Source: Novosphingobium sp. 28-62-57
GTDB taxonomy: Bacteria > Pseudomonadota > Alphaproteobacteria > Sphingomonadales > Sphingomonadaceae
Direction of reading: 5' to 3'
DNA: 64,000 bases
Assembly: GCA_002256985.1 (NCBI GenBank)
Contig: NCGO01000001.1
Location: 1-64,000, forward strand
Shown here: piece after piece, positions 1-64,000 of the stretch
Layout of the letters: the number at the start of each line of letters is the position of its first letter
Position numbering within the stretch: the first letter of the stretch is position 1
Made by a program: the position numbers and the translations under genes
Notes under the pieces: generated by a model
Told to the model about the DNA's origin: nothing
Databases searched by the model: none
Seen by the model: only the letters and a program-made list of their open reading frames with translations

Positions 1-318
1 CCGCAGCCTCGTGCCTTCTGAAATATCTGCCAGCAGCTTCCGCTCGGTCTTGGCCCAGTACTCGGCGCCATCGGTGGCGCGCTCGCTGTTGACCACCACA
101 AGGATGTCGTAGTCCGAGAAATAGCGTCCAACCGGATCTTCCACCCAGTCCCCGCGGGCATAGGAGCCAAACAGAATGATCTTGAGAATCTGCCTGCTCT
201 TTGCCCGGTCGCTCCGCTTCCGGCCAATGACCTGCGCAAAGCCCTCACGCAGCGTCTCGACCACATAGGCAAGCTCGCGCTGCTTGCGATCCGGCAGATG
301 ATCAAGACTGGATTTCAT
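1..318 (-). CDS. Nucleotidyltransferase, MNT type (3' end outside the window)
   Basis: The first 106 residues are visible, starting at the ATG complementary to 316-318; the frame stays open to the window edge. Seen: the nucleotidyltransferase signature GSYARGDW followed by SDYDILVVV, giving the G-S and D-x-D metal-binding residues of the polymerase-beta-like fold. Known: stand-alone MNT proteins often pair with, or are fused to, HEPN domains in toxin-antitoxin modules, and sphingomonads carry MNT-HEPN fusions of about 300 residues. Whether a HEPN part follows cannot be seen because the C-terminal part is outside the window. The nucleotidyltransferase call is firm; the toxin-antitoxin role is inference. 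Confidence 0.75.
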   Translation of the reverse strand, partial: MKSSLDHLPDRKQRELAYVVETLREGFAQVIGRKRSDRAKSRQILKIILFGSYARGDWVEDPVGRYFSDYDILVVVNSERATDGAEYWAKTERKLLADISEGTRLR

Positions 319-757
319 TCGACGAATCTTTCAACTTTAATGCAGGATGCCAAGCACAAAGTGCCCGAAGCGTTCAGTTCGATGCGGTCAGATCGACGAT
401 GATTGCCCTGCGAGCCGGGTTTCCCCCTAAAAGTGTGGGGGGAAATGTGGGGGCGGTTTATGAACCTCTTTAAAAGATGAACAATAACAGTATTTTAGAT
501 GCCATGTTCGATACAAGCCCTGCCACCACCATGCTTCAAGATTCACGCCCCACGCAAAGCGCGCTGCGGGGCCGTGCAGCTTCATCGCATTATAAGTTTA
601 TTCACCGTGCCGCCCTATCGCGGGGCGGGGGATTGATCCTTGCTGTTTGGCTTGGACCGTCAGTCCGAATGATGCGAGGCGGGCGCTGGTGCGAAGTTAC
701 GTGCTCCGAGGTGGTGTGCACAGTGCGGGGGCCAGCGTGCCTGCGTTCGCACAGCAG
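319..757. other. Gap with G-rich direct repeat, no supported gene
   Basis: No convincing gene is seen between the nucleotidyltransferase start and the acyltransferase. A short direct repeat TGTGGGGG occurs twice at 434-455, followed by an A/T-richer stretch. Reading frames here lack protein-like composition. The region may hold the divergent promoter of the nucleotidyltransferase and the leader of the acyltransferase. The G-rich repeat resembles sequences I associate with ends of integrated elements, but no integrase or tRNA is present, so that is only a suspicion. Confidence 0.4.
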
Positions 758-1776
758 ATGCGCCATAATCCGTGGCTCGATCTGCTTCGCACGGTGGCGA
801 TTTTTCTGGTCCTGCTGCGCCATGGTTCGCGCTCTGCGGGCAATGCCCTGTCCGAAGGGTTTGTGGCGAACCTTTTCAAGAATGGCTGGGTGGGGGTCGA
901 TCTCTTCTTCGTGCTGTCGGGCTATCTGATCGCGACTGGGTTGATCCGCCGTTCCTCGGTCACCGGGCGCATGTTTCCCAAGGGGTATTTTCAGGATCGC
1001 ATATTGCGCATCGTGCCTGCCTATTACGCGGTGCTGATCGTGTGCGCGGTGGGGGTTTTCCCCGGCACGGCCGAGGCTTCGGCGCAGAGCCTGTTGGCGC
1101 ATCTGCTGTTTCTGCAGGATTACACCGGATCGAACATCAATGTGGTGTTGTGGTCGCTGGGGGTGGAAGAGAAGTTCTATATCATCGCGCCAGTCGTGGT
1201 GGTGCTTATGCGCCGCCAGAGCAGCATGGCGGCTTTCGTCGCCTGCTGCGTGGCGCTGCTCCTGTTCTCGCCGCTGTGCCGGGGTCTGACGTTCGAGGCG
1301 ATCGGGGGCGGGATCGATTATGGCCGCTTTTTCGAGGACATGCGCAGTCCTTTTCACATGTCGCTTGAAGGGTTTGTGATCGGCATCGCAGTGGCGATTG
1401 GGCGCGACCGTGGCTTGACCTTGCCGAAGGGCTGGGCGCTGGCCGGATTGTCCGCAGGCGCGCTGGTGCTGGTGATGTGGCTTGGCTCGCACGACTTCAT
1501 GGGCGCAATCACGCGGGTGGATGCGTGGCTGGTGCCGACCGTTCTGGCCCTGCTGTTTGGAGCAATGGTGTTTTGCGCGGCGTGCCTTGGCGGTTGCGCT
1601 TTGCGGTGTGAGCCCTTTTTCAGGGTCAATGCCCGGTTGAGTTATTCGCTCTATCTTGTCCATCTGCCGCTGTTGCCGCTGGCCTATGGGCTGCCTTTCT
1701 CGTGTGGAAAGAGGCGCTGCGCCGCCCGGCCAATCCCATTGCACCGGTTGAACCGACAGGAGCGCTGCTGTCATGA
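758..1776 (+). pseudogene. Acyltransferase-3 family membrane protein, C-terminus broken by frameshift or deletion
   Basis: Seen: an OafA/YrhL-type O-acyltransferase with the early motif LDLLRTVAIFLVLLRHG, the motif GVDLFFVLSGYLI and several hydrophobic helices. After SYSLYLVHLPLLPLAYG near 1690 the frame turns into Cys/Arg-rich, non-membrane sequence and runs to 1798. A second frame resumes with FLVWKEALRRPANPIAPVEP and stops at 1774-1776, giving an ATGA overlap with the next gene's start at 1773. This suggests the ancestral frame ended at 1776 and that a small deletion near 1685-1700 removed the last helix and shifted frame. The family normally acylates envelope sugars. The start at ATG 758 is chosen over a TTG at 647. 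It could instead be a sequencing error. Confidence 0.6.
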
Positions 1777-2640
1777 GTTTCGTCGAGAGCAATGCTGATC
1801 GTCTGGCGTTTGTGGTTTGTGCCGGCCTGATCCTCGTCCCGCTGGAGCATCTGCTGCCGCGCCGCAAGGGGCAGACATTGCGGCGTGCAGGGCTGAAGCT
1901 CGATATCAGCTACATGCTGTTCGGCGCGCTGGGGACGATGCTGGTGTCGGCCGGGGTTATCGCGCTGTGCGTTACCCTGTTCTCGGGGCTGGTCCCTGAG
2001 GCGGTAAAATCGCTGGTCCGTACGCAACCGGTCTGGGCGCAAGTCATCGCGCTGATCGTTGTGGGTGATCTCTATTACTATTGGGCGCACCGCCTGTTTC
2101 ACACGGTGCCAGCCCTTTGGAAATTCCATGCGGTGCATCACTCGATCGAGGAGATGGACTGGGTCGCCGCGCACCGCACGCAACGCCACGGCCTATGCGA
2201 TCTTCAGCCTGCAGTTTGCGTTCCATTCGCTGCTCAAGCATTCGAATGTTGCGGTGGGATGGGGCTGGTTGCGCTGGCTCTATGTCACGCCGACATTTCA
2301 TCACTGGCATCATGCCAACGTTGCACATGCCCATGACAAGAACTTCGCGGCCCAGTTTCCGCTTTGGGACAGGCTGTTTGGCACTGCGCTGATGACGGAA
2401 AGCCAAGGCCCTGCGCGATATGGGGTGGATGATCCGGTGCCGATGACATTTCTTGGCTCGCTGATCTTTCCGTTCTGGTCCGGGCGCGCCCGGATTGCGG
2501 CTGGTGCGGTTTCTGGCGATCCCGAGCATCGGCCAGAGCAGCGGCCAGAGCAGCGGCCAGATATGGCAGACCACAGTGGCCGATCCGACCATTCCGTTGA
2601 TGAGGCACAGGCCATGGAACTGGCGGCACTGCAAGCCTGA
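1773..2640 (+). pseudogene. Fatty acid hydroxylase / sterol desaturase family, internal deletion with frameshift
   Basis: Seen: N-terminal membrane helices, then HRLFH and HAVHH in the first frame, which ends at 2336. The rest, including FHHWHH and YDKNFA-like AHDKNFAAQFPLWDRLFGT, is in another frame running to 2640. Together these are the three histidine clusters that bind the di-iron centre in this family. Between WVAAHRT (about 2180) and AYAIFSLQFAFHSLL the family usually has some 20 more residues with an HP(L/V)D motif; these are missing, and the frame changes there. A deletion of about 60 bases plus a frameshift is inferred, so no functional hydroxylase is expected. A 12-bp tandem repeat lies at 2530-2560 near the 3' end. 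Confidence 0.72.
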
Positions 2641-2765
2641 CAATACAAGGCTCTGCGCCATGTCTGCATGGGGCGCGGGCTATTGGCAGGGGCCAATGGG
2701 GCAGACTGTTAATGTTTTGGGCAAGTTTGCTTGTCCCAACGCCCGCCAGCGCCTAGATACAGGGC

Positions 2766-3515
2766 ATGTCCGGAGATATTTTCGATAACCGTGGTCGCGG
2801 TTCCGCCGGTTGGTCATGGCCATCCATCCATCCTGAAGGGCGCAAGTTTGGCCTGATTTCTGCCGCTCTGGCGGCAGGCGCGGCGTTCATGGCGTGGGAG
2901 ACCATTGCTTGGCCGCTGGCGTTTCTGACGCTGGGCGTGCTCGCGTTCTTCCGCGATCCGGTGCGCGTGACGCCGCGCGATGACCGGTTCGTGGTGGCAC
3001 CGGCTGATGGGTTGATCACCCTGATCCAGAAAGTGCCTCCGCCGCGCGAGCTGTGCGCTGATGATGGATCGGGCGTGCGGGGAATGGGCAGCGAGCCGGT
3101 GACGCGGGTATCGATCTTCATGTCGGTGTTCGATGTGCATATCAACCGGTCGCCGATTGCCGGCACGATCCGCCGCGTCGTCTATATCCCCGGCAAGTTC
3201 GTGAACGCTGACCTCGACAAGGCCAGTGAAGAGAACGAGCGCCAGCATTTTCTGGTGGAGCGCGGCGATGGTGTGCAGATCGGGTTCACGCAGATTGCCG
3301 GATTGATCGCGCGCCGCATCGTTCCCTTCGTCAAAGGGGGCGATATCGTTGCCGCAGGCCAGCGCGTGGGCCTGATCCGCTTTGGCAGCCGGGTTGATGT
3401 CTATCTGCCTGCCGGGACCGAGCCCAAAGTGTTGATGGGGCAAAAGACGATTGCTGGTGAGACGGTGCTGGCCGAGATCGGCGATGCACCGTTGATCGAA
3501 GGCATTGGCCAGTGA
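2766..3515 (+). CDS. psd: Phosphatidylserine decarboxylase proenzyme, short form
   Basis: Converts phosphatidylserine to phosphatidylethanolamine at the inner membrane, using a pyruvoyl group made by self-cleavage. The 249-residue length fits the short form found in many Alphaproteobacteria. Seen: an N-terminal hydrophobic hairpin (about 27-62), APADG with D81, VHINRSP with H125, and the cleavage site [11 protein letters not shown] with Gly207-Ser208; D81, H125 and S208 match the family's self-processing triad. The stop overlaps the start region of pssA, so the two consecutive steps of phosphatidylethanolamine synthesis are made from one transcript, in the reverse of pathway order. Confidence 0.95.
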
Positions 3516-4363
3516 TGGATGATGAAGGCTTTGATGAGCCTGACGTAAAGGAGGGCGCGGAACGCACCGGGCCTCGCCGTGGGCGTCTGCCGGGCGGGCT
3601 GACGCTGCGGGCGATGACGCCCAATGCGATCACCACCGCAGCGCTGTGTTCGGGGCTGACCGGCATCCGCTTTGCCGTAACGGCGGCATCGGGCACTGAC
3701 CCGGTGCAAGTGGCGGAAGACTGGCGCAGGGCTGTGGCCGCAGTGGTCATCGCCGGTTTGCTGGACGGTATCGACGGCCGTATTGCCCGCCTGCTGAAGG
3801 CGCAATCCCGCTTTGGCGCAGAGCTGGACAGCCTTGCCGACAATGTCTCGTTCGGCGTTGCACCCGCGCTGATACTGTTCCTCTGGTCATTGCAGGAAGT
3901 GCCGCGGCTGGGCTGGTTTGCCGCATTGGCCGTGGCGATTGCCTGTGCCTTGCGGCTTGCCCGGTTCAATGCCCGGATCGATCTGGAAGAGCAGCCGCAC
4001 AAGTCTGCCGGCTTCCTGACCGGGGTTCCCGCTCCGGTGGCCGCAGGACTGGCGTTCCTGCCGCTTTACCTGTGGATCGCGACGGACAATCCGCTGTTCC
4101 GTGAGCCCCTGCTTGTGGGGCCGTGGCTGGTGCTGATCGCGTTCCTGATGATTTCAAACGTGGCAACGCTCAGCTGGTCGTCCATCCGCCCGCGTCGCAA
4201 TGTGCGGTTGGAATTGATGGCCTTGACCGGGCTGGTCATCGCCGCGCTGTTGACCGAGCCGTGGCTGACGCTTTCGGCCATCTGCGTGGTCTATCTGGCG
4301 ATGATTCCGGTCGGGATCGTGCGTTATGCCAAAGTCAGGCGGCAGCGCGCAGCGGCTGCGTAG
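3512..4363 (+). CDS. pssA: CDP-diacylglycerol--serine O-phosphatidyltransferase
   Basis: Transfers a phosphatidyl group from CDP-diacylglycerol to L-serine, feeding the Psd reaction encoded just upstream. Seen: the CDP-alcohol phosphotransferase signature DGIDGRIAR, then G, AELD and SLAD in the expected spacing, and about six to eight hydrophobic helices. The N-terminal 30 residues are acidic and soluble. The start is either GTG 3512 (GTGA overlap with psd) or ATG 3515; a GAAGG at 3498-3502 fits GTG slightly better. The 3' end overlaps the convergent small gene at 4335-4616 by 29 bases. Confidence 0.93.
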
Positions 4364-4616
4364 ACCGCGCAACTTCAACAAAGGGCCGTGCCGCACGGCG
4401 CAGGGTGGTACGCGCCTTGGAAACGCTGGCACCGCGCGGTGCCGGTGTTCCGTGGGTGGTGATCTGTACCAGGAATTCGCGGTCCCGCTGAAGCGTGCGG
4501 TATTCGGCCAGCAGCGCCTTGATCTGCGCGGTGCGTCCTTGCAGCGTTACCGCAATGGCAATGACGGCAAAGGCCGCCGCGATGACGAAAACAGCTGTGC
4601 ATACCAGAGCGAGCAT
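4335..4616 (-). CDS. Small membrane protein of unknown function
   Basis: The 93-residue product has one N-terminal hydrophobic helix (about residues 3-24, MLALVCTAVFVIAAAFAVIA) followed by a basic, charged helix rich in Arg, Gln and Glu. This looks like a type II or signal-anchored protein with a short cytoplasmic or periplasmic coil. No family is recognised. The gene is convergent with pssA and overlaps its end by 29 bases. The coding call rests on the clear membrane segment and sensible composition; function is unknown. Confidence 0.6.
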   Translation of the reverse strand: MLALVCTAVFVIAAAFAVIAIAVTLQGRTAQIKALLAEYRTLQRDREFLVQITTHGTPAPRGASVSKARTTLRRAARPFVEVARSTQPLRAAA

Positions 4617-5015
4617 TGCCTGAATCCTTAGACCGTCCGTTTCCCTCAGCCCATGTCCGATGATGCCGGAAACATCTGTGGAAAACCTGTGAATTGCCTT
4701 ATGGTTCCAACACGCCCGGGAACCGATTCGGGTATGGGGCCAATGTTCCCTTTTTGTTCCATTCGGTCAAGCGCCTTTTGCGCACGCGTGGGCGTCTTTT
4801 TGTGTTCGGCATGATTTTGGCCTGAACTATCTGCCAAATCCGCGCTGGATTTTATCAAAGTCCTGCTTTAAGGGCCGCCACGTCGCGACATGGGCTGGCA
4901 TTGTGCTGATCTGTGCTTGCGGCAATCCACACGGGAAGCGCTCACACCGGTGCCGACAGCGGGATCTCCGCAACGGTTCCAGCTTCCCGGAGGCACAACC
5001 GGAAAGGAATTACCT
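4617..5015. promoter_or_regulatory. rpsB upstream region with GTTCC repeats and a hairpin
   Basis: This 399-base gap separates the small membrane gene from rpsB. It is A/T-richer than its surroundings around 4690-4870. It holds several GTTCC-type words and an inverted repeat GGTTCC / GGAACC at 4703-4708 and 4719-4724 with a 10-base loop. The region presumably carries the promoter and leader of the rpsB-tsf operon. A strong Shine-Dalgarno (GGAAAGGAAT, 5001-5010) precedes the rpsB start. A 70-residue frame on the minus strand has no protein-like features and is not called. Confidence 0.4.
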
Positions 5016-5774
5016 ATGGCGGCACCAGTCGTCACGATGCATCAGCTTATCGAAGCCGGGGCCCACTTCGGCCACCAGACCCACCGCTGGAACCCGCGGA
5101 TGAAGCCGTATATCTTCGGCGCCCGCAACGGCATCCACATCCTTGACCTGTCGCAGAGCGTTCCGCTCTTCGCGCGCGCGCTCGAATTCATTTCGGCCAC
5201 CGTGCAGGCAGGCGGCAAGGTCCTGTTCGTGGGCACCAAGCGCCAGGCGCAAGAGCCGATCGCTCAGGCCGCGCGCGCTTCGGGCCAGCACTATGTCAAC
5301 CACCGCTGGCTGGGCGGCATGCTCACCAACTGGAAGACCATCTCGGGCTCGATCAAGCGCTTCAAGGCGCTCGAAGAGCAGCTCGCCGGTGACACCACGG
5401 GCCTGACCAAGAAGGAAGTTCTTCAGTTGACGCGCGAGCGTGACAAGCTGGAACTGTCGCTCGGCGGCATCCGCGACATGGGCGGTATTCCGGACGTGAT
5501 GTTCGTAATCGATGCCAACAAGGAAGAGCTGGCGATCAAGGAAGCCAACGTTCTGGGCATCCCAGTCGTGGCGATCCTTGATTCGAACGTGTCGCCCGAT
5601 GGCATCGCGTTCCCGGTTCCGGCGAACGATGACGCCAGCCGCGCCATCCGCCTCTACTGCGAAGCCGTCGCTGCTGCTGCCACGCGCGGTGGCCGTGATG
5701 CGGCGATCGCATCGGGCGCCGATCTGGGTGCGATGGACGAGCCGCTGGCAGAAGAAGCCGTGGTCGAGGCCTGA
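5016..5774 (+). CDS. rpsB: 30S ribosomal protein S2
   Basis: Component of the 30S subunit, needed for S1 binding. The 252-residue product begins [20 protein letters not shown]; the S2 signatures [13 protein letters not shown], a central coiled region (about 100-130) and [14 protein letters not shown] are visible. The ATG at 5016 is chosen because GGAAAGGAAT lies just upstream and the family start [18 protein letters not shown] matches; the frame could be extended to 4890 but that stretch is not conserved-looking. The Ala/Glu-rich C-terminal tail is common in this lineage. It is followed by two hairpins and then tsf, the usual order. Confidence 0.97.
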
Positions 5775-5792
5775 TTTTTGGGAATTTCGGCT

Positions 5793-5822
5793 GACGGCCC
5801 ACTCGTTAAGGGAAGGGCCGTC
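5793..5822 (+). promoter_or_regulatory. Hairpin in rpsB-tsf spacer (first)
   Basis: GACGGCCC (5793-5800) pairs with GGGCCGTC (5815-5822) across a 14-base loop. There is no U-tract, so it is not a canonical terminator. It could act as an RNA processing or attenuation site between rpsB and tsf. Confidence 0.45.
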
Positions 5823-5848
5823 ACCGAATTGTCCCGGATGTGATCTAC

Positions 5849-5871
5849 GGGCCGCGGCAGTGCTGCGGCCC
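5849..5871 (+). terminator. Strong hairpin before tsf (attenuator-like)
   Basis: GGGCCGCGGC AGT GCTGCGGCCC forms a ten-pair stem (one G-U) with a three-base loop. It is followed by CTCCTCTATA rather than a U-run, so efficient intrinsic termination is uncertain. Its position, 33 bases before the tsf start, suggests partial attenuation or mRNA processing to set the S2:EF-Ts ratio. Confidence 0.45.
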
Positions 5872-5903
5872 TCCTCTATATTCAAGAATGAAGGATCAAC
5901 GCG

Positions 5904-6830
5904 ATGGCTTATACCGCCGCTGACGTGAAGAACCTGCGCGAGCGCACTGGCGCCGGCATGATGGATTGCAAGAAGGCTCTCGATGAGAGCGGTGGCGATT
6001 TCGAAGCCGCGGTTGACGCGCTGCGTGCCAAGGGCCTTGCTGCGGCTGCCAAGAAGTCGAGCCGCACCGCGGCTGAAGGCCTTGTCGGCGTGGCCGTTTC
6101 GGGCACCAAGGGCGTTGCGCTCGAAGTGAACTCGGAAACCGATTTCGTCGCCAAGAACGACCAGTTCCAGGACTTCGTGCGCAAGGCCACCGAAGTGGCG
6201 CTGAACACGGGCGTAACCGAAGTCGAAGCGCTGAAGGCAGCTGAATATCCCGATGGCGGCACCGTTTCGGACAAGCTGACCAACAATGTTGCGACCATTG
6301 GTGAAAACCAGCAGCTGCGCCGCATCAAGCACGTCGAAGTCTCGGCGGGCGTGGTCGTGCCCTACATGCACAATGCCGCAGCCACCAACCTCGGCAAGAT
6401 CGGCGTGCTCGTTGCGCTCGAATCCGAAGCGGCGGCTGACAAGCTGGAATCGCTGGGCAAGCAGATTGCGATGCACATTGCAGCCGCTTTCCCGCTGGCG
6501 CTGAATGCCGATGATCTGGATGCCGAACTGATCGCGCGTGAACGCAAGATCGCGGCTGAAAAGGCTGCTGAAAGCGGCAAGCCGGCCGAAGTTCAGGCCA
6601 AGATGGTCGATGGCGCCGTGGCCAAGTATGCCAAGGAAAACGCGCTGCTTTCGCAGATCTTCGTGATGGACAACAAGTCCACCATCCAGCAGGTCGTCGA
6701 TGCAGCGGGCAAGGAAGCTGGCACCAAGATCGTGCTGAAGGACTATGTCCGCTTCCAGCTCGGCGAAGGCATCGAGAAGGAAGAGACCGACTTTGCAGCC
6801 GAAGTGGCTGCTGCTGCCGGCATCAAGTAA
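5904..6830 (+). CDS. tsf: Elongation factor Ts
   Basis: Guanine-nucleotide exchange factor for EF-Tu. The 308-residue product has the N-terminal UBA-like part [22 protein letters not shown] (residues 4-25, core motif [15 protein letters not shown]), the TDFVAKND motif around residue 80 that inserts near the EF-Tu nucleotide site, and the two-subdomain core ending [23 protein letters not shown] Shine-Dalgarno precedes the ATG. It follows rpsB after 129 bases with two hairpins and is followed by a terminator-like stem, so rpsB-tsf probably forms its own transcription unit. Confidence 0.97.
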
Positions 6831-6842
6831 CACTGCAAGCTG

Positions 6843-6892
6843 CAATCCCCGCAGGGGCGGTTCCGGGAAAGGGACTGCCCGTGCGGGGATTG
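6843..6892 (+). terminator. Terminator-like stem after tsf
   Basis: An 11-bp stem, CAATCCCCGCA (6843-6853) with TGCGGGGATTG (6882-6892), encloses a smaller GGGGC/GCCC pairing. It is followed by TTGTATCTT, a weak T-rich tail. Its place between tsf and pyrH suggests it ends the rpsB-tsf unit. Confidence 0.55.
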
Positions 6893-6988
6893 TTGTATCT
6901 TGCGCCCTTGGCACGGCCCTTCACAGGGCTATAAGGGCGGCCAATCCATTTTGGCCCGACCCCTTTTTGATACGAGTGCATCCAGACC

Positions 6989-7711
6989 ATGAGCGTTCCT
7001 TCCTACAAGCGCATCCTCCTGAAGCTTTCGGGCGAAGTGCTGATGGGGGAACAGCAGTTCGGGATCGACACGGACTACGTTGCCCGCGTGGCGCAGGAAG
7101 TGAAGGACGCGCGCGATAGCGGGCTGCAGATTTGCCTCGTCATCGGCGGGGGCAATATCTTCCGCGGTATGGCTGGCGCCGCCAAGGGCATGGACCGCGC
7201 GCAGGCCGATTACATGGGCATGCTGGCCACCGTCATGAACGCGCTGGCCATGCAGAATGCGCTTGAACAGATCGGCGTGCCGACGCGGGTGCAGTCTGCC
7301 GTGCAGATGGATCAGGTTTGCGAACCGGTGATCCGCCGCCGCGCTGAACGCCATCTGGAAAAGGGCCGCATCGTGATCTTCGCCGCTGGCGTGGGCGCAC
7401 CCTACTTCACCACCGATTCCGGCGCTGCGCTGCGCGCGGCTGAAATGAAGTGCGACGCGCTGCTCAAGGGCACCAGCGTGGATGGCGTCTATGATGCTGA
7501 TCCCAAGAAGGACGCATCGGCAAAGCGTTATGAAACCGTGGATTATGACACGGTGTTGGCAGACAATCTGAAGGTCATGGACGCCAGCGCCGTCGCGCTG
7601 TGCCGTGACAACAGCATTCCCATCGTCGTCTTCTCGATCCGCGAACGCGGCAATCTTGCCCGTGTTCTGGCGGGCGAGGGCACGCAGACCATAGTGAAGA
7701 AGGACGCCTGA
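6989..7711 (+). CDS. pyrH: Uridylate kinase (UMP kinase)
   Basis: Phosphorylates UMP to UDP for pyrimidine nucleotide supply. The 240-residue product belongs to the amino-acid-kinase fold and is normally hexameric. Seen: [10 protein letters not shown] near the N-terminus, [10 protein letters not shown] for phosphate binding, the segment [20 protein letters not shown], and [10 protein letters not shown]. The stop at 7711 is one base before the frr start, so pyrH-frr are co-transcribed as in most proteobacteria. Confidence 0.97.
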
Positions 7712-7712
7712 C

Positions 7713-8270
7713 ATGGCCAAGTATGACAAGGTGGATCTGGAGCGCCGTATGAAGGGCGCCGTGGACTCGCTGAAAAGCGATCTGTCCGGCCTGCGCACCG
7801 GCCGCGCCAACACTGCGCTGCTCGATCCTATCACGGTTGAAGTCTATGGCGCCCACATGTCGCTGTCGCAGGTGGCCAGCGTTTCTGCGCCGGAACCGCG
7901 CATGCTTTCGGTGCAAGTGTGGGACAAATCGAATGTCACGCCTGTTGAAAAGGCGATCCGGTCTGCCGGGCTTGGCCTCAACCCGATCACCGATGGTCAG
8001 ACGCTGCGCCTGCCGATCCCGGACCTGACCGAGGAGCGCCGCAAGGAACTGGCTAAGCTCGCCAGCAAATATGCCGAAAACGCCCGCATCGCGATCCGCA
8101 ATGTGCGCCGCGATGGCATGGATGCGCTGAAGGCCGATGAAAACAAGAAGGAAATCTCGGAGGACGAGCGCAAGCGCGCCGAGACTGACTTGCAGAAGCT
8201 GACCGACGAAATCATCAAGCAGGCCGACGACGCCGCTGCTGCCAAGGAAAAGGAAATCCTCGGCAAGTGA
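7713..8270 (+). CDS. frr: Ribosome recycling factor
   Basis: Works with EF-G to split post-termination ribosomes. The 185-residue product shows the tRNA-mimic three-helix bundle with [19 protein letters not shown], the [20 protein letters not shown] strand region, and the long helix ending [20 protein letters not shown]. Length is as expected. Its TGA overlaps a GTG (GTGA at 8267-8270) that starts uppS, implying coupled translation. Confidence 0.97.
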
Positions 8271-8998
8271 CCCTTCGACAAGCTCAGGATGAGCGGGTCG
8301 ATGCCCGGCTTGGCGGCGGTTCTGCAGGGGCCGCCCGCCATGTCGCCATCATCATGGATGGCAATGGCCGGTGGGCCAAGAAGCGCCTGATGCCGCGCGC
8401 CTTCGGGCACAAGCGCGGCGTTGATACTGTGCGCGAGATTACCCGCGCAGCCAGAGACTTAGGGCTCGAAGCGTTGACGCTCTATGCGTTTTCGTCCGAG
8501 AACTGGAAGCGCCCGGCTGATGAAATTGCCGACCTGATGGGGTTGCTGCGCACGTTCATCCGCAATGATCTGGAAGAGTTCGTGGCCAACAATGTGCGGC
8601 TGCGGATCATTGGCGAATATCAGGCGCTTGCGCCCGATATCGTCGAACTGATCGAAGATGCGATGGCCCGCACCGCGCACAACACCGGCACCACGCTGGC
8701 GATTGCGCTGAACTATGGCTCGCAACAGGAAATTGCCCGCGCCGCGGCCAAAGCTGCGGCCAAAGGGCCCATCACACCGGAGGCCATCGAAGCCGAGCTC
8801 GATACTGCAAGCCTGCCGCCGCTGGACTTGCTGATCCGCACGTCGGGCGAACTGCGGCTGTCGAATTTCCTGCTGTGGCAGGCGGCCTATGCCGAAATGT
8901 GGTTCACCGATGTGCTGTGGCCCGATTTCAGCCCGGAACACTTGCGTGAGGCGCTGGACCAGTTTGCCGCGCGCGAGAGGCGGTTTGGTGGACGCTGA
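8267..8998 (+). CDS. uppS: Undecaprenyl diphosphate synthase with repeat-derived N-terminus
   Basis: Cis-prenyltransferase that makes the C55 carrier lipid for peptidoglycan and O-antigen. Seen: [16 protein letters not shown] with the Mg-binding Asp31, [22 protein letters not shown] and [18 protein letters not shown]. The start is GTG 8267, overlapping the frr stop. The first residues [12 protein letters not shown] are encoded by a copy of a CCTTCGACAAGCTCAGGATG palindrome-family repeat (8271-8296), not by family sequence; homology begins only at about residue 25. The repeat seems to have replaced or extended the N-terminus while keeping the overlap with frr. The enzyme itself looks intact. 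Confidence 0.94.
8271..8296 (+). repeat. REP-type half palindrome inside uppS start
   Basis: The 26-base CCCTTCGACAAGCTCAGGAT plus GAGCGG is one arm of a repeat I know to be widespread in sphingomonad intergenic regions, usually paired with its inverse. Only one arm is present here. It lies immediately after the frr stop and is translated as residues 2-10 of UppS. Confidence 0.6.
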
Positions 8999-9734
8999 TC
9001 CCGTCTTGGTGCCGCTAGAGGCAGGTCAGCGCAAGAACGCGGATTTGCCGGTGCGGCTTGCATCGGCGGTGGTGATGCTGGCGATGGCCGGACTGGCGTT
9101 CTGGGCTGGCGGGTTGGTGCTGGACCTGTTTGTGGCGGCAGTGGCGTTTGGCGTGTTCGTGGAATACGTTTTGCTGTGCAGCAAGATTGCCGAAAGCCCG
9201 ATGAAGCTGGGGCCGATGGTCATCGCCGGGGCCGTCTACATCGGTTGGGCGGGGCTGGCGCTGGCAGTCATGCCCGAACCGCTGATGCTGGTGGTGCTGG
9301 GCATCGTGATCTTCACCGATACCGGAGCCTATTTCACTGGCCGTTCGCTGGGCGGGCCCAAGATTGCGCCACGAATCAGTCCGTCCAAGACATGGTCCGG
9401 CCTGTTGGGCGGTATGGCAGCGGCGGGGATCTGGACGGCGATGGTGGTGGTGTTGGCGGGCTATCTGCTATCGGCGATTGGACCCACCGGGCCAAGCCTT
9501 GCCGGAGCGCTTGAGACGGCCAATGTCGGCATGGCGGCACTGGCCGGGGCCGTGCTGGCGGTGTTTGCGCAAGGCGGCGATTTTTACGAATCCTGGCTCA
9601 AGCGGCGGGCAGGGGTGAAGGACTCCTCGCGGTTGATCCCGGGGCACGGTGGTCTGTTTGACAGGCTGGATGGCCTGCTGCCCGTGGCTATCATCGCAGG
9701 CACCGCATGGGCCGCAACGCAGGTAGGGGGCTGA
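8988..9734 (+). CDS. cdsA: Phosphatidate cytidylyltransferase
   Basis: Forms CDP-diacylglycerol from phosphatidic acid and CTP, the substrate for PssA encoded earlier in this window. The 248-residue product has about seven hydrophobic helices and the complete family signature in [20 protein letters not shown] followed by [11 protein letters not shown]. Start: GTG 8988, which overlaps the end of uppS by 11 bases; a longer reading frame from 8889 lies inside uppS and is not conserved-looking. It sits in the conserved envelope operon between uppS and dxr. Confidence 0.94.
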
Positions 9735-9739
9735 GGCAG

Positions 9740-10897
9740 GTGACCCGCTCGATTTCCATTCTTGGTGCAACCGGTTCCATCGGCTCGTCCACGCTCGACC
9801 TGATCCGCCGCAACCGCGATGAATGGCGCGTGGTCGCGCTCACCGCCAACGGCGATGCGGCGGGCCTTGCCAAGCTGGCGCGAGAGTTTGGCGCGGAATT
9901 GGCCGTCGTGGCCGATGAGGCAGCGCTGGGTGATCTGCGTGAGGCTTTGGCTGGCACGAACATTCAGGCAGCCGCCGGTCCTGATGCCTTGATTGAAGCC
10001 GCGGCGCGCGGGGCGGATGTAACCGTGGCCGCGATTGTCGGCTGCGCAGGCCTTGCCCCCACGATGGCGGCTATTGAATGCGGCGGCGTAATCGCGCTGG
10101 CCAACAAGGAAGCGCTGGTTTCGGCAGGTGATGTGATGACCGCAGCGGTCGCCCGCCATGGCGCAACGCTGTTGCCGGTGGATTCCGAGCATAACGCTAT
10201 TTTCCAGTGCCTTGCGGGCAACGACATCGACCATGTCCATGCCATCACGCTGACCGCCAGCGGTGGTCCGTTCCGCGATTGGACGCTGGAGCAACTTCAC
10301 GCTGCCACGCCAGCAGAGGCGGTCAAGCACCCCAACTGGTCGATGGGGGCCAAGATCAGCGTGGATTCGGCCACGATGATGAACAAGGGCCTCGAATTCA
10401 TCGAAGCCTATCACCTGTTCCCGGTGGGTGTGGAGCGGCTGCGCATCATTGTTCACCCGCAATCGGTGGTGCATTCGATGGTCGAATATCGCGATGGGTC
10501 GACACTGGCGCAGCTTGGCCCTTCGGACATGCGCGTGCCGATTGCCTCGGCGCTGGCGTGGCCTGGGCGGATGCACACGCCCTGCGCACCGCTCGATCTG
10601 GCCGCGATAGGCCAGTTGACGTTCCGTGCGCCGGATGAGGTGCGCTTTCCTGCCACTCGCGTTGCGCGAAATGTGGTGATCGCAGGCGGCGCTGCCCCTG
10701 CCACGATGAACGCCGCCAACGAGATTGCCGTGGCCGCGTTCCTTGATGGTCAGATACCGTTCACCCGCATTGTGCAATCGGTTGAGGATGTTCTCTCGCG
10801 CAGTGCTCTGCCAGCGCCGGCTTGTCTGGAAGACGTGATCGCAATCGATGCGTTGGCGCGGGTTCGGGCGCGGGAACTGATGGAGCACGTGGTTTGA
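9740..10897 (+). CDS. dxr: 1-deoxy-D-xylulose-5-phosphate reductoisomerase
   Basis: Second enzyme of the MEP isoprenoid pathway, converting DXP to MEP with NADPH; it supplies precursors for UppS. Seen: the NADPH-binding start TRSISILGATGSIGSSTLDLI, LANKEALVSAG, VDSEHNAIFQCL with the metal and substrate ligands, ASGGPFRDW and the C-terminal MNAANEIAVAAFLDG. Start: GTG 9740, five bases after the cdsA stop, because the family normally begins M-T-R-x-I-S-I-L-G; an upstream ATG at 9707 inside cdsA is less likely. About 385 residues. Confidence 0.95.
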   Translation: MTRSISILGATGSIGSSTLDLIRRNRDEWRVVALTANGDAAGLAKLAREFGAELAVVADEAALGDLREALAGTNIQAAAGPDALIEAAARGADVTVAAIVGCAGLAPTMAAIECGGVIALANKEALVSAGDVMTAAVARHGATLLPVDSEHNAIFQCLAGNDIDHVHAITLTASGGPFRDWTLEQLHAATPAEAVKHPNWSMGAKISVDSATMMNKGLEFIEAYHLFPVGVERLRIIVHPQSVVHSMVEYRDGSTLAQLGPSDMRVPIASALAWPGRMHTPCAPLDLAAIGQLTFRAPDEVRFPATRVARNVVIAGGAAPATMNAANEIAVAAFLDGQIPFTRIVQSVEDVLSRSALPAPACLEDVIAIDALARVRARELMEHVV

Positions 10898-10913
10898 TGG
10901 AGTCCATTTGCCA

Positions 10914-12035
10914 ATGACGCCGCTCGAAAGCCCCGGAATTCTGACCACCATTCTGGCGTTCCTGCTGGTGCTGGGGCCATTGGTGTTCATCCACGAACTC
11001 GGCCATTACCTTGTCGGCCGTTGGTTCGGGGTGAAGGCTGATGTCTTTTCCATCGGCTTTGGCAAGGAACTGGCGGGCTGGACCGACAAGCGTGGCACGC
11101 GCTGGAAGCTCTCGGCGCTGCCACTGGGCGGTTACGTGCAGTTTGCTGGTGACATGAACCCGGCGAGCCAGGCCAGCCCTGAATGGCTGGCGCTCCCCGC
11201 AGAAGAGCGCAACCGCACGTTTCAGGCCAAGGCCTTGTGGCAGCGTTCGCTGATCGTGCTGGCAGGGCCAGTTACCAATCTGATGTTTGCCGTGCTGATT
11301 CTGGCAGGCTTTGCCATGGCTTATGGCAAAGTGGTGGTCCCGCCGGTGGTGGGCGAAATCCAGACGGGTTCGGCGGCTGATCGGGCCGGGGTCAAACTGG
11401 GTGACAGGATCGTTTCGATCCGTGGCAAGACGGTTGAATCCTTCCTCGATGTTCGGCTTGAAGTGGGCCAGAACCCCGGCGAGCCGCTGGATCTGGTGGT
11501 CCTGCGCGAAGGTCGGCAGGTGGAACTTGCCGCGCGCGCTGCGGTGAAAGTGGAAAGCGACCGCTTCGGCAACACGCAGAAGATCGGCTTTCTGGGCATT
11601 GGCCCCAAATCCTATGAAGTCGTGCGCGTGGGGCCGGTTGATGCGGTTGTCGAAGGCGTGAAGCAGACCGGCAGCATCATTGGCATGATGGTCCACGGCA
11701 TCGGCCAGATCATCACCGGCAAGCGCGAGGTCAAGGAACTGGGCGGTCCGATCAAGATCGCCAAATATTCGGGCGAACAGTTCGTTTCAGGCTGGCAATC
11801 GTTCGTCGGTTTCGTGGCGCTGATTTCGATTAACTTGGGGTTCATTAACCTCCTGCCAATCCCGGTGCTCGACGGTGGCCATCTGGCTTTCTACGCAGCA
11901 GAAGCGGTGCGCAGAAAGCCGGTCGGTCCGCGCGGGCAGGAGTGGGCCTTCCGCACCGGACTGGCGCTGGTCATGGCGCTGATGTTGTTCGTCACCATCA
12001 ATGACGTGGCATCGCTCAAAGTGTTCGGGGGTTGA
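10914..12035 (+). CDS. rseP: Site-2 zinc metalloprotease RseP
   Basis: Intramembrane protease of the site-2 family that, in known cases, trims anti-sigma factors and signal peptide remnants. The 373-residue product has HELGH at residues 27-31 in the first helix, a PDZ domain in the middle (around PPVVGEIQTGSAADRAGVKL), and NLLPIPVLDGGH near residue 305. It has one clear PDZ domain rather than the two of E. coli RseP. ATG 10914 is preferred to a TTG six bases upstream. It is upstream of bamA, as in most proteobacteria, linking envelope stress sensing and outer-membrane assembly. Confidence 0.95.
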   Translation: MTPLESPGILTTILAFLLVLGPLVFIHELGHYLVGRWFGVKADVFSIGFGKELAGWTDKRGTRWKLSALPLGGYVQFAGDMNPASQASPEWLALPAEERNRTFQAKALWQRSLIVLAGPVTNLMFAVLILAGFAMAYGKVVVPPVVGEIQTGSAADRAGVKLGDRIVSIRGKTVESFLDVRLEVGQNPGEPLDLVVLREGRQVELAARAAVKVESDRFGNTQKIGFLGIGPKSYEVVRVGPVDAVVEGVKQTGSIIGMMVHGIGQIITGKREVKELGGPIKIAKYSGEQFVSGWQSFVGFVALISINLGFINLLPIPVLDGGHLAFYAAEAVRRKPVGPRGQEWAFRTGLALVMALMLFVTINDVASLKVFGG

Positions 12036-12271
12036 GCTTCTTTCCGTGTGCTGGTGCGGGGCGCGGGATTTCTGTTCTGACGGGGTGCCAAATCTTGCTG
12101 GCCAAATCTTGCTAGGCGGAAATCTTGCACGGAATGTCTTTCCACAGAAATGCGGGGCAATGTTTGCTTGATTGGCCTTGTTGCATCGGGCAGAGGGCTG
12201 CATTGCTTGCCGTGGCTGGACACTCCTTCGCGAGCGTCCACCTGCCACTTAGTACGGGATAGCGCTTGGTG
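12036..12271 (+). promoter_or_regulatory. bamA leader with three AAATCTTGC repeats
   Basis: The 236-base spacer before bamA carries AAATCTTGC three times, at 12090-12098, 12104-12112 and 12120-12128 (spacing 14 and 16 bases). The first two lie in a 13-base direct repeat GCCAAATCTTGCT. An imperfect hairpin TGGAC...GTCCA spans 12219-12242 just before the start. The repeats could be operator sites for a bamA promoter; no factor can be named. Confidence 0.4.
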
Positions 12272-14878
12272 ATGATTGGACGGAACGCGGCACGGGCAGG
12301 CACATTGCCCCCGCTCGGAGCGGCCTTGCTCGCGACCACGGGGCTTTGCACCGGCATGTTGGCTGTCCCGCAGCTGGCGTTTGCGCAAACGGCTCCTGCG
12401 GCATCGGCTGAGCCATCGGCTGCGCCAGCGGCCCCGGTGGGCGATGTCATCCGCACAGTAACGGTCGAAGGGTCGCAGCGGCTCGAAGCTGATACGATCC
12501 TGTCCTACATCCGGCTGCGCCCTGGGCAGACCTATACGCAGGTCTTGGGCGACCAGGCCCTGAAAGACCTCTACGCCACCGAACTGTTCGCCGATGTGCA
12601 AGTGCGCAACAATGGCGGCGATGTGGTGGTGCAGGTCAAGGAAAACCCGGTCATCAACCGCATCATCCTTGAAGGCAACAAGCGCCTCAAGGAAGACAAG
12701 ATCCTGCCCGAAATCAAGCTTTCGGCCCGCCAGATATTCACCCGGTCGAAGGTTCGCGCTGATGTTGCCCGCATCATCGAACTGTACAAGCGGCAGGGCC
12801 GCTTTGCCGCCACGGTTGAACCCAAGATGGTCATGCTGGACCAGAACCGGGTCGATATCGTGTTCGAAATCAGCGAAGGACCGAAGTCCAAGGTTCGCCA
12901 GATCAACATTCTGGGCAACGAAAAGTTCTCGGACGGAGACTTGCGCGGCCAGATGGTGACCAAGCAGGCGCGGTTCTTCCGCCTGTTCTCTTCGGGCACC
13001 AGCTACGATCCTGATCGGCTGGCCTTTGACCAGCAGAAACTGCGCCAGTATTACCTGACCGAAGGCTACGCCGATTTCCGCGTGGTCTCCGCCGTGGCCG
13101 AGCTTACGCCAGACAAGCGCGACTTCATCATCACTTACGTGGTTGAAGAAGGGGAGCGCTACAAGTTTGGCGAGGTCAAGGTCGACAGCCAGCTTCGCGA
13201 TTTTGATGGCGAAAAGATGGCTGCCAACCTGCCGATCAAGCAGGGCGCATGGTACAACGCCAAGATGGTCGAAGATCAGGTCGATGCCCTGACCGAAACC
13301 GCCGGGGCCTTTGGCTACGCCTTTGCCGATGTGCGCCCCGATTTTGCGCGCAACAAGGACGACCTGACGATGTCGGTCACCTTCCGCATTGCCGAAGCGC
13401 CGCGCACCTATGTCGAACGCGTCGATGTGAACGGCAACACGCTGACGCAGGACAAGGTGATCCGGCGCGAGTTCCGTATCTCCGAAGGCGATGCCTTCAA
13501 CACCTTCCAGATCAAGCGTTCGACCAACCGCATCAAGTCCTTGGGATACTTCCAGGAAAAGTTCGAAGTTGAACAGAAGCCCGGCAGCGCGCCCGATCGG
13601 ATCGTGCTGGAAGCCAACGTCGAAGAACGCCCCACCGGCGAACTTCAGCTGTCAGCCGGTTTTTCGAGCCTTGAGAGCTTCATCTTCCAGGGATCGATCC
13701 GCCAGAACAACTTCCGTGGCCGTGGCCAGACGATTGGGCTTTCGGTCGATTATTCGCGCTTTACCCGGTCGGTGCAGGTCAGCTTTACCGAGCCCTATCT
13801 GTTCGACAAGAATGTGTCGTTCGGCATGGACATCTACCGGCGCGATCTGAACAGCTTCAACTTCCAGAACCAGAACCGCAACACCACCTACCGGCAGGCC
13901 ACCACTGGCTTCACCGCGCGCGTGGGTGTGGCCTTGACCGAATACATGTCGCTGATCGGCCGTTACACGTTCAATATCGATGACGTGACGCTGGATGAGA
14001 ACACGTTCTTCATCAACGGCCAGTGCAGCAACCTCTTGGCCGGGCGCTATTTGTGCGATGCCATCGGCAAGCGGACCAGTTCGATCCTTGGGGCATCGCT
14101 GGTCTATGACACGCTCGACAACCGCCTGCGCCCGACGCGCGGCATGCAGGTGGTGCTGGGCGGCGATGTTGCTGGGCTTGGTGGCTCGGTCAAATATGCG
14201 CGCTTTACCGCCAACGCATCGCGGTTCTGGAACGTTGGCAGCGGCTTCATCTTCTCGGTCCGGGCTGAAGGCGGCGCGATCAAGGCGCTCGGTAGCCGGT
14301 CGAACGATCCGACGATCGATGACGTTTACCTGACCGACCGCTTCTTCCTGGGTGAACCGCAAATCCGCGGCTTCGACATTCGCGGCGTCGGCCCACGCGT
14401 GTTGCGCAAGAACATCATCAACGGTGTGGAAGCGACCGACCGGAACCAGTGGATCGATGACGCGGTGGGTGGCAAGTACTACTACCTGTCGCGCGCCGAG
14501 CTGGAAATTCCGCTGGGTTCGGGTGCGCGTGAACTCGGCCTGCGTCCGTCGATCTATGTCGATGCAGGTGCGCTGTGGGGCATCACCAATCCGCTGGCGG
14601 CCAACCTCGTCAATCCGCAGCGCATCTATACTGACCGCCTGACCGGCAGGCCCACCGCGAGCCCAACGGCCTCGGATGGCACGTCAAACGGCGATCCGGT
14701 GCAGATTTTCAACGAAACCTTCGTGGGCGATTCGCCTGCGCCACGCATCTCGGTCGGCATCGGCGTGAACTGGAACTCGCCGTTCGGACCTTTCCGCCTC
14801 GATTTCGCCAGAGTCCTGAAAAAGGTTGATGGCGATGATCCCAAGACCTTCACTTTCAACGTGGGAACCCAGTTCTGA
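12272..14878 (+). CDS. bamA: Outer membrane protein assembly factor BamA
   Basis: Central outer-membrane protein of the BAM complex, which folds beta-barrel proteins. The 868-residue precursor has a long N-region and signal peptide ending near AFAQ, a short Ala/Pro linker, five POTRA domains (about 60-430; FEVEQK and ISEGDAF-type motifs are visible) and a 16-strand Omp85 barrel. The lid motif QIRGFDIRG (the (V/I)RGF element of loop 6) is present and the C-terminus TFTFNVGTQF ends in Phe, a typical beta-signal. ATG 12272 is preceded in frame by GTG and TTG alternatives at 12269 and 12266. Its stop overlaps the next start by one base. Confidence 0.96.
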   Translation: MIGRNAARAGTLPPLGAALLATTGLCTGMLAVPQLAFAQTAPAASAEPSAAPAAPVGDVIRTVTVEGSQRLEADTILSYIRLRPGQTYTQVLGDQALKDLYATELFADVQVRNNGGDVVVQVKENPVINRIILEGNKRLKEDKILPEIKLSARQIFTRSKVRADVARIIELYKRQGRFAATVEPKMVMLDQNRVDIVFEISEGPKSKVRQINILGNEKFSDGDLRGQMVTKQARFFRLFSSGTSYDPDRLAFDQQKLRQYYLTEGYADFRVVSAVAELTPDKRDFIITYVVEEGERYKFGEVKVDSQLRDFDGEKMAANLPIKQGAWYNAKMVEDQVDALTETAGAFGYAFADVRPDFARNKDDLTMSVTFRIAEAPRTYVERVDVNGNTLTQDKVIRREFRISEGDAFNTFQIKRSTNRIKSLGYFQEKFEVEQKPGSAPDRIVLEANVEERPTGELQLSAGFSSLESFIFQGSIRQNNFRGRGQTIGLSVDYSRFTRSVQVSFTEPYLFDKNVSFGMDIYRRDLNSFNFQNQNRNTTYRQATTGFTARVGVALTEYMSLIGRYTFNIDDVTLDENTFFINGQCSNLLAGRYLCDAIGKRTSSILGASLVYDTLDNRLRPTRGMQVVLGGDVAGLGGSVKYARFTANASRFWNVGSGFIFSVRAEGGAIKALGSRSNDPTIDDVYLTDRFFLGEPQIRGFDIRGVGPRVLRKNIINGVEATDRNQWIDDAVGGKYYYLSRAELEIPLGSGARELGLRPSIYVDAGALWGITNPLAANLVNPQRIYTDRLTGRPTASPTASDGTSNGDPVQIFNETFVGDSPAPRISVGIGVNWNSPFGPFRLDFARVLKKVDGDDPKTFTFNVGTQF

Positions 14879-15567
14879 TGAAAACCGCTTATGCATCCGC
14901 GCTTCTTGCGGGACTCGCTCTTGTCGCCATCTCGCCCAACGCTGCTGTTGCTCAGGCTACCAGCGGCGTGGTCACACCCGGCATTGCCATTGCCAATCCT
15001 TCGGCTGTGGTCGCAGCTTCGGCCGCTTACCAGACCGCGCAATCGCAGCGTCCCACCACGTACAAGCCGCAGATCGATCAGGCCAACACGCGCAAGACCC
15101 AGATCGAAGCGCAGCTCAAGCCGCTGATCGACAAGCTGCAGGCCGATTCGCGCGCCGCCACGCCAAACCGCGCTGCGCTTGAACAGCAGTATGTACAGAT
15201 CCAGCAGATCGAGCAGGCTGGTCAGGCCGAAATCCAAAAGATTCTGGAGCCGCTGAACCTGTCGCAGCAGTATGTGCTCGAACAGATCGGCGACAAGCTT
15301 GACGCTGCCACGCAAGCGGCGATGGACAAGAAGAAGATCACGCTGGTGCTGGATTCTCAAAGCGTGATCAAGGCAGGCCAGACCTACAATCTCAATCAGG
15401 ACATTCTGGTTGAACTGAACAAGCTGATCCCTTCGGCCCAGCTGGTGCCGCCCGCAGGCTGGCTGCCGCGCGCGCAGCGTGAACAGCAGGCACAGGCACA
15501 GGCCGCGCAGCAGGCCGGAACGCCCGCAGCCGCGCAGCCGGCAAAGAAGGCCCCTGAAGGCCGCTGA
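14878..15567 (+). CDS. Periplasmic OmpH/Skp-like chaperone
   Basis: Expected to hold unfolded outer-membrane proteins in the periplasm on the way to BamA. The 229-residue precursor has a signal peptide ([20 protein letters not shown], cleavage near AVAQ), two helical Gln/Ala-rich arms predicted to form the Skp tentacle coiled coil (about 55-150), and a closing segment [20 protein letters not shown] characteristic of OmpH/Skp. The C-terminal 40 residues are Gln/Ala/Lys-rich and probably disordered. It starts within the bamA stop (TGATG), so dosage follows BamA. Confidence 0.9.
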
Positions 15568-15601
15568 GGCTTTCAGGATAAGTGACCGGGATAACGGGGA
15601 A

Positions 15602-16069
15602 ATGACCGAAGAGACGGCTCCGGCCGTGATCACCGATTACGATGTGCGCAAGGTGATGGCGGCGCTGCCGCATCGCTATCCCTTGCTTCTGGTCGATCGC
15701 GTGGTGGCCATCACGCTGAACGAGCGCATCCATGCGGTGAAGGCCGTGTCGATGAACGAACAGTTCTTTCAGGGTCATTTCCCCGGCCGTCCGATCATGC
15801 CCGGCGTTCTGCAGATCGAGGCGCTGGCGCAAGCCGCAGGCGTGCTTGCGGTGGAATCGCTGGGTCTCGCAGGGTCGGGCAAGCTGGTCTATTTCATGGC
15901 GATTGAGGAAGCCAAGTTCCGCAATCCAGTGGAACCGGGCGTGCTGCTCGATCTCCACGTGGAATTCACGCAAAAGCGCAGCCGCGTGTGCAAGTTCGCT
16001 GGCAAGGCGATGATTGGCGACAAGGTGACCTGCGAAGTCAGCTTCACCGCGATGATTGCCGACGCCTGA
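15602..16069 (+). CDS. fabZ: 3-hydroxyacyl-ACP dehydratase FabZ
   Basis: Dehydrates beta-hydroxyacyl-ACP in fatty acid elongation. The 155-residue product shows [13 protein letters not shown], the catalytic His59 in [12 protein letters not shown] and Glu73 in VLQIEALAQ, all in the hot-dog fold order. ATG 15602 is preceded by CGGGGA and fits the family length; the frame could be extended to 15479 but only through the end of the ompH gene. The bamA-ompH-fabZ order (with lpxD missing between ompH and fabZ) suggests loss or relocation of lpxD in this lineage. Confidence 0.95.
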
Positions 16070-16085
16070 GCATCCAGATAACCTA

Positions 16086-16164
16086 CTCCCCCGCGAAGGC
16101 GGGGGCCTCAGGCCTTTTACGATGAGTTGGCTTAAAACCCCTGAGGTCCCCGCCTTCGCGGGGA
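16086..16164. repeat. Intergenic paired palindromic repeat (CTCCCCCGCGAAGGCGGGGG family)
   Basis: Left arm CTCCCCCGCGAAGGCGGGGG-CCTCAGG (16086-16112) and right arm CCTGAGG-TCCCCGCCTTCGCGGGG (16140-16164) form a near-perfect inverted repeat with a 27-base centre. It lies between fabZ and rpmE. The same family occurs inside mtaB (33294-33363), there in frame. Confidence 0.8.
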
Positions 16165-16276
16165 CGCACAGCGCCCAAGTGCAGTGCAGTTGCGCTCCAT
16201 AGCAAATCCCGCTAAAGGCGCGCGTTCACAGATTCTTGTGGCCGGTCGGAACCGGCTGCGCACCGGAGTTAGACCC

Positions 16277-16501
16277 ATGAAGACTGGCATTCACCCCGAC
16301 TACCACATGATCAAGGTGCAGATGACCGACGGCACCGTTTTCGAGACTCGCTCCACCTGGGGCAAGGAAGGCGATACGCTGGCGCTCGAAATCGACCCGA
16401 CCTCGCACCCGGCATGGACCGGTGGTACGCGCCAGCTTGATCAGGGTGGCCGCGTTGCCCAGTTCAACAAGCGTTTCGGTGGTCTGTCGCTCAAGCGCTA
16501 A
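16277..16501 (+). CDS. rpmE: 50S ribosomal protein L31
   Basis: The 74-residue protein begins [20 protein letters not shown] and ends [12 protein letters not shown]. It lacks the Cys residues of zinc-binding L31 (the usual C-x-C-G segment is replaced by QMTDGT), so it is the C-minus form that does not need zinc. GGAGTT lies a few bases upstream of ATG 16277. A clear rho-independent terminator follows directly. Confidence 0.95.
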
Positions 16502-16527
16502 GACCCGGCGCTTGTTATGGTTTCGGG

Positions 16528-16551
16528 AAGGGCGGCCTTGGCCGCCCTTTT
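16528..16551 (+). terminator. Rho-independent terminator of rpmE
   Basis: AAGGGCGGCC-TT-GGCCGCCCTT is a perfect ten-pair stem with a two-base gap, followed by TTTC, placed 27 bases after the rpmE stop. Confidence 0.85.
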
Positions 16552-16615
16552 CATTTGCACGCAATCGGCGCAGGGGGATATTGCCATCCCCGATAGCTGT
16601 CTTAAAGATTGTGTC

Positions 16616-17056
16616 ATGACGCTGACCAATTCCCTCGAAAGCCGCCTTGGCTACCAGCTTCGCCGGGCATCTGCCGTCATGATGGCAGATCTTTCGCGCG
16701 AACTGGCCGATCTTGATCTGCGCCCGGCTGAAGTGACCACGCTGCTGGTCATCGCCGAAAACCCCGATTGTTCGCAGACCGAGGTGGGGCAGGCGCTGGC
16801 GATCAAGCGGGCCAATATGGTGCCGATCATATCGCGCCTGATGGAACGCGGGCTGGTGGATCGCCGCCGCCTCGATGGGCGCAGTCATGCCCTGACGCTG
16901 ACCGATGAAGGCCGTGCGATGGCCGCAGAAGCTGTCGCGCGGATTGATCGGCATGAAGTGCGCTTCACCGAACTGCTTGGCGCGATTGATGCGCAAGTGC
17001 TGTTCCGCTCACTGCCGGTGATCCGCACCGCGCGTGAGAGCGAGCTTGAGAGCTGA
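16616..17056 (+). CDS. MarR-family transcriptional regulator
   Basis: The 146-residue product has the winged helix-turn-helix of MarR proteins: DLDLRPAEVTTLLVIAENP, then CSQTEVGQALAIKRANMVPI (recognition helix region) and the wing LVDRRRLDGRSHALTLTDEG. Such dimers usually repress nearby efflux or catabolic genes in response to small aromatic ligands; no obvious target is next to it. Start ATG 16616 fits the family; the frame extends upstream into the terminator and is not used. The gene is convergent with the dioxygenase at 17069. Confidence 0.9.
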   Translation: MTLTNSLESRLGYQLRRASAVMMADLSRELADLDLRPAEVTTLLVIAENPDCSQTEVGQALAIKRANMVPIISRLMERGLVDRRRLDGRSHALTLTDEGRAMAAEAVARIDRHEVRFTELLGAIDAQVLFRSLPVIRTARESELES

Positions 17057-17068
17057 GCGCTTAGCGGC

Positions 17069-17704
17069 TCAAAGGTAGGGCTTTTCGCGATACCATTTGG
17101 TGATCACGTATTTCAGCCCCTTGCGCACTTTCATCGCGTGATGGAGCGTGGCCGCGTTGCAACTGCCATCTGGCCGCCGGTTGTTCCAGCACACCAGCTT
17201 GCCGCGTTCGGGCTGGATCGTCTTGTCAATCACCTTGAACCGGGTCGCGCCGCCTGCTTCCACCGTGTTCAGATAGACCATGAACGTCCACGTGCGCTGC
17301 CCAGCCACGCTGCAATAGCGTGCATAATCAACGCCATCGGGCGCGAAGAAATCGGTATGGGCCTTGAACTCCTGCCCCACATCATAGCGCTGCCCCTGGA
17401 TCGGTTCGCCAAAGGGCCGGTCGATGCCGGAGAGGGCTGAAAACCTGGCATCGAGCGCTGCGACATCGGCTTCATCCATTGGTAGATCACAGGTTTCGCT
17501 GGTGCGAAACGCGGTGTCGCCGTTGGCGTCGGCCAGTGTGGAGGGCCGCCGCTGCCGCTCGATCCGCGCGATCAGGGCCGTGCATTCAGCATCGGACAGG
17601 AAATCGCGCAGGATGAACATTTCGATCCGGGGCGAGGGCACGCGCATCATGCCGGGCACAGCCAGCAGCCGTTCGGCAGACGATTCGTTGGCAACAGACA
17701 GCAT
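17069..17704 (-). CDS. 2OG-Fe(II) dioxygenase, prolyl 4-hydroxylase type
   Basis: Belongs to the P4Hc family of Fe(II)/2-oxoglutarate oxygenases. The 211-residue product has the metal ligands H-x-D in AHTDFF, the distal His in TLHHAMKV followed by the 2OG-binding Lys in VRKGLKY, and the segment RTWTFMVYLNTVEAGGATRF typical of these enzymes. Substrate is unknown; bacterial members hydroxylate proline in proteins such as EF-Tu or free substrates. Start: ATG complementary to 17702-17704. The upstream 100 bases are shared with the divergent gspH promoter. Confidence 0.85.
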   Translation of the reverse strand: MLSVANESSAERLLAVPGMMRVPSPRIEMFILRDFLSDAECTALIARIERQRRPSTLADANGDTAFRTSETCDLPMDEADVAALDARFSALSGIDRPFGEPIQGQRYDVGQEFKAHTDFFAPDGVDYARYCSVAGQRTWTFMVYLNTVEAGGATRFKVIDKTIQPERGKLVCWNNRRPDGSCNAATLHHAMKVRKGLKYVITKWYREKPYL

Positions 17705-17801
17705 CGGTGAATTTTCTATGCATCCGGACCGCCTGCCGCAACTTGAACGTGCTGGCGCTTTGGTCGTAAAACCGTCACGTTTCTGCCGCATGCGAAGTGC
17801 C

Positions 17802-18260
17802 ATGGTCCGACCCACTCCTCAGCGCCCGGCGCGTAACGGCTTCTCGCTGGTCGAGATGATGGTCGTGCTGATGGTCATGGGCCTGCTGGCCACCGTGGCC
17901 GTGCTAACCATGCCCGGCGATGAACGCCGGTTGCGCGAAGAGGCAGAGCGCTTTGCCGCCCGCACGCTGGCCGCGCGGGATGAGGCGATCATCGGGGCCC
18001 GCCCGATTGCGCTGGTGGTCAGCGAACGCGGCTATTACTTCGAAAGGCGAATGGAGGGCCAATGGCAGCCGCTGCCCGGCAAGGGCTTTGACCTGACCGG
18101 CTGGGCCGCTGGCACCACGGCCAGCGCCGGTCGCCAGCGCGTGGTGATCGATTCGCTTGGCCTTGCCAGCAGTGATGCGGCAGTCCGCCTGACCCGTGAT
18201 GGCAAGACGCTGGTCGTGCAATTGCGCCGGGATGGCAAGGTTACGCTCGATGCCGGCTGA
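17802..18260 (+). CDS. gspH: Type II secretion minor pseudopilin GspH
   Basis: A prepilin-like protein with a processing site before F in NGFSLVEMMVVL and one hydrophobic helix, then a globular domain ending in strands VVQLRRDGKVTLDAG. In known systems GspH sits at the tip complex of the pseudopilus. Length 152 residues. An in-frame ATG at 17790 is an alternative start. The gene overlaps gspI by 11 bases and begins a four-gene minor pseudopilin operon. Confidence 0.88.
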   Translation: MVRPTPQRPARNGFSLVEMMVVLMVMGLLATVAVLTMPGDERRLREEAERFAARTLAARDEAIIGARPIALVVSERGYYFERRMEGQWQPLPGKGFDLTGWAAGTTASAGRQRVVIDSLGLASSDAAVRLTRDGKTLVVQLRRDGKVTLDAG

Positions 18261-18639
18261 CCGCACGCCACGCCAGCCCAACGGCTTCACCCTGCTTGAA
18301 CTGCTGGTCGCGCTGTCGGTTTTTGCCATCGCCGCGCTGGCCCTGTTGCAGATGGAGGGTGCCAGCATCGCGCGCACCGCCGATCTCGATCAACGCCTGC
18401 TGCGCGAGATCGTGGCGCAGAACATGGCGGCAGAGATTCTGACCGATCCGTCTCCGCCAGCGGTGGGCAGCGCAAGTGGCACGATCGAGAACGCCGGTCG
18501 CCGGTTTCAGTGGACCCGCACGGTGGCCAATCAGGCCGACTATGGCGTGCTGGCGATTACCGTCTCAGTGCGCGAAACCACGCCGGGGGCGCAGGGGCAG
18601 GCCTTCACACTCGATTTCACCCGGTTGCCGGGCGCATGA
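18250..18639 (+). CDS. gspI: Type II secretion minor pseudopilin GspI
   Basis: The 129-residue product has the prepilin motif NGFTLLELLVALSVFAIAALA and the GspI-like segment VAQNMAAEILT, a hallmark of the I subunit. It forms a tip complex with GspJ and GspK. Start ATG 18250 lies inside gspH; stop overlaps the gspJ start (ATGA). Confidence 0.9.
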   Translation: MPADRTPRQPNGFTLLELLVALSVFAIAALALLQMEGASIARTADLDQRLLREIVAQNMAAEILTDPSPPAVGSASGTIENAGRRFQWTRTVANQADYGVLAITVSVRETTPGAQGQAFTLDFTRLPGA

Positions 18640-19247
18640 ATACGCGGCCAATCCGCAACGGCTTCACGCCCAACGGCTTTACACTGGTCGAGATGCTGGT
18701 CGCGCTCGCCCTGTTCGCGGTGATCGCGGTCGGCGCGCTGGGACTGCTGCGCTTTTCGGTCGATGCAGAACTCGCCAGCCGGACCAAGACCGATGCGATT
18801 GCGGCCCAGCGCCGGTTCCTGTCAGTCTGGACCGCCGATCTGGCACAGGCCGTGCCGCGCCCCTCGCGCGACCCTTCGGGCACACCGCGCCCGGCGTTTG
18901 AGGCCAATACCGATGGCATGGTGATTCGCTTCACCCGCAGCGGGTGGGACAATCTGGATGGCGCACCGCGCCCCGGCCTGCAAAAGGTTGAGTACCGCAT
19001 CACATCCAGCGCCTTGGTCCGTGCAGGCTACCCCTATCCCGATGGCGCCACGGCCGACCGTGGGGCCGAGGTTCTGCCGCTCTCCGCGCCGCCCACGGTC
19101 CGCTTTCGCAGCAAGGATGGCAACTGGCGCGACCGGTGGGAGCCGCAGCTTTCCACCGAGCTGCCGGTGGCGGTGGAACTGCTGATCCCGCAACGGGGCG
19201 TGCCGCCGTTGCGCATCGTTTCGCTGGTCGGGGCCAATTACCAGTGA
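18636..19247 (+). CDS. gspJ: Type II secretion minor pseudopilin GspJ
   Basis: The 203-residue protein begins MNTRPIRNGFTPNGFTLVEM and carries the prepilin signal FTLVEMLVALALFAVIAVGA. The family segment with QRRFLSVWTADLAQAV and the later VEYRITSSALVRAGYP is visible. ATG 18636 overlaps the gspI stop; its own stop overlaps the GTG start of gspK. Tip-complex partner of GspI and GspK. Confidence 0.9.
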   Translation: MNTRPIRNGFTPNGFTLVEMLVALALFAVIAVGALGLLRFSVDAELASRTKTDAIAAQRRFLSVWTADLAQAVPRPSRDPSGTPRPAFEANTDGMVIRFTRSGWDNLDGAPRPGLQKVEYRITSSALVRAGYPYPDGATADRGAEVLPLSAPPTVRFRSKDGNWRDRWEPQLSTELPVAVELLIPQRGVPPLRIVSLVGANYQ

Positions 19248-20266
19248 ACCGGCCCGCTCAGCCTCACGCCAACCCAAACGAGCGCGGTGCCGCGCTCCTG
19301 TCGGTCCTGCTGCTGGTGGCGGTCATGGCGGTGATTTCGGCGATCATGCTTGATCGCCTGAACTTGGCCACACGCCTTGCTGGCAATGGGCAGGCGATGA
19401 CGCAGGCCCGGCTCTATGCGATCAGTGCCGAAACGCTGGCCATGGCGCGGATCAAGGCGCTGGTTGATCAATCCGATGAGCGCACGGTGGACCGCACCGG
19501 CCTGCTGGGGCGCGAATTTCCGCTGCCACTGCCGCGCGGCACGGTGATGGTGCGGGTGGATGATGCCGGAAACTGCTTCAATCTCAATTCGCTGGTCGAA
19601 CAGGACGCGCAAGGGCGCAGCCGCCTGCGCGTGGCTGGCCTCAATCAGATGCGCGCCCTGATGCGCAGCCTTGCCATCCCCGAAGGCGATGCGGCGATCA
19701 TCAGCGATTCGGCGGCGGACTGGATCGATACCGATAATGCGCCCGCACCCAACGGGGCCGAGGATGACAGCTATCAGGGCCGGCCCATGCCCTATCGCAC
19801 GGCGGGCCGCCTGATTGGCGATGTGAGCGAGATTCGCGCGGTGCGCGGCATGACACCGCAGTTCTATGAACGCCTGCGCCCATGGCTGTGCGCGCTACCG
19901 GTGTCCCAACTTTCCCCCATCAACATCAATACCTTACGCGCCGATCAGGCTCCGCTTTTGGCGATGACCGCGCCCACCGTCATCCCGGTGGACCGCGCAC
20001 GCGCCTTGATCGCTGGCAGGCCCGCGCTGGGCTGGGCCAAAGTGGAAGATGCCTTGCGCGGCTTTGGCGGCGGCGCAGGCGCAGGGACAGGCGGGGAGGG
20101 GGAAGGCAGCCCCGCTGGCCAGTTGCAGGTGCGCAGCCGCTGGTTTTTGCTGACGCAAACCGTCTCGGTCGATTCGGCACTGCTGGAAGAGCAGGCCTTG
20201 ATCGACGTGGGGCTGAACCCGCCGCGCGTGGCGTTCCGCACGTGGGGGGACCGTTTCAGCCGGTGA
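19244..20266 (+). CDS. gspK: Type II secretion minor pseudopilin GspK
   Basis: The largest minor pseudopilin, 340 residues. Seen: ERGAALLSVLLLVAVMAVIS, where the cleavage-site Gly and the hydrophobic helix lack Glu+5 as in other GspK proteins, and the long helical-repeat domain with SAADWIDTDNAPAPNGAEDD (the calcium-site-like acidic segment) and PININTLRAD. GTG 19244 overlaps the gspJ stop (GTGA). A Gly-rich stretch at about 275-290 is probably a flexible loop. A tRNA gene follows. Confidence 0.9.
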   Translation: MNRPAQPHANPNERGAALLSVLLLVAVMAVISAIMLDRLNLATRLAGNGQAMTQARLYAISAETLAMARIKALVDQSDERTVDRTGLLGREFPLPLPRGTVMVRVDDAGNCFNLNSLVEQDAQGRSRLRVAGLNQMRALMRSLAIPEGDAAIISDSAADWIDTDNAPAPNGAEDDSYQGRPMPYRTAGRLIGDVSEIRAVRGMTPQFYERLRPWLCALPVSQLSPININTLRADQAPLLAMTAPTVIPVDRARALIAGRPALGWAKVEDALRGFGGGAGAGTGGEGEGSPAGQLQVRSRWFLLTQTVSVDSALLEEQALIDVGLNPPRVAFRTWGDRFSR

Positions 20267-20357
20267 TTGCCGCAGACCGGCAAAATTTCCGCTTCCCTTT
20301 GCCGCGCCTTTCTGCAAAGGGACCGCCCCGCACAGCGTGTTCTGTGCAGATGATGTG

Positions 20358-20434
20358 GCGACCGTAGCTCAGTTGGTTAGAGCGCCGGTTTGTGGTACCG
20401 GAGGTCGGGGGTTCGAACCCCCTCGGTCGCCCCA
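20358..20434 (+). tRNA. tRNA-His (GTG anticodon)
   Basis: Acceptor stem GCGACCG (20358-20364) pairs with CGGTCGC (20424-20430). The D arm TAGCTCAGTTGGTTAGAGC, the anticodon loop TTGTGGT with anticodon GTG, and the T loop TTCGAAC are all present. The 3' CCA is encoded. The base before the acceptor is G (20357), as required for the extra G-1 of tRNA-His, pairing with C73. Confidence 0.97.
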
Positions 20435-20589
20435 TTCTCCTCCCGAAATTGCTGGACTTGCCCTTCGGGGACATAGCCTTTTGGTGTGGCTTGCCGCCAT
20501 TGCGCTTGCGGCTTTGCGCGCACAGTGGCAGAGCGTTGGCGGACCGGACGCGAACGTTTCCGGGAGAAGGATCAGACTGCCCCGCGCCT

Positions 20590-21318
20590 ATGCACGGTTT
20601 TGCCAATCCCGCCCGTTTCCTGCGCCTTGCCCGCTGGATGATGCCGCTTTTGCTGGTTTCCGGCCTGCTCCTGTCGATGGGCGCGGTCCTGTACGGCGTG
20701 CTCGTCGTCCCGCCCGACCGGCTGATGGGAGAGACGGTCCGCATCATGTTCATCCACGTGCCTGCCGCGTGGCTGGGCATGGCCGGATGGTCCACCATTG
20801 CCATTGCCAGCCTTGTTGAACTGGTCTGGCGGCACCCGCTGGCCGCTATCGCCGGACGGGCCGCAGCGGTGCCCGGCGCGGTCTTTACCGCCATCTGCCT
20901 TGCCACCGGATCAATCTGGGCGCGGCCCACATGGGGCACATGGTGGGTGTGGGACGGCCGGTTGACCAGCTTCCTTGTGCTGCTGTTCCTCTACTTCGGT
21001 TATATCGCGCTGTCGGGCGCTGCCCAGCGTGACATGGCAGGCGGCGGTGGCGGCAATCGCATCACCGCGATCTTCGGCCTTGTTGGCGCAATCAACATTC
21101 CGATCATCAACCGCTCGGTCGTGTGGTGGAACAGCCTGCACCAGCCACCGTCGATCACCGCGGGCAAATCGGCCATCGATGGCACGTTCCTGTGGCCACT
21201 GCTGATTGCGGCAATCGGCTTCAGCCTGATCTTTGGCGGAGTCATCCTCGCGCGCATGCGCACCCTTCTGGCCGATATTCAGGCCGAGGCGCGCTTGCGC
21301 CGGAAAGCCATGGCATAA
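20590..21318 (+). CDS. ccmC: Heme exporter protein CcmC
   Basis: Membrane protein that presents heme to CcmE for cytochrome c maturation (System I). The 242-residue product has six hydrophobic helices and the Trp-rich WGTWWVWDGRLTSFLVLLFL motif with periplasmic His ligands in FIHVPAAW and NSLHQPP. Start ATG 20590 matches the family N-terminus; the frame runs back into the tRNA and is not used. ccmA and ccmB are not adjacent here, so they must lie elsewhere. First gene of a tightly overlapping ccmC-D-E-F-G-H-I operon. Confidence 0.95.
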   Translation: MHGFANPARFLRLARWMMPLLLVSGLLLSMGAVLYGVLVVPPDRLMGETVRIMFIHVPAAWLGMAGWSTIAIASLVELVWRHPLAAIAGRAAAVPGAVFTAICLATGSIWARPTWGTWWVWDGRLTSFLVLLFLYFGYIALSGAAQRDMAGGGGGNRITAIFGLVGAINIPIINRSVVWWNSLHQPPSITAGKSAIDGTFLWPLLIAAIGFSLIFGGVILARMRTLLADIQAEARLRRKAMA

Positions 21319-21325
21319 GCAGACG

Positions 21326-21466
21326 ATGCGTGAAGGTCTTGAGCAATGGGATTATGTCATCGCCGCGCTGTCTGTCGGCGTGATCGGCACACTGCTGCTG
21401 GTCGGCTGGACACTCGCCGCGATGATCCGCGCAGAACGCCGCAGGGATAAGGTCAGGGGCAAATGA
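21326..21466 (+). CDS. ccmD: Heme exporter protein CcmD
   Basis: A 46-residue single-span protein, EQWDYVIAALSVGVIGTLLL then WTLAAMIRAERRRDK, typical of CcmD, which helps release holo-CcmE from CcmC. It lies seven bases after ccmC and overlaps ccmE by four bases (ATGA). Confidence 0.88.
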   Translation: MREGLEQWDYVIAALSVGVIGTLLLVGWTLAAMIRAERRRDKVRGK

Positions 21467-21933
21467 ACACCATGGCATCCGGCGGCGGGATCAAGCCCAA
21501 GCATCAGCGCCTTGTCCTGATCGTCATCGCGCTGGTCGCGCTGGTCGGGGCAGGACTATTGGCGGCCTATGCCCTGTCCAATCAGGCGAGCTATTTCTAC
21601 GTTCCTGCCGATCTGGTAAAAGACCCGCCCGAACAGGGCCGCGCCATCCGCCTTGGCGGCATGGTTGAGAAAGGCTCGCTCAAGACGCGGGCCGATGGCA
21701 TCACCATCGATTTCGTGGTCAGCGATGGCAAAGCGCGCGTGCCCGTGCGCTTCACCGGCATCACGCCCGACCTGTTCGTCGAAGCATCCGGCGTCGTTGC
21801 CGAAGGACGCATGGAGGGACAAACCTTCGTGGCCGACAACCTTCTGGCCAAGCATGATGAAAACTATGTGCCGCGCCAGATGGGCGACATGACACCGGAA
21901 CAGGCCAAGCAAGTGGTGGCGCAAACGCAATGA
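21463..21933 (+). CDS. ccmE: Cytochrome c-type biogenesis protein CcmE (heme chaperone)
   Basis: Periplasmic heme chaperone anchored by an N-terminal helix (about 17-41). The 156-residue product has the OB-fold strands IRLGGMVEKGSLKTRADG and the heme-attachment motif LLAKHDENYVPR, with the covalent His in HDENY. Overlaps ccmD and ccmF. Confidence 0.96.
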   Translation: MNTMASGGGIKPKHQRLVLIVIALVALVGAGLLAAYALSNQASYFYVPADLVKDPPEQGRAIRLGGMVEKGSLKTRADGITIDFVVSDGKARVPVRFTGITPDLFVEASGVVAEGRMEGQTFVADNLLAKHDENYVPRQMGDMTPEQAKQVVAQTQ

Positions 21934-23885
21934 TCGCCGAAATCGGCCTTGCCGTCCTGTGGATGGCCGCAGCCCTTGCCGTGCTGCAATTGTTTGCCGG
22001 TTTTTCTGCCCTGCGTCCCAGTGGCCAAGTGCTGGTCGGCGTCGTCCGCCCGCTGGCGGTCATTCAGGGCCTGCTGGTGGGCATCTCGTTCCTGTGCCTG
22101 ATCTCGCTGTTTCTGGAAACCGACCTGTCGGTAAAGCTGGTCGCGGCCAACAGCCATTCGATGAAGCCGTTCATCTTCAAGCTGGCGGGCACCTGGGGCA
22201 ACCACGAAGGCTCGATGCTGCTGTGGATCACCGTCATGGCCATATCCGGCGGCGTTGTCGCGCTGGTGGAAAAGCGCCTGCGTGAAGATACGCTGATCGC
22301 CACGCTGGCTGGGCAAGCCTTTGTCAGCCTTGGCTTCTACGCGTTCCTGCTGCTGTCGTCGAACCCGTTTGAGCGTTTGCCTGAACCGGCACCAGAAGGC
22401 CAAGGCCTCAATCCGCTGCTGCAGGACGTTGGCCTCGCCTTCCACCCGCCCACGCTCTATGTCGGTTATGTCGGCCTGTCGGTCGCCTTCAGCTTCGCCA
22501 TCGGTGCGCTGATCACGCGCGATGTCGGCCCCGCCTTTGCCCGCGCGATGCGGCCATGGGTGCTGGGCGCGTGGATTTTCCTGACGATCGGCATCACCGC
22601 CGGGTCCTATTGGGCCTATTATACGCTCGGCTGGGGTGGCTGGTGGTTCTGGGACCCGGTCGAGAACGCCTCGCTGATGCCGTGGCTTGCGGCCACCGCG
22701 CTGCTGCATTCGTCCTCCGTGCTGGCCAGCCGCAACGCCTTGCGTGCATGGACGGTGATGCTGGGTGTGATCGCGTTTTCGATGTCGATGGTCGGCACAT
22801 TCCTCGTCCGCTCGGGCATCCTCACCTCGGTTCACGCTTTTGCCGTGGATCCTGAGCGCGGCTCGTTCATTCTGGCGCTGCTCGCCATCTATATCGGCGG
22901 CGCGCTGGCGCTGTTCGGCATCCGCGCCTCCACAGTGACTGAGGGGGAGCGGTTCAGCCTGTTCAGTCGCGAGGCCAGCCTCGTGTTCAACAACGTGATG
23001 CTTTGCGGCATTCTGGGCATTGTGCTGCTTGGCACGCTGTACCCGCTGATGACTGAGGCGTTTGACGCCAAAGTCTCGGTCGGCCCGCCCTATTTCAACC
23101 CGGTTTCGGCGATCTTCGCGATACCGATGATGCTGATGATGGGCGTCGGGCCGCTGCTGCGCTGGCGCAAGGACAAGCCTTCGCGGATTACCGCCACGGT
23201 GGCGATCCCGGCGCTGGTCGTGGCACTGGTGCTGCTGGGCGTCGTGCTGATGTTCCCATCGATCCGCATTCTGCCCATGCTCGGCTTGGCAGTGGGCATC
23301 GGCCTAGCGGTGGGCAGTTGGTTGCCGCTCAAGGGCCGCAACTTGCGCCGCACGCCGCTGGCCGTTTGGGGGATGGTTCTGGCCCATTGCGGCCTTGGTG
23401 TTGCCCTGTTCGGTGCCGCCAGCGAAAGCGCGTTTTCGATTGAACGCCTTGCCGCCATGACCGTGGGCGATACGCAACAGGTCGGCCCGATCACGGTGAA
23501 GCTTGAAGGCATGGGGCCGATTGCTGGGCCGAACTGGACCGCGATTGAGGCCACGATCAGTGCGTCCTACAACGGCGGCACTCCGGTCATGCTCCGCCCG
23601 CAGGCGCGCACTTTCACCTCGCCCCCCGGTGAGCGCACCGAATCCGCGCTGCACACGCGCTGGAACGGTCAGCTTTACGCCGTGCTGGGCAACGAGGGTG
23701 ATGATGGCCGCTGGCAGATGCGCTTCTGGTGGAAGCCGTTCGTGCCGCTGATCTGGCTGGGCGGGTTACTGGTGGCCTTTGGCGGCCTTGTCGCGCTGCT
23801 CGGCCGTGTGGCACAGGACGTGAAGCGCGTGCGCGCGACGGACAAGATCGCCTTCCGCAAGGCACAGCAGGACATGCTGAAATGA
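21930..23885 (+). CDS. ccmF: Heme lyase CcmF
   Basis: Core of the System I heme lyase that attaches heme to apocytochrome c. The 651-residue product has about fifteen hydrophobic helices, the tryptophan-rich GWGGWWFWDPVENASLMPW, periplasmic His residues in GNHEGSMLLW and DVGLAFHPPTLYVGYVG, and LVRSGILTSVHAFAVDP. Full length compared with family. Start and stop overlap ccmE and ccmG by ATGA junctions. Confidence 0.96.
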   Translation: MIAEIGLAVLWMAAALAVLQLFAGFSALRPSGQVLVGVVRPLAVIQGLLVGISFLCLISLFLETDLSVKLVAANSHSMKPFIFKLAGTWGNHEGSMLLWITVMAISGGVVALVEKRLREDTLIATLAGQAFVSLGFYAFLLLSSNPFERLPEPAPEGQGLNPLLQDVGLAFHPPTLYVGYVGLSVAFSFAIGALITRDVGPAFARAMRPWVLGAWIFLTIGITAGSYWAYYTLGWGGWWFWDPVENASLMPWLAATALLHSSSVLASRNALRAWTVMLGVIAFSMSMVGTFLVRSGILTSVHAFAVDPERGSFILALLAIYIGGALALFGIRASTVTEGERFSLFSREASLVFNNVMLCGILGIVLLGTLYPLMTEAFDAKVSVGPPYFNPVSAIFAIPMMLMMGVGPLLRWRKDKPSRITATVAIPALVVALVLLGVVLMFPSIRILPMLGLAVGIGLAVGSWLPLKGRNLRRTPLAVWGMVLAHCGLGVALFGAASESAFSIERLAAMTVGDTQQVGPITVKLEGMGPIAGPNWTAIEATISASYNGGTPVMLRPQARTFTSPPGERTESALHTRWNGQLYAVLGNEGDDGRWQMRFWWKPFVPLIWLGGLLVAFGGLVALLGRVAQDVKRVRATDKIAFRKAQQDMLK

Positions 23886-24433
23886 GCGAGGAAGCCCCCA
23901 AACGCTCCAGTCTGGCCATCTGGCTCCCGCTCGCGCTGTTCGGGGCGTTTTTCGTGCTGGTCATCTGGGGGCTCTATCGCCCGGCGGACCGCGACGTGGT
24001 CAGCGCCTTTGTCGGCAAGCCGCTCCCGCAGTTCAATCTGCCCGCCGCCACGGCTGACCGCCCTGGCCTGTCCACCGCGCAAATGACCACCGGCAAGCCG
24101 CGCCTGCTCAATGTCTTTGCCAGCTGGTGCGTGCCCTGCGCGGTAGAGGCCCCGCAGCTTGAAGCCTTGCGCCAGCAGGGTGTGGAAATTGATGGTGTGG
24201 CCATTCGTGATCGGCCCGAAGACCTGAACCGCTTCCTCGCCAACTATGGCAACCCCTTCGCCCGCATCGGCAAGGATGATTTGTCCGAGGTGCAGGTCGG
24301 CATTGGTTCATCGGGCGTGCCGGAAACTTTCGTGATCGATGGCAAAGGCGTGATCCGCCATCAGCACATCGGCGAAATCCGCCCCGAAGACGTGCCGCTG
24401 ATCCTGCAGAAGCTGAAGGAGGCGCAATCATGA
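23882..24433 (+). CDS. ccmG: Thiol:disulfide interchange protein CcmG/DsbE
   Basis: Membrane-anchored periplasmic thioredoxin that reduces apocytochrome c cysteines. The 183-residue product has one N-terminal helix (about 12-34), the active site FASWCVPCAVEAP, and the GVPETFVIDGKGVIRHQHIG strand with the cis-Pro region. Start ATG 23882 overlaps the ccmF stop; its stop overlaps the annotated ccmH start. Confidence 0.95.
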   Translation: MSEEAPKRSSLAIWLPLALFGAFFVLVIWGLYRPADRDVVSAFVGKPLPQFNLPAATADRPGLSTAQMTTGKPRLLNVFASWCVPCAVEAPQLEALRQQGVEIDGVAIRDRPEDLNRFLANYGNPFARIGKDDLSEVQVGIGSSGVPETFVIDGKGVIRHQHIGEIRPEDVPLILQKLKEAQS

Positions 24434-24969
24434 TGCGCCAACCCATCCAACAACGATTTCGTCATTCCCGCCCCCCTCGTCATTCCCGCGAAGGCGGGAA
24501 TCCAGCGCGCAACCGTTGGACCTGGATTCCCGCCTTCGCGGGAATGACGAAGTGCGTGTGGCTGGCCATCGCCATTCTCTTCGCCGCCCCACTGGCAGCG
24601 CAAGACCAGATGCCGCCCGCGCCCTTGGCCTACAAGCAGCTTGATGACCCGGCGCTAGAAGCCAAGGCCCAAGGCCTGATGGAAACCCTGCGCTGCCTGA
24701 AATGTCAGAGCCAGTCGATTGCCGATAGCGATGCGCCAATGGCTGGCGACATGCGCCACCAAGTCCGAACCCGCATCGCCGCCGGGGAAGAGCCGGAGGC
24801 GATCCGTAGCTGGCTGGTGGAGCGTTATGGCGATTACGTCAGCTATGCCCCGCAGAACAAACCGATCATGTGGCCGCTTTTCGCCGCGCCGCTGGTGTTC
24901 CTGCTGATGGCCGTGCTGCTGCTGCGCGGGCGTTTCCGGCGCGTGAAGGCCAAGGAAGATAGCGTATGA
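24430..24969 (+). CDS. ccmH: Cytochrome c maturation protein CcmH with palindromic-repeat N-terminal extension
   Basis: Reduces apocytochrome thiols through LRCLKCQSQ and anchors CcmI. The 179-residue frame starts at ATG 24430, overlapping ccmG by ATGA. Residues 10-40, including HSREGGNP and WIPAFAGMT, are translated from a 27-bp-arm palindromic repeat (24478-24549), after which the signal peptide KCVWLAIAILFAAPLAAQ begins. So the repeat is inserted between the coupled start codon and the signal peptide, in frame. The repeat also offers an internal ATG at 24544 (MTKCVWLA), which would give a normal signal peptide; which start is used is unknown. The mature domain and C-terminal anchor are intact. 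Confidence 0.92.
   Translation: MMRQPIQQRFRHSRPPRHSREGGNPARNRWTWIPAFAGMTKCVWLAIAILFAAPLAAQDQMPPAPLAYKQLDDPALEAKAQGLMETLRCLKCQSQSIADSDAPMAGDMRHQVRTRIAAGEEPEAIRSWLVERYGDYVSYAPQNKPIMWPLFAAPLVFLLMAVLLLRGRFRRVKAKEDSV
24478..24549. repeat. Palindromic repeat inside ccmH (CGTCATTCCCGCGAAGGCGG family)
   Basis: Left arm at 24478-24504 (begins CGTCATTCCCGCGAAGGCGG) and right arm at 24523-24549 (ends CGCGGGAATGACG) are perfect inverted repeats of 27 bases around an 18-base centre. A partial extra copy of the arm start, TCGTCATTCCCGC, lies just upstream at about 24459-24471. The whole unit is translated in frame. Confidence 0.92.
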
Positions 24970-25664
24970 CCTGGGCCTTCGTCCTGCTGATCGCTGCCGC
25001 CGCCTTTGGCATCATGGCTTTCGTGTTGAAAATGCCGCGCGCCGGGTGGGAATTGACCGGCGCTGCGCTGCTGGTCGGGATTGCGGGCTATGCGATGCAA
25101 GGCGCGCCCTCGCTGCCCGGCGCGCCCAAGGCCCCGGTTGAAAACAAGCGCGCCGCCGATGAAGCCCTGCTCAAACAGCGGCAGCAGATGGGCGATGGCT
25201 TTGCCAAAGGGCAAAGCTGGATGATTCTCGCCGATGGCCTTGCACGGCAGGGTCAATTCGGCGCAGCTGCCGAAGTCTTGCGCAAAGGTACCCAGCAGTT
25301 CCCGCAGGATGCAGACATGTGGGTCTCGCTCGGCAATGCGCTGGTCGGCCATAGCGATGGTGCGATTACGCCCGCCGCGCAGTTTGCGTTCCAGCGGGCC
25401 GCCAACATCGATCCCGCCCACCCCGGACCGCCGTTCTTCATGGGTCTGGCGCTGGCGCAGTCCGGCCGTTTGCCCGAGGCGCGCGCGATGTGGGCCGAAC
25501 TGCTGGCGCGGTCCCCTGCCGATGCACCATATCGGGCCGATCTGGTCGCCCGGTTGCAGCGGATCGATGCGATCACGGCCATGTCTGCTGGCGCTGAAAC
25601 GGCAGGAGCGCCCGTCGAAGCAACGTCCCAAGCGCCTGATTCTGCGGCCGCAGCCGCTGAATAA
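24966..25664 (+). CDS. ccmI: Cytochrome c maturation protein CcmI (TPR)
   Basis: Chaperone that delivers apocytochrome c to the heme lyase. The 232-residue protein has two N-terminal hydrophobic segments (about 2-20 and 26-44) and tetratricopeptide-like repeats (AAEVLRKGTQQFPQDADMWV; AFQRAANIDPAHPGPPFFMG). The C-terminus is Ala/Pro-rich. It overlaps ccmH by ATGA and ends the ccm operon. It is shorter than fused CcmHI proteins. Confidence 0.85.
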   Translation: MTWAFVLLIAAAAFGIMAFVLKMPRAGWELTGAALLVGIAGYAMQGAPSLPGAPKAPVENKRAADEALLKQRQQMGDGFAKGQSWMILADGLARQGQFGAAAEVLRKGTQQFPQDADMWVSLGNALVGHSDGAITPAAQFAFQRAANIDPAHPGPPFFMGLALAQSGRLPEARAMWAELLARSPADAPYRADLVARLQRIDAITAMSAGAETAGAPVEATSQAPDSAAAAAE

Positions 25665-25830
25665 TCCCCGGAAAGGCCGCTTTTCCAAGGCGCAGGACAT
25701 CGCCTTTTTCGGCTCGTCCTGTTGCCGGTTCCACCCCATTGCAGGGGGCATGAGCCGGTGCTAAAGCGCCGCGCCATTCCACCGTTTCCGAGGAATGGCA
25801 CAGGGCTGAAAAGCCGGGGGCACGGTCGTC

Positions 25831-27771
25831 ATGAGTAATGCCGAAACCACTGCAGAAAACCCCGGCGTAGTCGCGCCCGGCGCAGGCGTGGCCCACGCCA
25901 GCGCTGGCCATGGCCACACGCAAGGCCCGCTGCTGAAGCTGGCCGTGGGCGCCATCGGCGTCGTGTTTGGCGATATCGGCACCAGCCCGCTCTACGCCTT
26001 GCGCGATACGTTCGCCGGGCACCATCCGCTGCCGCTCGATCTGCTGCACATCTATGGCATCATCAGCCTGATGTTCTGGTCGATGATGATCATCGTGACG
26101 TTCAAATACGTGACGGTCATCATGCGCGCCGACAACAAAGGTGAGGGCGGCAGCCTCGCGCTGCTGGCGCTGATCAATCAGCACACCGATGGCAAGCGCT
26201 GGGGCAAGGGCATCATCCTGCTCGGCGTCTTCGCCACCGCGCTGTTCTATGGCGATTCGATGATCACGCCGGCGGTGTCGGTGATGGGCGCGATTGAGGG
26301 TGTGGCGGTCTATCGCCCCTCGATGCAGGGCCTGATCGTGCCGCTGGTGGTAACCATCCTGATCGGCCTGTTCTTTATCCAAAGCAGGGGCACGGCCAAA
26401 GTTGCCGCGTTCTTCGGCCCGATCATGCTGCTTTATTTCGCCACGATCTCGGTGCTGGGCGCCCTGAGCATTGCCGAGTACCCGCAAGTCATCGCCGCGC
26501 TCAGCCCGCACTACGCGGTCAAGATGTTCGCGATGGACCCATTTCGCGGCTTCCTTGCCATGGGCGCGGCCGTGCTGGCCGTGACCGGGGCAGAGGCGCT
26601 CTATGCCGATATGGGCCACTTCGGGCGCAAGCCGATCCGTATGTCGTGGCTGGTCTTCGTGCTGCCCGCACTGGTGCTGAACTATCTGGGGCAAGCCTCG
26701 CTGCTGATCCGCAATCCGGCAGCGCTGGAAAGCCCGTTCTATTTCCTTGCGCCCGAATGGTTTCAGTGGCCGCTGCTGTTCATTGCTTCGGCCGCAGCCG
26801 TCATCGCCTCGCAAGCGGTAATCTCGGGCGCGTTCTCGGTCACGCAGCAGGCGATCCAGCTTGGCTTCATCCCGCGCATGACGATCAAGCACACATCGAC
26901 CGCCGCGGGCCAGATCTACATCCCGGTGATCAACTGGGCGCTGATGATCGCGGTGATCCTGCTGGTGCTGATGTTCCAGCGCTCGTCGAACCTGACCGCC
27001 GCCTATGGCATCGCGGTGACCGGGGCGATGCTGATCGACAATTTCCTGCTGGCGGTGGTGCTGTTCAAGCTGTGGCAGTGGAAAATGCCCGCAGCCATTG
27101 CCATGCTGGCACTGTTCTTCACCATTGACGCGGCCTACCTTGGCGCGAACCTGACCAAGATCCCCGATGGCGGCTATGTGCCGCTGGTGATGGGCGTGGC
27201 CATTTTCACGCTGCTCACCACGTGGTCGCGCGGGCGTGCGCTGATGCGGGCCAACATGGCCGAAGGCACCATCCCGCTTGAGGTCTTCACCAAGTCTGCC
27301 CATTCCAGCGCCGCGCGCGTTTCTGGCACCGCCATTTTCATGGCATCAACCGCCGCTGGCGTCCCTTCGGCGCTGCTGCACAATATCAAGCACAACAAGG
27401 TCCTGCACGAACGTGTCGTGATCCTGACCGTGTCGATCGAAGACGTCCCCTTCGTCGAGGAAGCGGAACGCTTCTCGGTCAAGGACTTCGGCAATGGCTT
27501 CTACCGCCTGACCATGCGCTTTGGCTTCCTTGAGGAAACCGATGTGCCCGCCGCGCTCAAGAAGGTCAGCATGTGTGGCGAACCGTTCAACATGATGAAG
27601 ACCAGCTTCTTCCTGTCACGCCAGACGCTGATCGCATCGGACAAGCCGGGCATGGCCCTGTGGCGCGAAAAGCTATTTGCATGGATGCTGCGCAATGCTG
27701 CCAGCGCCATGGAATTCTTCCGCTTGCCCACCAACCGCGTGGTCGAACTCGGCAGCCAGCTGAAGATCTGA
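25831..27771 (+). CDS. kup: KUP-type potassium uptake transporter
   Basis: Low-affinity proton-coupled K+ importer. The 646-residue product has twelve hydrophobic helices and the family motifs [19 protein letters not shown]-type start, [34 protein letters not shown] and [14 protein letters not shown], then a cytoplasmic C-terminal domain ending [18 protein letters not shown]. Start ATG 25831. It is separated from ccmI by 166 bases without other features and is probably monocistronic. Confidence 0.95.
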
Positions 27772-27888
27772 ACCCTCCCGGCTGCTGAGGGCCAAGTCGG
27801 GCGCGCCTGCATCTGCACGGCACAGGCTTGGAATGGCTGGAAAATCGGGTAGTCTGCAAGGCTGACTGGCCGCAAAAGGCGCAACGCA

Positions 27889-28872
27889 ATGTCTGATACG
27901 GCGCTCTTGCGCGAAATTCTTGATGCCCAGCTTGAAATGGTCTGCCGCTTTCGCGCCGATGGCACGATTCTGTTCGTCAACCACGCCTATGCCCGCACGC
28001 TTGGCCGTGATCCTCGGCAATTGACCGGGCAGAACTTGTGGAAGCACATTTCCGATGATGATCACGATCACGTGTCGGCCATGCTTGAGCGGTTGACGCC
28101 GCAAACTCCTGAATTGACCATCGAAAACCGTTTCGAGACCGCTGCCGGCTCGCGCTGGACCCTGTGGCGCAATCACGCGCTGGAATTTGATGACGATGGA
28201 TGCTGGCAGGTCGCGCAATCAACCGGGATCGACATTACCGAGCGCAAGCAGTTGGAAGAACAGCTTGAACTTCTCGTGGGAGAGCTCAACCATCGCGTCA
28301 AGAACACGCTGATGGTGGTTCAGGCCATGGCCCATCAGACCTTCCGCGGGGCAAACCTTCCTGCTGGGCCGGTCGGTGCATTCAACGAACGGATCGCTGC
28401 CCTGTCAGCCGCGCACGATGCGCTCAGCCGCACGAACTGGACCGGCGTGCCACTGGCCGAGATCGTGCACCACGGCCTGTTGATCTGTGGTCATAATGAC
28501 AATCGGGTGCAGTTTGGCGGGCCTGATGTTCTGGTCTCGTCCACGGCCACGGTTTCGTTGGTCATGGTGTTACATGAACTTGCCACAAATGCGCTGAAAT
28601 ACGGGGCTCTGTCGGCCAGCACTGGCAAGGTCTCGATCATTTGGTCGGTCAATTGCGATAGCGATGTTGTCATCGAATGGCGCGAAAGTGGTGGTCCGCC
28701 GGTGCAGGTCCCGGTGCGCAAGGGGTTCGGGTCGCGGCTTGTGTCCGATGCAATTCCCCGGCAACTGGGCGGATCGGTGCAACTTGATCATGACCCGGAA
28801 GGGGTGCGGTGCCGCATCACCATCCCTGGCGAGATTTGCAAGGCAGCCGATACTGCAGGAATTGAACGATGA
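27889..28872 (+). CDS. HWE-family sensor histidine kinase with PAS domain
   Basis: Two-component sensor, apparently soluble. Seen: an N-terminal PAS domain (about 5-118, ending TGIDITERKQLEEQ), then the HWE kinase signature: phospho-acceptor His135 in GELNHRVKNTLMVVQAMAHQ, the N-box HELATNALKYGALS, and WRESGG giving the W-x-E part, with no classical F box. HWE kinases in Alphaproteobacteria often act in light, stress or general-stress-response signalling. The neighbouring receiver at 28883 lies 10 bases downstream and is the likely phosphorylation partner. Confidence 0.9.
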   Translation: MSDTALLREILDAQLEMVCRFRADGTILFVNHAYARTLGRDPRQLTGQNLWKHISDDDHDHVSAMLERLTPQTPELTIENRFETAAGSRWTLWRNHALEFDDDGCWQVAQSTGIDITERKQLEEQLELLVGELNHRVKNTLMVVQAMAHQTFRGANLPAGPVGAFNERIAALSAAHDALSRTNWTGVPLAEIVHHGLLICGHNDNRVQFGGPDVLVSSTATVSLVMVLHELATNALKYGALSASTGKVSIIWSVNCDSDVVIEWRESGGPPVQVPVRKGFGSRLVSDAIPRQLGGSVQLDHDPEGVRCRITIPGEICKAADTAGIER

Positions 28873-28882
28873 TCGAAGGCCA

Positions 28883-29236
28883 ATGAAGATCGATGGTAAA
28901 CGCATCCTCGTGATCGAGGATGAATTCATCGTGGCGGCAATGCTTTGCGATACGCTGGAGGATGCTGGCGCGATTGCGCTCGGCCCGGTCGGTCGCGTCA
29001 GCGAAGCGATGGCGTCGATCAGCGCGGGCGGCATTGATGCGGCGGTGCTGGACTGGAACCTTGCCGGAGAATCAGGTCTGCCACTGGCTGAGGCTTTGGC
29101 AGAGCGTGGCGTGCCGTTTGTCATCGCCACCGGCTATGGCTCGGTCGATGCGCCGTTTGATGACCGGCCTATCCTCGGCAAACCCTATGTCTCGTCGCAG
29201 CTTTTGGACAAGCTTGGGGCATTTTTTCCCGATTGA
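28883..29236 (+). CDS. Stand-alone response regulator receiver protein
   Basis: The 117-residue protein is a CheY-like receiver with no output domain. Seen: acidic pocket IEDEF, phospho-acceptor Asp57 in AVLDWNLAGESG, Thr in IATGYG and Lys in ILGKPY. It starts 10 bases after the kinase gene and is likely its cognate target or a phosphate sink. Start ATG 28883 matches the family; upstream frame lies inside the kinase gene. Confidence 0.92.
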   Translation: MKIDGKRILVIEDEFIVAAMLCDTLEDAGAIALGPVGRVSEAMASISAGGIDAAVLDWNLAGESGLPLAEALAERGVPFVIATGYGSVDAPFDDRPILGKPYVSSQLLDKLGAFFPD

Positions 29237-29246
29237 TGCCAGAATG

Positions 29247-29275
29247 CCCCGGAAACGGCATGCGCCGTCCCGGGG
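29247..29275. terminator. Hairpin between convergent receiver and lipoprotein genes
   Basis: CCCCGG...CCGGGG with inner ACGGC...GCCGT forms a stable stem-loop with a four-base loop between two convergent genes. There is no long U-run on either side, so bidirectional termination is inferred from position and stability. Confidence 0.55.
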
Positions 29276-29290
29276 TGTCTGACGGACTTT

Positions 29291-29596
29291 TCAGTCCTTC
29301 TTGGCTTCTGCCACAGATTCGTTGTGCAGGCTGGCTTCGGCTTCTGCAGCAGTCTGCTTCGCATCAGCGGCAGCCTTTGCGCCCAGTTCATCGGTCGCCG
29401 CGGCTGCATCATCGACAGCCTTTGCTGCCTTGTCGCCGAGTTCGTCGGTCGCTGCTGCTGCCTTGTCGGCGGCATTGGCCACGTCGTCACCAGCCGATTC
29501 TGCTGTGGTTCCCGCCGCATCCTGCGTCTTCTCGGAACAGGCGGAAAGGGCAAAGGCGCTGGCCGCAGTCGCGGCGATCAGGATGAGTTTACGCAT
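29291..29596 (-). CDS. Ala-rich lipoprotein with internal repeats
   Basis: The 101-residue precursor has a lipoprotein signal peptide with lipobox LSAC (MRKLILIAATAASAFALSAC), then a mature part of Ala, Asp, Glu and Lys. The unit AAAATDELGDKAAKAVDD is repeated once with minor change (AAAATDELGAKAAADAKQ), giving a predicted amphipathic helix reminiscent of LEA-like or entericidin-adjacent stress proteins. No family function is assigned. Next to a sensor-regulator pair, a stress role is possible but only inferred. Confidence 0.8.
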   Translation of the reverse strand: MRKLILIAATAASAFALSACSEKTQDAAGTTAESAGDDVANAADKAAAATDELGDKAAKAVDDAAAATDELGAKAAADAKQTAAEAEASLHNESVAEAKKD

Positions 29597-29770
29597 GTGA
29601 TGGATGACTCCCAGTTGATATCAGGCCCGTAACACGGGTTGAAGCAGCAACGCCTGAACTTGCAGGTGTATCCCGGCCAAGGCATTGAGTCTTAAATTGA
29701 AAAGGCATCTGGCTCTAAGCAGTTGTCAATCCAGCGGTCGTATGCAGCACTCCGCGATCAAGGAAGAAGG

Positions 29771-29944
29771 GTTTCGCGCAGAGGGCGCAGAGGGCGCAGA
29801 GACGCAGAGAAAGAGCGTCTGGCCGATAGGCCAATTCTCCTCAACATCATTGCGAAAGCCGCTTCGCTGGGTTTCGTGAGACGGCTTCGCCGCCGCTCCA
29901 ACCTCTTTGCGATCTCTGCTTCCTCTGCGCCCTCTGCGCGAAAC
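29771..29944. repeat. 174-bp terminal-inverted-repeat element A (MITE-like)
   Basis: Left end GTTTCGCGCAGAGGGCGCAG and right end (read inward on the other strand) GTTTCGCGCAGAGGGCGCAG are identical for 20 bases and similar for about 40, built of 8-9-base CGCAGAG units. The centre contains GAGACGGCTTCGCCGCCGC, shared with element B at 48052-48224. No gene is inside. It lies in the 482-base gap 29597-30078 between two minus-strand genes; the rest of the gap (29597-29770) presumably holds the lipoprotein promoter. Confidence 0.8.
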
Positions 29945-29980
29945 GCCTTCCCTGCTTGGACCTGCTGGCGAGATCGCCGC

Positions 29981-30021
29981 ATGGACTTATTTGCAAGCGA
30001 TACAATCGCCGATGAAAAAGG
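29981..30021. repeat. 41-bp box shared with 48270-48310
   Basis: Box starts ATGGACTTATTTGCAAGCGA and ends at the A-run of the adjacent terminator. It matches 48270-48310 at 36 of 41 positions. In both places it lies between a TIR element and an intrinsic terminator of a minus-strand gene. Read on the plus strand both copies spell MD(L/V)FASDTIA(D/K)EKG, but no ribosome-binding site is seen. Confidence 0.7.
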
Positions 30022-30048
30022 GCGCGGTATCCAAATGATACCGCGCCC
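30015..30048 (-). terminator. Rho-independent terminator of the PuuD-like gene
   Basis: On the minus strand GGGCGCGGTATC pairs perfectly with GATACCGCGCCC (12 pairs, five-base loop) and is followed by TTTTT. It begins about 30 bases after the stop of the gene at 30079-30651. Confidence 0.9.
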
Positions 30049-30078
30049 CGTTCGGCAATATGATAAAAGCGCTCGAAC

Positions 30079-30651
30079 TCAGCCGAGGTTTGCGCTCACC
30101 ATCGCATAGAGCATTGGCAGCGACAGCAGCGTGTTGGTGCGGCTGGCATAGAGCGCGCGCGGGGCGGCAGCAGCCTTTTCCTCAGCCGTTGCTTCGATGA
30201 TCCCCAGGATCTTCTTCTGGGCGGGCCAGATGATGAACCACACGTTGAACGCCATGATCAGCGCCAGCCACATGCCAACACCAATCAGGTTCACATTGCC
30301 TTCACCGGTGAAGGTCATCGCCTGATGGGCATAGCCCGAAACCGCAGCAATGCCGAGGCCAGTGATAACCGTCAGCAGCGCGCCATAGCGGAAGAAGAAG
30401 AACACCTTGGGAGCGATGTGCCCGGTGATCGCGCCTTTTTGTTCGGCGGGGATCTTGGGCATGGTCGGCACCTGCACGAAGTTCAGGTAATAGAGCAGGC
30501 CGATCCACACGATGCCAAAGAACACGTGCAGCCAGCGCAGAACGGCGTTGGCATCGATTGGCGCGGAATCGCCGTAAGCCAGCATCAGGGCAATGGCCGC
30601 AACCACGCCGACGACAAGGACAAGATGAAGATTGCCAAAGAACTTGGCCAT
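30079..30651 (-). CDS. PuuD / urate-oxidase-N-domain-like membrane protein
   Basis: The 190-residue product has four to five hydrophobic helices with the motif RWLHVFFGIVWIGLLYYLNF, AFNVWFIIWPAQKKILG and PRALYASRTNTLLSLPMLYA. These are features of the membrane domain found in urate hydroxylase PuuD and related stand-alone proteins. His and Trp in the first helices could bind heme. The soluble cytochrome-like part of full PuuD is absent, so urate oxidation is not shown. No purine genes are adjacent. A strong terminator follows. Confidence 0.75.
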   Translation of the reverse strand: MAKFFGNLHLVLVVGVVAAIALMLAYGDSAPIDANAVLRWLHVFFGIVWIGLLYYLNFVQVPTMPKIPAEQKGAITGHIAPKVFFFFRYGALLTVITGLGIAAVSGYAHQAMTFTGEGNVNLIGVGMWLALIMAFNVWFIIWPAQKKILGIIEATAEEKAAAAPRALYASRTNTLLSLPMLYAMVSANLG

Positions 30652-30790
30652 GAGAATTTCCCCCTATTTGCAACCGTCATGTTTTGCAGGAGCACGACCA
30701 TGCCCCTTCGGTTGCTGCGCATATTAGGCAGCCAGAGGCAAAAGTCACACGAAATAAGGCGCTCGCCGACCTGTTCGTTCGTGCGCGCGG

Positions 30791-31450
30791 TCAATCGTGC
30801 GGGGGGTTCTTTTCAACTTCGGGTTCGGATGCAACAGCCAGCCCATGCTTGAGTAGCATCGGAATTTGCGAGAACGTGAACAGGAACGACAGCGTGGTCA
30901 CCCCCCATAGCTTGGCCTGCAGCCAGATCTCGAAGTTGCCGTTGGCGGTGTTGAAAAAGTGGCGCAAAACCTCGTTCAGCCCGGCCAGAAACAGGAAGAA
31001 CAGCCCCCAGTTGCGCGACAGCTTCAACCAGCCTTCATCGCTCAATCCATCAAATGCCGCTTCCAGCAGATAGCGCAACATGGCCTTGCCGCGCGCCAAT
31101 CCGGCAAACAGCACGCCGGCAAACAGCAGGTAAATCGCGGTCGGCTTCACCTGAATCCAGAACGGATCGCCCAGCAGCACGGTCAACGTGCCAAAGCCCA
31201 GGATCAGCACGGTCGATAGCCACAGCATCGGCGAAATCTTGCCCAGCCGCAGCTTGGAGATGATCAGCGCCAGCACCGTTGCACCCATGAACACCGCCGT
31301 GCCCTTGGTCACTGCCACCACTTCAGCCAGCCCCGCATCGCCGCCTTCGGGCTTGAAATAGCGATAGGCCAGAAAGAACACGAGCAGCGGGCCGTAATCG
31401 ACCAACAGGTTAACCCAGGAGGACTTTGGTTTGGGCTTTGTCTCGCTCAC
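30791..31450 (-). CDS. yciB: Inner membrane protein YciB / septation protein A family
   Basis: The 219-residue protein has five to six hydrophobic helices. Family features: WVNLLVDYGPLLVFFLAYRY near the N-terminus, ILGFGTLTVLLGDPFWIQVKPT, and NEVLRHFFNTANGNFEIWLQAKLWG. Members (IspZ/YciB) affect cell-envelope synthesis and division. The GTG start (complement of 31448-31450) overlaps the ftsY stop by GTGA, so it is the last gene of the dapF-mtaB-ftsY-yciB operon. Confidence 0.9.
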   Translation of the reverse strand: MSETKPKPKSSWVNLLVDYGPLLVFFLAYRYFKPEGGDAGLAEVVAVTKGTAVFMGATVLALIISKLRLGKISPMLWLSTVLILGFGTLTVLLGDPFWIQVKPTAIYLLFAGVLFAGLARGKAMLRYLLEAAFDGLSDEGWLKLSRNWGLFFLFLAGLNEVLRHFFNTANGNFEIWLQAKLWGVTTLSFLFTFSQIPMLLKHGLAVASEPEVEKNPPHD

Positions 31451-32373
31451 CGGTAAACTCCTGCGATGACCTTGGCGACCAGATCGGGATCGAAGGGGCG
31501 CAGATCATCAATCTTTTCGCCCACGCCGATGGCATGGATCGGCAGGCCATATTGCTCGGCCGCCGCCACCAGCACCCCGCCGCGCGCGGTGCCGTCCAGC
31601 TTGGTCATGATCAGGCCGGTCACACCCGCCACTTCCTTGAAAATCTCGATCTGTTGCAAGGCGTTCTGCCCGTTCGTCGCATCCAGCACCAGCACGACGT
31701 CATGCGGCGCCTCAGCGTTCAGACGGCCCAGCACGCGGCGCACTTTGGCCAGTTCGTCCATCAGTTCGCGCTTGTTCTGAAGGCGACCTGCGGTATCCAC
31801 GATCAGCGTGTCGATCCCGGTGTCGGTCGCCGATTTCACCGCATCGAACACAATCGCCGCGGGATCGCCACCCTCCGGCCCGGTCACGATCGGCACGTCC
31901 AACCGGTCGGCCCAGACCTTCAGCTGGCCGATGGCGGCGGCGCGAAAAGTGTCTCCGGCGGCCAGCATCACGCCATAGTCCTGCTCCTGGAACAGGTGCG
32001 CCAGTTTGGCGATGGTGGTGGTCTTGCCCGATCCGTTGACGCCGATCACCAGGATCACTTGTGGGCGGGGAAAAGCCACGATTTCCAGCGGCTTGGCCAC
32101 CGGGCGCAGGATCGCCGCGATTTCCTCGGCCACGGCTTCCTTCACGCCCTGTTCGTCGACGCCGTTCTCAAACTTCGCTGCTTTAAGCTTCTCGCGGATG
32201 CGGGCGGCGGCACGCGGGCCGAGGTCGGAGAGGATGAGCGCATCTTCGAGATCGTCCAGCTGCGCCTCGGTCAGCCGCGATGCGCCGACGATGCTGCCAA
32301 GGTTTTCGGCAAGCCGTTCAGAAGTCTTGCGAAAACCTCCAAGCAGGCGGTCGGACCAGCTTTCGCCACTCAT
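31447..32373 (-). CDS. ftsY: Signal recognition particle receptor FtsY
   Basis: GTPase that docks SRP-ribosome complexes at the membrane. The 308-residue product is the NG core only: the N domain up to about residue 100, then G1 GVNGSGKTTTIAKLA, AGDTFRAAA, VDTAGRLQNK, TKLDGTARGG and GVGEKIDDLRPF. The long acidic A domain of E. coli FtsY is missing, as is common in Alphaproteobacteria. Its ATG overlaps the mtaB stop (ATGA). Its partner Ffh is encoded at 36565-38061 on the other strand. Confidence 0.97.
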   Translation of the reverse strand: MSGESWSDRLLGGFRKTSERLAENLGSIVGASRLTEAQLDDLEDALILSDLGPRAAARIREKLKAAKFENGVDEQGVKEAVAEEIAAILRPVAKPLEIVAFPRPQVILVIGVNGSGKTTTIAKLAHLFQEQDYGVMLAAGDTFRAAAIGQLKVWADRLDVPIVTGPEGGDPAAIVFDAVKSATDTGIDTLIVDTAGRLQNKRELMDELAKVRRVLGRLNAEAPHDVVLVLDATNGQNALQQIEIFKEVAGVTGLIMTKLDGTARGGVLVAAAEQYGLPIHAIGVGEKIDDLRPFDPDLVAKVIAGVYR

Positions 32374-33653
32374 TCCAGTATTCCTTCAACGATCTTGGTC
32401 GGCGTCACCGTCACCAGACTTCCGGCGGGAGTGCCATGCGGTACACGGTAGCTCGCAAAGTGCGGCGCATGGCCGGTTCCGTCGCGCTCGGCAAGTACTT
32501 GCGCAGGCTTGCCGATCAGCGTGCCCAGCCAGCGGGCGCGCTCTTCGGCCACTGCCGCGCGAACTTGTGCCGCGCGCTCGCGCACCAGCACCGGATTGAC
32601 CTGCGGCATCCGTGCAGCCGGGGTGCCGGGGCGGGGGGAATAGGGGAAGATGTGGCCGTGAACGATCCCGCATTCGCGCACGATGGAGACATTTTCCGCA
32701 TGCATTTCAGCGGTTTCGGTGGGGAACCCGGCGATCAGGTCTGCGCCGATGGCAATTTCGGGCCGCCGCGCCTTCATGCGCTGCACAAGCTCTATGGCTT
32801 GCCCGCGCGAATGCCGCCGCTTCATGCGCTTGAGGATCATGTCGTTGCCCGATTGCAGCGAAATGTGCACGTGCGGCATCACGCGCTGTTCCGATGTGAT
32901 GAGCTCGAACAGCAACGGATCGATCTCCACGCCGTCAAGCGAGGAGAGGCGAATCCGGGGGAGGGTGGGGAAGGCATCGAGGATCGCGGCAACGAGATCG
33001 CCCAGTTTTGGAGCGCCTGGCAGGTCCGCGCCCCATGAGGTCACATCAACCCCGGTTAGTACCACCTCATTGACGCCCTGATGCGGGTTAGGTGCATCTC
33101 GGTGCATCTTGGTGCTGTTCAGGAATATCGCGTTTTCAACCGCCGAAAGCACGTCAACTATCTGCAGAGAAACGCTTTTTCCGCGCCCTTGGGGGATAAT
33201 GCAGAATGTGCAGGCATGATCGCACCCATTCTGCACCGGCACGAACGCGCGGGTGTGCAATCCAACATTGCTCCCCCGCGCCGAACCCTCGCTGCTCCCC
33301 CGCGAAGGCGGGGGCCTCAGGCGGTCTTTAACAACACCGAGGCCCCCGCCTTCGCGGGGGAGCCAGCTTTCTTGAAGAAGCTTCACAGTGTTGGAAACCA
33401 CCGCATCGACTTCAGGCATCGCTGCAAAAGCATCCGCCTCAATCGTCGCTGCACACCCCGTGACGACCAGCCTTGCATCGGGATGTTCGCGCCGCAGCTT
33501 TCGCACCGCCTTGCGCGATTGGCGCACGGCTTCGGCGGTTACCGCGCAGGAATTGACCACGACGGTGGGCGGGCCATCGGCCAGAAAGCCCCGGATCGCC
33601 TCGCTTTCGGCGATGTTCAGGCGGCAGCCCAATGAGATGACTTCAACGGTCAT
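32370..33653 (-). CDS. mtaB: tRNA methylthiotransferase MtaB-type with two in-frame insertions
   Basis: Radical-SAM enzyme of the MiaB/MtaB family, expected to methylthiolate t6A37 in tRNAs. Seen: UPF0004 domain with Cys10, Cys35 and Cys67; radical-SAM CxxxCxxC as C144-DHA-C148-TF-C151; and LTGVDVTSWG, SLQSGND. Odd: residues about 95-129 (WLPREGGGLGVVKDRLRPPP and following) are translated from a palindromic repeat at 33294-33363 and sit between the two domains. A second extra segment at about 173-190 (NAIFLNSTKMHRDAP) contains a 10-base tandem repeat. Both keep the frame. The catalytic cysteines are intact, so the enzyme may still work. Confidence 0.88.
   Translation of the reverse strand: MTVEVISLGCRLNIAESEAIRGFLADGPPTVVVNSCAVTAEAVRQSRKAVRKLRREHPDARLVVTGCAATIEADAFAAMPEVDAVVSNTVKLLQESWLPREGGGLGVVKDRLRPPPSRGSSEGSARGSNVGLHTRAFVPVQNGCDHACTFCIIPQGRGKSVSLQIVDVLSAVENAIFLNSTKMHRDAPNPHQGVNEVVLTGVDVTSWGADLPGAPKLGDLVAAILDAFPTLPRIRLSSLDGVEIDPLLFELITSEQRVMPHVHISLQSGNDMILKRMKRRHSRGQAIELVQRMKARRPEIAIGADLIAGFPTETAEMHAENVSIVRECGIVHGHIFPYSPRPGTPAARMPQVNPVLVRERAAQVRAAVAEERARWLGTLIGKPAQVLAERDGTGHAPHFASYRVPHGTPAGSLVTVTPTKIVEGILE
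33092..33114. repeat. 10-bp tandem repeat inside mtaB
   Basis: GTGCATCTCG-GTGCATCTTG-GTG is a two-and-a-bit copy tandem repeat. It encodes part of the unusual segment NSTKMHRDAP between the radical-SAM cysteines and NEVVLTGVD, where family members normally have only a short loop. Confidence 0.55.
33294..33363. repeat. Palindromic repeat inside mtaB (CTCCCCCGCGAAGGCGGGGG family)
   Basis: Left arm GCTCCCCCGCGAAGGCGGGG-GCCTCAGG (33294-33321) and right arm CCGAGGCCCCCGCCTTCGCG-GGGGAGC (about 33338-33363) are inverted copies around a short centre. A partial extra copy of the arm start, GCTCCCCCGCG, lies at 33270-33280. Same family as the intergenic copy at 16086-16164. Confidence 0.9.
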
Positions 33654-34459
33654 GCCGGGAAATCAGCGTCCTCGAACGTGCCTTCGAAGCTGAGCGTGGC
33701 AGGCCCGGTCATGTCGATGGTTCCGCCTTCGGGCCAGCTGATCGTCAGCGGCCCGCCCGGCAAGTCCACGCGCACTCTGCGCCCCGTCAGCTTGCGCCGG
33801 ATGGCGGCCACGGCTGTTGCGCAGGCTCCTGTGCCGCAGGCCTGCGTCAGGCCAACACCGCGCTCCCACACCCGCAGCTTGAGGTGATCGGGGCCGACCA
33901 CACTGGCGACGTTCACGTTGATTCTTTGCGGAAAAAGCGGATCATGCTCGATCAGCGGGCCGAGGCGCTCAAGGTCCACCGCATCGGCATCGGGCACGAA
34001 AAAGATCACGTGCGGATTGCCGACATTGACGCCGACCGGGTTTTCCAACGCCTCCCACCCCACCGGCATATCCAGCGTGTCCATTGCATAGGCTACCGGG
34101 ATTTCGTCCCAGCGCAGCCGCGGTGCGCCCATATCGACGGAGACGCCAGCGTCGGTGGCTTCCGAACGGATCAAACCGCCAAGTGTTTCAATGGTTTGCT
34201 TTGCCCCAAGCAGCAGGCCAACCGCGCGGGCGGCGTTGCCGCAGGCTTCCACTTCGCCGCCATCATGGTTGAAGATGCGCATCTTCACATCGGCGCAATC
34301 GGAAGGTTCCAGCAGGACGAGCTGGTCGCAACCGATTCCGGTACGACGGTTCGCCAGCGCAGCAGCGCGGCGCGCGGTCATGGCGACGGGCGCTTTGCGG
34401 GCGTCAATCACCACGAAATCATTGCCGAGGCCGTGCATTTTGCGAAAGGGTAAGCGCAT
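33650..34459 (-). CDS. dapF: Diaminopimelate epimerase
   Basis: Interconverts LL- and meso-diaminopimelate for lysine and peptidoglycan. The 269-residue product has FRKMHGLGNDFVVID, the catalytic pair Cys73 in EACGNAARAV and Cys208 in TQACGTGAC, and GNPHVIFFV. Start ATG complementary to 34457-34459 fits the family; twelve more residues are possible upstream but look non-native. Its stop overlaps the mtaB start by ATGA. First gene of the dapF-mtaB-ftsY-yciB operon. Confidence 0.95.
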   Translation of the reverse strand: MRLPFRKMHGLGNDFVVIDARKAPVAMTARRAAALANRRTGIGCDQLVLLEPSDCADVKMRIFNHDGGEVEACGNAARAVGLLLGAKQTIETLGGLIRSEATDAGVSVDMGAPRLRWDEIPVAYAMDTLDMPVGWEALENPVGVNVGNPHVIFFVPDADAVDLERLGPLIEHDPLFPQRINVNVASVVGPDHLKLRVWERGVGLTQACGTGACATAVAAIRRKLTGRRVRVDLPGGPLTISWPEGGTIDMTGPATLSFEGTFEDADFPA

Positions 34460-34538
34460 ACCCCGCGACTTAGGGACTGGAACGCTGCAAAGCAATCTGT
34501 TGCGCTATGGCAGCGCCCCACCGTGCAGGCGCAAACTT

Positions 34539-36215
34539 TCAGGCCGAAGCTGCTCGGGGTAGGGATTTTGTCACAGACTGGGGCACTGCCGGGTCAACTG
34601 GCGCAGGGCTCTCGGCGGTAGCCGCAAGCAGGTGGTTATCGGCAAGGATCGAGCGGACACCTTCGGCGTCGGACGGCTGGCCATAGAGAAAGCCCTGGCC
34701 CTTGAATGATCCAAATTTGCGAATTGCAGCAAGCACTTCAGCCGATTCAATACCTTCGGCGGTGATCGGCAGGTTCATGCCTTTGCCCAGTGAGGAAATG
34801 GCTTCGATGATCGTGGCGCTGTCGCTGCTGCTGCCAAGGCTGGACACGAAGAAGCGGTCAATCTTGATCTGATCAAACGGCAGGGTGCGCAATTGCGCCA
34901 GCGATGAGTAGCCGGTGCCAAAATCATCGAGGCTGATGCGGATGCCCTGATTTTTCAAGCTGGTGATCAGCGTGCGCACCACGCCGATGTTTTCATGCAG
35001 GCAGGTTTCGGTAATCTCGATATCCAGCCGATGCGGCGGAAAATTGGCTTCCACCAGAAGTTTGAGCAGCTTCTGCGCAAACCACGGATCGCGCAATTGC
35101 AGCGGCGAGATGTTGACCGAAAGCGTCAGCTTGGGATCCCAATCACGCGCATCGCTGAGCGCGCGGCGGATCAGGCTTTCCGAAAGCTCTGAAATCAGAC
35201 CGATTTCTTCGGCGATCGGGATGAAGAGTTCGGGCGAGAGCAGGCCGTGCTCGGGGTTTTTCCAACGCGCCAGCATTTCAAAGCCGGTGAGTTCGCCCGT
35301 ATCGAGATCGATCTGCTTTTCGTAATAGGGGATGAATTCGCCGCGCGGAATGCCATCGCGAATGCCGCGTTCCAACTCGCTGCGGAAACGCAGTTCGCTT
35401 TCCATGTTCTGCTCGAACCAGCAATAGCGGTTCCGGCCCGATTTCTTGGCCTGATACATGGCAAGATCGGCCTGGTGCATTAGCCTTGCGGCAAGACCGC
35501 TGATTTCGAACGAAGCGCGCCCGGCAGATGTTGCCAAACCAAACGAGGCGGTCACTTCAAGCATGACGCCATCGGCTTCGACAGGCTTGGCCACGCCAAT
35601 GCTGATGCGCGCCATCAGCCGGTCAATGGCTTCGACATGATCGGGATCATAGATTGCCGCAAAGGCAAATTCGTCACCACCAAGACGTGCCATGATCGAA
35701 CGATCGGGCAGGATGGAGCGGATACGCTGGGCCGATTGCAGCAGGATTGCGTCCCCGGCCTGATGGCCGTGGGCATCGTTGGAGCGTTTGAAGTTGTCGA
35801 GGTCCATCATCACCACGACCACTTCATGGCCGGTGGTGCGCGCTGTGCGGATCATGTCTTCCAGCGCAGGGCCAACACTGCGCCGGTTCAGGCAACCGGT
35901 GAGCGGATCGGTGTGGGCAAGGCGATGGGCGGTTGCTTCGGCAAGGCGGCGCTGGCCGACTTCGCGCGTGAGATCGACATAACGGCGCCATCCGAACAGG
36001 AGCAGAGCGACATTGAGGATCAGCGCAACACCTAGCATCGGTTCACGCGGGGGGGTGCCGGTGCGGATGAGGAGCAGAAAATCCGAAAGGACCGACGATC
36101 CTGTCGCCACGAACATCAGGACCGCTGCAACAATGATACCCAGACCCACCAGATCATGCGCCATAGCATTGCTGCTTTCGGCATTCTGATCTGTTTCCAT
36201 TGGCGATGATGCCAT
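34539..36215 (-). CDS. Membrane-anchored GGDEF-EAL cyclic-di-GMP enzyme
   Basis: Predicted bifunctional diguanylate cyclase/phosphodiesterase, 558 residues. Seen: two hydrophobic helices (about 21-50 and 60-77), a GGDEF domain with HTDPLTGCLNRR and intact GGDEF at 179-183, then an EAL-type domain where the signature is EML (313-315, GFEMLARW), with downstream SVNISPLQL, DDFGTGYSSL and FDQIKIDRFF present. The catalytic Glu is retained, so phosphodiesterase activity is possible. ATG 36215 is used; ATG 36200 is an alternative. No sensor domain is recognised. A PilZ protein at 52041 could be an effector. Confidence 0.92.
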   Translation of the reverse strand: MASSPMETDQNAESSNAMAHDLVGLGIIVAAVLMFVATGSSVLSDFLLLIRTGTPPREPMLGVALILNVALLLFGWRRYVDLTREVGQRRLAEATAHRLAHTDPLTGCLNRRSVGPALEDMIRTARTTGHEVVVVMMDLDNFKRSNDAHGHQAGDAILLQSAQRIRSILPDRSIMARLGGDEFAFAAIYDPDHVEAIDRLMARISIGVAKPVEADGVMLEVTASFGLATSAGRASFEISGLAARLMHQADLAMYQAKKSGRNRYCWFEQNMESELRFRSELERGIRDGIPRGEFIPYYEKQIDLDTGELTGFEMLARWKNPEHGLLSPELFIPIAEEIGLISELSESLIRRALSDARDWDPKLTLSVNISPLQLRDPWFAQKLLKLLVEANFPPHRLDIEITETCLHENIGVVRTLITSLKNQGIRISLDDFGTGYSSLAQLRTLPFDQIKIDRFFVSSLGSSSDSATIIEAISSLGKGMNLPITAEGIESAEVLAAIRKFGSFKGQGFLYGQPSDAEGVRSILADNHLLAATAESPAPVDPAVPQSVTKSLPRAASA

Positions 36216-36564
36216 AATCCCGTTTCCGCTCTTTGCCGTGACCACGGATTGCGTTGGCTGCAATTGTGCCGTCACGGCCTTTCCCGTTGTGCTACAAGAG
36301 GTAGGGGATCGTCCTGAAGTTTTGGTTAAGATTGCCTTTGTGCCTTCAACTCGTCGCACGAAGCGCAATCCGGGATGCCGATTGACTTGCCTTTGCAACC
36401 GACAAGAGCTAAGGGCGCGCGGTGCGACGGCTCTGCCTGTTGCACATTTAGCAACGGCCCCTGTTCAGGATGCCACACGCTGGTCGGCGAGGTTTCGCCC
36501 ACCGGCGTTTTTCGCGTTACGCGAAAATGGCATGCTTTCAAGGGCATGGTGATGGGAATTGGGC
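36216..36564. promoter_or_regulatory. Divergent promoter region between GGDEF-EAL gene and ffh
   Basis: The 349 bases separate two divergent genes and must contain both promoters. A TTGACT at 36382-36387 could be a -35 element for ffh, but no convincing -10 is seen. Reading frames here are not protein-like. No RNA gene is recognised. Confidence 0.35.
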
Positions 36565-38061
36565 GTGTTCGATAGTCTTTCAGACCGGCTTGGAGGCGTG
36601 TTTGACCGCCTGCGTGGCCGCGGCGCGCTGCGCGAGGAAGACGTGCTGGCCGCAATGCGCGAAGTGCGCATCGCGCTGCTCGAAGCCGACGTTGCGCTGC
36701 CTGTCGTGCGCCGTTTTATTGAGTCCGTTTCGGAGCAGGCTGTCGGCCAGTCGGTTCTGAAGTCGGTCACGCCCGGCCAGCAGGTCGTCAAGATCGTCAA
36801 CGATGCGCTGATTGAAATGCTGGGCGGCGGAACCGCCGAGCTTGACCTGAATGCTGCGCCGCCGGTCGTGATCATGATGGTCGGCCTGCAGGGTTCGGGC
36901 AAGACCACCAGCACCGCCAAGATCGCCAAGCTGCTGAAAGAAAAGCACGGCAAGAAGGTCCTGATGGCCTCGCTGGACGTCAACCGTCCGGCGGCGCAGG
37001 AGCAATTGCGCGTGCTGGGTGAGCAGGCGGGCGTTGCTATGCTGCCCATCATCACGGGCCAATTGCCGGTCGATATCGCCACGCGCGCGGTGAATGCGGC
37101 AAAGCTTCAGGCGGTGGACGTGCTGATGCTCGATACCGCGGGCCGTCTGCATGTCGATGCGGCGCTGATGGACGAGATGAAGGCGGTTTCCGCCGTCTCG
37201 GTGCCAAAGGAAACGCTGCTCGTTGTCGATTCACTGACCGGGCAGGACGCGGTCAATGTGGCGCAGTCGTTCTCGGGCGAGGTCAATCTGACCGGCGTGG
37301 TGCTGACCCGCATGGACGGCGATGCGCGCGGCGGTGCAGCGCTTTCGATGCGGGCGGTTACCGGCAAGCCGATCAAGTTTGCAGGCACCGGTGAAAAGCT
37401 GGATGCGATTGAGCCGTTCCACCCGGAACGTGTGGCGGGCCGCATCCTTGGCATGGGCGACATCGTCTCCATCGTCGAGAAGGCGGCGGCGACGATTGAC
37501 GCTGAAGATGCCGAGAAGCTGGCGCAGCGCATGTCGAAGGGTCAGTTCGATATGAACGACCTGCGCACGCAATTGCGGCAGATGCAGAACATGGGCGGGC
37601 TGGGCGCGCTGGCGGGCATGATGCCGGGCATGAAAAAGGCCAAGGCGGCGATGGCGCAGTCTGGCATGGATGACCGCGTGCTGCTGCGCATGGATGCGAT
37701 CATCGGCTCGATGACGCCCAAGGAGCGCGAAAAGCCCGAACTGCTGAACGCCAAGCGCAAGATCCGCGTGGCCAAGGGTTCCGGCACGCAAGTGCAGGAC
37801 GTGAACAAGCTTCTGAAAATGCATCAGGAAATGGCCAAGGCCATGAAGCAGATCAAGAAGATGGGCGGCCTCAAGGGCCTTGGTGCGCTGTTCGGCAAGG
37901 GTGGTCTTGGCGCTGCGATGCCGGGGCTGGACCAGCAGATGGGGCCCGGAGGCCTTGGTGGCGGAATGGGTGGCATGGGCGGTGGCGGCATGAGTGGCCT
38001 GCCCGGCCTTGGTTCGGGCGGTTTGCCTTCGAACCTTGGCGATTTGCTCAAGAAGAAATGA
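36565..38061 (+). CDS. ffh: Signal recognition particle protein Ffh
   Basis: GTPase that binds signal peptides and 4.5S RNA. The 498-residue product has the NG domain with GLQGSGKTTSTAKIA, DVNRPAAQEQL, LDTAGRL and TRMDGDARGG, and the Met-rich M domain (from about 300). The C-terminus is extended by a Gly/Met-rich tail, GGLGGGMGGMGGGGMSGLPG, ending KKK. GTG 36565 (V-F-D-S-L-S-D) is chosen because the family begins M-F-D-S-L; a TTG lies six bases upstream. It precedes rpsP by 44 bases, as in many Alphaproteobacteria. Confidence 0.96.
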   Translation: MFDSLSDRLGGVFDRLRGRGALREEDVLAAMREVRIALLEADVALPVVRRFIESVSEQAVGQSVLKSVTPGQQVVKIVNDALIEMLGGGTAELDLNAAPPVVIMMVGLQGSGKTTSTAKIAKLLKEKHGKKVLMASLDVNRPAAQEQLRVLGEQAGVAMLPIITGQLPVDIATRAVNAAKLQAVDVLMLDTAGRLHVDAALMDEMKAVSAVSVPKETLLVVDSLTGQDAVNVAQSFSGEVNLTGVVLTRMDGDARGGAALSMRAVTGKPIKFAGTGEKLDAIEPFHPERVAGRILGMGDIVSIVEKAAATIDAEDAEKLAQRMSKGQFDMNDLRTQLRQMQNMGGLGALAGMMPGMKKAKAAMAQSGMDDRVLLRMDAIIGSMTPKEREKPELLNAKRKIRVAKGSGTQVQDVNKLLKMHQEMAKAMKQIKKMGGLKGLGALFGKGGLGAAMPGLDQQMGPGGLGGGMGGMGGGGMSGLPGLGSGGLPSNLGDLLKKK

Positions 38062-38105
38062 GTTTCGAGTTTTCGTTTTTCGGTTTGATTGAAAGGTAGT
38101 TCTAG

Positions 38106-38534
38106 ATGTCGGTTTCTCTCCGTCTTTCGCGTGGTGGTTCGAAGAAGCGCCCGTATTACAAGGTCGTCGTTTCCAACAGCCGCGCGCCGCGCGATGGCAA
38201 GTATCTGGAGCAGGTTGGCACCTACAACCCGCTGCTGGCCAAGGATGACGAAAACCGCGTGCGTCTGGTCGAAGACCGCGTGCGTTACTGGCTGGGCGTC
38301 GGCGCACAGCCGACCGACCGCGTTGCCCGTATGCTCGACAAGGCCGGGATCAAGGAGCGCAAGGCTACGCTGAACCCGAACGCTGGCGTTCCCGGCAAGA
38401 AGGCGCAGGAGCGCGCTGAAGAAAAGGCTGAAAAGGCCCGTGAAGCTGCCGAAGCTGCAGCTGCTGCATCGGCAGCGCCTGCTGAAGAAGCTCCGGCCGC
38501 CGAAGTCGCTGCTGAAGAGAACAAGGAAGCCTGA
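38106..38534 (+). CDS. rpsP: 30S ribosomal protein S16 with acidic Ala-rich tail
   Basis: Begins [20 protein letters not shown], the standard S16 start, with VGTYNPLL and [15 protein letters not shown]. At 142 residues it is far longer than the approximately 80-residue core: residues about 95-142 are an Ala/Glu/Lys-rich tail ([20 protein letters not shown]). Such tails on S16 are seen in sphingomonads and are probably disordered. Starts the rpsP-rimM-...-trmD-rplS operon. Confidence 0.95.
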
Positions 38535-38536
38535 TC

Positions 38537-39022
38537 TTGCGCGACCTGTCTGTCACGCTGGCCGCTGTCACCGGCGCGCACGGCGTGACCGGCGAGGTGC
38601 GCCTGAAACTGTTCGGAGAAGGCGCGGGCGCATTGAAGCGCTACCGCGCCTTCAACGATTCTGCGCTGACGGTCGTGTCCATGCGCGATGATGGCAAGGG
38701 CGGAGCGATTGCCCGCTTTGCCGAAGTGGCGGACAGGACCGCAGCGGAAAAGCTGCGCGGCACGGCGCTGACCGTGTCGAGGTCGTCGTTGCCGCCGCTG
38801 GCCGAGGGCGAATACTACTACGCCGATCTGATCGGCCTGCCGGTGGTTTCGACCGAGGGTGAAGCGTTGGGCGAATGCATCGCGGTCGACAACTTCGGCG
38901 CGGGCGACGTGATCGAAGTGCGTAAGCCCGACGGCAAGAAGTTCATGGTGCCGATGAAAGCGGAAGCGGTTCCGGAATGGACCGACGAGCGGATTGTGAT
39001 TGAAGCAGGCTGGGCGGAGTAG
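38537..39022 (+). CDS. rimM: 16S rRNA processing protein RimM
   Basis: Assembly factor that binds S19 during 30S head maturation. The 161-residue protein has the N-terminal barrel LAAVTGAHGVTGEVRLKLFG and the PRC-barrel segment EGEYYYADLIGLPV and KKFMVPMKAEAV. The start is TTG 38537, two bases after the rpsP stop. Its stop abuts the GTATATAC operator of the inserted toxin-antitoxin genes. Confidence 0.92.
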   Translation: MRDLSVTLAAVTGAHGVTGEVRLKLFGEGAGALKRYRAFNDSALTVVSMRDDGKGGAIARFAEVADRTAAEKLRGTALTVSRSSLPPLAEGEYYYADLIGLPVVSTEGEALGECIAVDNFGAGDVIEVRKPDGKKFMVPMKAEAVPEWTDERIVIEAGWAE

Positions 39023-39042
39023 TATATACATCGCGTATATAC
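39022..39042 (+). promoter_or_regulatory. Palindromic operator upstream of vapB
   Basis: GTATATAC-ATCGC-GTATATAC: two identical 8-bp self-complementary half-sites around a 5-bp spacer, starting at the last base of the rimM stop and 10 bases before the vapB ATG (39053), over the likely promoter. Autoregulation by VapB or VapBC binding to such a site is known for the family and inferred here. Confidence 0.7.
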
Positions 39043-39052
39043 GGAGGCCGTG

Positions 39053-39412
39053 ATGGCGGAAGACGACAAGGTCGGCGAAGAACGCAAGAAATTCAACATG
39101 CGGGTGTTTGGTTCAGCCCCTTGGCTGAAAACCATCGAGAAGCAGCGTCACCGCACCAAGGTGTTCAGGTCGGGTAACTCACTGGCTGTCCGCATTCCGG
39201 CTGGCACAAAACTTTCTGCAGGAATGGAGATGGATCTCTTGGTCGAGGATGGGCAGTTCCTGTCCTACGAGCCTGTCGAGCAGCCCAAGCGGATGTTCAA
39301 TATCGCCAAGGTGGCCGGGTCGGCGACAAGCCTCAAGCCGATCCGGCCTGAAGATCGCATCTTCGAGGATCGTCCGTTGCGCAGCCAAGACGTGTCAAAG
39401 GATGAGCAGTGA
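39053..39412 (+). CDS. vapB: AbrB/MazE-type antitoxin (VapB-like)
   Basis: The 119-residue product carries a swapped-hairpin DNA-binding fold: RTKVFRSGNSLAVRIPAGTK followed by LSAGMEMDLLVEDGQFL. An extra N-terminal segment of about 35 charged residues precedes it. The C-terminal part (about 75-119) should bind and inhibit the toxin. GGAGG lies just upstream; GTG 39050 is an in-frame alternative. It overlaps the toxin gene by four bases, the typical toxin-antitoxin layout. Confidence 0.85.
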   Translation: MAEDDKVGEERKKFNMRVFGSAPWLKTIEKQRHRTKVFRSGNSLAVRIPAGTKLSAGMEMDLLVEDGQFLSYEPVEQPKRMFNIAKVAGSATSLKPIRPEDRIFEDRPLRSQDVSKDEQ

Positions 39413-39783
39413 AATATCTGCTCGATAGTAACATCGTCATTGCGCTGGTCATGAATGATGATCCGGGTGTGTATGCTCGCGCGTCGCAGTGCGAAGCAGG
39501 CGAAATGGTGACGTCGGCCGTGTGCTATGCCGAAGTTGCATACGGTTCAGCGAACGAGAAACCTCCCGCGACAGAACAGCTTCGTGCGTTTGTCGAGGAG
39601 GTGCCTATACTGGACTTCGACTTCAAAGCGGCGCAGGCTTATGCGACCCTTCCTTTCAAGCGGGCGAGCTATGACCGGTTGATTGCGGCCCATGCACTGT
39701 CGCACGGGTTGATCGTTGTGACTGACAACGAAGCGGACTTCCGGGACGTGCCGGGGTTGGTGGTTGAGAACTGGACGGTTTGA
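39409..39783 (+). CDS. vapC: PIN-domain toxin VapC
   Basis: Predicted Mg-dependent ribonuclease toxin, 124 residues. The acidic PIN residues are visible: Asp6 in LLDSNIVI, Glu42 in CYAEVAYG, Asp89 in SYDRLIAAHA and Asp106 in VTDNEADF. All are intact, so it is probably active. It overlaps its antitoxin upstream and the membrane-protein gene downstream (TGATG). Confidence 0.92.
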   Translation: MKYLLDSNIVIALVMNDDPGVYARASQCEAGEMVTSAVCYAEVAYGSANEKPPATEQLRAFVEEVPILDFDFKAAQAYATLPFKRASYDRLIAAHALSHGLIVVTDNEADFRDVPGLVVENWTV

Positions 39784-40130
39784 TGTTCTCGAACCCGTGC
39801 AGAATACCAGACTTAGAGTTGTATGTTTTTGCCATAGCCTGTTTGGCTTTGGGTATATGTGGTGGGCTTGCATTAGCAAGTGCAGCGCGCAAGCTTGATA
39901 GCCTTCGGCACGTTCGGATTGGATGTTTGACAACACCACTTGTTTGGGCGGGTGCGGTGTTAGGCGTGAGAAAATTGGTTGCTCATTTTAATCCGGATTT
40001 TCATGACTGCCCTTTCACTCCAGATGTACAGTTTCTGCCTTGGGTCTCGATAGTTTTCTTGACGGTCGGATGGTTTATCGGGATCGCCGTTTGGCATTCA
40101 ATCAAGAGCAGAGGCAAGCACGTTAAATGA
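39783..40130 (+). CDS. Small three-helix membrane protein coupled to vapC and trmD
   Basis: A 115-residue protein of no recognised family with three hydrophobic stretches (about 14-33, 47-65 and 84-103). Composition is notably A/T-richer than neighbours, with codons such as TTA and AAA that are rare in this window, suggesting acquisition. Its ATG lies in the vapC stop (TGATG), and its stop overlaps the trmD start (ATGA). It is thus translated in line with both the toxin and an essential tRNA methyltransferase. It may be cargo of the toxin-antitoxin module or a third component; neither is shown. Confidence 0.72.
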
Positions 40131-40978
40131 CCTTCGCCGCCACAGTCCTCACACTCTACCCCGAGATGTTCCCCGGTCCTCTGGGTGTCAGCCTTGCCGG
40201 GCGGGCGCTGGGGGAGGGGAAGTGGGCGATGGATGCGGTGCAGATCCGCGATTTTGCCATCGATAAGCACAAGACCGTTGATGACACGCCGGCAGGTGGC
40301 GGGGCCGGGATGGTGTTGCGGGTGGATGTTCTCGCCAAGGCTATCGACTTTGCGCGGGGTTCTTCCCCCCTCCCCTTCAGGGGAGGGGCCGGGGGTGGGG
40401 GCTTGCCCCTTCCGCAGAGACAGCCGGACAACCCCCACCCCAACCCCTCCCCTGAAGGGGAGAGGCTTTCCGGGCAACGGCCGGTTATTGCACTTACGCC
40501 ACGGGGAAAGCCGCTGACGCAGGCGCGCGTGCGGGAGCTTGCCGCCGGTCCCGGCGTGATCCTTGTCTGCGGCCGCTTCGAAGGTTTCGACGAGCGCATC
40601 TTCGAGGGCCGCGACGTTGAGGAAGTCTCTGTCGGCGACATCGTCCTTTCGGGCGGCGAATGTGCCGCGCTGATGCTGCTGGACGCTTGCATTCGGCTGC
40701 TTCCCGGCGTAATGGGCGCGGCTTCTAGTGGGCATGAGGAGTCGTTCGAGAACGGTCTCCTTGAATACCCGCACTATACCCGACCTGCTGAGTGGGAAGG
40801 GCGCACGATCCCTGAAGTGCTGCGATCGGGGGATCATGCGAAGATCGCGGCTTGGCGCAAGTCACAGTCCGAGATTGATACACGGTTACGCAGGCCGGAC
40901 CTTTGGGAGCGCCACATCGGCACTCGGGTCCAGTCTGCCTCTGGCGCGCAGCGTGAAGTGCAGGACGTTAAAAAATGA
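40127..40978 (+). CDS. trmD: tRNA (guanine-N1)-methyltransferase TrmD with in-frame palindromic insertion
   Basis: Methylates G37 of tRNAs using S-adenosylmethionine and a trefoil knot. Seen: [52 protein letters not shown] and [18 protein letters not shown]. At 283 residues it is about 35-40 residues longer than usual: residues about 78-117 ([20 protein letters not shown] and following) are translated from a palindromic repeat at 40370-40462. The insertion lies in the loop between [11 protein letters not shown] and [12 protein letters not shown], away from the knot residues. ATGA overlaps on both sides (membrane gene, rplS). Confidence 0.93.
40370..40462. repeat. Palindromic repeat inside trmD (CTCCCCTTCAGGGGAGGGG family)
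   Basis: Left arm 40370-40401 (CTCCCCTTCAGGGGAGGGGC...GTGGGGG) and right arm 40432-40462 (CCCCCACCCC...GAAGGGGAG) are inverted copies of about 31 bases differing at three positions, around a 30-base centre. The repeat is 93 bases, a multiple of three, and reads through without a stop in the trmD frame. Confidence 0.92.
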
Positions 40979-41343
40979 ACCTGATTCAGCAGCTTGAAGC
41001 TGAAGCCATCGCCGAATACAAGGCGAAGAAGGAAATTCCGGACTTCCGTGCGGGCGATACCGTGCGCGTCGGCGTGCGCGTGGTCGAAGGCGACCGTACC
41101 CGCGTCCAGGCCTACGAAGGCGTGTGCATCGCGCGTTCGAACCGTGGTCTCGGCTCGAACTTCACCGTGCGCAAGATTTCGTTCGGCGAAGGCGTGGAGC
41201 GCGTGTTCCCGCTCTACTCGCCCAACATCGATTCGATTACCGTGGTGCGCCGTGGTGTCGTGCGTCGTGCGAAGCTCTACTATCTTCGCGGTCGCACCGG
41301 CAAATCGGCACGTATTGCAGAGCGCAAGGTCACCAAGGCCTAA
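40975..41343 (+). CDS. rplS: 50S ribosomal protein L19
   Basis: The 122-residue protein shows [34 protein letters not shown] and the signature [18 protein letters not shown]. Overlaps trmD by ATGA and is followed by a clear terminator, ending the ribosomal operon. Confidence 0.97.
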
Positions 41344-41391
41344 GCGCCGGGGCCTGATCAACGCCGCAACACGGCTAACGTGTTACAAAAG

Positions 41392-41423
41392 GCGTCCTGG
41401 CTCACCGGCCAGGGCGCTTTTTT
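41392..41423 (+). terminator. Rho-independent terminator of rplS operon
   Basis: GCGTCCTGGC pairs with GCCAGGGCGC (one G-U) across a short loop and is followed by TTTTTT (41418-41423). It lies 49 bases after the rplS stop. Confidence 0.92.
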
Positions 41424-41510
41424 GTGCTTTCAAACGCAACCATTTCGCGCCACCCAAGGGTATTGTGAACATGCCTTGCCACGTGTGAGGCCAGAGGACA
41501 CCGGAACACC

Positions 41511-43766
41511 ATGCGCCACTTGATCTTGCTCGCGTCCAGCGCGCTGCTGGCCTTTGCCGCCGCGCCTGCGCTGGCCCAACAGGGAACGTCCATGACTGCG
41601 AATGCGCCTGCCGAAGCTGGAAGCCTATCGTTTGAGCGCGTTTTCGCCAGTCCCGGCCTGAACGGCCCTGCGCCACGCGCGGTGAAACTGTCGCCCGACG
41701 GCCGCTATCTGACGCTGCTGAAGAACCGCGCGGATGACCGCGAGCGGTACGATCTGTGGGGCTTTGACCGGCAGACCAGCGAATGGAAGATGCTGGTGGA
41801 TTCGCTCAAGCTGTCCTCCGGGCGCGAACTGTCCGAAGCCGAGAAGATGCAGCGCGAGCGCCAGCGCATCGGCGATCTGAAGGGCATCGTGTCCTATGAA
41901 TGGGCCGCCGATGGCAAATCGGTGCTGGTGCCGGTGGATGGCGAGCTGTTCCTTGCAGGCCTCGATGGTTCGGTGCGCAAGGTTGAGGGCACCAAGGGCG
42001 GCGAATTGACGCCCAAGCTGGGGCCGAAGGGCGAGCATATCGCCTATGTGCGCGACCGGCGGTTGTGGGCCGGGCCGGTGACCGCAGCTGCGCAGGCGAT
42101 CACGCCCGAGGAGCCGAATGCGGACGTCCACTGGGGCGAGGCCGAGTTCGTGGCGCAGGAAGAAATGAACCGCTTCAGCGGCTTCTGGTGGTCACCCGAT
42201 GAAAGGCGCATCGCGGTGGAGCGTTTTGACGAGAGCATGGTGGGCGTGGTGACGCGCACCGCGATCGGCGCGGAGGACACGCGCACTTATCAGCAGCGCT
42301 ATCCGGCGGCGGGCACGCCCAATGCCGAGGTTTCGCTGTGGGTGATGGGGCCGGATGGATCGAACCGGGTTCAGGTGGATCTGGGGGCGGACAAGGACAT
42401 TTACCTGGCGCGCGTGGATTGGGCGCCCGATGGCAAGACGCTCTATGTGCAGCGGATGAACCGCGAGCAGACCGTGCTCGATATGCTCAAGGTCGATCCG
42501 GCCACGGGCAAGGCCAGCGTGCTGTTCACCGAGAAGGCGGCGGACAAGCATTGGATCGACCTGTCCGACAGTTACCGCTTCCTGAGCGACGGCAGCCTGA
42601 TCTGGTGGTCGCAGCGCGATGGCTTTGGGCATCTGTACCGGCTCAAGGGTGGCAAGTGGAGCCAGTTGACCAAGGGCGACTGGGTGGTCACCGGGCTGGT
42701 CGGCGTGGATGAAAAGGGCGGCAAGCTTTACCTCACCGGCACCAAGGACGATGTGCTGGCGCAACAGGTCTATGCGATGGACTTGAATGCGCCGGGGCGG
42801 CTGTCGCGGATTACCGAGACGGGCTGGGTCAACAATGCTTCGATGGACCGCACCGGGCAGACGCTGATGATCAGCCGCGCTGCAGATGCGCAGCCTGCGC
42901 AGTCCTATATTGCGGACACTAGCGGCAAGCGGCTGGCGTGGATCGAGGAGAACAAGGTGGCGGGCGCGCATCCTTATGCGCCCTATCTGGCCAGCCATCG
43001 CCCGGCGCAGTTCGGCACGATCCCGGCGGCCGATGGCACGCCGCTGCATTACATGATGATCACGCCGCCGTTGGAGCCGGGCAAGACGTATCCGGTGTTC
43101 ACCTACCACTACGGCGGGCCGACCGCGCAAGTGGTGACCAAGGGCTTTCAGGGCGCGCTGGCGCAGGCGATTGTCGACAAGGGCTATATCTACTTCGCCA
43201 TCGACAATCGCGGGTCGGACAACCGGGGCGTGAAGTTCGCCTCGGCGCTGCACCATGCGATGGGTTCGGTTGAGGTGGAGGATCAGCTGGCGGGGGCGAT
43301 GTGGCTGAAGCAGCAGCCCTTTGTGGATGCCGACAAGATCAGCACGTTCGGCTGGTCCTATGGCGGATACATGTCGATCAAGATGCTGGAGGCCAATCCG
43401 GGGGCCTATGCGGCGGGCATTGCAGTTGCGCCGGTGACCAAGTGGCAGCTTTACGATACGACTTATACCGAGCGCTATCTGGGCGATCCGGGCAAGCTGC
43501 CGCAGGTCTATGAGAAGGCGAATGCGCTGGCCGATACCGGCAAGATCAGTGATCCGCTGCTGATCATCCACGGCATGGCTGATGATAACGTGGTGTTCGA
43601 GAACGCTTCGGCCATCATCGCCAAGCTGCAGGGCGAGGCGGTGCCGTTCGAGATGATGCTTTACCCGGGGTACACCCACCGCATCAGCGGGCCGAAGGTG
43701 AGCAAGCACTTGTATGAGACGATTTTCCGCTTCCTTGACCGTAATGGGGTGGGGAGCGGGAAGTAG
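41511..43766 (+). CDS. S9-family dipeptidyl peptidase IV-like serine peptidase
   Basis: The 751-residue precursor has a signal peptide (cleavage after ALAQ, about residue 23), a beta-propeller DPPIV_N domain and a C-terminal alpha/beta-hydrolase domain. Seen: the N-terminus-binding Glu pair in FVAQEEMNRFSGFWWSPD, nucleophile Ser near 614 in GWSYGGYMS, Asp in HGMADDNV and His in YTHRI. These indicate removal of N-terminal dipeptides, often X-Pro, in the periplasm. Probably monocistronic; a repeat pair separates it from asd. Confidence 0.92.
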   Translation: MRHLILLASSALLAFAAAPALAQQGTSMTANAPAEAGSLSFERVFASPGLNGPAPRAVKLSPDGRYLTLLKNRADDRERYDLWGFDRQTSEWKMLVDSLKLSSGRELSEAEKMQRERQRIGDLKGIVSYEWAADGKSVLVPVDGELFLAGLDGSVRKVEGTKGGELTPKLGPKGEHIAYVRDRRLWAGPVTAAAQAITPEEPNADVHWGEAEFVAQEEMNRFSGFWWSPDERRIAVERFDESMVGVVTRTAIGAEDTRTYQQRYPAAGTPNAEVSLWVMGPDGSNRVQVDLGADKDIYLARVDWAPDGKTLYVQRMNREQTVLDMLKVDPATGKASVLFTEKAADKHWIDLSDSYRFLSDGSLIWWSQRDGFGHLYRLKGGKWSQLTKGDWVVTGLVGVDEKGGKLYLTGTKDDVLAQQVYAMDLNAPGRLSRITETGWVNNASMDRTGQTLMISRAADAQPAQSYIADTSGKRLAWIEENKVAGAHPYAPYLASHRPAQFGTIPAADGTPLHYMMITPPLEPGKTYPVFTYHYGGPTAQVVTKGFQGALAQAIVDKGYIYFAIDNRGSDNRGVKFASALHHAMGSVEVEDQLAGAMWLKQQPFVDADKISTFGWSYGGYMSIKMLEANPGAYAAGIAVAPVTKWQLYDTTYTERYLGDPGKLPQVYEKANALADTGKISDPLLIIHGMADDNVVFENASAIIAKLQGEAVPFEMMLYPGYTHRISGPKVSKHLYETIFRFLDRNGVGSGK

Positions 43767-43792
43767 GGGACACAGGCCGTGCCTACTTACGC

Positions 43793-43885
43793 ACCGTCAT
43801 CCTGAACTTGTTTCAGGATCCATCGTGCCAATCAGGCTGCAGCTTGAGGTGAGAAATGGACCCTGAAACAAGTTCAGGGTGACGG
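43793..43885. repeat. Intergenic paired palindromic repeat (CGTCATCCTGAACTTGTTTC family)
   Basis: Left arm from CGTCATCCTGAACTTGTTTC to GGATCCAT (about 43795-43823) and right arm ATGGACCCTGAAACAAGTTC to GTGACGG (43856-43885) are inverted copies with two mismatches around a 32-base centre. The unit lies between the peptidase gene and asd. The 250-base gap holds nothing else beyond the asd leader. Confidence 0.88.
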
Positions 43886-44016
43886 GAGTTTTAACAAGAG
43901 CGGCCGCGCAAGCCGCTGTGTCTGGCGCAAAAGCGTTTTTAACTTGGCTGGTCGGAACCAGCCGCTAGGGAACAGGCCGACTGCCTGAACAGGCGGGCCG
44001 CTGGAAGGGAATGACG

Positions 44017-45048
44017 ATGGGTTACCGGGTTGTAGTTGTTGGCGCGACGGGGAACGTGGGCCGCGAAATGCTCAACATTCTGGCCGAGCGCGAGTTTCCG
44101 CTGGACGAAATCGCCGCCGTGGCATCGCCGCGTTCGCAGGGCACCGAGATCGACTTTGGCGAGACGGGCCGCAAGCTCAAAGTGCGCAACATCGAGAACT
44201 TCGATTTCACCGGATGGGACATTGCGCTGTTTGCCGCAGGGTCTGGACCGACTGAAATTCATGCACCACGCGCGGCGGCTGCGGGCTGCGTGGTGATCGA
44301 CAATTCGTCGCTCTTCCGTATGGACCCGGATGTGCCGCTGATCGTGCCAGAGGTGAACCCTGACGCTATCGACGGCTACAAGAAGAAGAACATCATCGCC
44401 AATCCCAACTGCTCCACCGCGCAGATGGTGGTGGCATTGAAGCCCCTCCACGATGCCGCCACGATCAAGCGCGTGGTCGTGGCCACGTACCAATCGGTGT
44501 CGGGCGCGGGCAAGGATGGCATGGACGAGCTGTTCGAGCAGACCCGCGCCATCTACATGCCGCAGGGTGAACTGGGTGCGCCCAAGAAGTTCACCAAGCA
44601 GATCGCGTTCAACGTGATCCCGCACATCGACGTGTTCCTGGACGATGGATCGACCAAGGAAGAGTGGAAGATGGTGGCCGAAACCAAGAAGATCCTTGAT
44701 CCCAAGATCAAGATTTCGGCCACGTGCGTGCGCGTGCCGGTGTTCGTCGGCCATTCCGAAGCGCTGAACATCGAGTTTGAAAAGGAAATCAGCGCCGAGG
44801 AAGCACAGAACATCCTGCGCGAAGCGCCGGGCGTGATGCTGATCGATAAGCGCGAGAACGGTGGCTATGTGACCCCGATCGAATGCGTGGGCGACGATGC
44901 GACCTATGTCAGCCGCGTGCGCGAAGACCCGACCGTGGACAGCGGCCTGTCGCTGTGGTGCGTTTCGGACAATTTGCGCAAAGGCGCTGCGCTGAATGCG
45001 GTGCAGATCGCCGAACTGCTTGGCCGCCGTCACCTGAAGAAGGGCTGA
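44017..45048 (+). CDS. asd: Aspartate-semialdehyde dehydrogenase
   Basis: NADPH-dependent enzyme at the branch to lysine/DAP, threonine and methionine. The 343-residue product begins MGYRVVVVGATGNVGREMLN (NADP-binding), with catalytic Cys132 in NPNCSTAQM and the later RVPVFVGHSEALNIEFEK region containing the active-site His. ATG 44017 has AAGGGA at good spacing; ATG 44011 is an alternative. It supplies substrate for the DAP pathway that DapF, also in this window, completes. Confidence 0.95.
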   Translation: MGYRVVVVGATGNVGREMLNILAEREFPLDEIAAVASPRSQGTEIDFGETGRKLKVRNIENFDFTGWDIALFAAGSGPTEIHAPRAAAAGCVVIDNSSLFRMDPDVPLIVPEVNPDAIDGYKKKNIIANPNCSTAQMVVALKPLHDAATIKRVVVATYQSVSGAGKDGMDELFEQTRAIYMPQGELGAPKKFTKQIAFNVIPHIDVFLDDGSTKEEWKMVAETKKILDPKIKISATCVRVPVFVGHSEALNIEFEKEISAEEAQNILREAPGVMLIDKRENGGYVTPIECVGDDATYVSRVREDPTVDSGLSLWCVSDNLRKGAALNAVQIAELLGRRHLKKG

Positions 45049-45055
45049 GGCCGCC

Positions 45056-45811
45056 ATGGCAGAAGCATCGCCTGAATTCTTCCCCGGCTTCGATGGCGCG
45101 CAATTGGCGCTGCACCGGATGGGGAGCGGAAGGCCGGTGGTGCTTCTGCATGGGCTGTTTTCCTCGGCCCATGTCAACTGGATCAAGTTCGGCACCGCGG
45201 CAAAGCTGGCGGCGGCTGGTTTTGAATGCCTGATGCCGGATTTGCGCGTGCATGGGCAAAGCGCCGCTCCACATGATCCGGCGGCCTATCCGAAGGACGT
45301 GCTGGCGCGTGATGCGCAAGCGCTGGTGGCACATCTGGGGCTGACCGACTTTGATCTGGTCGGCTTCTCGCTGGGATCGCGCACCGCGGCGCGCGCGGTG
45401 ATTGGCGGGATGCAGCCGCGCAGGCTGGTGCTTTCCGGCATGGGGCTTGAAGGGCTGGCCGGATGGGCCAAGCGGCAGGATTTCTTTGTCGATGTGATCG
45501 ACCGCTTTGGCACGATCAAGCGCGATGATCCGGCCTATTTCGCACAGCAGTTCCTGAAAAGCATGGGCACAGACCGGGTGGCGGCGCGGCTGCTGCTGGG
45601 TGCCAATGCCGATACCGATCCGGCCGAGCTGGCCGCGATTACCATGCCGACGCTGGTGCTGTGCGGCGATCAGGACAATGACAACGGCTCGGCGGCAAAG
45701 CTGGCCGAGGCGCTGCCCGATGCCACGCTGGCGCTAATCCCCGGCACGCACATGAGCAGCGTGACGATGCCCGAACTGGGCGATGAACTCGTGCGGTTCC
45801 TTTCGGACTGA
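45056..45811 (+). CDS. Alpha/beta-fold hydrolase
   Basis: The 251-residue protein has the oxyanion-hole HGLFSS, nucleophile elbow GFSLGSRTA (Ser), and a C-terminal His in PGTHMSSVTMPEL, with Asp in LCGDQDNDN. No substrate is deducible. It starts seven bases after asd and may be co-transcribed. No lid domain or signal peptide is visible, so it is likely cytoplasmic. Confidence 0.85.
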   Translation: MAEASPEFFPGFDGAQLALHRMGSGRPVVLLHGLFSSAHVNWIKFGTAAKLAAAGFECLMPDLRVHGQSAAPHDPAAYPKDVLARDAQALVAHLGLTDFDLVGFSLGSRTAARAVIGGMQPRRLVLSGMGLEGLAGWAKRQDFFVDVIDRFGTIKRDDPAYFAQQFLKSMGTDRVAARLLLGANADTDPAELAAITMPTLVLCGDQDNDNGSAAKLAEALPDATLALIPGTHMSSVTMPELGDELVRFLSD

Positions 45812-45926
45812 CCGCACCACCTTTTTGCATTTCCCGCTCAGGGGCTCTTGCCGGATCGGTTTGTTGGTGGCAGCTTGTCTCCACAACGAACGGGCCGGCA
45901 AGAGCTCTCTCGGGAATGAAGATGCA

Positions 45927-46400
45927 ATGACAATCAAAGGCATGCTTGCGGCATTGGCCGTAAGCGTTCTGGTCCCTTCGGCAGCGAATGCGACCACGGT
46001 TTCGGCCATAAGGCCCGATGGGGTGGCTGAAGCGCTCAAGAACCTCGGTTACACGGCGGAACTGGCCAAGGATGCCAATGGCGATCCGCTGATCAACGCC
46101 GATATCGGCGGCTGGCAGGCGGCGCTGATGTTCTATGAATGCAATGCAAAGACCCATGACGGGTGCCAGTCGCTGCAATTCGTGGCCAATTTCACCCCGG
46201 AAAAGAAGTTCACCGCCGAAGACGCGGTGCGCTTTAACCGCAACACGCGCTTTGCCTCAGTCTCGCTGGGCAAGGATGATGCGGTGATGATGACCTGGGA
46301 CGTGGTGACCGGCAAGGGCATCGACCTTGAGGTGTTTTCCAACTCGGTCGACATGTTCCGCAGCGCGATGGACACGCTGGGCACCGAAGTCTTCAAATAA
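45927..46400 (+). CDS. Secreted YbjN-domain protein
   Basis: The 157-residue precursor has a signal peptide (MTIKGMLAALAVSVLVPSAA, cleavage near ANA) and a YbjN/DUF1790-like domain with LKNLGYTAELAKDANGDPLI, WQAALMFYECNAKTHDGCQS and NRNTRFASVSLGKDD. YbjN-like proteins are implicated in regulation and type III chaperone-like folds, but this secreted form has no known role. A terminator follows. Confidence 0.82.
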   Translation: MTIKGMLAALAVSVLVPSAANATTVSAIRPDGVAEALKNLGYTAELAKDANGDPLINADIGGWQAALMFYECNAKTHDGCQSLQFVANFTPEKKFTAEDAVRFNRNTRFASVSLGKDDAVMMTWDVVTGKGIDLEVFSNSVDMFRSAMDTLGTEVFK

Positions 46401-46458
46401 GGCCAATTCAGCTCACGCTGCCCCGCTCTGGCCACCCCGGAGCGCCGGGCAGAACTTT

Positions 46459-46503
46459 GGCAATCCGCAAGCAGGGCTAGCTGCTACGGATTGCCTTTTC
46501 TTT
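46459..46503 (+). terminator. Rho-independent terminator after the YbjN-like gene
   Basis: GGCAATCCG pairs with CGGATTGCC (9 pairs) with an inner AGCAG/CTGCT pairing, followed by TTTTCTTTT. It lies between convergent genes. Confidence 0.88.
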
Positions 46504-46510
46504 TGGCGCC

Positions 46511-47947
46511 TTATCGGAACGGCGGCTCGTTGAACGCGCGTAGCTTGCGGCTGTGGAGGCGGTTGCCTTCTTCGCGGAGCAGGGCGCAGGCGGTGGTGCC
46601 GATGGCGAGGTGGGCGGCGATGGCCTCTTCGTAGAAGCGGTTGGCCTGCCCCGGCAGCTTGATTTCGCCGTGCAGCGGCTTGTCCGAGACGCATAGCAGC
46701 GTTCCGTAAGGCACGCGGAAGCGGTAGCCTTGGGCTGCGATGGTGGCGCTCTCCATGTCGATGCCCACCGCGCGGCTGAGCGACAGGCGGCGTGCAGAAT
46801 GCGTGTAGCGCAGTTCCCAGTTGCGATCGTCGGTCGTCACGATGGTGCCGGTGCGCATGCGCTTTTTCAGATCGGTGCCGCCTTCGCCGGAGACGAGTTC
46901 GGCGGCCTGCTGCAGCGCGACCTGCACTTCGGCGATGGCCGGGATCGGGATTTCGGGCGGCAGGACCGGATCAAGCACGTGGTCATCGCGCAGATAGGCG
47001 TGGGCCAGCACATAATCGCCGATCTTCTGCGTGGGGCGCAGGCCGCCGCAATGGCCGATCATCAGCCACGCTTCGGGGCGCAACACGGCGAGGTGATCGC
47101 AGATGGTCTTGGCGTTCGATGGGCCGACGCCGATGTTGACCAGCGTGATGCCTGATTTGTCCGGTGCGACAAGGTGATAGGCGGGCATCTGGTGCCGCCG
47201 CCACGCCGTGTCAGAAAGGCGCGCGCGAGCGTTTTCGGTGCGGGCATCAAGCGACAGGCCGCCAGCACCGGTCAGCGCGACATAGCTTTCGCCATCGATC
47301 TGCAGGCCCGCCCAGTCCACGAATTCATCGACATAGCGGTGATAGTTGGTGAACAGGATGTACTTCTGAAAATCCTCGATCCGCGTGCCGGTGTAGTGGG
47401 CGAGGCGGGCAAGGCTGAAATCGGTGCGCAGGCCATCGAACAGCGACAGCGGCATCGGGCCATCGCCCAGATTGTATTCGCCATCGGCAATCTCATCGCC
47501 AATGTGGGCAAGATCGGTGGCGGGGAAGTGCTTGGCCAGTTCCTGCGGGCTGACCATGCCGATCTGCGCGCCATAGGCCCCGTCGAGCACATAGGGGAAG
47601 GGCATCTCCTGCCGCGAGCGGCCCACTTCGATCCGCACGTTGTAGGACGAGCTGATCAGCTCAATCTGCTCGGCCAGATAATCGGCAAACAGCACGGGGC
47701 GCGTGACCGTGCAGGCATAATCGCCGCGCTGGGTCAGGCGGCCAAAGGCGCGGCCGGTGGATTCGTTGCGCGGATCATCATCCAGCCGAATGCGCAGTTC
47801 AGGATAGCAATAGCTGCCATCGTGCCGCTTGTTGATCGACGGGGGCGTGCCGGTGTTGGCGTAGATCGCGATATCTTCGCGAAGCTGGGCCACAGCGCTG
47901 TCATAGACACGGATGAGTTCGGAGAGGATCGTTTCGGTTTTTGCCAT
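46511..47947 (-). CDS. amn: AMP nucleosidase
   Basis: Cleaves AMP to adenine and ribose-5-phosphate. The 478-residue product has the N-terminal AMN-specific domain (RHDGSYCYPELRIRL near residue 41) and a C-terminal nucleoside-phosphorylase-like domain with NIGVGPSNAKT, IGHCGGLRPTQKIGDYVLAH and VGIDMESATIAAQGYRFRVP. Start ATG complementary to 47945-47947 fits the family start MAKTE. The terminator of the convergent gene lies just beyond its stop. Confidence 0.93.
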   Translation of the reverse strand: MAKTETILSELIRVYDSAVAQLREDIAIYANTGTPPSINKRHDGSYCYPELRIRLDDDPRNESTGRAFGRLTQRGDYACTVTRPVLFADYLAEQIELISSSYNVRIEVGRSRQEMPFPYVLDGAYGAQIGMVSPQELAKHFPATDLAHIGDEIADGEYNLGDGPMPLSLFDGLRTDFSLARLAHYTGTRIEDFQKYILFTNYHRYVDEFVDWAGLQIDGESYVALTGAGGLSLDARTENARARLSDTAWRRHQMPAYHLVAPDKSGITLVNIGVGPSNAKTICDHLAVLRPEAWLMIGHCGGLRPTQKIGDYVLAHAYLRDDHVLDPVLPPEIPIPAIAEVQVALQQAAELVSGEGGTDLKKRMRTGTIVTTDDRNWELRYTHSARRLSLSRAVGIDMESATIAAQGYRFRVPYGTLLCVSDKPLHGEIKLPGQANRFYEEAIAAHLAIGTTACALLREEGNRLHSRKLRAFNEPPFR

Positions 47948-48051
47948 CACAGCAGATGTAGCGCGGCTTTGTTTCGCTGGGAAGAAGGGAGCCAAAGAAG
48001 GGCGGCATTACTCTGCGCTTTGCCAGCGTTACATCATCAAGAAAAAAATGA

Positions 48052-48224
48052 GTTTCGCGCAAAGACCGCAGAGGAAGCAGAGACGCAGAGATTAAGCGCT
48101 GGTCCGAAGGGCCATCCACTCCAATAACCTCGTGAAAGGGACCGCCGCCGGATCCTTGAGACGGCTTCGCCGCCGCCGCAAACTCTTTGCGATCTCTGCT
48201 TTCTTCATGGTCTCTGCGCGAAAC
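48052..48224. repeat. 173-bp terminal-inverted-repeat element B (MITE-like)
   Basis: Ends are GTTTCGCGCAAAGACCGCAG (left) and, read inward from the right, GTTTCGCGCAGAGACC; the arms extend about 40 bases with CGCAGAG-type units. The centre shares GAGACGGCTTCGCCGCCGC and AACTCTTTGCGATCTCTGCT-like sequence with element A (29771-29944). A further match CAAGAAAA flanks both ends just outside. No gene inside. It fills most of the 411-base gap 47948-48358, next to the amn promoter. Confidence 0.8.
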
Positions 48225-48269
48225 CTATTTTCTTGCAGTCTCTTACGGATAGAGCGTGGCGTTCGCAGA

Positions 48270-48310
48270 ATGGACGTGTTTGCAAGCGACACAATCGCCA
48301 AAGAAAAAGG
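48270..48310. repeat. 41-bp box shared with 29981-30021
   Basis: Starts ATGGACGTGTTTGCAAGCGA and runs to the A-run that is the T-tract of the rplI terminator on the other strand. It differs from the other copy at five positions. Confidence 0.7.
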
Positions 48311-48330
48311 GGCGCCCCGAAGGACGCCCC
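48304..48330 (-). terminator. Rho-independent terminator of rpsF-rpsR-rplI
   Basis: On the minus strand GGGGCGTCC-TTCG-GGGCGCCCC is a nine-pair stem (one G-U) with a stable TTCG tetraloop, followed by TTTTT (48308-48304). Confidence 0.93.
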
Positions 48331-48358
48331 TGAATCTGTGTCGCAGTGGGCGAAGGCC

Positions 48359-48961
48359 TTAGCCTTGCGCGTCTGCTTCTTCGCCACCGTCCAGCAGGTC
48401 GGTCGGGATTTCGCCCGGCTCTGCGTTGGGGTCATAGGCTTCGGTAAAGCCGCCAACTTCGGTGTCGAACATGGCGTCGATGACGTTGACGCCCTTCGAC
48501 TGCAGTTCGGCTTCGTCGGGCGAACGGGCAACATTCACGCGAACCTGAACCGAAACTTCGGGGTGCAGCGAAACCTTGACGCTGTACACGCCAAGCGTCT
48601 TGATCGGGCGTTCCAGCACGACCATCGACTTGTTCACCTTGGCGCCCTGTTCGGCCAGCGCGTCGGAGATGTCTCGGACCGAGACCGAACCATAGAGCTG
48701 GCCGGAGTTGGACGACGCGCGGATCAGCACGACTTCCTTGCCTTCGACGTTGCTCGATTCAGCCTTAGCGTCTTCACGACGGGCAGCGTTGTCGGCTTCG
48801 ATGCGGGCGCGGTTGGCTTCGAAAACCTTGCGGTTAGCCTCGTTGGCGCGCAGCGCTTTCTTGTTGGGCAGCAGGAAGTTGCGGGCGTAACCGTCCTTGA
48901 CGGTCACTTCGTCGCCGATGGCGCCCAGCTTCTCGATGCGCTCGAGCAGGATGATCTGCAT
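48359..48961 (-). CDS. rplI: 50S ribosomal protein L9 with acidic C-terminal extension
   Basis: N-domain MQIILLERIEKLGAIGDEVT and KDGYARNFLLPNKKALRANE are typical, followed by the connecting helix and C-domain. At 200 residues it exceeds the usual approximately 150; the last 45 residues are acidic (GGFTEAYDPNAEPGEIPTDL). Last gene of rpsF-rpsR-rplI. Confidence 0.96.
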   Translation of the reverse strand: MQIILLERIEKLGAIGDEVTVKDGYARNFLLPNKKALRANEANRKVFEANRARIEADNAARREDAKAESSNVEGKEVVLIRASSNSGQLYGSVSVRDISDALAEQGAKVNKSMVVLERPIKTLGVYSVKVSLHPEVSVQVRVNVARSPDEAELQSKGVNVIDAMFDTEVGGFTEAYDPNAEPGEIPTDLLDGGEEADAQG

Positions 48962-48973
48962 GATGTGCGCTCC

Positions 48974-49198
48974 TTACTTCACGATGTAGGGCAGGAGGCC
49001 GATGTGCCGGGCGCGCTTGATCGCCTGACCCAGCTCACGCTGCTTCTTGGCCGATACGGCCGTGATGCGCGACGGGACGATCTTGCCACGTTCGGACATG
49101 AAGCCCTGAAGCAGGCGCACATCCTTGTAGTCGATCTTCGGCGCGTTCTTGCCCGAGAAAGGGCAGCTCTTGCGGCGGCGGAAAAACGGACGGGCCAT
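48974..49198 (-). CDS. rpsR: 30S ribosomal protein S18
   Basis: The 74-residue protein [20 protein letters not shown] then [20 protein letters not shown] is a standard S18. ATG complementary to 49196-49198 is used; an in-frame start 24 bases upstream is unlikely. It is 4 bases from rpsF and 12 from rplI. Confidence 0.96.
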
Positions 49199-49202
49199 TG
49201 TC

Positions 49203-49565
49203 TTATTCCCCTTCGCGTTCACGACGGCGCGTACGCTCGCGGTCGTTCTTGCGCATCATCACCGACGGGCCAGCTTCATGCTCGTCAACGCGGACGGTCA
49301 TGTAGCGGATCACGTCTTCGTTGATCTGCGTCTGACGCTCAAGCTCGAGAATGGTCGAGCCGGGCGCTTCGATGTTCAGCAGAACGAAGTGTGCCTTGCG
49401 GTTCTTTTGAATCTTGTACGCCAGTGAACGGAGGCCCCAGGTTTCGGTCTTTACGACCTTGCCGTTGTTGCTCTCGACGATTTCAGTGGCTGTGGCGGCA
49501 AGCACATCAACCTGAGCCTGGCTCAGATCCTGGCGCGCCAGAAACACATGCTCGTAAAGCGGCAT
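49203..49565 (-). CDS. rpsF: 30S ribosomal protein S6
   Basis: The 120-residue product begins [20 protein letters not shown] and has [20 protein letters not shown] and DEDVIRYM-like [13 protein letters not shown]. The C-terminus is Arg/Glu-rich ([14 protein letters not shown]). First gene of the rpsF-rpsR-rplI operon. Confidence 0.96.
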
Positions 49566-49713
49566 GCTTTTGCGTCCTTATCTCAATAACCGATCGCTGG
49601 CTGATCCGCGGGATTGCGGGGCCCCTCCGGCTTTCTTCACATTCACAGGCCAGATGCCGGTGAAGGGGCGGCGCTTAGCGATTCTGGGGCGGAATGCAAG
49701 GAAGAACTTGGGA

Positions 49714-50907
49714 TCAAGGGGCTGTTGCCGATGGGGATGAAGCCTTGCCGGGCGCAGGATTCAACGGGGTGCCGCAGAACAGGGCCGCGGTCAGCCGGGT
49801 CTGCCGCATGATGAGGTAGCTTACCATTGCGAGAAGCAAGACGGCGCTCGATGCGATGATCCACTGCATTTCGGGTGGCAGGGGCAGGGCCCGGACGTGC
49901 GGCAGCACCAGCATCGCCCAGGCGAGATGGAACAGATAAATCGCCAAAGCTCCATCGACAAAGAACGTCACGATCCGGCTCGGTCCGCGCACGGCCTTGG
50001 CCAAGAGGCGAAACAGCGCCAGCGACATCAGATAGGCCAGCGGCAATTCGAGCGCGCGCAGCATCAGTGTGCCGGCAAGATCGGGGTAGATTTCCTTGCC
50101 CAGTGCCGGGCGCAGCAAAGGATCAAGCGGCAGATAGGGGATCGCCAGCAGCAGGATGCCCGGAATGATCCAGCGGCTGCGCAGGGCAAAGATCTGCGCG
50201 CCAATCCGGGCGTGCCATGCGGCCACGCCAAGAGCAAAGCCCGCAGCGTGGAACACGAATTGCTGCCATAGCAGCGTTTCGATCGGTGCATTCGGGATGG
50301 GCGGAACCTGCTCTGCCGCATAGCGCACAAGGCCCCAGACCCCGAGCAGCGCCAGCAATGCCAAGCTTTGCGGGCCTTGCAGCAACATCGCCCGCCGTGC
50401 GCGCTCACCGGGAGTGATGGCTCTGGCCGGTATGGCCGCATAGATCGCGCAAAAGCCCAGCAGGACGAGCAGGAACCACAAGTGATCCAGTGCAAGCGGC
50501 AAGCCGAGGAAGAGCGGTGAAGGCTTGTGCAGCAACCGGTCCTGCAGCTGAAACTGAAGCGCCCCCAGCGTCAACAGGCTGGCGGCGAACGGCAGGCCAA
50601 GCCGCCGCGTCCGTTCGGCCAACCACGCCCGCGTGCCTTTGCGCTCGCGGATCATGCCTGCGAAATAGCCCGCCAGCATGAAGAAAGCGAACATGCGGAA
50701 CACGTGCGTGATCGAGGCCCAGCCACCGATCAGCAGCGATTGCTGAAAGTCTGTGGCCGCAGGCTCGCTTTCAAAAATGGCCTTGGTCGCCACATGGAAC
50801 GGCAGGCCCAGCAGCAGCAGCGCTGCGCGCGCGGCATCGAGGTGGTGCAGACGGGAAGTTGGCGTGGGCTGGGGCGGGGGCTGGGGCGTGGGCGGGGGCG
50901 TTGCCAT
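49714..50907 (-). CDS. Acyltransferase-3 family membrane protein (OpgC/MdoC-like)
   Basis: The 397-residue product has about ten hydrophobic helices, an N-terminal Pro-rich stretch (MATPPPTPQPPPQPTPTSRL), the motif HHLDAARAALLLLGLPFHVA with LDxxRAxxxxxGxxxH, and IYLFHLAWAMLVLPHVRALP. These match the acyltransferase group that includes glucan succinyltransferase OpgC. Substrate cannot be told. Unlike the acyltransferase at 758-1776 this copy is intact. A 148-base gap without features separates it from rpsF. Confidence 0.85.
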   Translation of the reverse strand: MATPPPTPQPPPQPTPTSRLHHLDAARAALLLLGLPFHVATKAIFESEPAATDFQQSLLIGGWASITHVFRMFAFFMLAGYFAGMIRERKGTRAWLAERTRRLGLPFAASLLTLGALQFQLQDRLLHKPSPLFLGLPLALDHLWFLLVLLGFCAIYAAIPARAITPGERARRAMLLQGPQSLALLALLGVWGLVRYAAEQVPPIPNAPIETLLWQQFVFHAAGFALGVAAWHARIGAQIFALRSRWIIPGILLLAIPYLPLDPLLRPALGKEIYPDLAGTLMLRALELPLAYLMSLALFRLLAKAVRGPSRIVTFFVDGALAIYLFHLAWAMLVLPHVRALPLPPEMQWIIASSAVLLLAMVSYLIMRQTRLTAALFCGTPLNPAPGKASSPSATAP

Positions 50908-51071
50908 GGGCGGCCCCTAAAGGAAGCGGCGCTTAAAAGAAACCGGCGCGCGCAAGAAGCGCAGAACGATGGGAACCTTCTTGACGGCAAATCGCTGCAG
51001 GCTTGCGCTTCGCGGCGGCTTCCCGCAAATCGGCTGCCTGATCGCGAACCCCTTCAAGGATTACTCACCCC

Positions 51072-52013
51072 ATGCCCACCGGTCTTGTCGCCCTGCTCGA
51101 CGACATCTCCGTCATCGCCCGCGCTGCTGCCGCTTCGCTGGACGATGTCAGCGCCGCCGCTGCCAAGGCCGGATCAAAGGCGGCAGGCGTGGTGATCGAT
51201 GATGCGGCGGTTACGCCATCCTATGTGACCGACTTTACCCCTGACCGTGAACTGCCGGTGATCTGGCGGATTGCGCGGGGTAGCTTCTTCAACAAGCTGG
51301 TAATCCTGCTGCCTGCGGCCTTGTTGCTCAGCGCTTTCCTGCCTGCTGCCATCACGCCGATCCTGATGGCCGGCGGCCTGTTCCTGTGCTTCGAAGGCGC
51401 GGAAAAGGTGCTGGAAAAGCTGGGCGCGGAAAAGCACGGGGAAACGCTGGAAGATCAACCTGCCGATGTGGCCGCGTTCGAGGAGCAGCGCGTTTCTGGC
51501 GCGGTGCGCACCGATCTGATCCTGTCGGCTGAAATCATGGCGATCACGCTGTCTGACTTGGGTGGCCAGAGCATTTTCCAGCAGGGCGTCATTCTTGCCA
51601 TCGTCGGCATTGCGATCACCGTGGTCGTTTACGGTGCTGTCGGTTTCATTGTTAAGATGGATGATATCGGCCTTCATCTGGCCAAAAAGCCCTCTGACAC
51701 CGCGCGTGCTACCGGTGCTGTCCTGCTCAAGGCGATGCCGATCCTGCTGACAGTGCTCGCCACCGTCGGAACGCTGGCCATGCTTTGGGTGGGCGGCCAG
51801 ATAATCTTGCATGGCAGCGAAGAACTTGGCCTGCATGGTCCTGCAGATATTGTTCATGCCGCGCAACATGCCGTCGAAGCCGCAACCGGACCGCTGGCAG
51901 GGGTATTGGGCTGGCTGACCAACGCGGTACTTTCGGCCATCGTGGGATTGATTCTGGGCGGGATCGTCGCCTGGATCGTCCACGTCATCGCCAAGGCGCG
52001 CGGCAAGCATTGA
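51072..52013 (+). CDS. DUF808 family membrane protein (YedI-like)
   Basis: The 313-residue protein begins TGLVALLDDISVIARAAAAS and has VVIDDAAVTPSYVTDF, RELPVIWRIARGSFFNKLVI, CFEGAEKVLEKLG and RTDLILSAEIMAITL, all features of the DUF808/YedI family, with about six hydrophobic helices. Function is unknown. Start ATG 51072. No operon partner. Confidence 0.9.
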   Translation: MPTGLVALLDDISVIARAAAASLDDVSAAAAKAGSKAAGVVIDDAAVTPSYVTDFTPDRELPVIWRIARGSFFNKLVILLPAALLLSAFLPAAITPILMAGGLFLCFEGAEKVLEKLGAEKHGETLEDQPADVAAFEEQRVSGAVRTDLILSAEIMAITLSDLGGQSIFQQGVILAIVGIAITVVVYGAVGFIVKMDDIGLHLAKKPSDTARATGAVLLKAMPILLTVLATVGTLAMLWVGGQIILHGSEELGLHGPADIVHAAQHAVEAATGPLAGVLGWLTNAVLSAIVGLILGGIVAWIVHVIAKARGKH

Positions 52014-52040
52014 AGTTTGCCGCGTAATCTGGCGCGAAAC

Positions 52041-52409
52041 TCAGGCGGCGTGCCGCACCGGATGGGTTTTGGGGGCAGCGGCTTCGCGATAGTGCTTGAT
52101 CGCAAACTCGCTGACCAAGCTTTCAAACACGTCATCGTGCAGCGGGCGTTCGAATTCCAGCCCGCTGACCTTGTCGCGGCTCCACACCACAAAGGCCAGC
52201 TTGGGCTGAAGGCCGGGCAGCATCAGCGAGATCGGTTCATCAATCCGCAGCTTTTCAAGGCCTTCGATGCGCGCGCCATACTGGTTGAGGTCCTTGAGGA
52301 TCACCGTTGACCGCTGCGTGCCACGCTTGCATCGCACCGGCAGTTCGATTCCCACCCGCGCGGCGCGGCGTTTGGCTTCAAATTCTGCGCTATCGGTATC
52401 GAGCCACAT
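52041..52409 (-). CDS. PilZ-domain protein
   Basis: The 122-residue protein has a c-di-GMP-binding-like PilZ fold: Arg-rich EAKRRAARVGIELPVRCK (RxxxR motif) and DLNQYGARIEG in place of the usual D/N-x-S-x-x-G, with Asn instead of Ser. Binding of c-di-GMP is plausible but the changed motif leaves doubt. Start ATG complementary to 52407-52409. It could respond to the GGDEF-EAL protein in this window. Confidence 0.82.
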   Translation of the reverse strand: MWLDTDSAEFEAKRRAARVGIELPVRCKRGTQRSTVILKDLNQYGARIEGLEKLRIDEPISLMLPGLQPKLAFVVWSRDKVSGLEFERPLHDDVFESLVSEFAIKHYREAAAPKTHPVRHAA

Positions 52410-52633
52410 GGCAAATCCTCCACCTGTGTTAACCACAAGCCTTAGGACGGTTTAACCCACAAAAGTTTAAGGGGCGCTAACTGCGCTTCACGAGCACTTG
52501 CGGCGGTTTGTGCAAGTATCCGCGCTGTCTTTGCATCTGCTCAAACCTCTCCAGTTGCGTTGGATCAACGCTGCATGCGCCGGCGGCGTTAGAACGCCTG
52601 TCACACGCTTCATCAGCTTCAGGAGATCAGACG

Positions 52634-53176
52634 ATGACTGCCCCCACCCCCGCCCCCACCCTTGCCGAGCTTGCCAGCAAAAAGCACTATACGACCCGGG
52701 ATGGGTTGGTGCTCGAAGTTCGCCCCGCCTTTGCCGAAGACGAGGCGCTGCTTGAAGATTTCTTCGACAAAGTTAGCCCCGAAGACCGGCGGTTCCGCTT
52801 TCTTGGCGCAAGCAAGCACGTGGGCCACAGCCAACTGGTGCCGCTGACGCATGTCGATCACTGGCGCACCGAAAGCTTTCTTGCCTTTGATCAGGCCGAT
52901 GGCGCACTGGCTGCCTCGGCCATGCTGGCTTGCGATGCCGCCATGGACACCGCGGAAATTGCCGTTTCGATCCGCAGCGACCTTCGCGGGCGCGGGGTGG
53001 GCTGGGCCATGCTCGATTTGCTGGCCGATGCAGCGCGCGATCGCGGCCTGAAGCGCGTGATTTCGATCGAGGACCGCGACAATCACGCGGCCATCGAATT
53101 GGAGCGCGAAAAGGGCTTTGTCGCGCATGGCATGGATGGCGATCCGCACCTGGTCATGCTGGAAAAGACGTTCTAG
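52634..53176 (+). CDS. GNAT-family N-acetyltransferase
   Basis: The 180-residue product has the acetyl-CoA-binding motif RSDLRGRGVGWAMLDLLADA and the following VISIEDRDNHAAIELEREKG, typical of GNAT proteins related to the C-terminal part of Pat-type acetyltransferases. The substrate is unknown. AGGAGA precedes ATG 52634. It converges on mpl and overlaps its end by four bases. Confidence 0.88.
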   Translation: MTAPTPAPTLAELASKKHYTTRDGLVLEVRPAFAEDEALLEDFFDKVSPEDRRFRFLGASKHVGHSQLVPLTHVDHWRTESFLAFDQADGALAASAMLACDAAMDTAEIAVSIRSDLRGRGVGWAMLDLLADAARDRGLKRVISIEDRDNHAAIELEREKGFVAHGMDGDPHLVMLEKTF

Positions 53177-54600
53177 AATCGCCGCAGCAGGTCGCGCGCA
53201 AAGAGCGACAAGGTATCGTCGCGCGCGCCCATCACCACCACGCGGTCGCCGGGGCGGGCGAGCGCCACGATGCGGTCGGCGCAATCGGCGCGGGCAGGGA
53301 TGTGTTCGGCATTCCCGCCCTGTTCGCGGATCAGGCTGACGATGCGTTCGGATCCCACCGAGCGGTCCACGGTGCCGCCGAAATAGACCGGATCGCACAG
53401 GATCGTCATGTCATCGGCTCCAAGCCGTGTGGCCATGACTTCAGCCAGTTCGTGTCCCATCTGGCGCAAGGGGCCATAGCCGTGTGGCTGAAAGAACGCG
53501 ATCACGCGGCCGGGATGGGCCTTCAGCGTGGCAAGGGTGGCGGCGACCTTTTCGGGGTTGTGGCCGAAATCGTCGATCACCGTCACGCCCGCTGCCGAAG
53601 TGCCGACAATATCGAACCGGCGCGCCAATCCGGCAAAGCTGCTAAGGTGCCGCACCGCATCGGCCATCGGCAGGCCTGCCGCATCGGCCGCTGCTAGTGC
53701 GGCGAGCGCATTGGCCAGATTGTGCCGCCCCGGCACTTTGAGCGTCAGAGAATGCGCAGCTCCCGTACGCCGGTCGATCACTTGCGCGCAAATCGTGGTG
53801 GGGCCTTCGTTTACAGAGCCATCCTCAACCGAAATCTGCGCTTGCGGGCCAAAACCGAAGGTCAACGCGCGTTGCGCGCGCCCGATCAGCGCCATGCTTT
53901 CGGCATCGTCGGCATTGACCACGGCAGCACCGGCACGCGCGAGGAAATCGCCAAACAATTCGCGCAGTTCCTCAAGACTCTTGTGATCAAGGCTGACATT
54001 GTTGAGCACCGCCACGGCGGGATTGTAGAGCGCAATCGAACCGTCGCTCTCGTCAACTTCCGAAACGAAAGCCGCGCCCGCGCCGACCCGTGCCGAGGCA
54101 AAGGGCGTGTCATCTGCGACAAAGTTCTTCATCACCGCGCCGTTCATGATCGTGGGATCGCGGCCGGCTTCGGTCAGGATCCAGCCGATCATGCCGGTGA
54201 CGGTGGATTTGCCGCTGGTGCCGCCCACGGCAATGCCCTGTGGCGCGGCGTTGAACAGCGCGGATAGCAGTTGCGCACGGCTCATCCGGGCGCACCCGAG
54301 CTCCTTCGCGCGCACCACTTCGGGCACCGTGTCTTCAACCGCAGCGGATGCGACCAGCACTTGCGCAGATGATGTGATGCCTGAACCATCTTGTGCAAAC
54401 AGCTTGAATCCAAGGCTTTCCAGCCAGGCAAACTTTTCTGGCGTGCGGCCCTGATCGCGGCTGCGGTCAGACCCGGCCACGCGTGCGCCCATGCCATGCA
54501 GGATCAAGGCCAGCGGCAGCATCCCCGATCCGCCGATCCCGCAAAAGAACCAGTCTTGATGTGTCAGGGCTGCAGGGGGCAGTGTGGTGTCATCAGTCAT
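53173..54600 (-). CDS. mpl: UDP-N-acetylmuramate:L-Ala-gamma-D-Glu-meso-DAP ligase
   Basis: Mur ligase that re-attaches recycled murein tripeptide to UDP-MurNAc. The 475-residue product has the N-terminal GIGGSGMLPLALILHGMGA, ATP-binding GGTSGKSTVTGMIGWILTEA, VSEVDESDGSI, PGRHNLANALAALAAA and VIDDFGHNPEKVAATL, followed by FFQPHGYGPLR. It is Mpl rather than MurC by this last motif set and the context. It is divergent from an LD-carboxypeptidase gene with 86 bases between, and both act in murein recycling. Confidence 0.9.
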   Translation of the reverse strand: MTDDTTLPPAALTHQDWFFCGIGGSGMLPLALILHGMGARVAGSDRSRDQGRTPEKFAWLESLGFKLFAQDGSGITSSAQVLVASAAVEDTVPEVVRAKELGCARMSRAQLLSALFNAAPQGIAVGGTSGKSTVTGMIGWILTEAGRDPTIMNGAVMKNFVADDTPFASARVGAGAAFVSEVDESDGSIALYNPAVAVLNNVSLDHKSLEELRELFGDFLARAGAAVVNADDAESMALIGRAQRALTFGFGPQAQISVEDGSVNEGPTTICAQVIDRRTGAAHSLTLKVPGRHNLANALAALAAADAAGLPMADAVRHLSSFAGLARRFDIVGTSAAGVTVIDDFGHNPEKVAATLATLKAHPGRVIAFFQPHGYGPLRQMGHELAEVMATRLGADDMTILCDPVYFGGTVDRSVGSERIVSLIREQGGNAEHIPARADCADRIVALARPGDRVVVMGARDDTLSLFARDLLRRF

Positions 54601-54686
54601 TCCTGTTCGGTATGCGCCCGCGCTGCAGGTGACAACCTTCCGATTGCCGCTTTTACCCGATGCGCGAAAGCGGCTAGGGGTGGGCG

Positions 54687-55508
54687 ATGACCCGTCGCAT
54701 TGCCATCTGCGCCCCCTCAACACCGTTCATGCGCGAAGATGCCGCCCGTGTCAGCGCGCTGGCTGAGGCCGAATTTCCGCAGCTTCAGCTTGAATTCCAT
54801 GAGCAATGCTTTGCCAGCGAAGGCCACTTTGCCGGGCCCGATGCGCTGCGGCTTGGCGCTTTTGTGGAATGTGCGAATGATCCGGCGTTTGACGCCGTGT
54901 GGTTTGCGCGCGGCGGCTATGGCGCAAACCGCATTGCGATGGACGCCCTCGCGCGGCTCGCGCCCGAAGCCTATGACAAGCAGTATCTGGGCTATTCCGA
55001 TGGCGGCAACTTGCTGGCCGCCCTCTATCGCGCGGGCATCGGGCGGCAAGTTCATGCGCCGATGCCAAGCGACATTCGCCGCGCAGGGGGCGAGTCCGCC
55101 GTGCGGCGCACTTTGGGCTGGCTGGCGGGCTCGCACGAGGGGCTGGAGCCTTCGCTCACCGATGGCCGCCCCGCCGCCGCGTTCAATCTGATGACGCTGG
55201 CCATGCTCTGCGGCACGCCGCTGCTTCCCGATCTCAGTGGCCATGTGGTGATGGTCGAGGAAGTGGCCGAATATCACTACGCCGTTGACCGGCTACTGTT
55301 CCACGTCACCCACTGCCTTGCCCCGGTCGGGATCGCGGGCCTCCGGCTGGGCCGGGTCAGCGATGTGCCCGAAAACGACCGCCCTTTTGGCAGCGCGCCT
55401 GAGGCCATGGCGCAGCACTGGTGCGCGCAAACGGGCATCACTTTTCTGGGATCGGCTGAAATCGGCCACGTCATCGACAATCGCATCGTGCCGTTCGGTC
55501 TTGCATGA
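54687..55508 (+). CDS. LD-carboxypeptidase (peptidase S66)
   Basis: Removes the terminal D-Ala from murein tetrapeptide, giving the tripeptide that Mpl uses. The 273-residue product has the S66 nucleophile in YLGYSDGGNLLAALYR, preceded by WFARGGYGANRIAMDAL, and the catalytic Glu/His region VMVEEVAEYHYAVDRLLFHV and GSAEIGHVIDN. No signal peptide, as expected for the cytoplasmic recycling enzyme. Slightly shorter than E. coli LdcA. Confidence 0.9.
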   Translation: MTRRIAICAPSTPFMREDAARVSALAEAEFPQLQLEFHEQCFASEGHFAGPDALRLGAFVECANDPAFDAVWFARGGYGANRIAMDALARLAPEAYDKQYLGYSDGGNLLAALYRAGIGRQVHAPMPSDIRRAGGESAVRRTLGWLAGSHEGLEPSLTDGRPAAAFNLMTLAMLCGTPLLPDLSGHVVMVEEVAEYHYAVDRLLFHVTHCLAPVGIAGLRLGRVSDVPENDRPFGSAPEAMAQHWCAQTGITFLGSAEIGHVIDNRIVPFGLA

Positions 55509-55581
55509 CGGGCAGCGCCGGAATAGGGCGCGCCACCGCTAATAAGGGTCGCCAACAAGGGCGGGGCAGCAGGAGAATTTG

Positions 55582-56517
55582 ATGCGAGCGTTCGTTTTTC
55601 CGGGGCAGGGCAGCCAGAAGATCGGCATGGGCCTTGAACTTGCACAGGCCAGCGCCGCCGCGCGCGAAGTGTTCGAGGAGGTGGACGAGGCGCTTGGCCA
55701 GAAGCTCTTCCAGATCATGAAGGAAGGCCCGGAAGACGTTCTGACGCTTACCGAAAATGCCCAGCCCGCGATCATGGCCAATGCCATCGCCGTGCTGCGT
55801 GTGCTTGAGCGTGAGGGCGGGATTACGCTTGCCGAAAAGGCCGATTTCGTGGCCGGGCACAGCCTTGGCGAATATACCGCCCTGTGTGCAGCAGGCGCGT
55901 TCAGCCTTGCCGACACGGCCCGACTGCTCAAACTGCGCGGGCAATCGATGCAGGCAGCGGTGCCGGTGGGCGAAGGCGCGATGTGCGTGCTGCTGGGAGC
56001 TGACATAGAAAAAGCCACGGCGCTGGCTGAGGCAGCGGCCGAGGGTGAAGTTTGCACGGTTGCCAACGATAACGATCCCACACAGGTGGTGCTATCGGGC
56101 CACCGCGCCGCAATCGAACGCGCTGTGGCCATGGTCAAGGATCACGGCATCAAGCGCGGTATGCTGCTGCCGGTGTCCGCGCCCTTCCACTGCTCGCTGA
56201 TGCAGCCTGCCGCCGACGCAATGGCTGAGGCGTTCGAGAAAACCCCGCCCGGCCCTTTGCGCATCGCGCTTTTCGCCAATGTCACCGCGTCGGTGGTGAC
56301 CGACCCTGCTGAAGTCCACCGCCTCCTCGTCGAACAGGTCACCGGCCGCGTCCGCTGGCGCGAAACTGCCATCGCGATGAAAGCCGCAGGCGTAGAGCGC
56401 GTGATCGAACTGGGCGGCAAAGTCCTGAGCCCCATGATCACCCGCTCCGCCACGGACGTTTCGGTCACGAGCGTGGTCGGCATGACCGACATCGAGGCTT
56501 TGCTGAAGGGTTTTTGA
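55582..56517 (+). CDS. fabD: Malonyl-CoA--ACP transacylase
   Basis: Loads malonyl onto ACP for fatty acid elongation. The 311-residue product has FVFPGQGSQKIGMG, the nucleophile Ser94 in AGHSLGEYTAL, and the His in PVSAPFHCSLM. AGGAGA precedes ATG 55582; a TTG three bases earlier is less likely. fabG follows, but a GxxExxY element has been inserted between them. Confidence 0.96.
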   Translation: MRAFVFPGQGSQKIGMGLELAQASAAAREVFEEVDEALGQKLFQIMKEGPEDVLTLTENAQPAIMANAIAVLRVLEREGGITLAEKADFVAGHSLGEYTALCAAGAFSLADTARLLKLRGQSMQAAVPVGEGAMCVLLGADIEKATALAEAAAEGEVCTVANDNDPTQVVLSGHRAAIERAVAMVKDHGIKRGMLLPVSAPFHCSLMQPAADAMAEAFEKTPPGPLRIALFANVTASVVTDPAEVHRLLVEQVTGRVRWRETAIAMKAAGVERVIELGGKVLSPMITRSATDVSVTSVVGMTDIEALLKGF

Positions 56518-56526
56518 AGGATTTTG

Positions 56527-56984
56527 ATTTCGCGCGGAGACGCGGAGGCGCGGAGGAACAGTGTCCGAGATTGATCGCATTACCGCCGAGATTCTGGACT
56601 GCTCCATTCGCATTCATAGGGAGCTTGGGCCTGGATTGCTTGAATCGGTCTATGAAACCGTTCTTGCGGCCAGTTTACATCGTCTTGGGCTGAAGATTGA
56701 TCGGCAATTGCCAATCGACATCGAGTTTGACGGCATGAAGTTTCCTGCTGCGTTTAGAGCAGACTTGCTCGTCGAGAATGCGGTAATTGTCGAAATTAAG
56801 TCCGTAGAACAGCTAAGCCGATCCCATGCGAAACAATTGCTTACCTATCTTCGTCTCATGAGATTGCCGGTGGGGCTATTGCTCAACTTCAGCGGAGCAA
56901 CCATGAAAGAAGGTGTTAGGAGGATCGTCAACGCACACGTTGAAGACCGTAATTTCTCCGCGTCTCCGCGTCTCCGCGCGAAAT
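56527..56984 (+). mobile_element. 458-bp inverted-repeat unit carrying a GxxExxY gene
   Basis: Left end starts ATTTCGCGCGGAGACGCGGA; the right end, read inward on the other strand, starts with the same 20 bases. The arms agree over about 31 bases with two differences and are built of 8-base GCGGAGAC-type units. The single gene inside uses the left arm as Shine-Dalgarno (GGAGG) and ends just past the right arm. It splits the fabD-fabG pair. The arm design matches elements A and B. No transposase motif or clear target duplication is visible, so mobility is inferred. Confidence 0.65.
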
Positions 56985-57001
56985 CTGAATATGGAGCTTA
57001 G
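56561..57001 (+). CDS. GxxExxY protein, PD-(D/E)XK nuclease-like
   Basis: The 146-residue product has the family motif GPGLLESVYETVL (Gly25, Glu28, Tyr31), and the nuclease-like core FRADLLVENAVIVEIKSVEQ with Asp68, Glu78 and Lys80. The segment QLLTYLRLMRLPVGLLLNFS is also conserved in the family. GTG 56561 follows GGAGGAACA from the inverted repeat. The C-terminal residues DRNFSASPRLRAKSE are encoded by the right repeat. Base composition is lower in GC than fabD and fabG, suggesting transfer. The family's function is unknown. The stop lies one base before the fabG ATG. Confidence 0.88.
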   Translation: MSEIDRITAEILDCSIRIHRELGPGLLESVYETVLAASLHRLGLKIDRQLPIDIEFDGMKFPAAFRADLLVENAVIVEIKSVEQLSRSHAKQLLTYLRLMRLPVGLLLNFSGATMKEGVRRIVNAHVEDRNFSASPRLRAKSEYGA

Positions 57002-57002
57002 T

Positions 57003-57767
57003 ATGGAAAACCGCCTTTTCGACCTTACCGGCATGACTGCCCTCGTCACTGGCGCTGCTGGTGGTATTGGTTCGGCCATCTGCCATGCGTTGGCGCAGCA
57101 AGGCGCGCGGTTGGCGCTTTCGGGGACCAATCCTTCGAAGTTGCGCAGCTTTCGTGAGGAGTTGAACGACACTTACGGGCACGATCACGTTGAAATCACG
57201 TGCGATCTTTCGAACACCGAACAGGTCGAACACCTCGTTCCCGCCGCGATGGATACGCTGGGCAAGCTCGACATCCTCGTCAATAACGCCGGGATCACGC
57301 GCGATAACCTTGCCATGCGGATGAAGGATGATGAGTGGGACGCGGTGATCCGCGTGAACCTTGAGGCCGCCTTCCGCCTGATGCGCGCGGCCACCAAGCC
57401 GATGATGAAGGCGCGCTTTGGCCGCATCGTTTCGATCACCAGCGTGGTGGGGGCCACCGGCAATCCGGGGCAGATCAACTATGCCGCCGCCAAGGCTGGG
57501 CTCGTCGGCATGTCAAAGTCGCTGGGCCAGGAACTGGCCACCCGCGGCGTGACCGTCAATTGCGTCGCCCCCGGCTTCATCCGCACCGCGATGACCGATG
57601 TCCTGCCCGATGGCCAGAAGGATGCGCTCAACGCACGCATTCCGATGGGACGCATGGGCGAAGGGGCCGATATCGGCGCGGCGGTGGCATTCCTTGCCTC
57701 GAAGGAAGCCGGATACGTCACCGGGCAGACGCTGCATGTCAACGGCGGCATGGCGATGCTATCCTGA
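57003..57767 (+). CDS. fabG: 3-oxoacyl-ACP reductase FabG
   Basis: NADPH-dependent SDR enzyme of fatty acid elongation. The 254-residue product has LVTGAAGGIGSAI near residue 14, NNAG, and the catalytic Ser147 and Tyr160-x-x-x-Lys164 in SVVGATGNPGQINYAAAKAG. ATG 57003 is one base after the GxxExxY stop. Frames extending upstream into the element are not native. Confidence 0.96.
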   Translation: MENRLFDLTGMTALVTGAAGGIGSAICHALAQQGARLALSGTNPSKLRSFREELNDTYGHDHVEITCDLSNTEQVEHLVPAAMDTLGKLDILVNNAGITRDNLAMRMKDDEWDAVIRVNLEAAFRLMRAATKPMMKARFGRIVSITSVVGATGNPGQINYAAAKAGLVGMSKSLGQELATRGVTVNCVAPGFIRTAMTDVLPDGQKDALNARIPMGRMGEGADIGAAVAFLASKEAGYVTGQTLHVNGGMAMLS

Positions 57768-57783
57768 CGGGTGCTGGGTGCGG

Positions 57784-57810
57784 GGCTCCGATGCCGAAAT
57801 CGGGGCCTTT
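57784..57810 (+). terminator. Terminator-like hairpin after fabG
   Basis: GGCTCCGAT pairs with ATCGGGGCC (nine pairs, one T-G) around a six-base loop and is followed by TTT. It lies 16 bases after the fabG stop. Confidence 0.6.
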
Positions 57811-57892
57811 ATCCCCAACTTAGGCCGCAATGGTGAGGCTGGCGCTTGCCGAGTCGCGGCTCTGCGTTAAGACAGGCAGTCCGAACCGTATG

Positions 57893-57913
57893 CCGGGGGG
57901 TGTGATTCCCCGG
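57893..57913 (+). promoter_or_regulatory. Hairpin in the dnaN leader
   Basis: CCGGGG (57893-57898) pairs with CCCCGG (57908-57913) over a nine-base loop, flanked by ACCGT and ACGGT about 45 bases apart. It lies about 60 bases before the dnaN start and could be a structured leader. No riboswitch class is assigned. Confidence 0.35.
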
Positions 57914-57971
57914 TCCAGCCAAATTCACGGTAGCACGGCGCAAGCCGCTGCCCGGGGGGATCGAGACGAGA

Positions 57972-59099
57972 ATGAAGGCGACGATCGAACGCGCGACCTT
58001 GCTGCGCTGCCTGTCCCACGTCCAGTCGGTGGTTGAGCGCCGCAACACGATTCCGATCCTGTCGAACGTGCTGATTGAGGCATCGCCCGATAACCGCGTG
58101 CGCCTGATGGCGACCGACCTTGATCTGCAGATCGTGGAATCGATGGCAGCGGTGTCGGTCGAATCAGCAGGAGCGATCACGGTTTCGGCGCATTTGCTGT
58201 TCGATATTGCGCGCAAGCTGCAGGACGGATCGCAAGTCAGCATCGAAACCGCTGACAATCGTATGATCGTCAAGGCCGGGCGCAGCCGTTTCCAGCTGCC
58301 CACGCTGCCGCGCGATGATTTCCCCGTGATTGTCGAAGGCGATCTGCCGACCAGCTTCGAAGTGCCCGCGCGCACTTTGGCCGAACTGATTGATCGCACC
58401 CGCTTTGCGATTTCCACCGAAGAAACGCGCTATTACCTCAACGGCATTTTCCTGCATGTGTCGGATGAGGCGACGCCAGTGCTGAAGGCTGCGGCCACCG
58501 ATGGCCACCGCCTCGCCCGCTTCACCATTGCCCGTCCCGAAGGGGCAGAGGGCATGCCGGACGTGATCGTGCCGCGCAAATGCGTGGGCGAGCTGCGCAA
58601 GCTGCTGGAAGAAGTGCTTGATACCAACGTGCTGGTCGATTTGTCGGCCAGCAAGGTCCGTTTCACGCTGGGCGGTGAAAATGGCGTTGTCCTCACCAGC
58701 AAGCTGATCGACGGCACGTTCCCCGATTACAGCCGCGTGATTCCCACCGGCAACGACAAGCTGCTGAAGCTCGATCCGCGCTCGTTCTTCGAAGGCGTTG
58801 ACCGCGTGGCCACTATCGCCACGGAAAAGACCCGCGCGGTCAAGATGGCGCTCGAAAATGATCGCGTCACGCTCTCGGTCACCAGCCCGGATAACGGCAC
58901 TGCTGCCGAAGAACTGCCCGCAAGCTACAGCTCGGCAGAGTTCGAAATCGGCTTCAACGCCACTTATCTCAAAGACATCTTGAACCAGATCGATGGCGAT
59001 ACGGTGGAACTGCATCTGGCCGATGCCGGTGCGCCCACGCTGATCCGCAAGGACGATAAAAGCGCCGCACTCTATGTGCTGATGCCGATGCGGGTGTGA
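57972..59099 (+). CDS. dnaN: DNA polymerase III beta sliding clamp
   Basis: The 375-residue protein forms the dimeric clamp. Seen: MKATIERATLLRCLSHVQSV, ATDLDLQIVESM, ATDGHRLARFTIARPEG, LIDGTFPDYSRVIPTGNDK and the C-terminal YVLMPMRV that contributes to the partner-binding pocket. Full length. It is not next to dnaA or recF in this window, as in other sphingomonads. Confidence 0.97.
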   Translation: MKATIERATLLRCLSHVQSVVERRNTIPILSNVLIEASPDNRVRLMATDLDLQIVESMAAVSVESAGAITVSAHLLFDIARKLQDGSQVSIETADNRMIVKAGRSRFQLPTLPRDDFPVIVEGDLPTSFEVPARTLAELIDRTRFAISTEETRYYLNGIFLHVSDEATPVLKAAATDGHRLARFTIARPEGAEGMPDVIVPRKCVGELRKLLEEVLDTNVLVDLSASKVRFTLGGENGVVLTSKLIDGTFPDYSRVIPTGNDKLLKLDPRSFFEGVDRVATIATEKTRAVKMALENDRVTLSVTSPDNGTAAEELPASYSSAEFEIGFNATYLKDILNQIDGDTVELHLADAGAPTLIRKDDKSAALYVLMPMRV

Positions 59100-59240
59100 T
59101 CCGCAAGTACGCTTTCGGCCCCCGCATGAGGAGTGGTTAAGCGCGATTTGCGGTCAGGGTGCGTATTTTACCGCCCGATTCGCTTACGCTATCTGAACGC
59201 CCGCAAGTGCATTCACTCTCCAGACAGGAGTGGGAAACAC

Positions 59241-60683
59241 ATGCAGAGCGATTACGATCCGCAGGCCGTGGCGAAGAAGCTGGCCTTTTTCAACATTGGC
59301 CAGAAAGACCTCGCGCAGTTTCCGCACATCGCTGCTGCCATGCGCCGGCACGCGCCGCCAGCGCTTGACCAGCTCTATGATCAGATATCCGCAACGCCTG
59401 AAACACTTCGCTTTTTCGGCTCGCGCGGGATGATGACCCATGCCCGTGACAAGCAGATCGAGCACTGGGCCGGCATGTTCAGCGGCACGGTGGACAAGGC
59501 CTATTTCGACAGCGCCGAACGGATTGGCAATGTCCATGCCCGCATCGGGCTCGAACCGGTTTGGTATATCGGGGCCTATGCCACGGTGCTGGAGAACATC
59601 GTCAACAAGATGTTCTCAGGAGTGGGCGCACTGTTTCGCCGCCGCAAGGTTGCGCGGTCGGTCGGCTCCATGATCAAGATGGCGCTGCTGGATATCGAAG
59701 TGGCGCTATCGACGTATTTCAAGGCGGAAGAGGCAACGCGCATCGCGGTGATCGACGAAGTCAGCGCCACCTTGCGCGCCATGGCAGAGGGCGATTTCGC
59801 CACGAGCGTGCCGGATTTGCCCGCCGCATTTGCCGAATTGCAGAAGCATCTCGATGGCATGCGGGTTCAGGTCTCGGGCGTGTTGGGCAAAGTGTCCGAG
59901 GCATCTGGTTCGGTCGATGTCGGCGCACGGGAGATTCAGCAGGCCTCCGATGATCTGGCGCGCCGCACCGAACAGCAGGCAGCCAGCCTTGAACAAGCCT
60001 CGGCTGCGATGACCTTGCTCTCGTCAAACGTCAGTTCTGCTGCCGACGATGCTGCCCACATGCACAACTCGGTTGAGCAGGCCCATGGCGAAGCGCGCAA
60101 AGGCGGCGAAGTTGTGGGCGAGGCAGTATCTGCGATGAACGACATCCACCATTCCGCGCAGGAAATCGGCAAGATCATCTCGGTGATCGATGGGATCGCG
60201 TTTCAGACCAATCTGCTGGCGCTGAACGCAGGGGTCGAGGCAGCCCGGGCCGGCGGGGAGGGGCGCGGTTTTGCCGTCGTGGCAACCGAAGTCCGTGCAC
60301 TTGCCCAGCGCACGGCCGACGCTGCGCGGGATATCAAGACCTTGATCAGCGAAAGTTCGACGCAAGTTGAGCGCGGGGTCAGCCTGGTCGGCCAAACCGG
60401 GGTCATGTTTGCGGTTATTGTCGAGCAGGTTGGCCATGTGGCCGAACTTGCCAGCAGAATTGCCCACATGGCGCAGGAGCAGGCGACGAGCATTGGTCAG
60501 GTCCGCGAAACCGTGCGAGAGATGGACACGATGACTCAGCAGAACGCGGCCATGGTAGAAGAGGCGACGGCGGCTGCCCGCAGCCTTGCCAGCGAGGCAG
60601 ACAGCCTGTCACGGCTGGTGTCGCAGTTTCGGCTGGACGCAGGCAAAGAGCAGGCGCCACGCACTTTGCGGCGCGCGGCGTAA
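59241..60683 (+). CDS. Globin-coupled methyl-accepting chemoreceptor
   Basis: Predicted soluble oxygen/heme sensor, 480 residues. Seen: an N-terminal protoglobin-like sensor domain (about 1-160) with proximal His99 in ERIGNVHARIGLEPVWYIGA, a short HAMP-like piece (TLRAMAEGDFATSVPDLPAA), and a methyl-accepting domain with the tip IDGIAFQTNLLALNAGVEAA then RAGGEGRGFAVVATEVRALA. The tip has Gly where most have Ala (NAGVEAA). No membrane helix. AGGAGTGGG precedes ATG 59241. No che genes adjoin. Confidence 0.93.
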   Translation: MQSDYDPQAVAKKLAFFNIGQKDLAQFPHIAAAMRRHAPPALDQLYDQISATPETLRFFGSRGMMTHARDKQIEHWAGMFSGTVDKAYFDSAERIGNVHARIGLEPVWYIGAYATVLENIVNKMFSGVGALFRRRKVARSVGSMIKMALLDIEVALSTYFKAEEATRIAVIDEVSATLRAMAEGDFATSVPDLPAAFAELQKHLDGMRVQVSGVLGKVSEASGSVDVGAREIQQASDDLARRTEQQAASLEQASAAMTLLSSNVSSAADDAAHMHNSVEQAHGEARKGGEVVGEAVSAMNDIHHSAQEIGKIISVIDGIAFQTNLLALNAGVEAARAGGEGRGFAVVATEVRALAQRTADAARDIKTLISESSTQVERGVSLVGQTGVMFAVIVEQVGHVAELASRIAHMAQEQATSIGQVRETVREMDTMTQQNAAMVEEATAAARSLASEADSLSRLVSQFRLDAGKEQAPRTLRRAA

Positions 60684-60692
60684 GCTCTCGCG

Positions 60693-62441
60693 CTATTCCG
60701 CCGCTTCCAGCAGGTCGGCACGCTGCGGCCCACGGATCAAGCCGCCCGGCGTTTCCCCGGTCCATTCGCCCTGGCGGAACGTGACCTTTCCGGCCTTGAT
60801 CGTGTAGTCATAGCCTTCGGCCTTTTGCAGCAATCGCTTGCCCCCTGCGGGCAAGTCGAACGCCAGCCAAGGCTTGAGCAGCTTGAGGTTGTCGAAGTCT
60901 ATCACGTTGATATCGGCCAGATAGCCCGGCGCAAGGATGCCCCGGTCATCCAGGCCATAGAGCCGTGCCGTATCGCGGCACTGGCGCTTTACCGCCTGTT
61001 CAAGGCTGATCCTGCCGCCGCGTTTCCGATCCCGCACCCAGTGTTCCAGCATGAATGTGGGGCTGGCGGCATCGCAGATCGTGCCGCAATGCGCGCCGCC
61101 ATCTGACAGTGAATTGACCGTATCGTCTGATGCCTGCAGCGCTTCCAGAAAGTCCAGATTGCCATCGGCATAGTTCAGGATCGGCAGGTAGATGAACCCC
61201 GTTCCGTCATTTTCCATCAGCTTGTCATAGGCATAGGCATCGGGTGAAACGCCCGCTGCCTTGGCCCGCGCCAGGATGCTGGCATCGGCTTGTGGTTCGT
61301 AATCAAAGCCATCGTCCATCACGAAATGGTTGTGCCAGCCTTGTCCGATCATCATCAGCAAACCGATGATATCGGTTTGCGGGTAGACGTTCTCTTCGGC
61401 CAGAACCTGCGCCCGGAATGCCGGGTCTTTCAGCTGTTCAAGCTGTTGATCCCATGGAAGATCGGCGATTGCGATATAGCTCGGGCGGAAGCGGAACGGG
61501 TGGATCGTGCCTTGCCACGCCATCACCACGCCATTCCCGCGCAGCGCGATCTGCGCCACGATGTTCGCCCCTTGCGCGTTCTGTTGGCGCATCAGCGCGA
61601 TCTGTTCATCAAGCGGCAGTTCCTTGGCGATGGACTGCAGCGCGGCGTAGGTCACCGGCAGACCCGTCTCGCGGCTCAGTGCGCCCATCCAGCCAAACTC
61701 GTCCCATTCGCGCTTCATGTCCGAAGCCATTTCAAACACGCCGTGCCCGGCCCGGCCCATGGCGCGGCCGATTTCAATCAGTTCCTCAGCGGTCGCGCTC
61801 GTCCCCGGCACCACTTCGCCATCGATCGATTTGTGAATCACCGTGCGGCTGGTGGAAAAACCCAGTGCGCCTGCGCGCACGCCTTCTTCCACAATCTCGG
61901 CCATTTGGCGGATGTCATCGGCTGTGGGCACGGCGCCCGGCTTTTCACGATTGCCCAGCACATAAGCGCGCACTGCGCCGTGCGGTACATGCGTGCCCAC
62001 ATCCACAGTGCGGGGCAACTGTTCCAGCGCATCGAGATATTCGGGGAAGGTTTCCCAATTCCACGTCATCCCCTCGGCCAGCGCCGTGCCGGGGATGTCT
62101 TCCACGCCTTCCATCAGGCCGATCAGCCAGTCATGACGATTGGGCGCAGCAGGCGCAAAGCCCACGCCGCAATTGCCCATGACCACGGTGGTCACGCCAT
62201 GCCACGATGATGGCGCCATTTCAGCATCCCACGTGGCCTGGCCATCATAATGCGTATGAATATCAACCCAGCCCGGCGCGACGATCCGCCCCGTGGCATC
62301 AATCTTTTGCGCCGCATCGCCGCGCACGGTGCCGACAGCAGCGATCAGCCCGTTCTTCACCGCCACATCGCCAGTATAGCGCGGGGCTCCGGTGCCATCG
62401 ACGATGGTTCCGTTCCTGATGATCAGGTCATAGGCGGGCAT
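60693..62441 (-). CDS. N-acyl-D-amino-acid deacylase-like amidohydrolase
   Basis: Amidohydrolase-3 family enzyme, 582 residues. Seen: [20 protein letters not shown], the metal-binding [26 protein letters not shown], and the C-terminal [20 protein letters not shown] and [17 protein letters not shown]. These match D-aminoacylase and N-acyl-D-glutamate/aspartate deacylases. Substrate cannot be fixed from sequence. It is followed by nine bases and the convergent chemoreceptor gene. Confidence 0.88.
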
Positions 62442-62579
62442 GGGCAGGCTCCTTCTCCCACGCAGGCCGACTCGCGAGGGTGGCCTGTCGCGTTAATCGT
62501 GCGATTAAGTCAGAGCTTTGCCGCTTGGTCAACTGGCTGATTCCGCGGTGGCGCAAGGCGCTCCAGCGCCATGGCCCCC

Positions 62580-63389
62580 TCAGCCTTCGGCCAATTCCGC
62601 GTCCAGAAAATCACGCATGATCTCGATAAAGCGCGCGCGCTGCGAGAGCATGAACAGGTGACCGCCGCCGCGGAACATCTCGATCCGGCTATGCGGAATC
62701 GCATTGTGCAGAAATTGGGCGTTTGCTGGCGGGATCAACTGGTCTTCTTCATCCGCCATGATCATCACCGGCATGCGCAGCAGCGGCAAGAACGGTACAC
62801 TTGACCAGCAAGCGAACGAGGCAAGCTGGTAGGAAAAGCCGAGCGGCGAGGGGGCCTTGGCCGCATTGAGCGAAACTTGCGCCGTGCCACCGCCGTTGTA
62901 GATCGAGGCAAGATTGCGCTTGAGCGTCTTTTCGACGGTATATTCAAGCGGATCGGCAAGATGCGCCATCATGGCGGGGTTGCCGGGTACCATCGTGGCG
63001 CCCGCAGCTGTGGCGGCCAGCACCAGATTGCCGGTGCGCGAGCGGTGTTGGAACGCAAACTGCTGCGCCAGCGCGCCGCCCCAACTGATGCCAAGCAGAT
63101 CGACTTCGGCCACGCCCAGTTGGTCCAGCAGTGCGGCCATCGTCAGGGCCATCTGAGACATCGTGTAGGGTATGAAGGGATCGGGCGAGCTGCCGATGCC
63201 GGGCATGTCAACGCAGATCACTTCGCGTTCCGGCAGGGCGCAGGCAAGCGGTTCGAGCAGTTCGAGGTTCATGCCGATGCCGTTGAGCATCAACAGCGGG
63301 CGATGCGCATCGCCCCCTTCGTTCCAGCGCGCCACATGCAGCCTGCGTCCCGCCACGCCAATCAAAGACTTCACTGCGCTGTCTGCCAT
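62580..63389 (-). CDS. PHA depolymerase-like alpha/beta hydrolase
   Basis: The 269-residue product has LMLNGIGMNLELLEPLACAL, DMPGIGSSPDP, nucleophile elbow LLGISWGGALAQQFAFQHRS, LVLAATAAGATMVPGNPAMM and the C-terminal DQLIPPANAQFLHNAIPHSR ending with a His in GGGHLFML. The spacing and wording closely resemble medium-chain-length polyhydroxyalkanoate depolymerase PhaZ. No PHA synthase is adjacent, so the substrate is a strong guess rather than shown. Start ATG complementary to 63387-63389. Confidence 0.75.
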   Translation of the reverse strand: MADSAVKSLIGVAGRRLHVARWNEGGDAHRPLLMLNGIGMNLELLEPLACALPEREVICVDMPGIGSSPDPFIPYTMSQMALTMAALLDQLGVAEVDLLGISWGGALAQQFAFQHRSRTGNLVLAATAAGATMVPGNPAMMAHLADPLEYTVEKTLKRNLASIYNGGGTAQVSLNAAKAPSPLGFSYQLASFACWSSVPFLPLLRMPVMIMADEEDQLIPPANAQFLHNAIPHSRIEMFRGGGHLFMLSQRARFIEIMRDFLDAELAEG

Positions 63390-63499
63390 TTTGCCCCGTG
63401 TTCCGAGGCGGGGACTAGCACCTTCGCGCGCGCAGCAAAAGCATTTGAATGTCTTGGTCGTTTACTGTTTCTAAAACGAACATAGGGCATTTGCAGTGC

Positions 63500-64000
63500 A
63501 TGTCCGTTGACCCTCCCGAAGCTGACTCCCTTCCTTCTGGCGCAACGCGCGATTATGCGCGCACCCGTCGCCGCGAACGGGTGCCTTCTGCGGCAATGCC
63601 CGAGGCCGGGGCCAGTTTCCTGTTTGGCAGCGATAGTTCCAATCGCCTGATATCGCCTGAATGGCCTCGCCTTGCCGTGCCGATGTTCCTGTTGCTGACA
63701 GGGATTGCCGCCTTCAATCTGGAACTGCCTCCGCTGCTTACGGTCCTGCTGGTCGGGCTGGCTTCGGGGATCATGGCCATGGCGAAGTGGGCCGTGCGCC
63801 TTGAAAGCGAACGCCAGCTCGATACCGGGCAACGGATGCTGCTCGTGGGCGGTGCTGTGGCCCTGCCGATGTTCCTGTTCGGATCGGCGATGGGCGTTTG
63901 GGGCACGAGTGGGCAGATCGAGTGGTTTTATTGCCTCGTCGGCGTGGCCATCCTCTCGCTCCTGTCCACCGTGGTGCAATCTGGCCGGTTGGTGGGCGTG
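63500..64000 (+). CDS. Membrane protein, N-terminal part (3' end outside the window)
   Basis: The frame from ATG 63500 is open to the window edge (167 codons). Residues 1-45 are soluble and Arg-rich; then four hydrophobic segments follow (WPRLAVPMFLLLTGIAAFNL, LPPLLTVLLVGLASGIMAMA, MLLVGGAVALPMFLFGSAMG, WFYCLVGVAILSLLSTVVQS). This could be the sensor part of a signalling protein such as a GGDEF/EAL enzyme, but no diagnostic motif lies in the visible part. Confidence 0.75.
   Translation, partial: MSVDPPEADSLPSGATRDYARTRRRERVPSAAMPEAGASFLFGSDSSNRLISPEWPRLAVPMFLLLTGIAAFNLELPPLLTVLLVGLASGIMAMAKWAVRLESERQLDTGQRMLLVGGAVALPMFLFGSAMGVWGTSGQIEWFYCLVGVAILSLLSTVVQSGRLVGV

Follow-up and report, generated by a model that had tools for sequence, protein, structure and literature searches.

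Inverted arms around a GxxExxY gene between fabD and fabG suggest a system of nuclease and repeats that has drawn little notice, and not a recent jumping gene

The unit between fabD and fabG

The window, which is the whole stretch of 64,000 nucleotides from Novosphingobium sp. 28-62-57 that was analysed here, contains a single GxxExxY gene between fabD and fabG, read from the same strand as both neighbors and bounded by two inverted arms (Table 1). The original prediction had described inverted repeats of about 31 bp, made of 8-nt units, around this gene; such repeats are indeed present, and the repeat search extends the arms to 38 nt each, with 89% complementarity and a distance of 394 nt between them. 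When this arm geometry was slid across the window, the true site scored 56, as opposed to a maximum of 29 among 1032 displaced places. Also the lower GC content that had been noted for the unit was recovered, with 0.51 for the unit versus 0.64 for fabD and 0.62 for fabG. The gene starts with GTG and codes for 146 aa, and GGAGGAACA stands immediately ahead of the start codon within the left arm, which confirms the earlier placement of the Shine-Dalgarno sequence inside the repeat. The right arm codes for ...FSASPRLRAK near the C-terminus, so that the claim of a repeat-encoded C-terminus holds for the window unit, but it does not describe the units in general, as the stop codon lies within the right arm in a minority of 28 out of 111 units, which were pre-selected for an arm score of at least 29 and were also used for the arm and protein distances below.

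Table 1. Positions of genes, arms and gene-less units in the window
Feature	Coordinates	Strand	Basis or remark
fabD, upstream neighbor	55582..56517	+	ORF
Left inverted arm, tandem 8-nt units	56521..56558	+	Repeat search; holds the Shine-Dalgarno-like GGAGGAA of the GxxExxY gene
GxxExxY gene, RecB/Cas4-type PD-(D/E)XK nuclease	56561..57001	+	ORF, profile matches, invariant E28, D68, E78, K80, Q92
Right inverted arm, within the 3' end of the GxxExxY CDS	56953..56990	-	Encodes the low-confidence C-terminal tail
fabG, downstream neighbor	57003..57767	+	ORF
Gene-less hairpin unit, same repeat family	29771..29944		32-nt arms, 94% complementary
Gene-less hairpin unit, same repeat family, decayed	48042..48234		42-nt arms, 79% complementary

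The only profile matches of the unit's single gene are those to the PDDEXK_3/GxxExxY family, namely TIGR04256 (GxxExxY; E 2.2e-38, 131 bits, curated cut-off 35) and PF13366 (PDDEXK_3; E 7.9e-39, 133 bits, curated cut-off 22). The five residues listed in Table 1 are invariant among 58 aligned sequences, in which Y96 is kept in at least 90%, and we read the E..D..ExK and QxxxY residues as a RecB/Cas4-type PD-(D/E)XK motif. The structure model has a PD-(D/E)XK-like, RecB/Cas4-like fold and is confident except for approximately residues 131-146, from the right arm onward; its best structural match is 4ic1 SSO0001, which we take to be a Cas4. The dN/dS ratio of orthologue pairs is 0.05-0.18 in eight of 11 pairs and the remaining pairs are saturated. 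The gene is under purifying selection, with constraint on its nuclease residues. One cysteine is present in the window protein, and no alignment column has a cysteine in half of the 58 rows. A table in PMC12085832 also lists a GxxExxY protein for the genome of a virus that infects the alga Chrysochromulina parva.

Inverted arms around GxxExxY genes in other genomes

Two sets of loci were pooled for an examination of the flanks. A species scan with one genome per species (84,980 species) gave at least 582 confirmed relatives among at least 589 stretches, and the best 80 of these at least 582 relatives were retained, a set that leans to close relatives. The other set came from a phylum sample of 299 genomes, 58 of them with the gene, and comprised 30 loci that are among the best-scoring and belong mostly to one family. 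From the resulting 110 loci, two with too short flanks (L161 and L202) were dropped, and at each of the remaining 108 the 300-nt flanks on either side of the gene were tested for an inverted match to one another, with the 99th percentile of 440 displaced controls as threshold.

An inverted match above this threshold was found at 88 of the 108 loci (69 of 79 from the species scan, 19 of 29 from the phylum sample) and was missing at 20, which bears out the expectation that such repeats surround GxxExxY genes in many genomes. A score of at least 40 was reached by 59 of the 108 loci, as compared to one of the 440 displaced controls and 56 of about 2000 arm-swapped draws. According to the record titles, the positive loci belong to Pseudomonadota, Verrucomicrobia, Chloroflexi, Desulfuromonadales, KSB1, Hydrogenedentota and SAR324, and further to Planctomycetes, Acidobacteria, Lentisphaerae, Gemmatimonadetes, Bacteroidetes and Cyanobacteria, with WOR-3 being marginal at a score of 29; both loci of Neomarinimicrobiota were below the threshold. 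At several positive loci a distance of 100-230 nt separates the gene from the matching stretches. Within the genus, a score of at least 30 was reached by every full-length locus whose flanks were correctly placed (13 of 13), a count that leaves out L049, where the gene lies at a contig end, and the gene fragments L054 and L055.

Each arm is an array of tandem 8-9-nt units; CRCNRAG is the prevailing form, and CAGAT and AACG types occur as well. The dominant arm cores among the 111 units are AGAG (29), GAAG (22), AAAG (18) and GGAG (10). Unusually long inverted matches surround the gene at L181 and L190, the former having several arrays in series.

Gene-less hairpins in the same genome

The 4.1-Mb genome of Novosphingobium sp. 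28-62-57 contains two GxxExxY genes, both between such inverted repeats. The unit pattern CGCRGAGRCGCRGAG has 67 forward and 65 reverse matches in this genome; the reversed-pattern control, which also fits inside triple arrays, has 22 and 26. The pattern matches listed make up short units without a GxxExxY gene, usually of about 100-170 bp, and the gene-less units that were examined for target duplication range from 67 to 488 bp. Nearly all of 34 non-redundant units from this genome are near-perfect hairpins when folded as single strands, and the short units form very stable hairpins with a purine-rich left and a pyrimidine-rich right flank. These 34 units fall into loose families with about 69-81% identity across most of their length (one partial pair reaches 94%). 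With this degree of likeness the dispersed short units are old, and any present activity is only putative.

Among 14 flank matches listed for units of this genome, most are arms of nested units. In the nested hairpins L007, L010, L020 and L108, CGCGGAG-type units lie within CGCAGAG-type units, while genome G036 has the reverse order, with CGCAGAG-type units within CGCGGAG-type ones (L113-L116). It looks as if short units favored landing within other units.

History of the site and mobility of the unit

The original prediction regarded gene and repeats as a minimal mobile unit that had split the conserved fabD-fabG pair. The split as such is real in the window, but the interruption is common to many Sphingomonadales. 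Among 30 fetched fabD-fabG junctions, the window genome included, seven hold the GxxExxY gene and three hold remnants of arms or gene, as judged by eye from junction sequences of plus-strand loci. Of the other 20, 16 are shorter than 90 bp, the gaps at minus-strand loci being taken from their coordinates. Empty sites in relatives, which had been asked for, therefore exist, and the relatives do not all carry the insertion. The remnant junction L078 (G035) retains both arms together with the last codons of the gene; L066 (G027) and L087 (G026) retain pieces of arms only.

The 24 copies from fabD-fabG sites, which come from Novosphingobium, Sphingomonas, Sphingopyxis and others, cluster together in a tree of 62 proteins, with three label changes as compared to a mean of 19 after shuffling. 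A recent insertion into fabD-fabG was rejected in view of this placement, which is common to 24 of the 62 tree loci, and of the few label changes. Six copies within the fabD-fabG clade are located elsewhere, and all of these occupy one second site in six different genomes, the neighbors of which are presumably a saccharopine-dehydrogenase-like gene and nspC. At this second site the gene is present in two of 30 fetched genomes, and in one genome the first neighbor is not adjacent. From the distribution of the copies, the presence of the unit between fabD and fabG appears to date back to a common ancestor of many Sphingomonadales, and the simplest reading would be a long vertical inheritance with about one move and many losses. 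In family f35, too, copies occupy sites that are shared and have homologous flanks. In the seven f35 genomes compared, paralogues from the same genome are no more than 37-58% alike, and therefore no recent multiplication of the gene unit is seen in these seven genomes.

Two side observations belong here. The saccharopine-dehydrogenase-like/nspC junction (L254-L283) differs greatly among members of the genus, the extremes being a junction of 5 bp and other DNA in excess of 1 kb, and it is perhaps an insertion hot spot. The record L120, titled Arthrobacter, has the Sphingomonadales arrangement fabD-GxxExxY-fabG and groups with Sphingomonas, and it is probably misnamed.

Target duplications, which had been proposed as a further check, were sought around 51 units, of which 50 were gene-less (drawn from four genomes) and one was the second gene-bearing unit, and none was detectable, the observed mean being 1.29 versus 1.38 for permuted flanks, although these units are old and decay could hide a duplication. 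No target duplication was found at the second site or in the sister genome G018 either. In the comparison with G018, one unit is absent at a junction that is not clean, a second place has an indel that includes the unit, and the third unit gave no clean alignment. A search with the window protein gave no match at E up to 1e-8 among 50,697 phage records; among 72,556 plasmid records, six contained the gene at E up to 1e-10, the best plasmid match being a fabD-GxxExxY-fabG arrangement on an 880-kb replicon.

These data bear on the possibility that the unit is a conventional mini-transposon, which moves as a whole with the nuclease as its transposase and with the short units as its MITEs. The terminal inverted arms, the short gene-less relatives, the internally deleted relic L078 and the one relocation from fabD-fabG to the second site would all fit such an element. 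Against it speak the lack of a detectable target duplication around the 51 units, the sites common to several species, the near absence from the plasmid and phage records searched, and the low similarity of the f35 paralogues, and we consider this explanation very unlikely. The original idea of a minimal mobile unit is partly supported, by gene and repeats that belong together and by the empty sites in relatives, but not in the sense of a unit that travels freely: the fabD-fabG copies form a single lineage common to Sphingomonadales, in which the one relocation seen is to one second site.

Arm sequence and protein lineage

At the fabD-fabG site, arm types differ among species (CGCAGAG, CGCGAAG, CGCGGAG and others). 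The two arms of a given unit, in contrast, agree: when the arms of different units were compared, no other arm matched better than the unit's own partner in 16 of 23 units at this site and in four of six at the second site. Across the 111 units, the distances between arms correlate with those between proteins (Mantel r 0.39, or 0.27 without pairs that have homologous flanks; reached in 0 of 2000 permutations), and this correlation persists after removal of the local composition (0.34 and 0.24; 0 of 1000 permutations). Arm distances are 0.65 for within-genome pairs (n=8), 0.52 for same-site pairs (n=379) and 0.77 for other pairs. Paralogues of one genome may thus differ in arm type, and copies at the same site elsewhere tend to retain theirs; in the comparison of f35 paralogues, 15 of 20 fetched loci score above 28. 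The arm sequence hence correlates with the protein lineage, also at unrelated sites, with the qualification that Mantel tests remove shared ancestry only in part.

That repeats and gene belong together, as had been assumed, is upheld by the 88 of 108 matched loci and by the arm type that tracks the protein lineage, and for these two reasons a recognition of the repeats by the GxxExxY protein is plausible. Counts of two arm-type patterns in 59 genomes show a concentration in gene-bearing ones: pattern B occurs in ten genomes, six of them gene-bearing, and pattern A in nine, six of them gene-bearing if the gene fragment of G037 is counted as such. Genome G013 has ten matches of the arm type of G036 and G025, yet its own gene has other arms. 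Strictly cognate arm types were rejected because of such exceptions, and we therefore claim a correlation with lineage and not a strict cognate pairing.

Dispersed repeats and the presence of the gene

Within the genus (59 genomes), the median number of pattern matches is 20 in 11 gene-bearing genomes (one of them counted for a weak partial match and another for a fragment) versus 0 in the 48 others (p 2e-5). In family f35, which was picked after most gene-bearing genomes of the phylum sample proved to lie there, the medians are 23 in 45 gene-bearing genomes and 1 in 29 others (p 1e-7). The presence of the gene hence tends to be accompanied by many repeats in the genus and in f35, with exceptions and with an effect of shared ancestry that this co-occurrence removes only in part. 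Eight or more repeat matches occur in seven of the 48 gene-less genomes of the genus and in seven of the 29 of f35. G007 has 141 repeat matches, but its genome, which is rated 100% complete, gave no match to GxxExxY at E 0.001, and either the gene was lost or another agent spreads its repeats. Outside f35 and the own genome, the phylum sample has 12 gene-bearing genomes, and only three of these have eight or more matches (G102 with 16, G375 with 34 and G364 with 41), and gene-less genomes of that sample can have many, such as G119 (53), G238 (30), G177 (27) and G201 (20). In many genomes of the phylum sample the reversed-pattern control even exceeds the pattern. The pattern used there fits a 9-nt spacing only and misses 8-nt arms, which may explain part of the weak co-occurrence outside f35.

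The repeats in gene-less genomes, together with several gene-bearing genomes outside f35 that have no excess, could mean that the arms are common intergenic hairpin or terminator repeats that are spread by other machinery, and that the genes persist inside them with a nuclease that is inert on them. The very stable hairpins with their purine-rich left and pyrimidine-rich right flanks, which resemble bidirectional terminators, would agree with this. Such hitch-hiking does not account well for the 59 high-scoring loci as opposed to a single displaced control, for arm types that track the protein lineage even without homologous flanks, or for arms that covary within the unit at one orthologous site, and we regard it as unlikely.

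A role in the service of the host has also to be considered, in which the arms form an operator or an mRNA structure for the gene and the nuclease, instead of spreading such repeats, would process hairpins or cruciforms or protect the genome against the repeats. The gene is co-directional with its neighbors at both Sphingomonadales sites, its Shine-Dalgarno sequence lies inside the left arm, and the purifying selection and the RecB/Cas4-like fold are in line with such a function. But gene-bearing genomes of the genus and of f35 have more dispersed repeats and not fewer, and the gene is patchy in the genus, where 11 of 59 genomes hold it or a fragment of it, so that we find this role rather improbable.

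A possible mode of action

Taken together, hairpins and gene would fit a little-noticed system of nuclease and repeats better than a gene that jumped recently. As judged from sequence comparisons, there is about an even chance that this is a nuclease with cognate repeats that works like a REPtron, the protein acting on its own arms and, in trans, on the dispersed hairpins. The GxxExxY protein would recognize the arm units, probably as an extruded hairpin or cruciform, and would nick or cut at the recognized arms. Host replication or repair could then copy or convert the hairpin, which would occasionally seed a new short unit elsewhere in trans and would keep both arms of a unit alike. The gene-bearing unit itself would move rarely and be inherited vertically between host genes, with a frequent loss that can leave arm scars. 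Recognition is suggested by the coupling of arms and protein, cutting by the conserved active site, and spreading, which is the weakest step, by the co-occurrence of gene and repeats.

In its widest form, which we put forward tentatively and with somewhat less than even chances, GxxExxY nucleases would be the processing enzymes of an unrecognized, phylum-spanning class of hairpin elements that disperse. Each lineage would recognize its own 8-9-nt arm units, spread and homogenize gene-less hairpins in trans without target duplication, and stay as a rarely moving unit between host genes. A widespread nuclease family of so far uncharacterized function thereby gains a substrate hypothesis, and a common class of intergenic hairpins gains a candidate enzyme. 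As the arm sequence varies with the protein lineage, the specificity is directly testable with matched and mismatched pairs of nuclease and arms.

Comparison with known systems

A published description of the arrangement of GxxExxY gene and repeats was not found in the open-access literature searched. The closest parallel is the REPtron, in which, according to PMC8266576 (see also PMC3116915), an enzyme gene with inverted palindromes is accompanied by many extragenic copies of the palindrome. Its enzyme (TnpA-REP) is an HuH enzyme with a catalytic tyrosine, and its palindromes have a GTAG foot, as described in PMC8266576. The likeness lies in one resident enzyme gene with inverted palindromic repeats around it and many short extragenic copies, and further in the few signs that the gene itself moves, in the lack of a visible duplication and in the vertical persistence. 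RAYT genes behave vertically as well and show little sign of gene movement. The enzyme described here differs in being a PD-(D/E)XK nuclease and not an HuH/Tyr enzyme, and the arms differ in being tandem 8-9-nt units without a GTAG foot, the unit ending, as judged by eye, in a GGTTTCRCGC-type sequence. The short GxxExxY units, mostly of about 100-170 bp, are also unlike the REPtron copies. As the enzyme is not HuH and the GTAG foot is missing, the GxxExxY system is therefore not a REPtron; if the proposed mode of action is true, a REPtron-like arrangement arose with an unrelated nuclease.

MITEs and insertion sequences share with the present system gene-less units that have the terminal inverted arms of the gene-bearing unit, and deleted relics exist. 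The difference is that the sole gene inside codes for no known transposase, be it of the DDE, HuH, serine or tyrosine type, and that no duplication is detectable. A homing endonuclease element would cleave the empty allele and be copied into it, and empty fabD-fabG sites do exist in relatives. The nucleases of the Cas4/RecB group are similar in their fold and in the residue pattern E..D..ExK..QxxxY, which we take to be the one named after them. Cas4 proteins have conserved cysteines of an iron-sulphur cluster, whereas the GxxExxY protein is short, stands alone without conserved cysteines and is packaged in inverted repeats.
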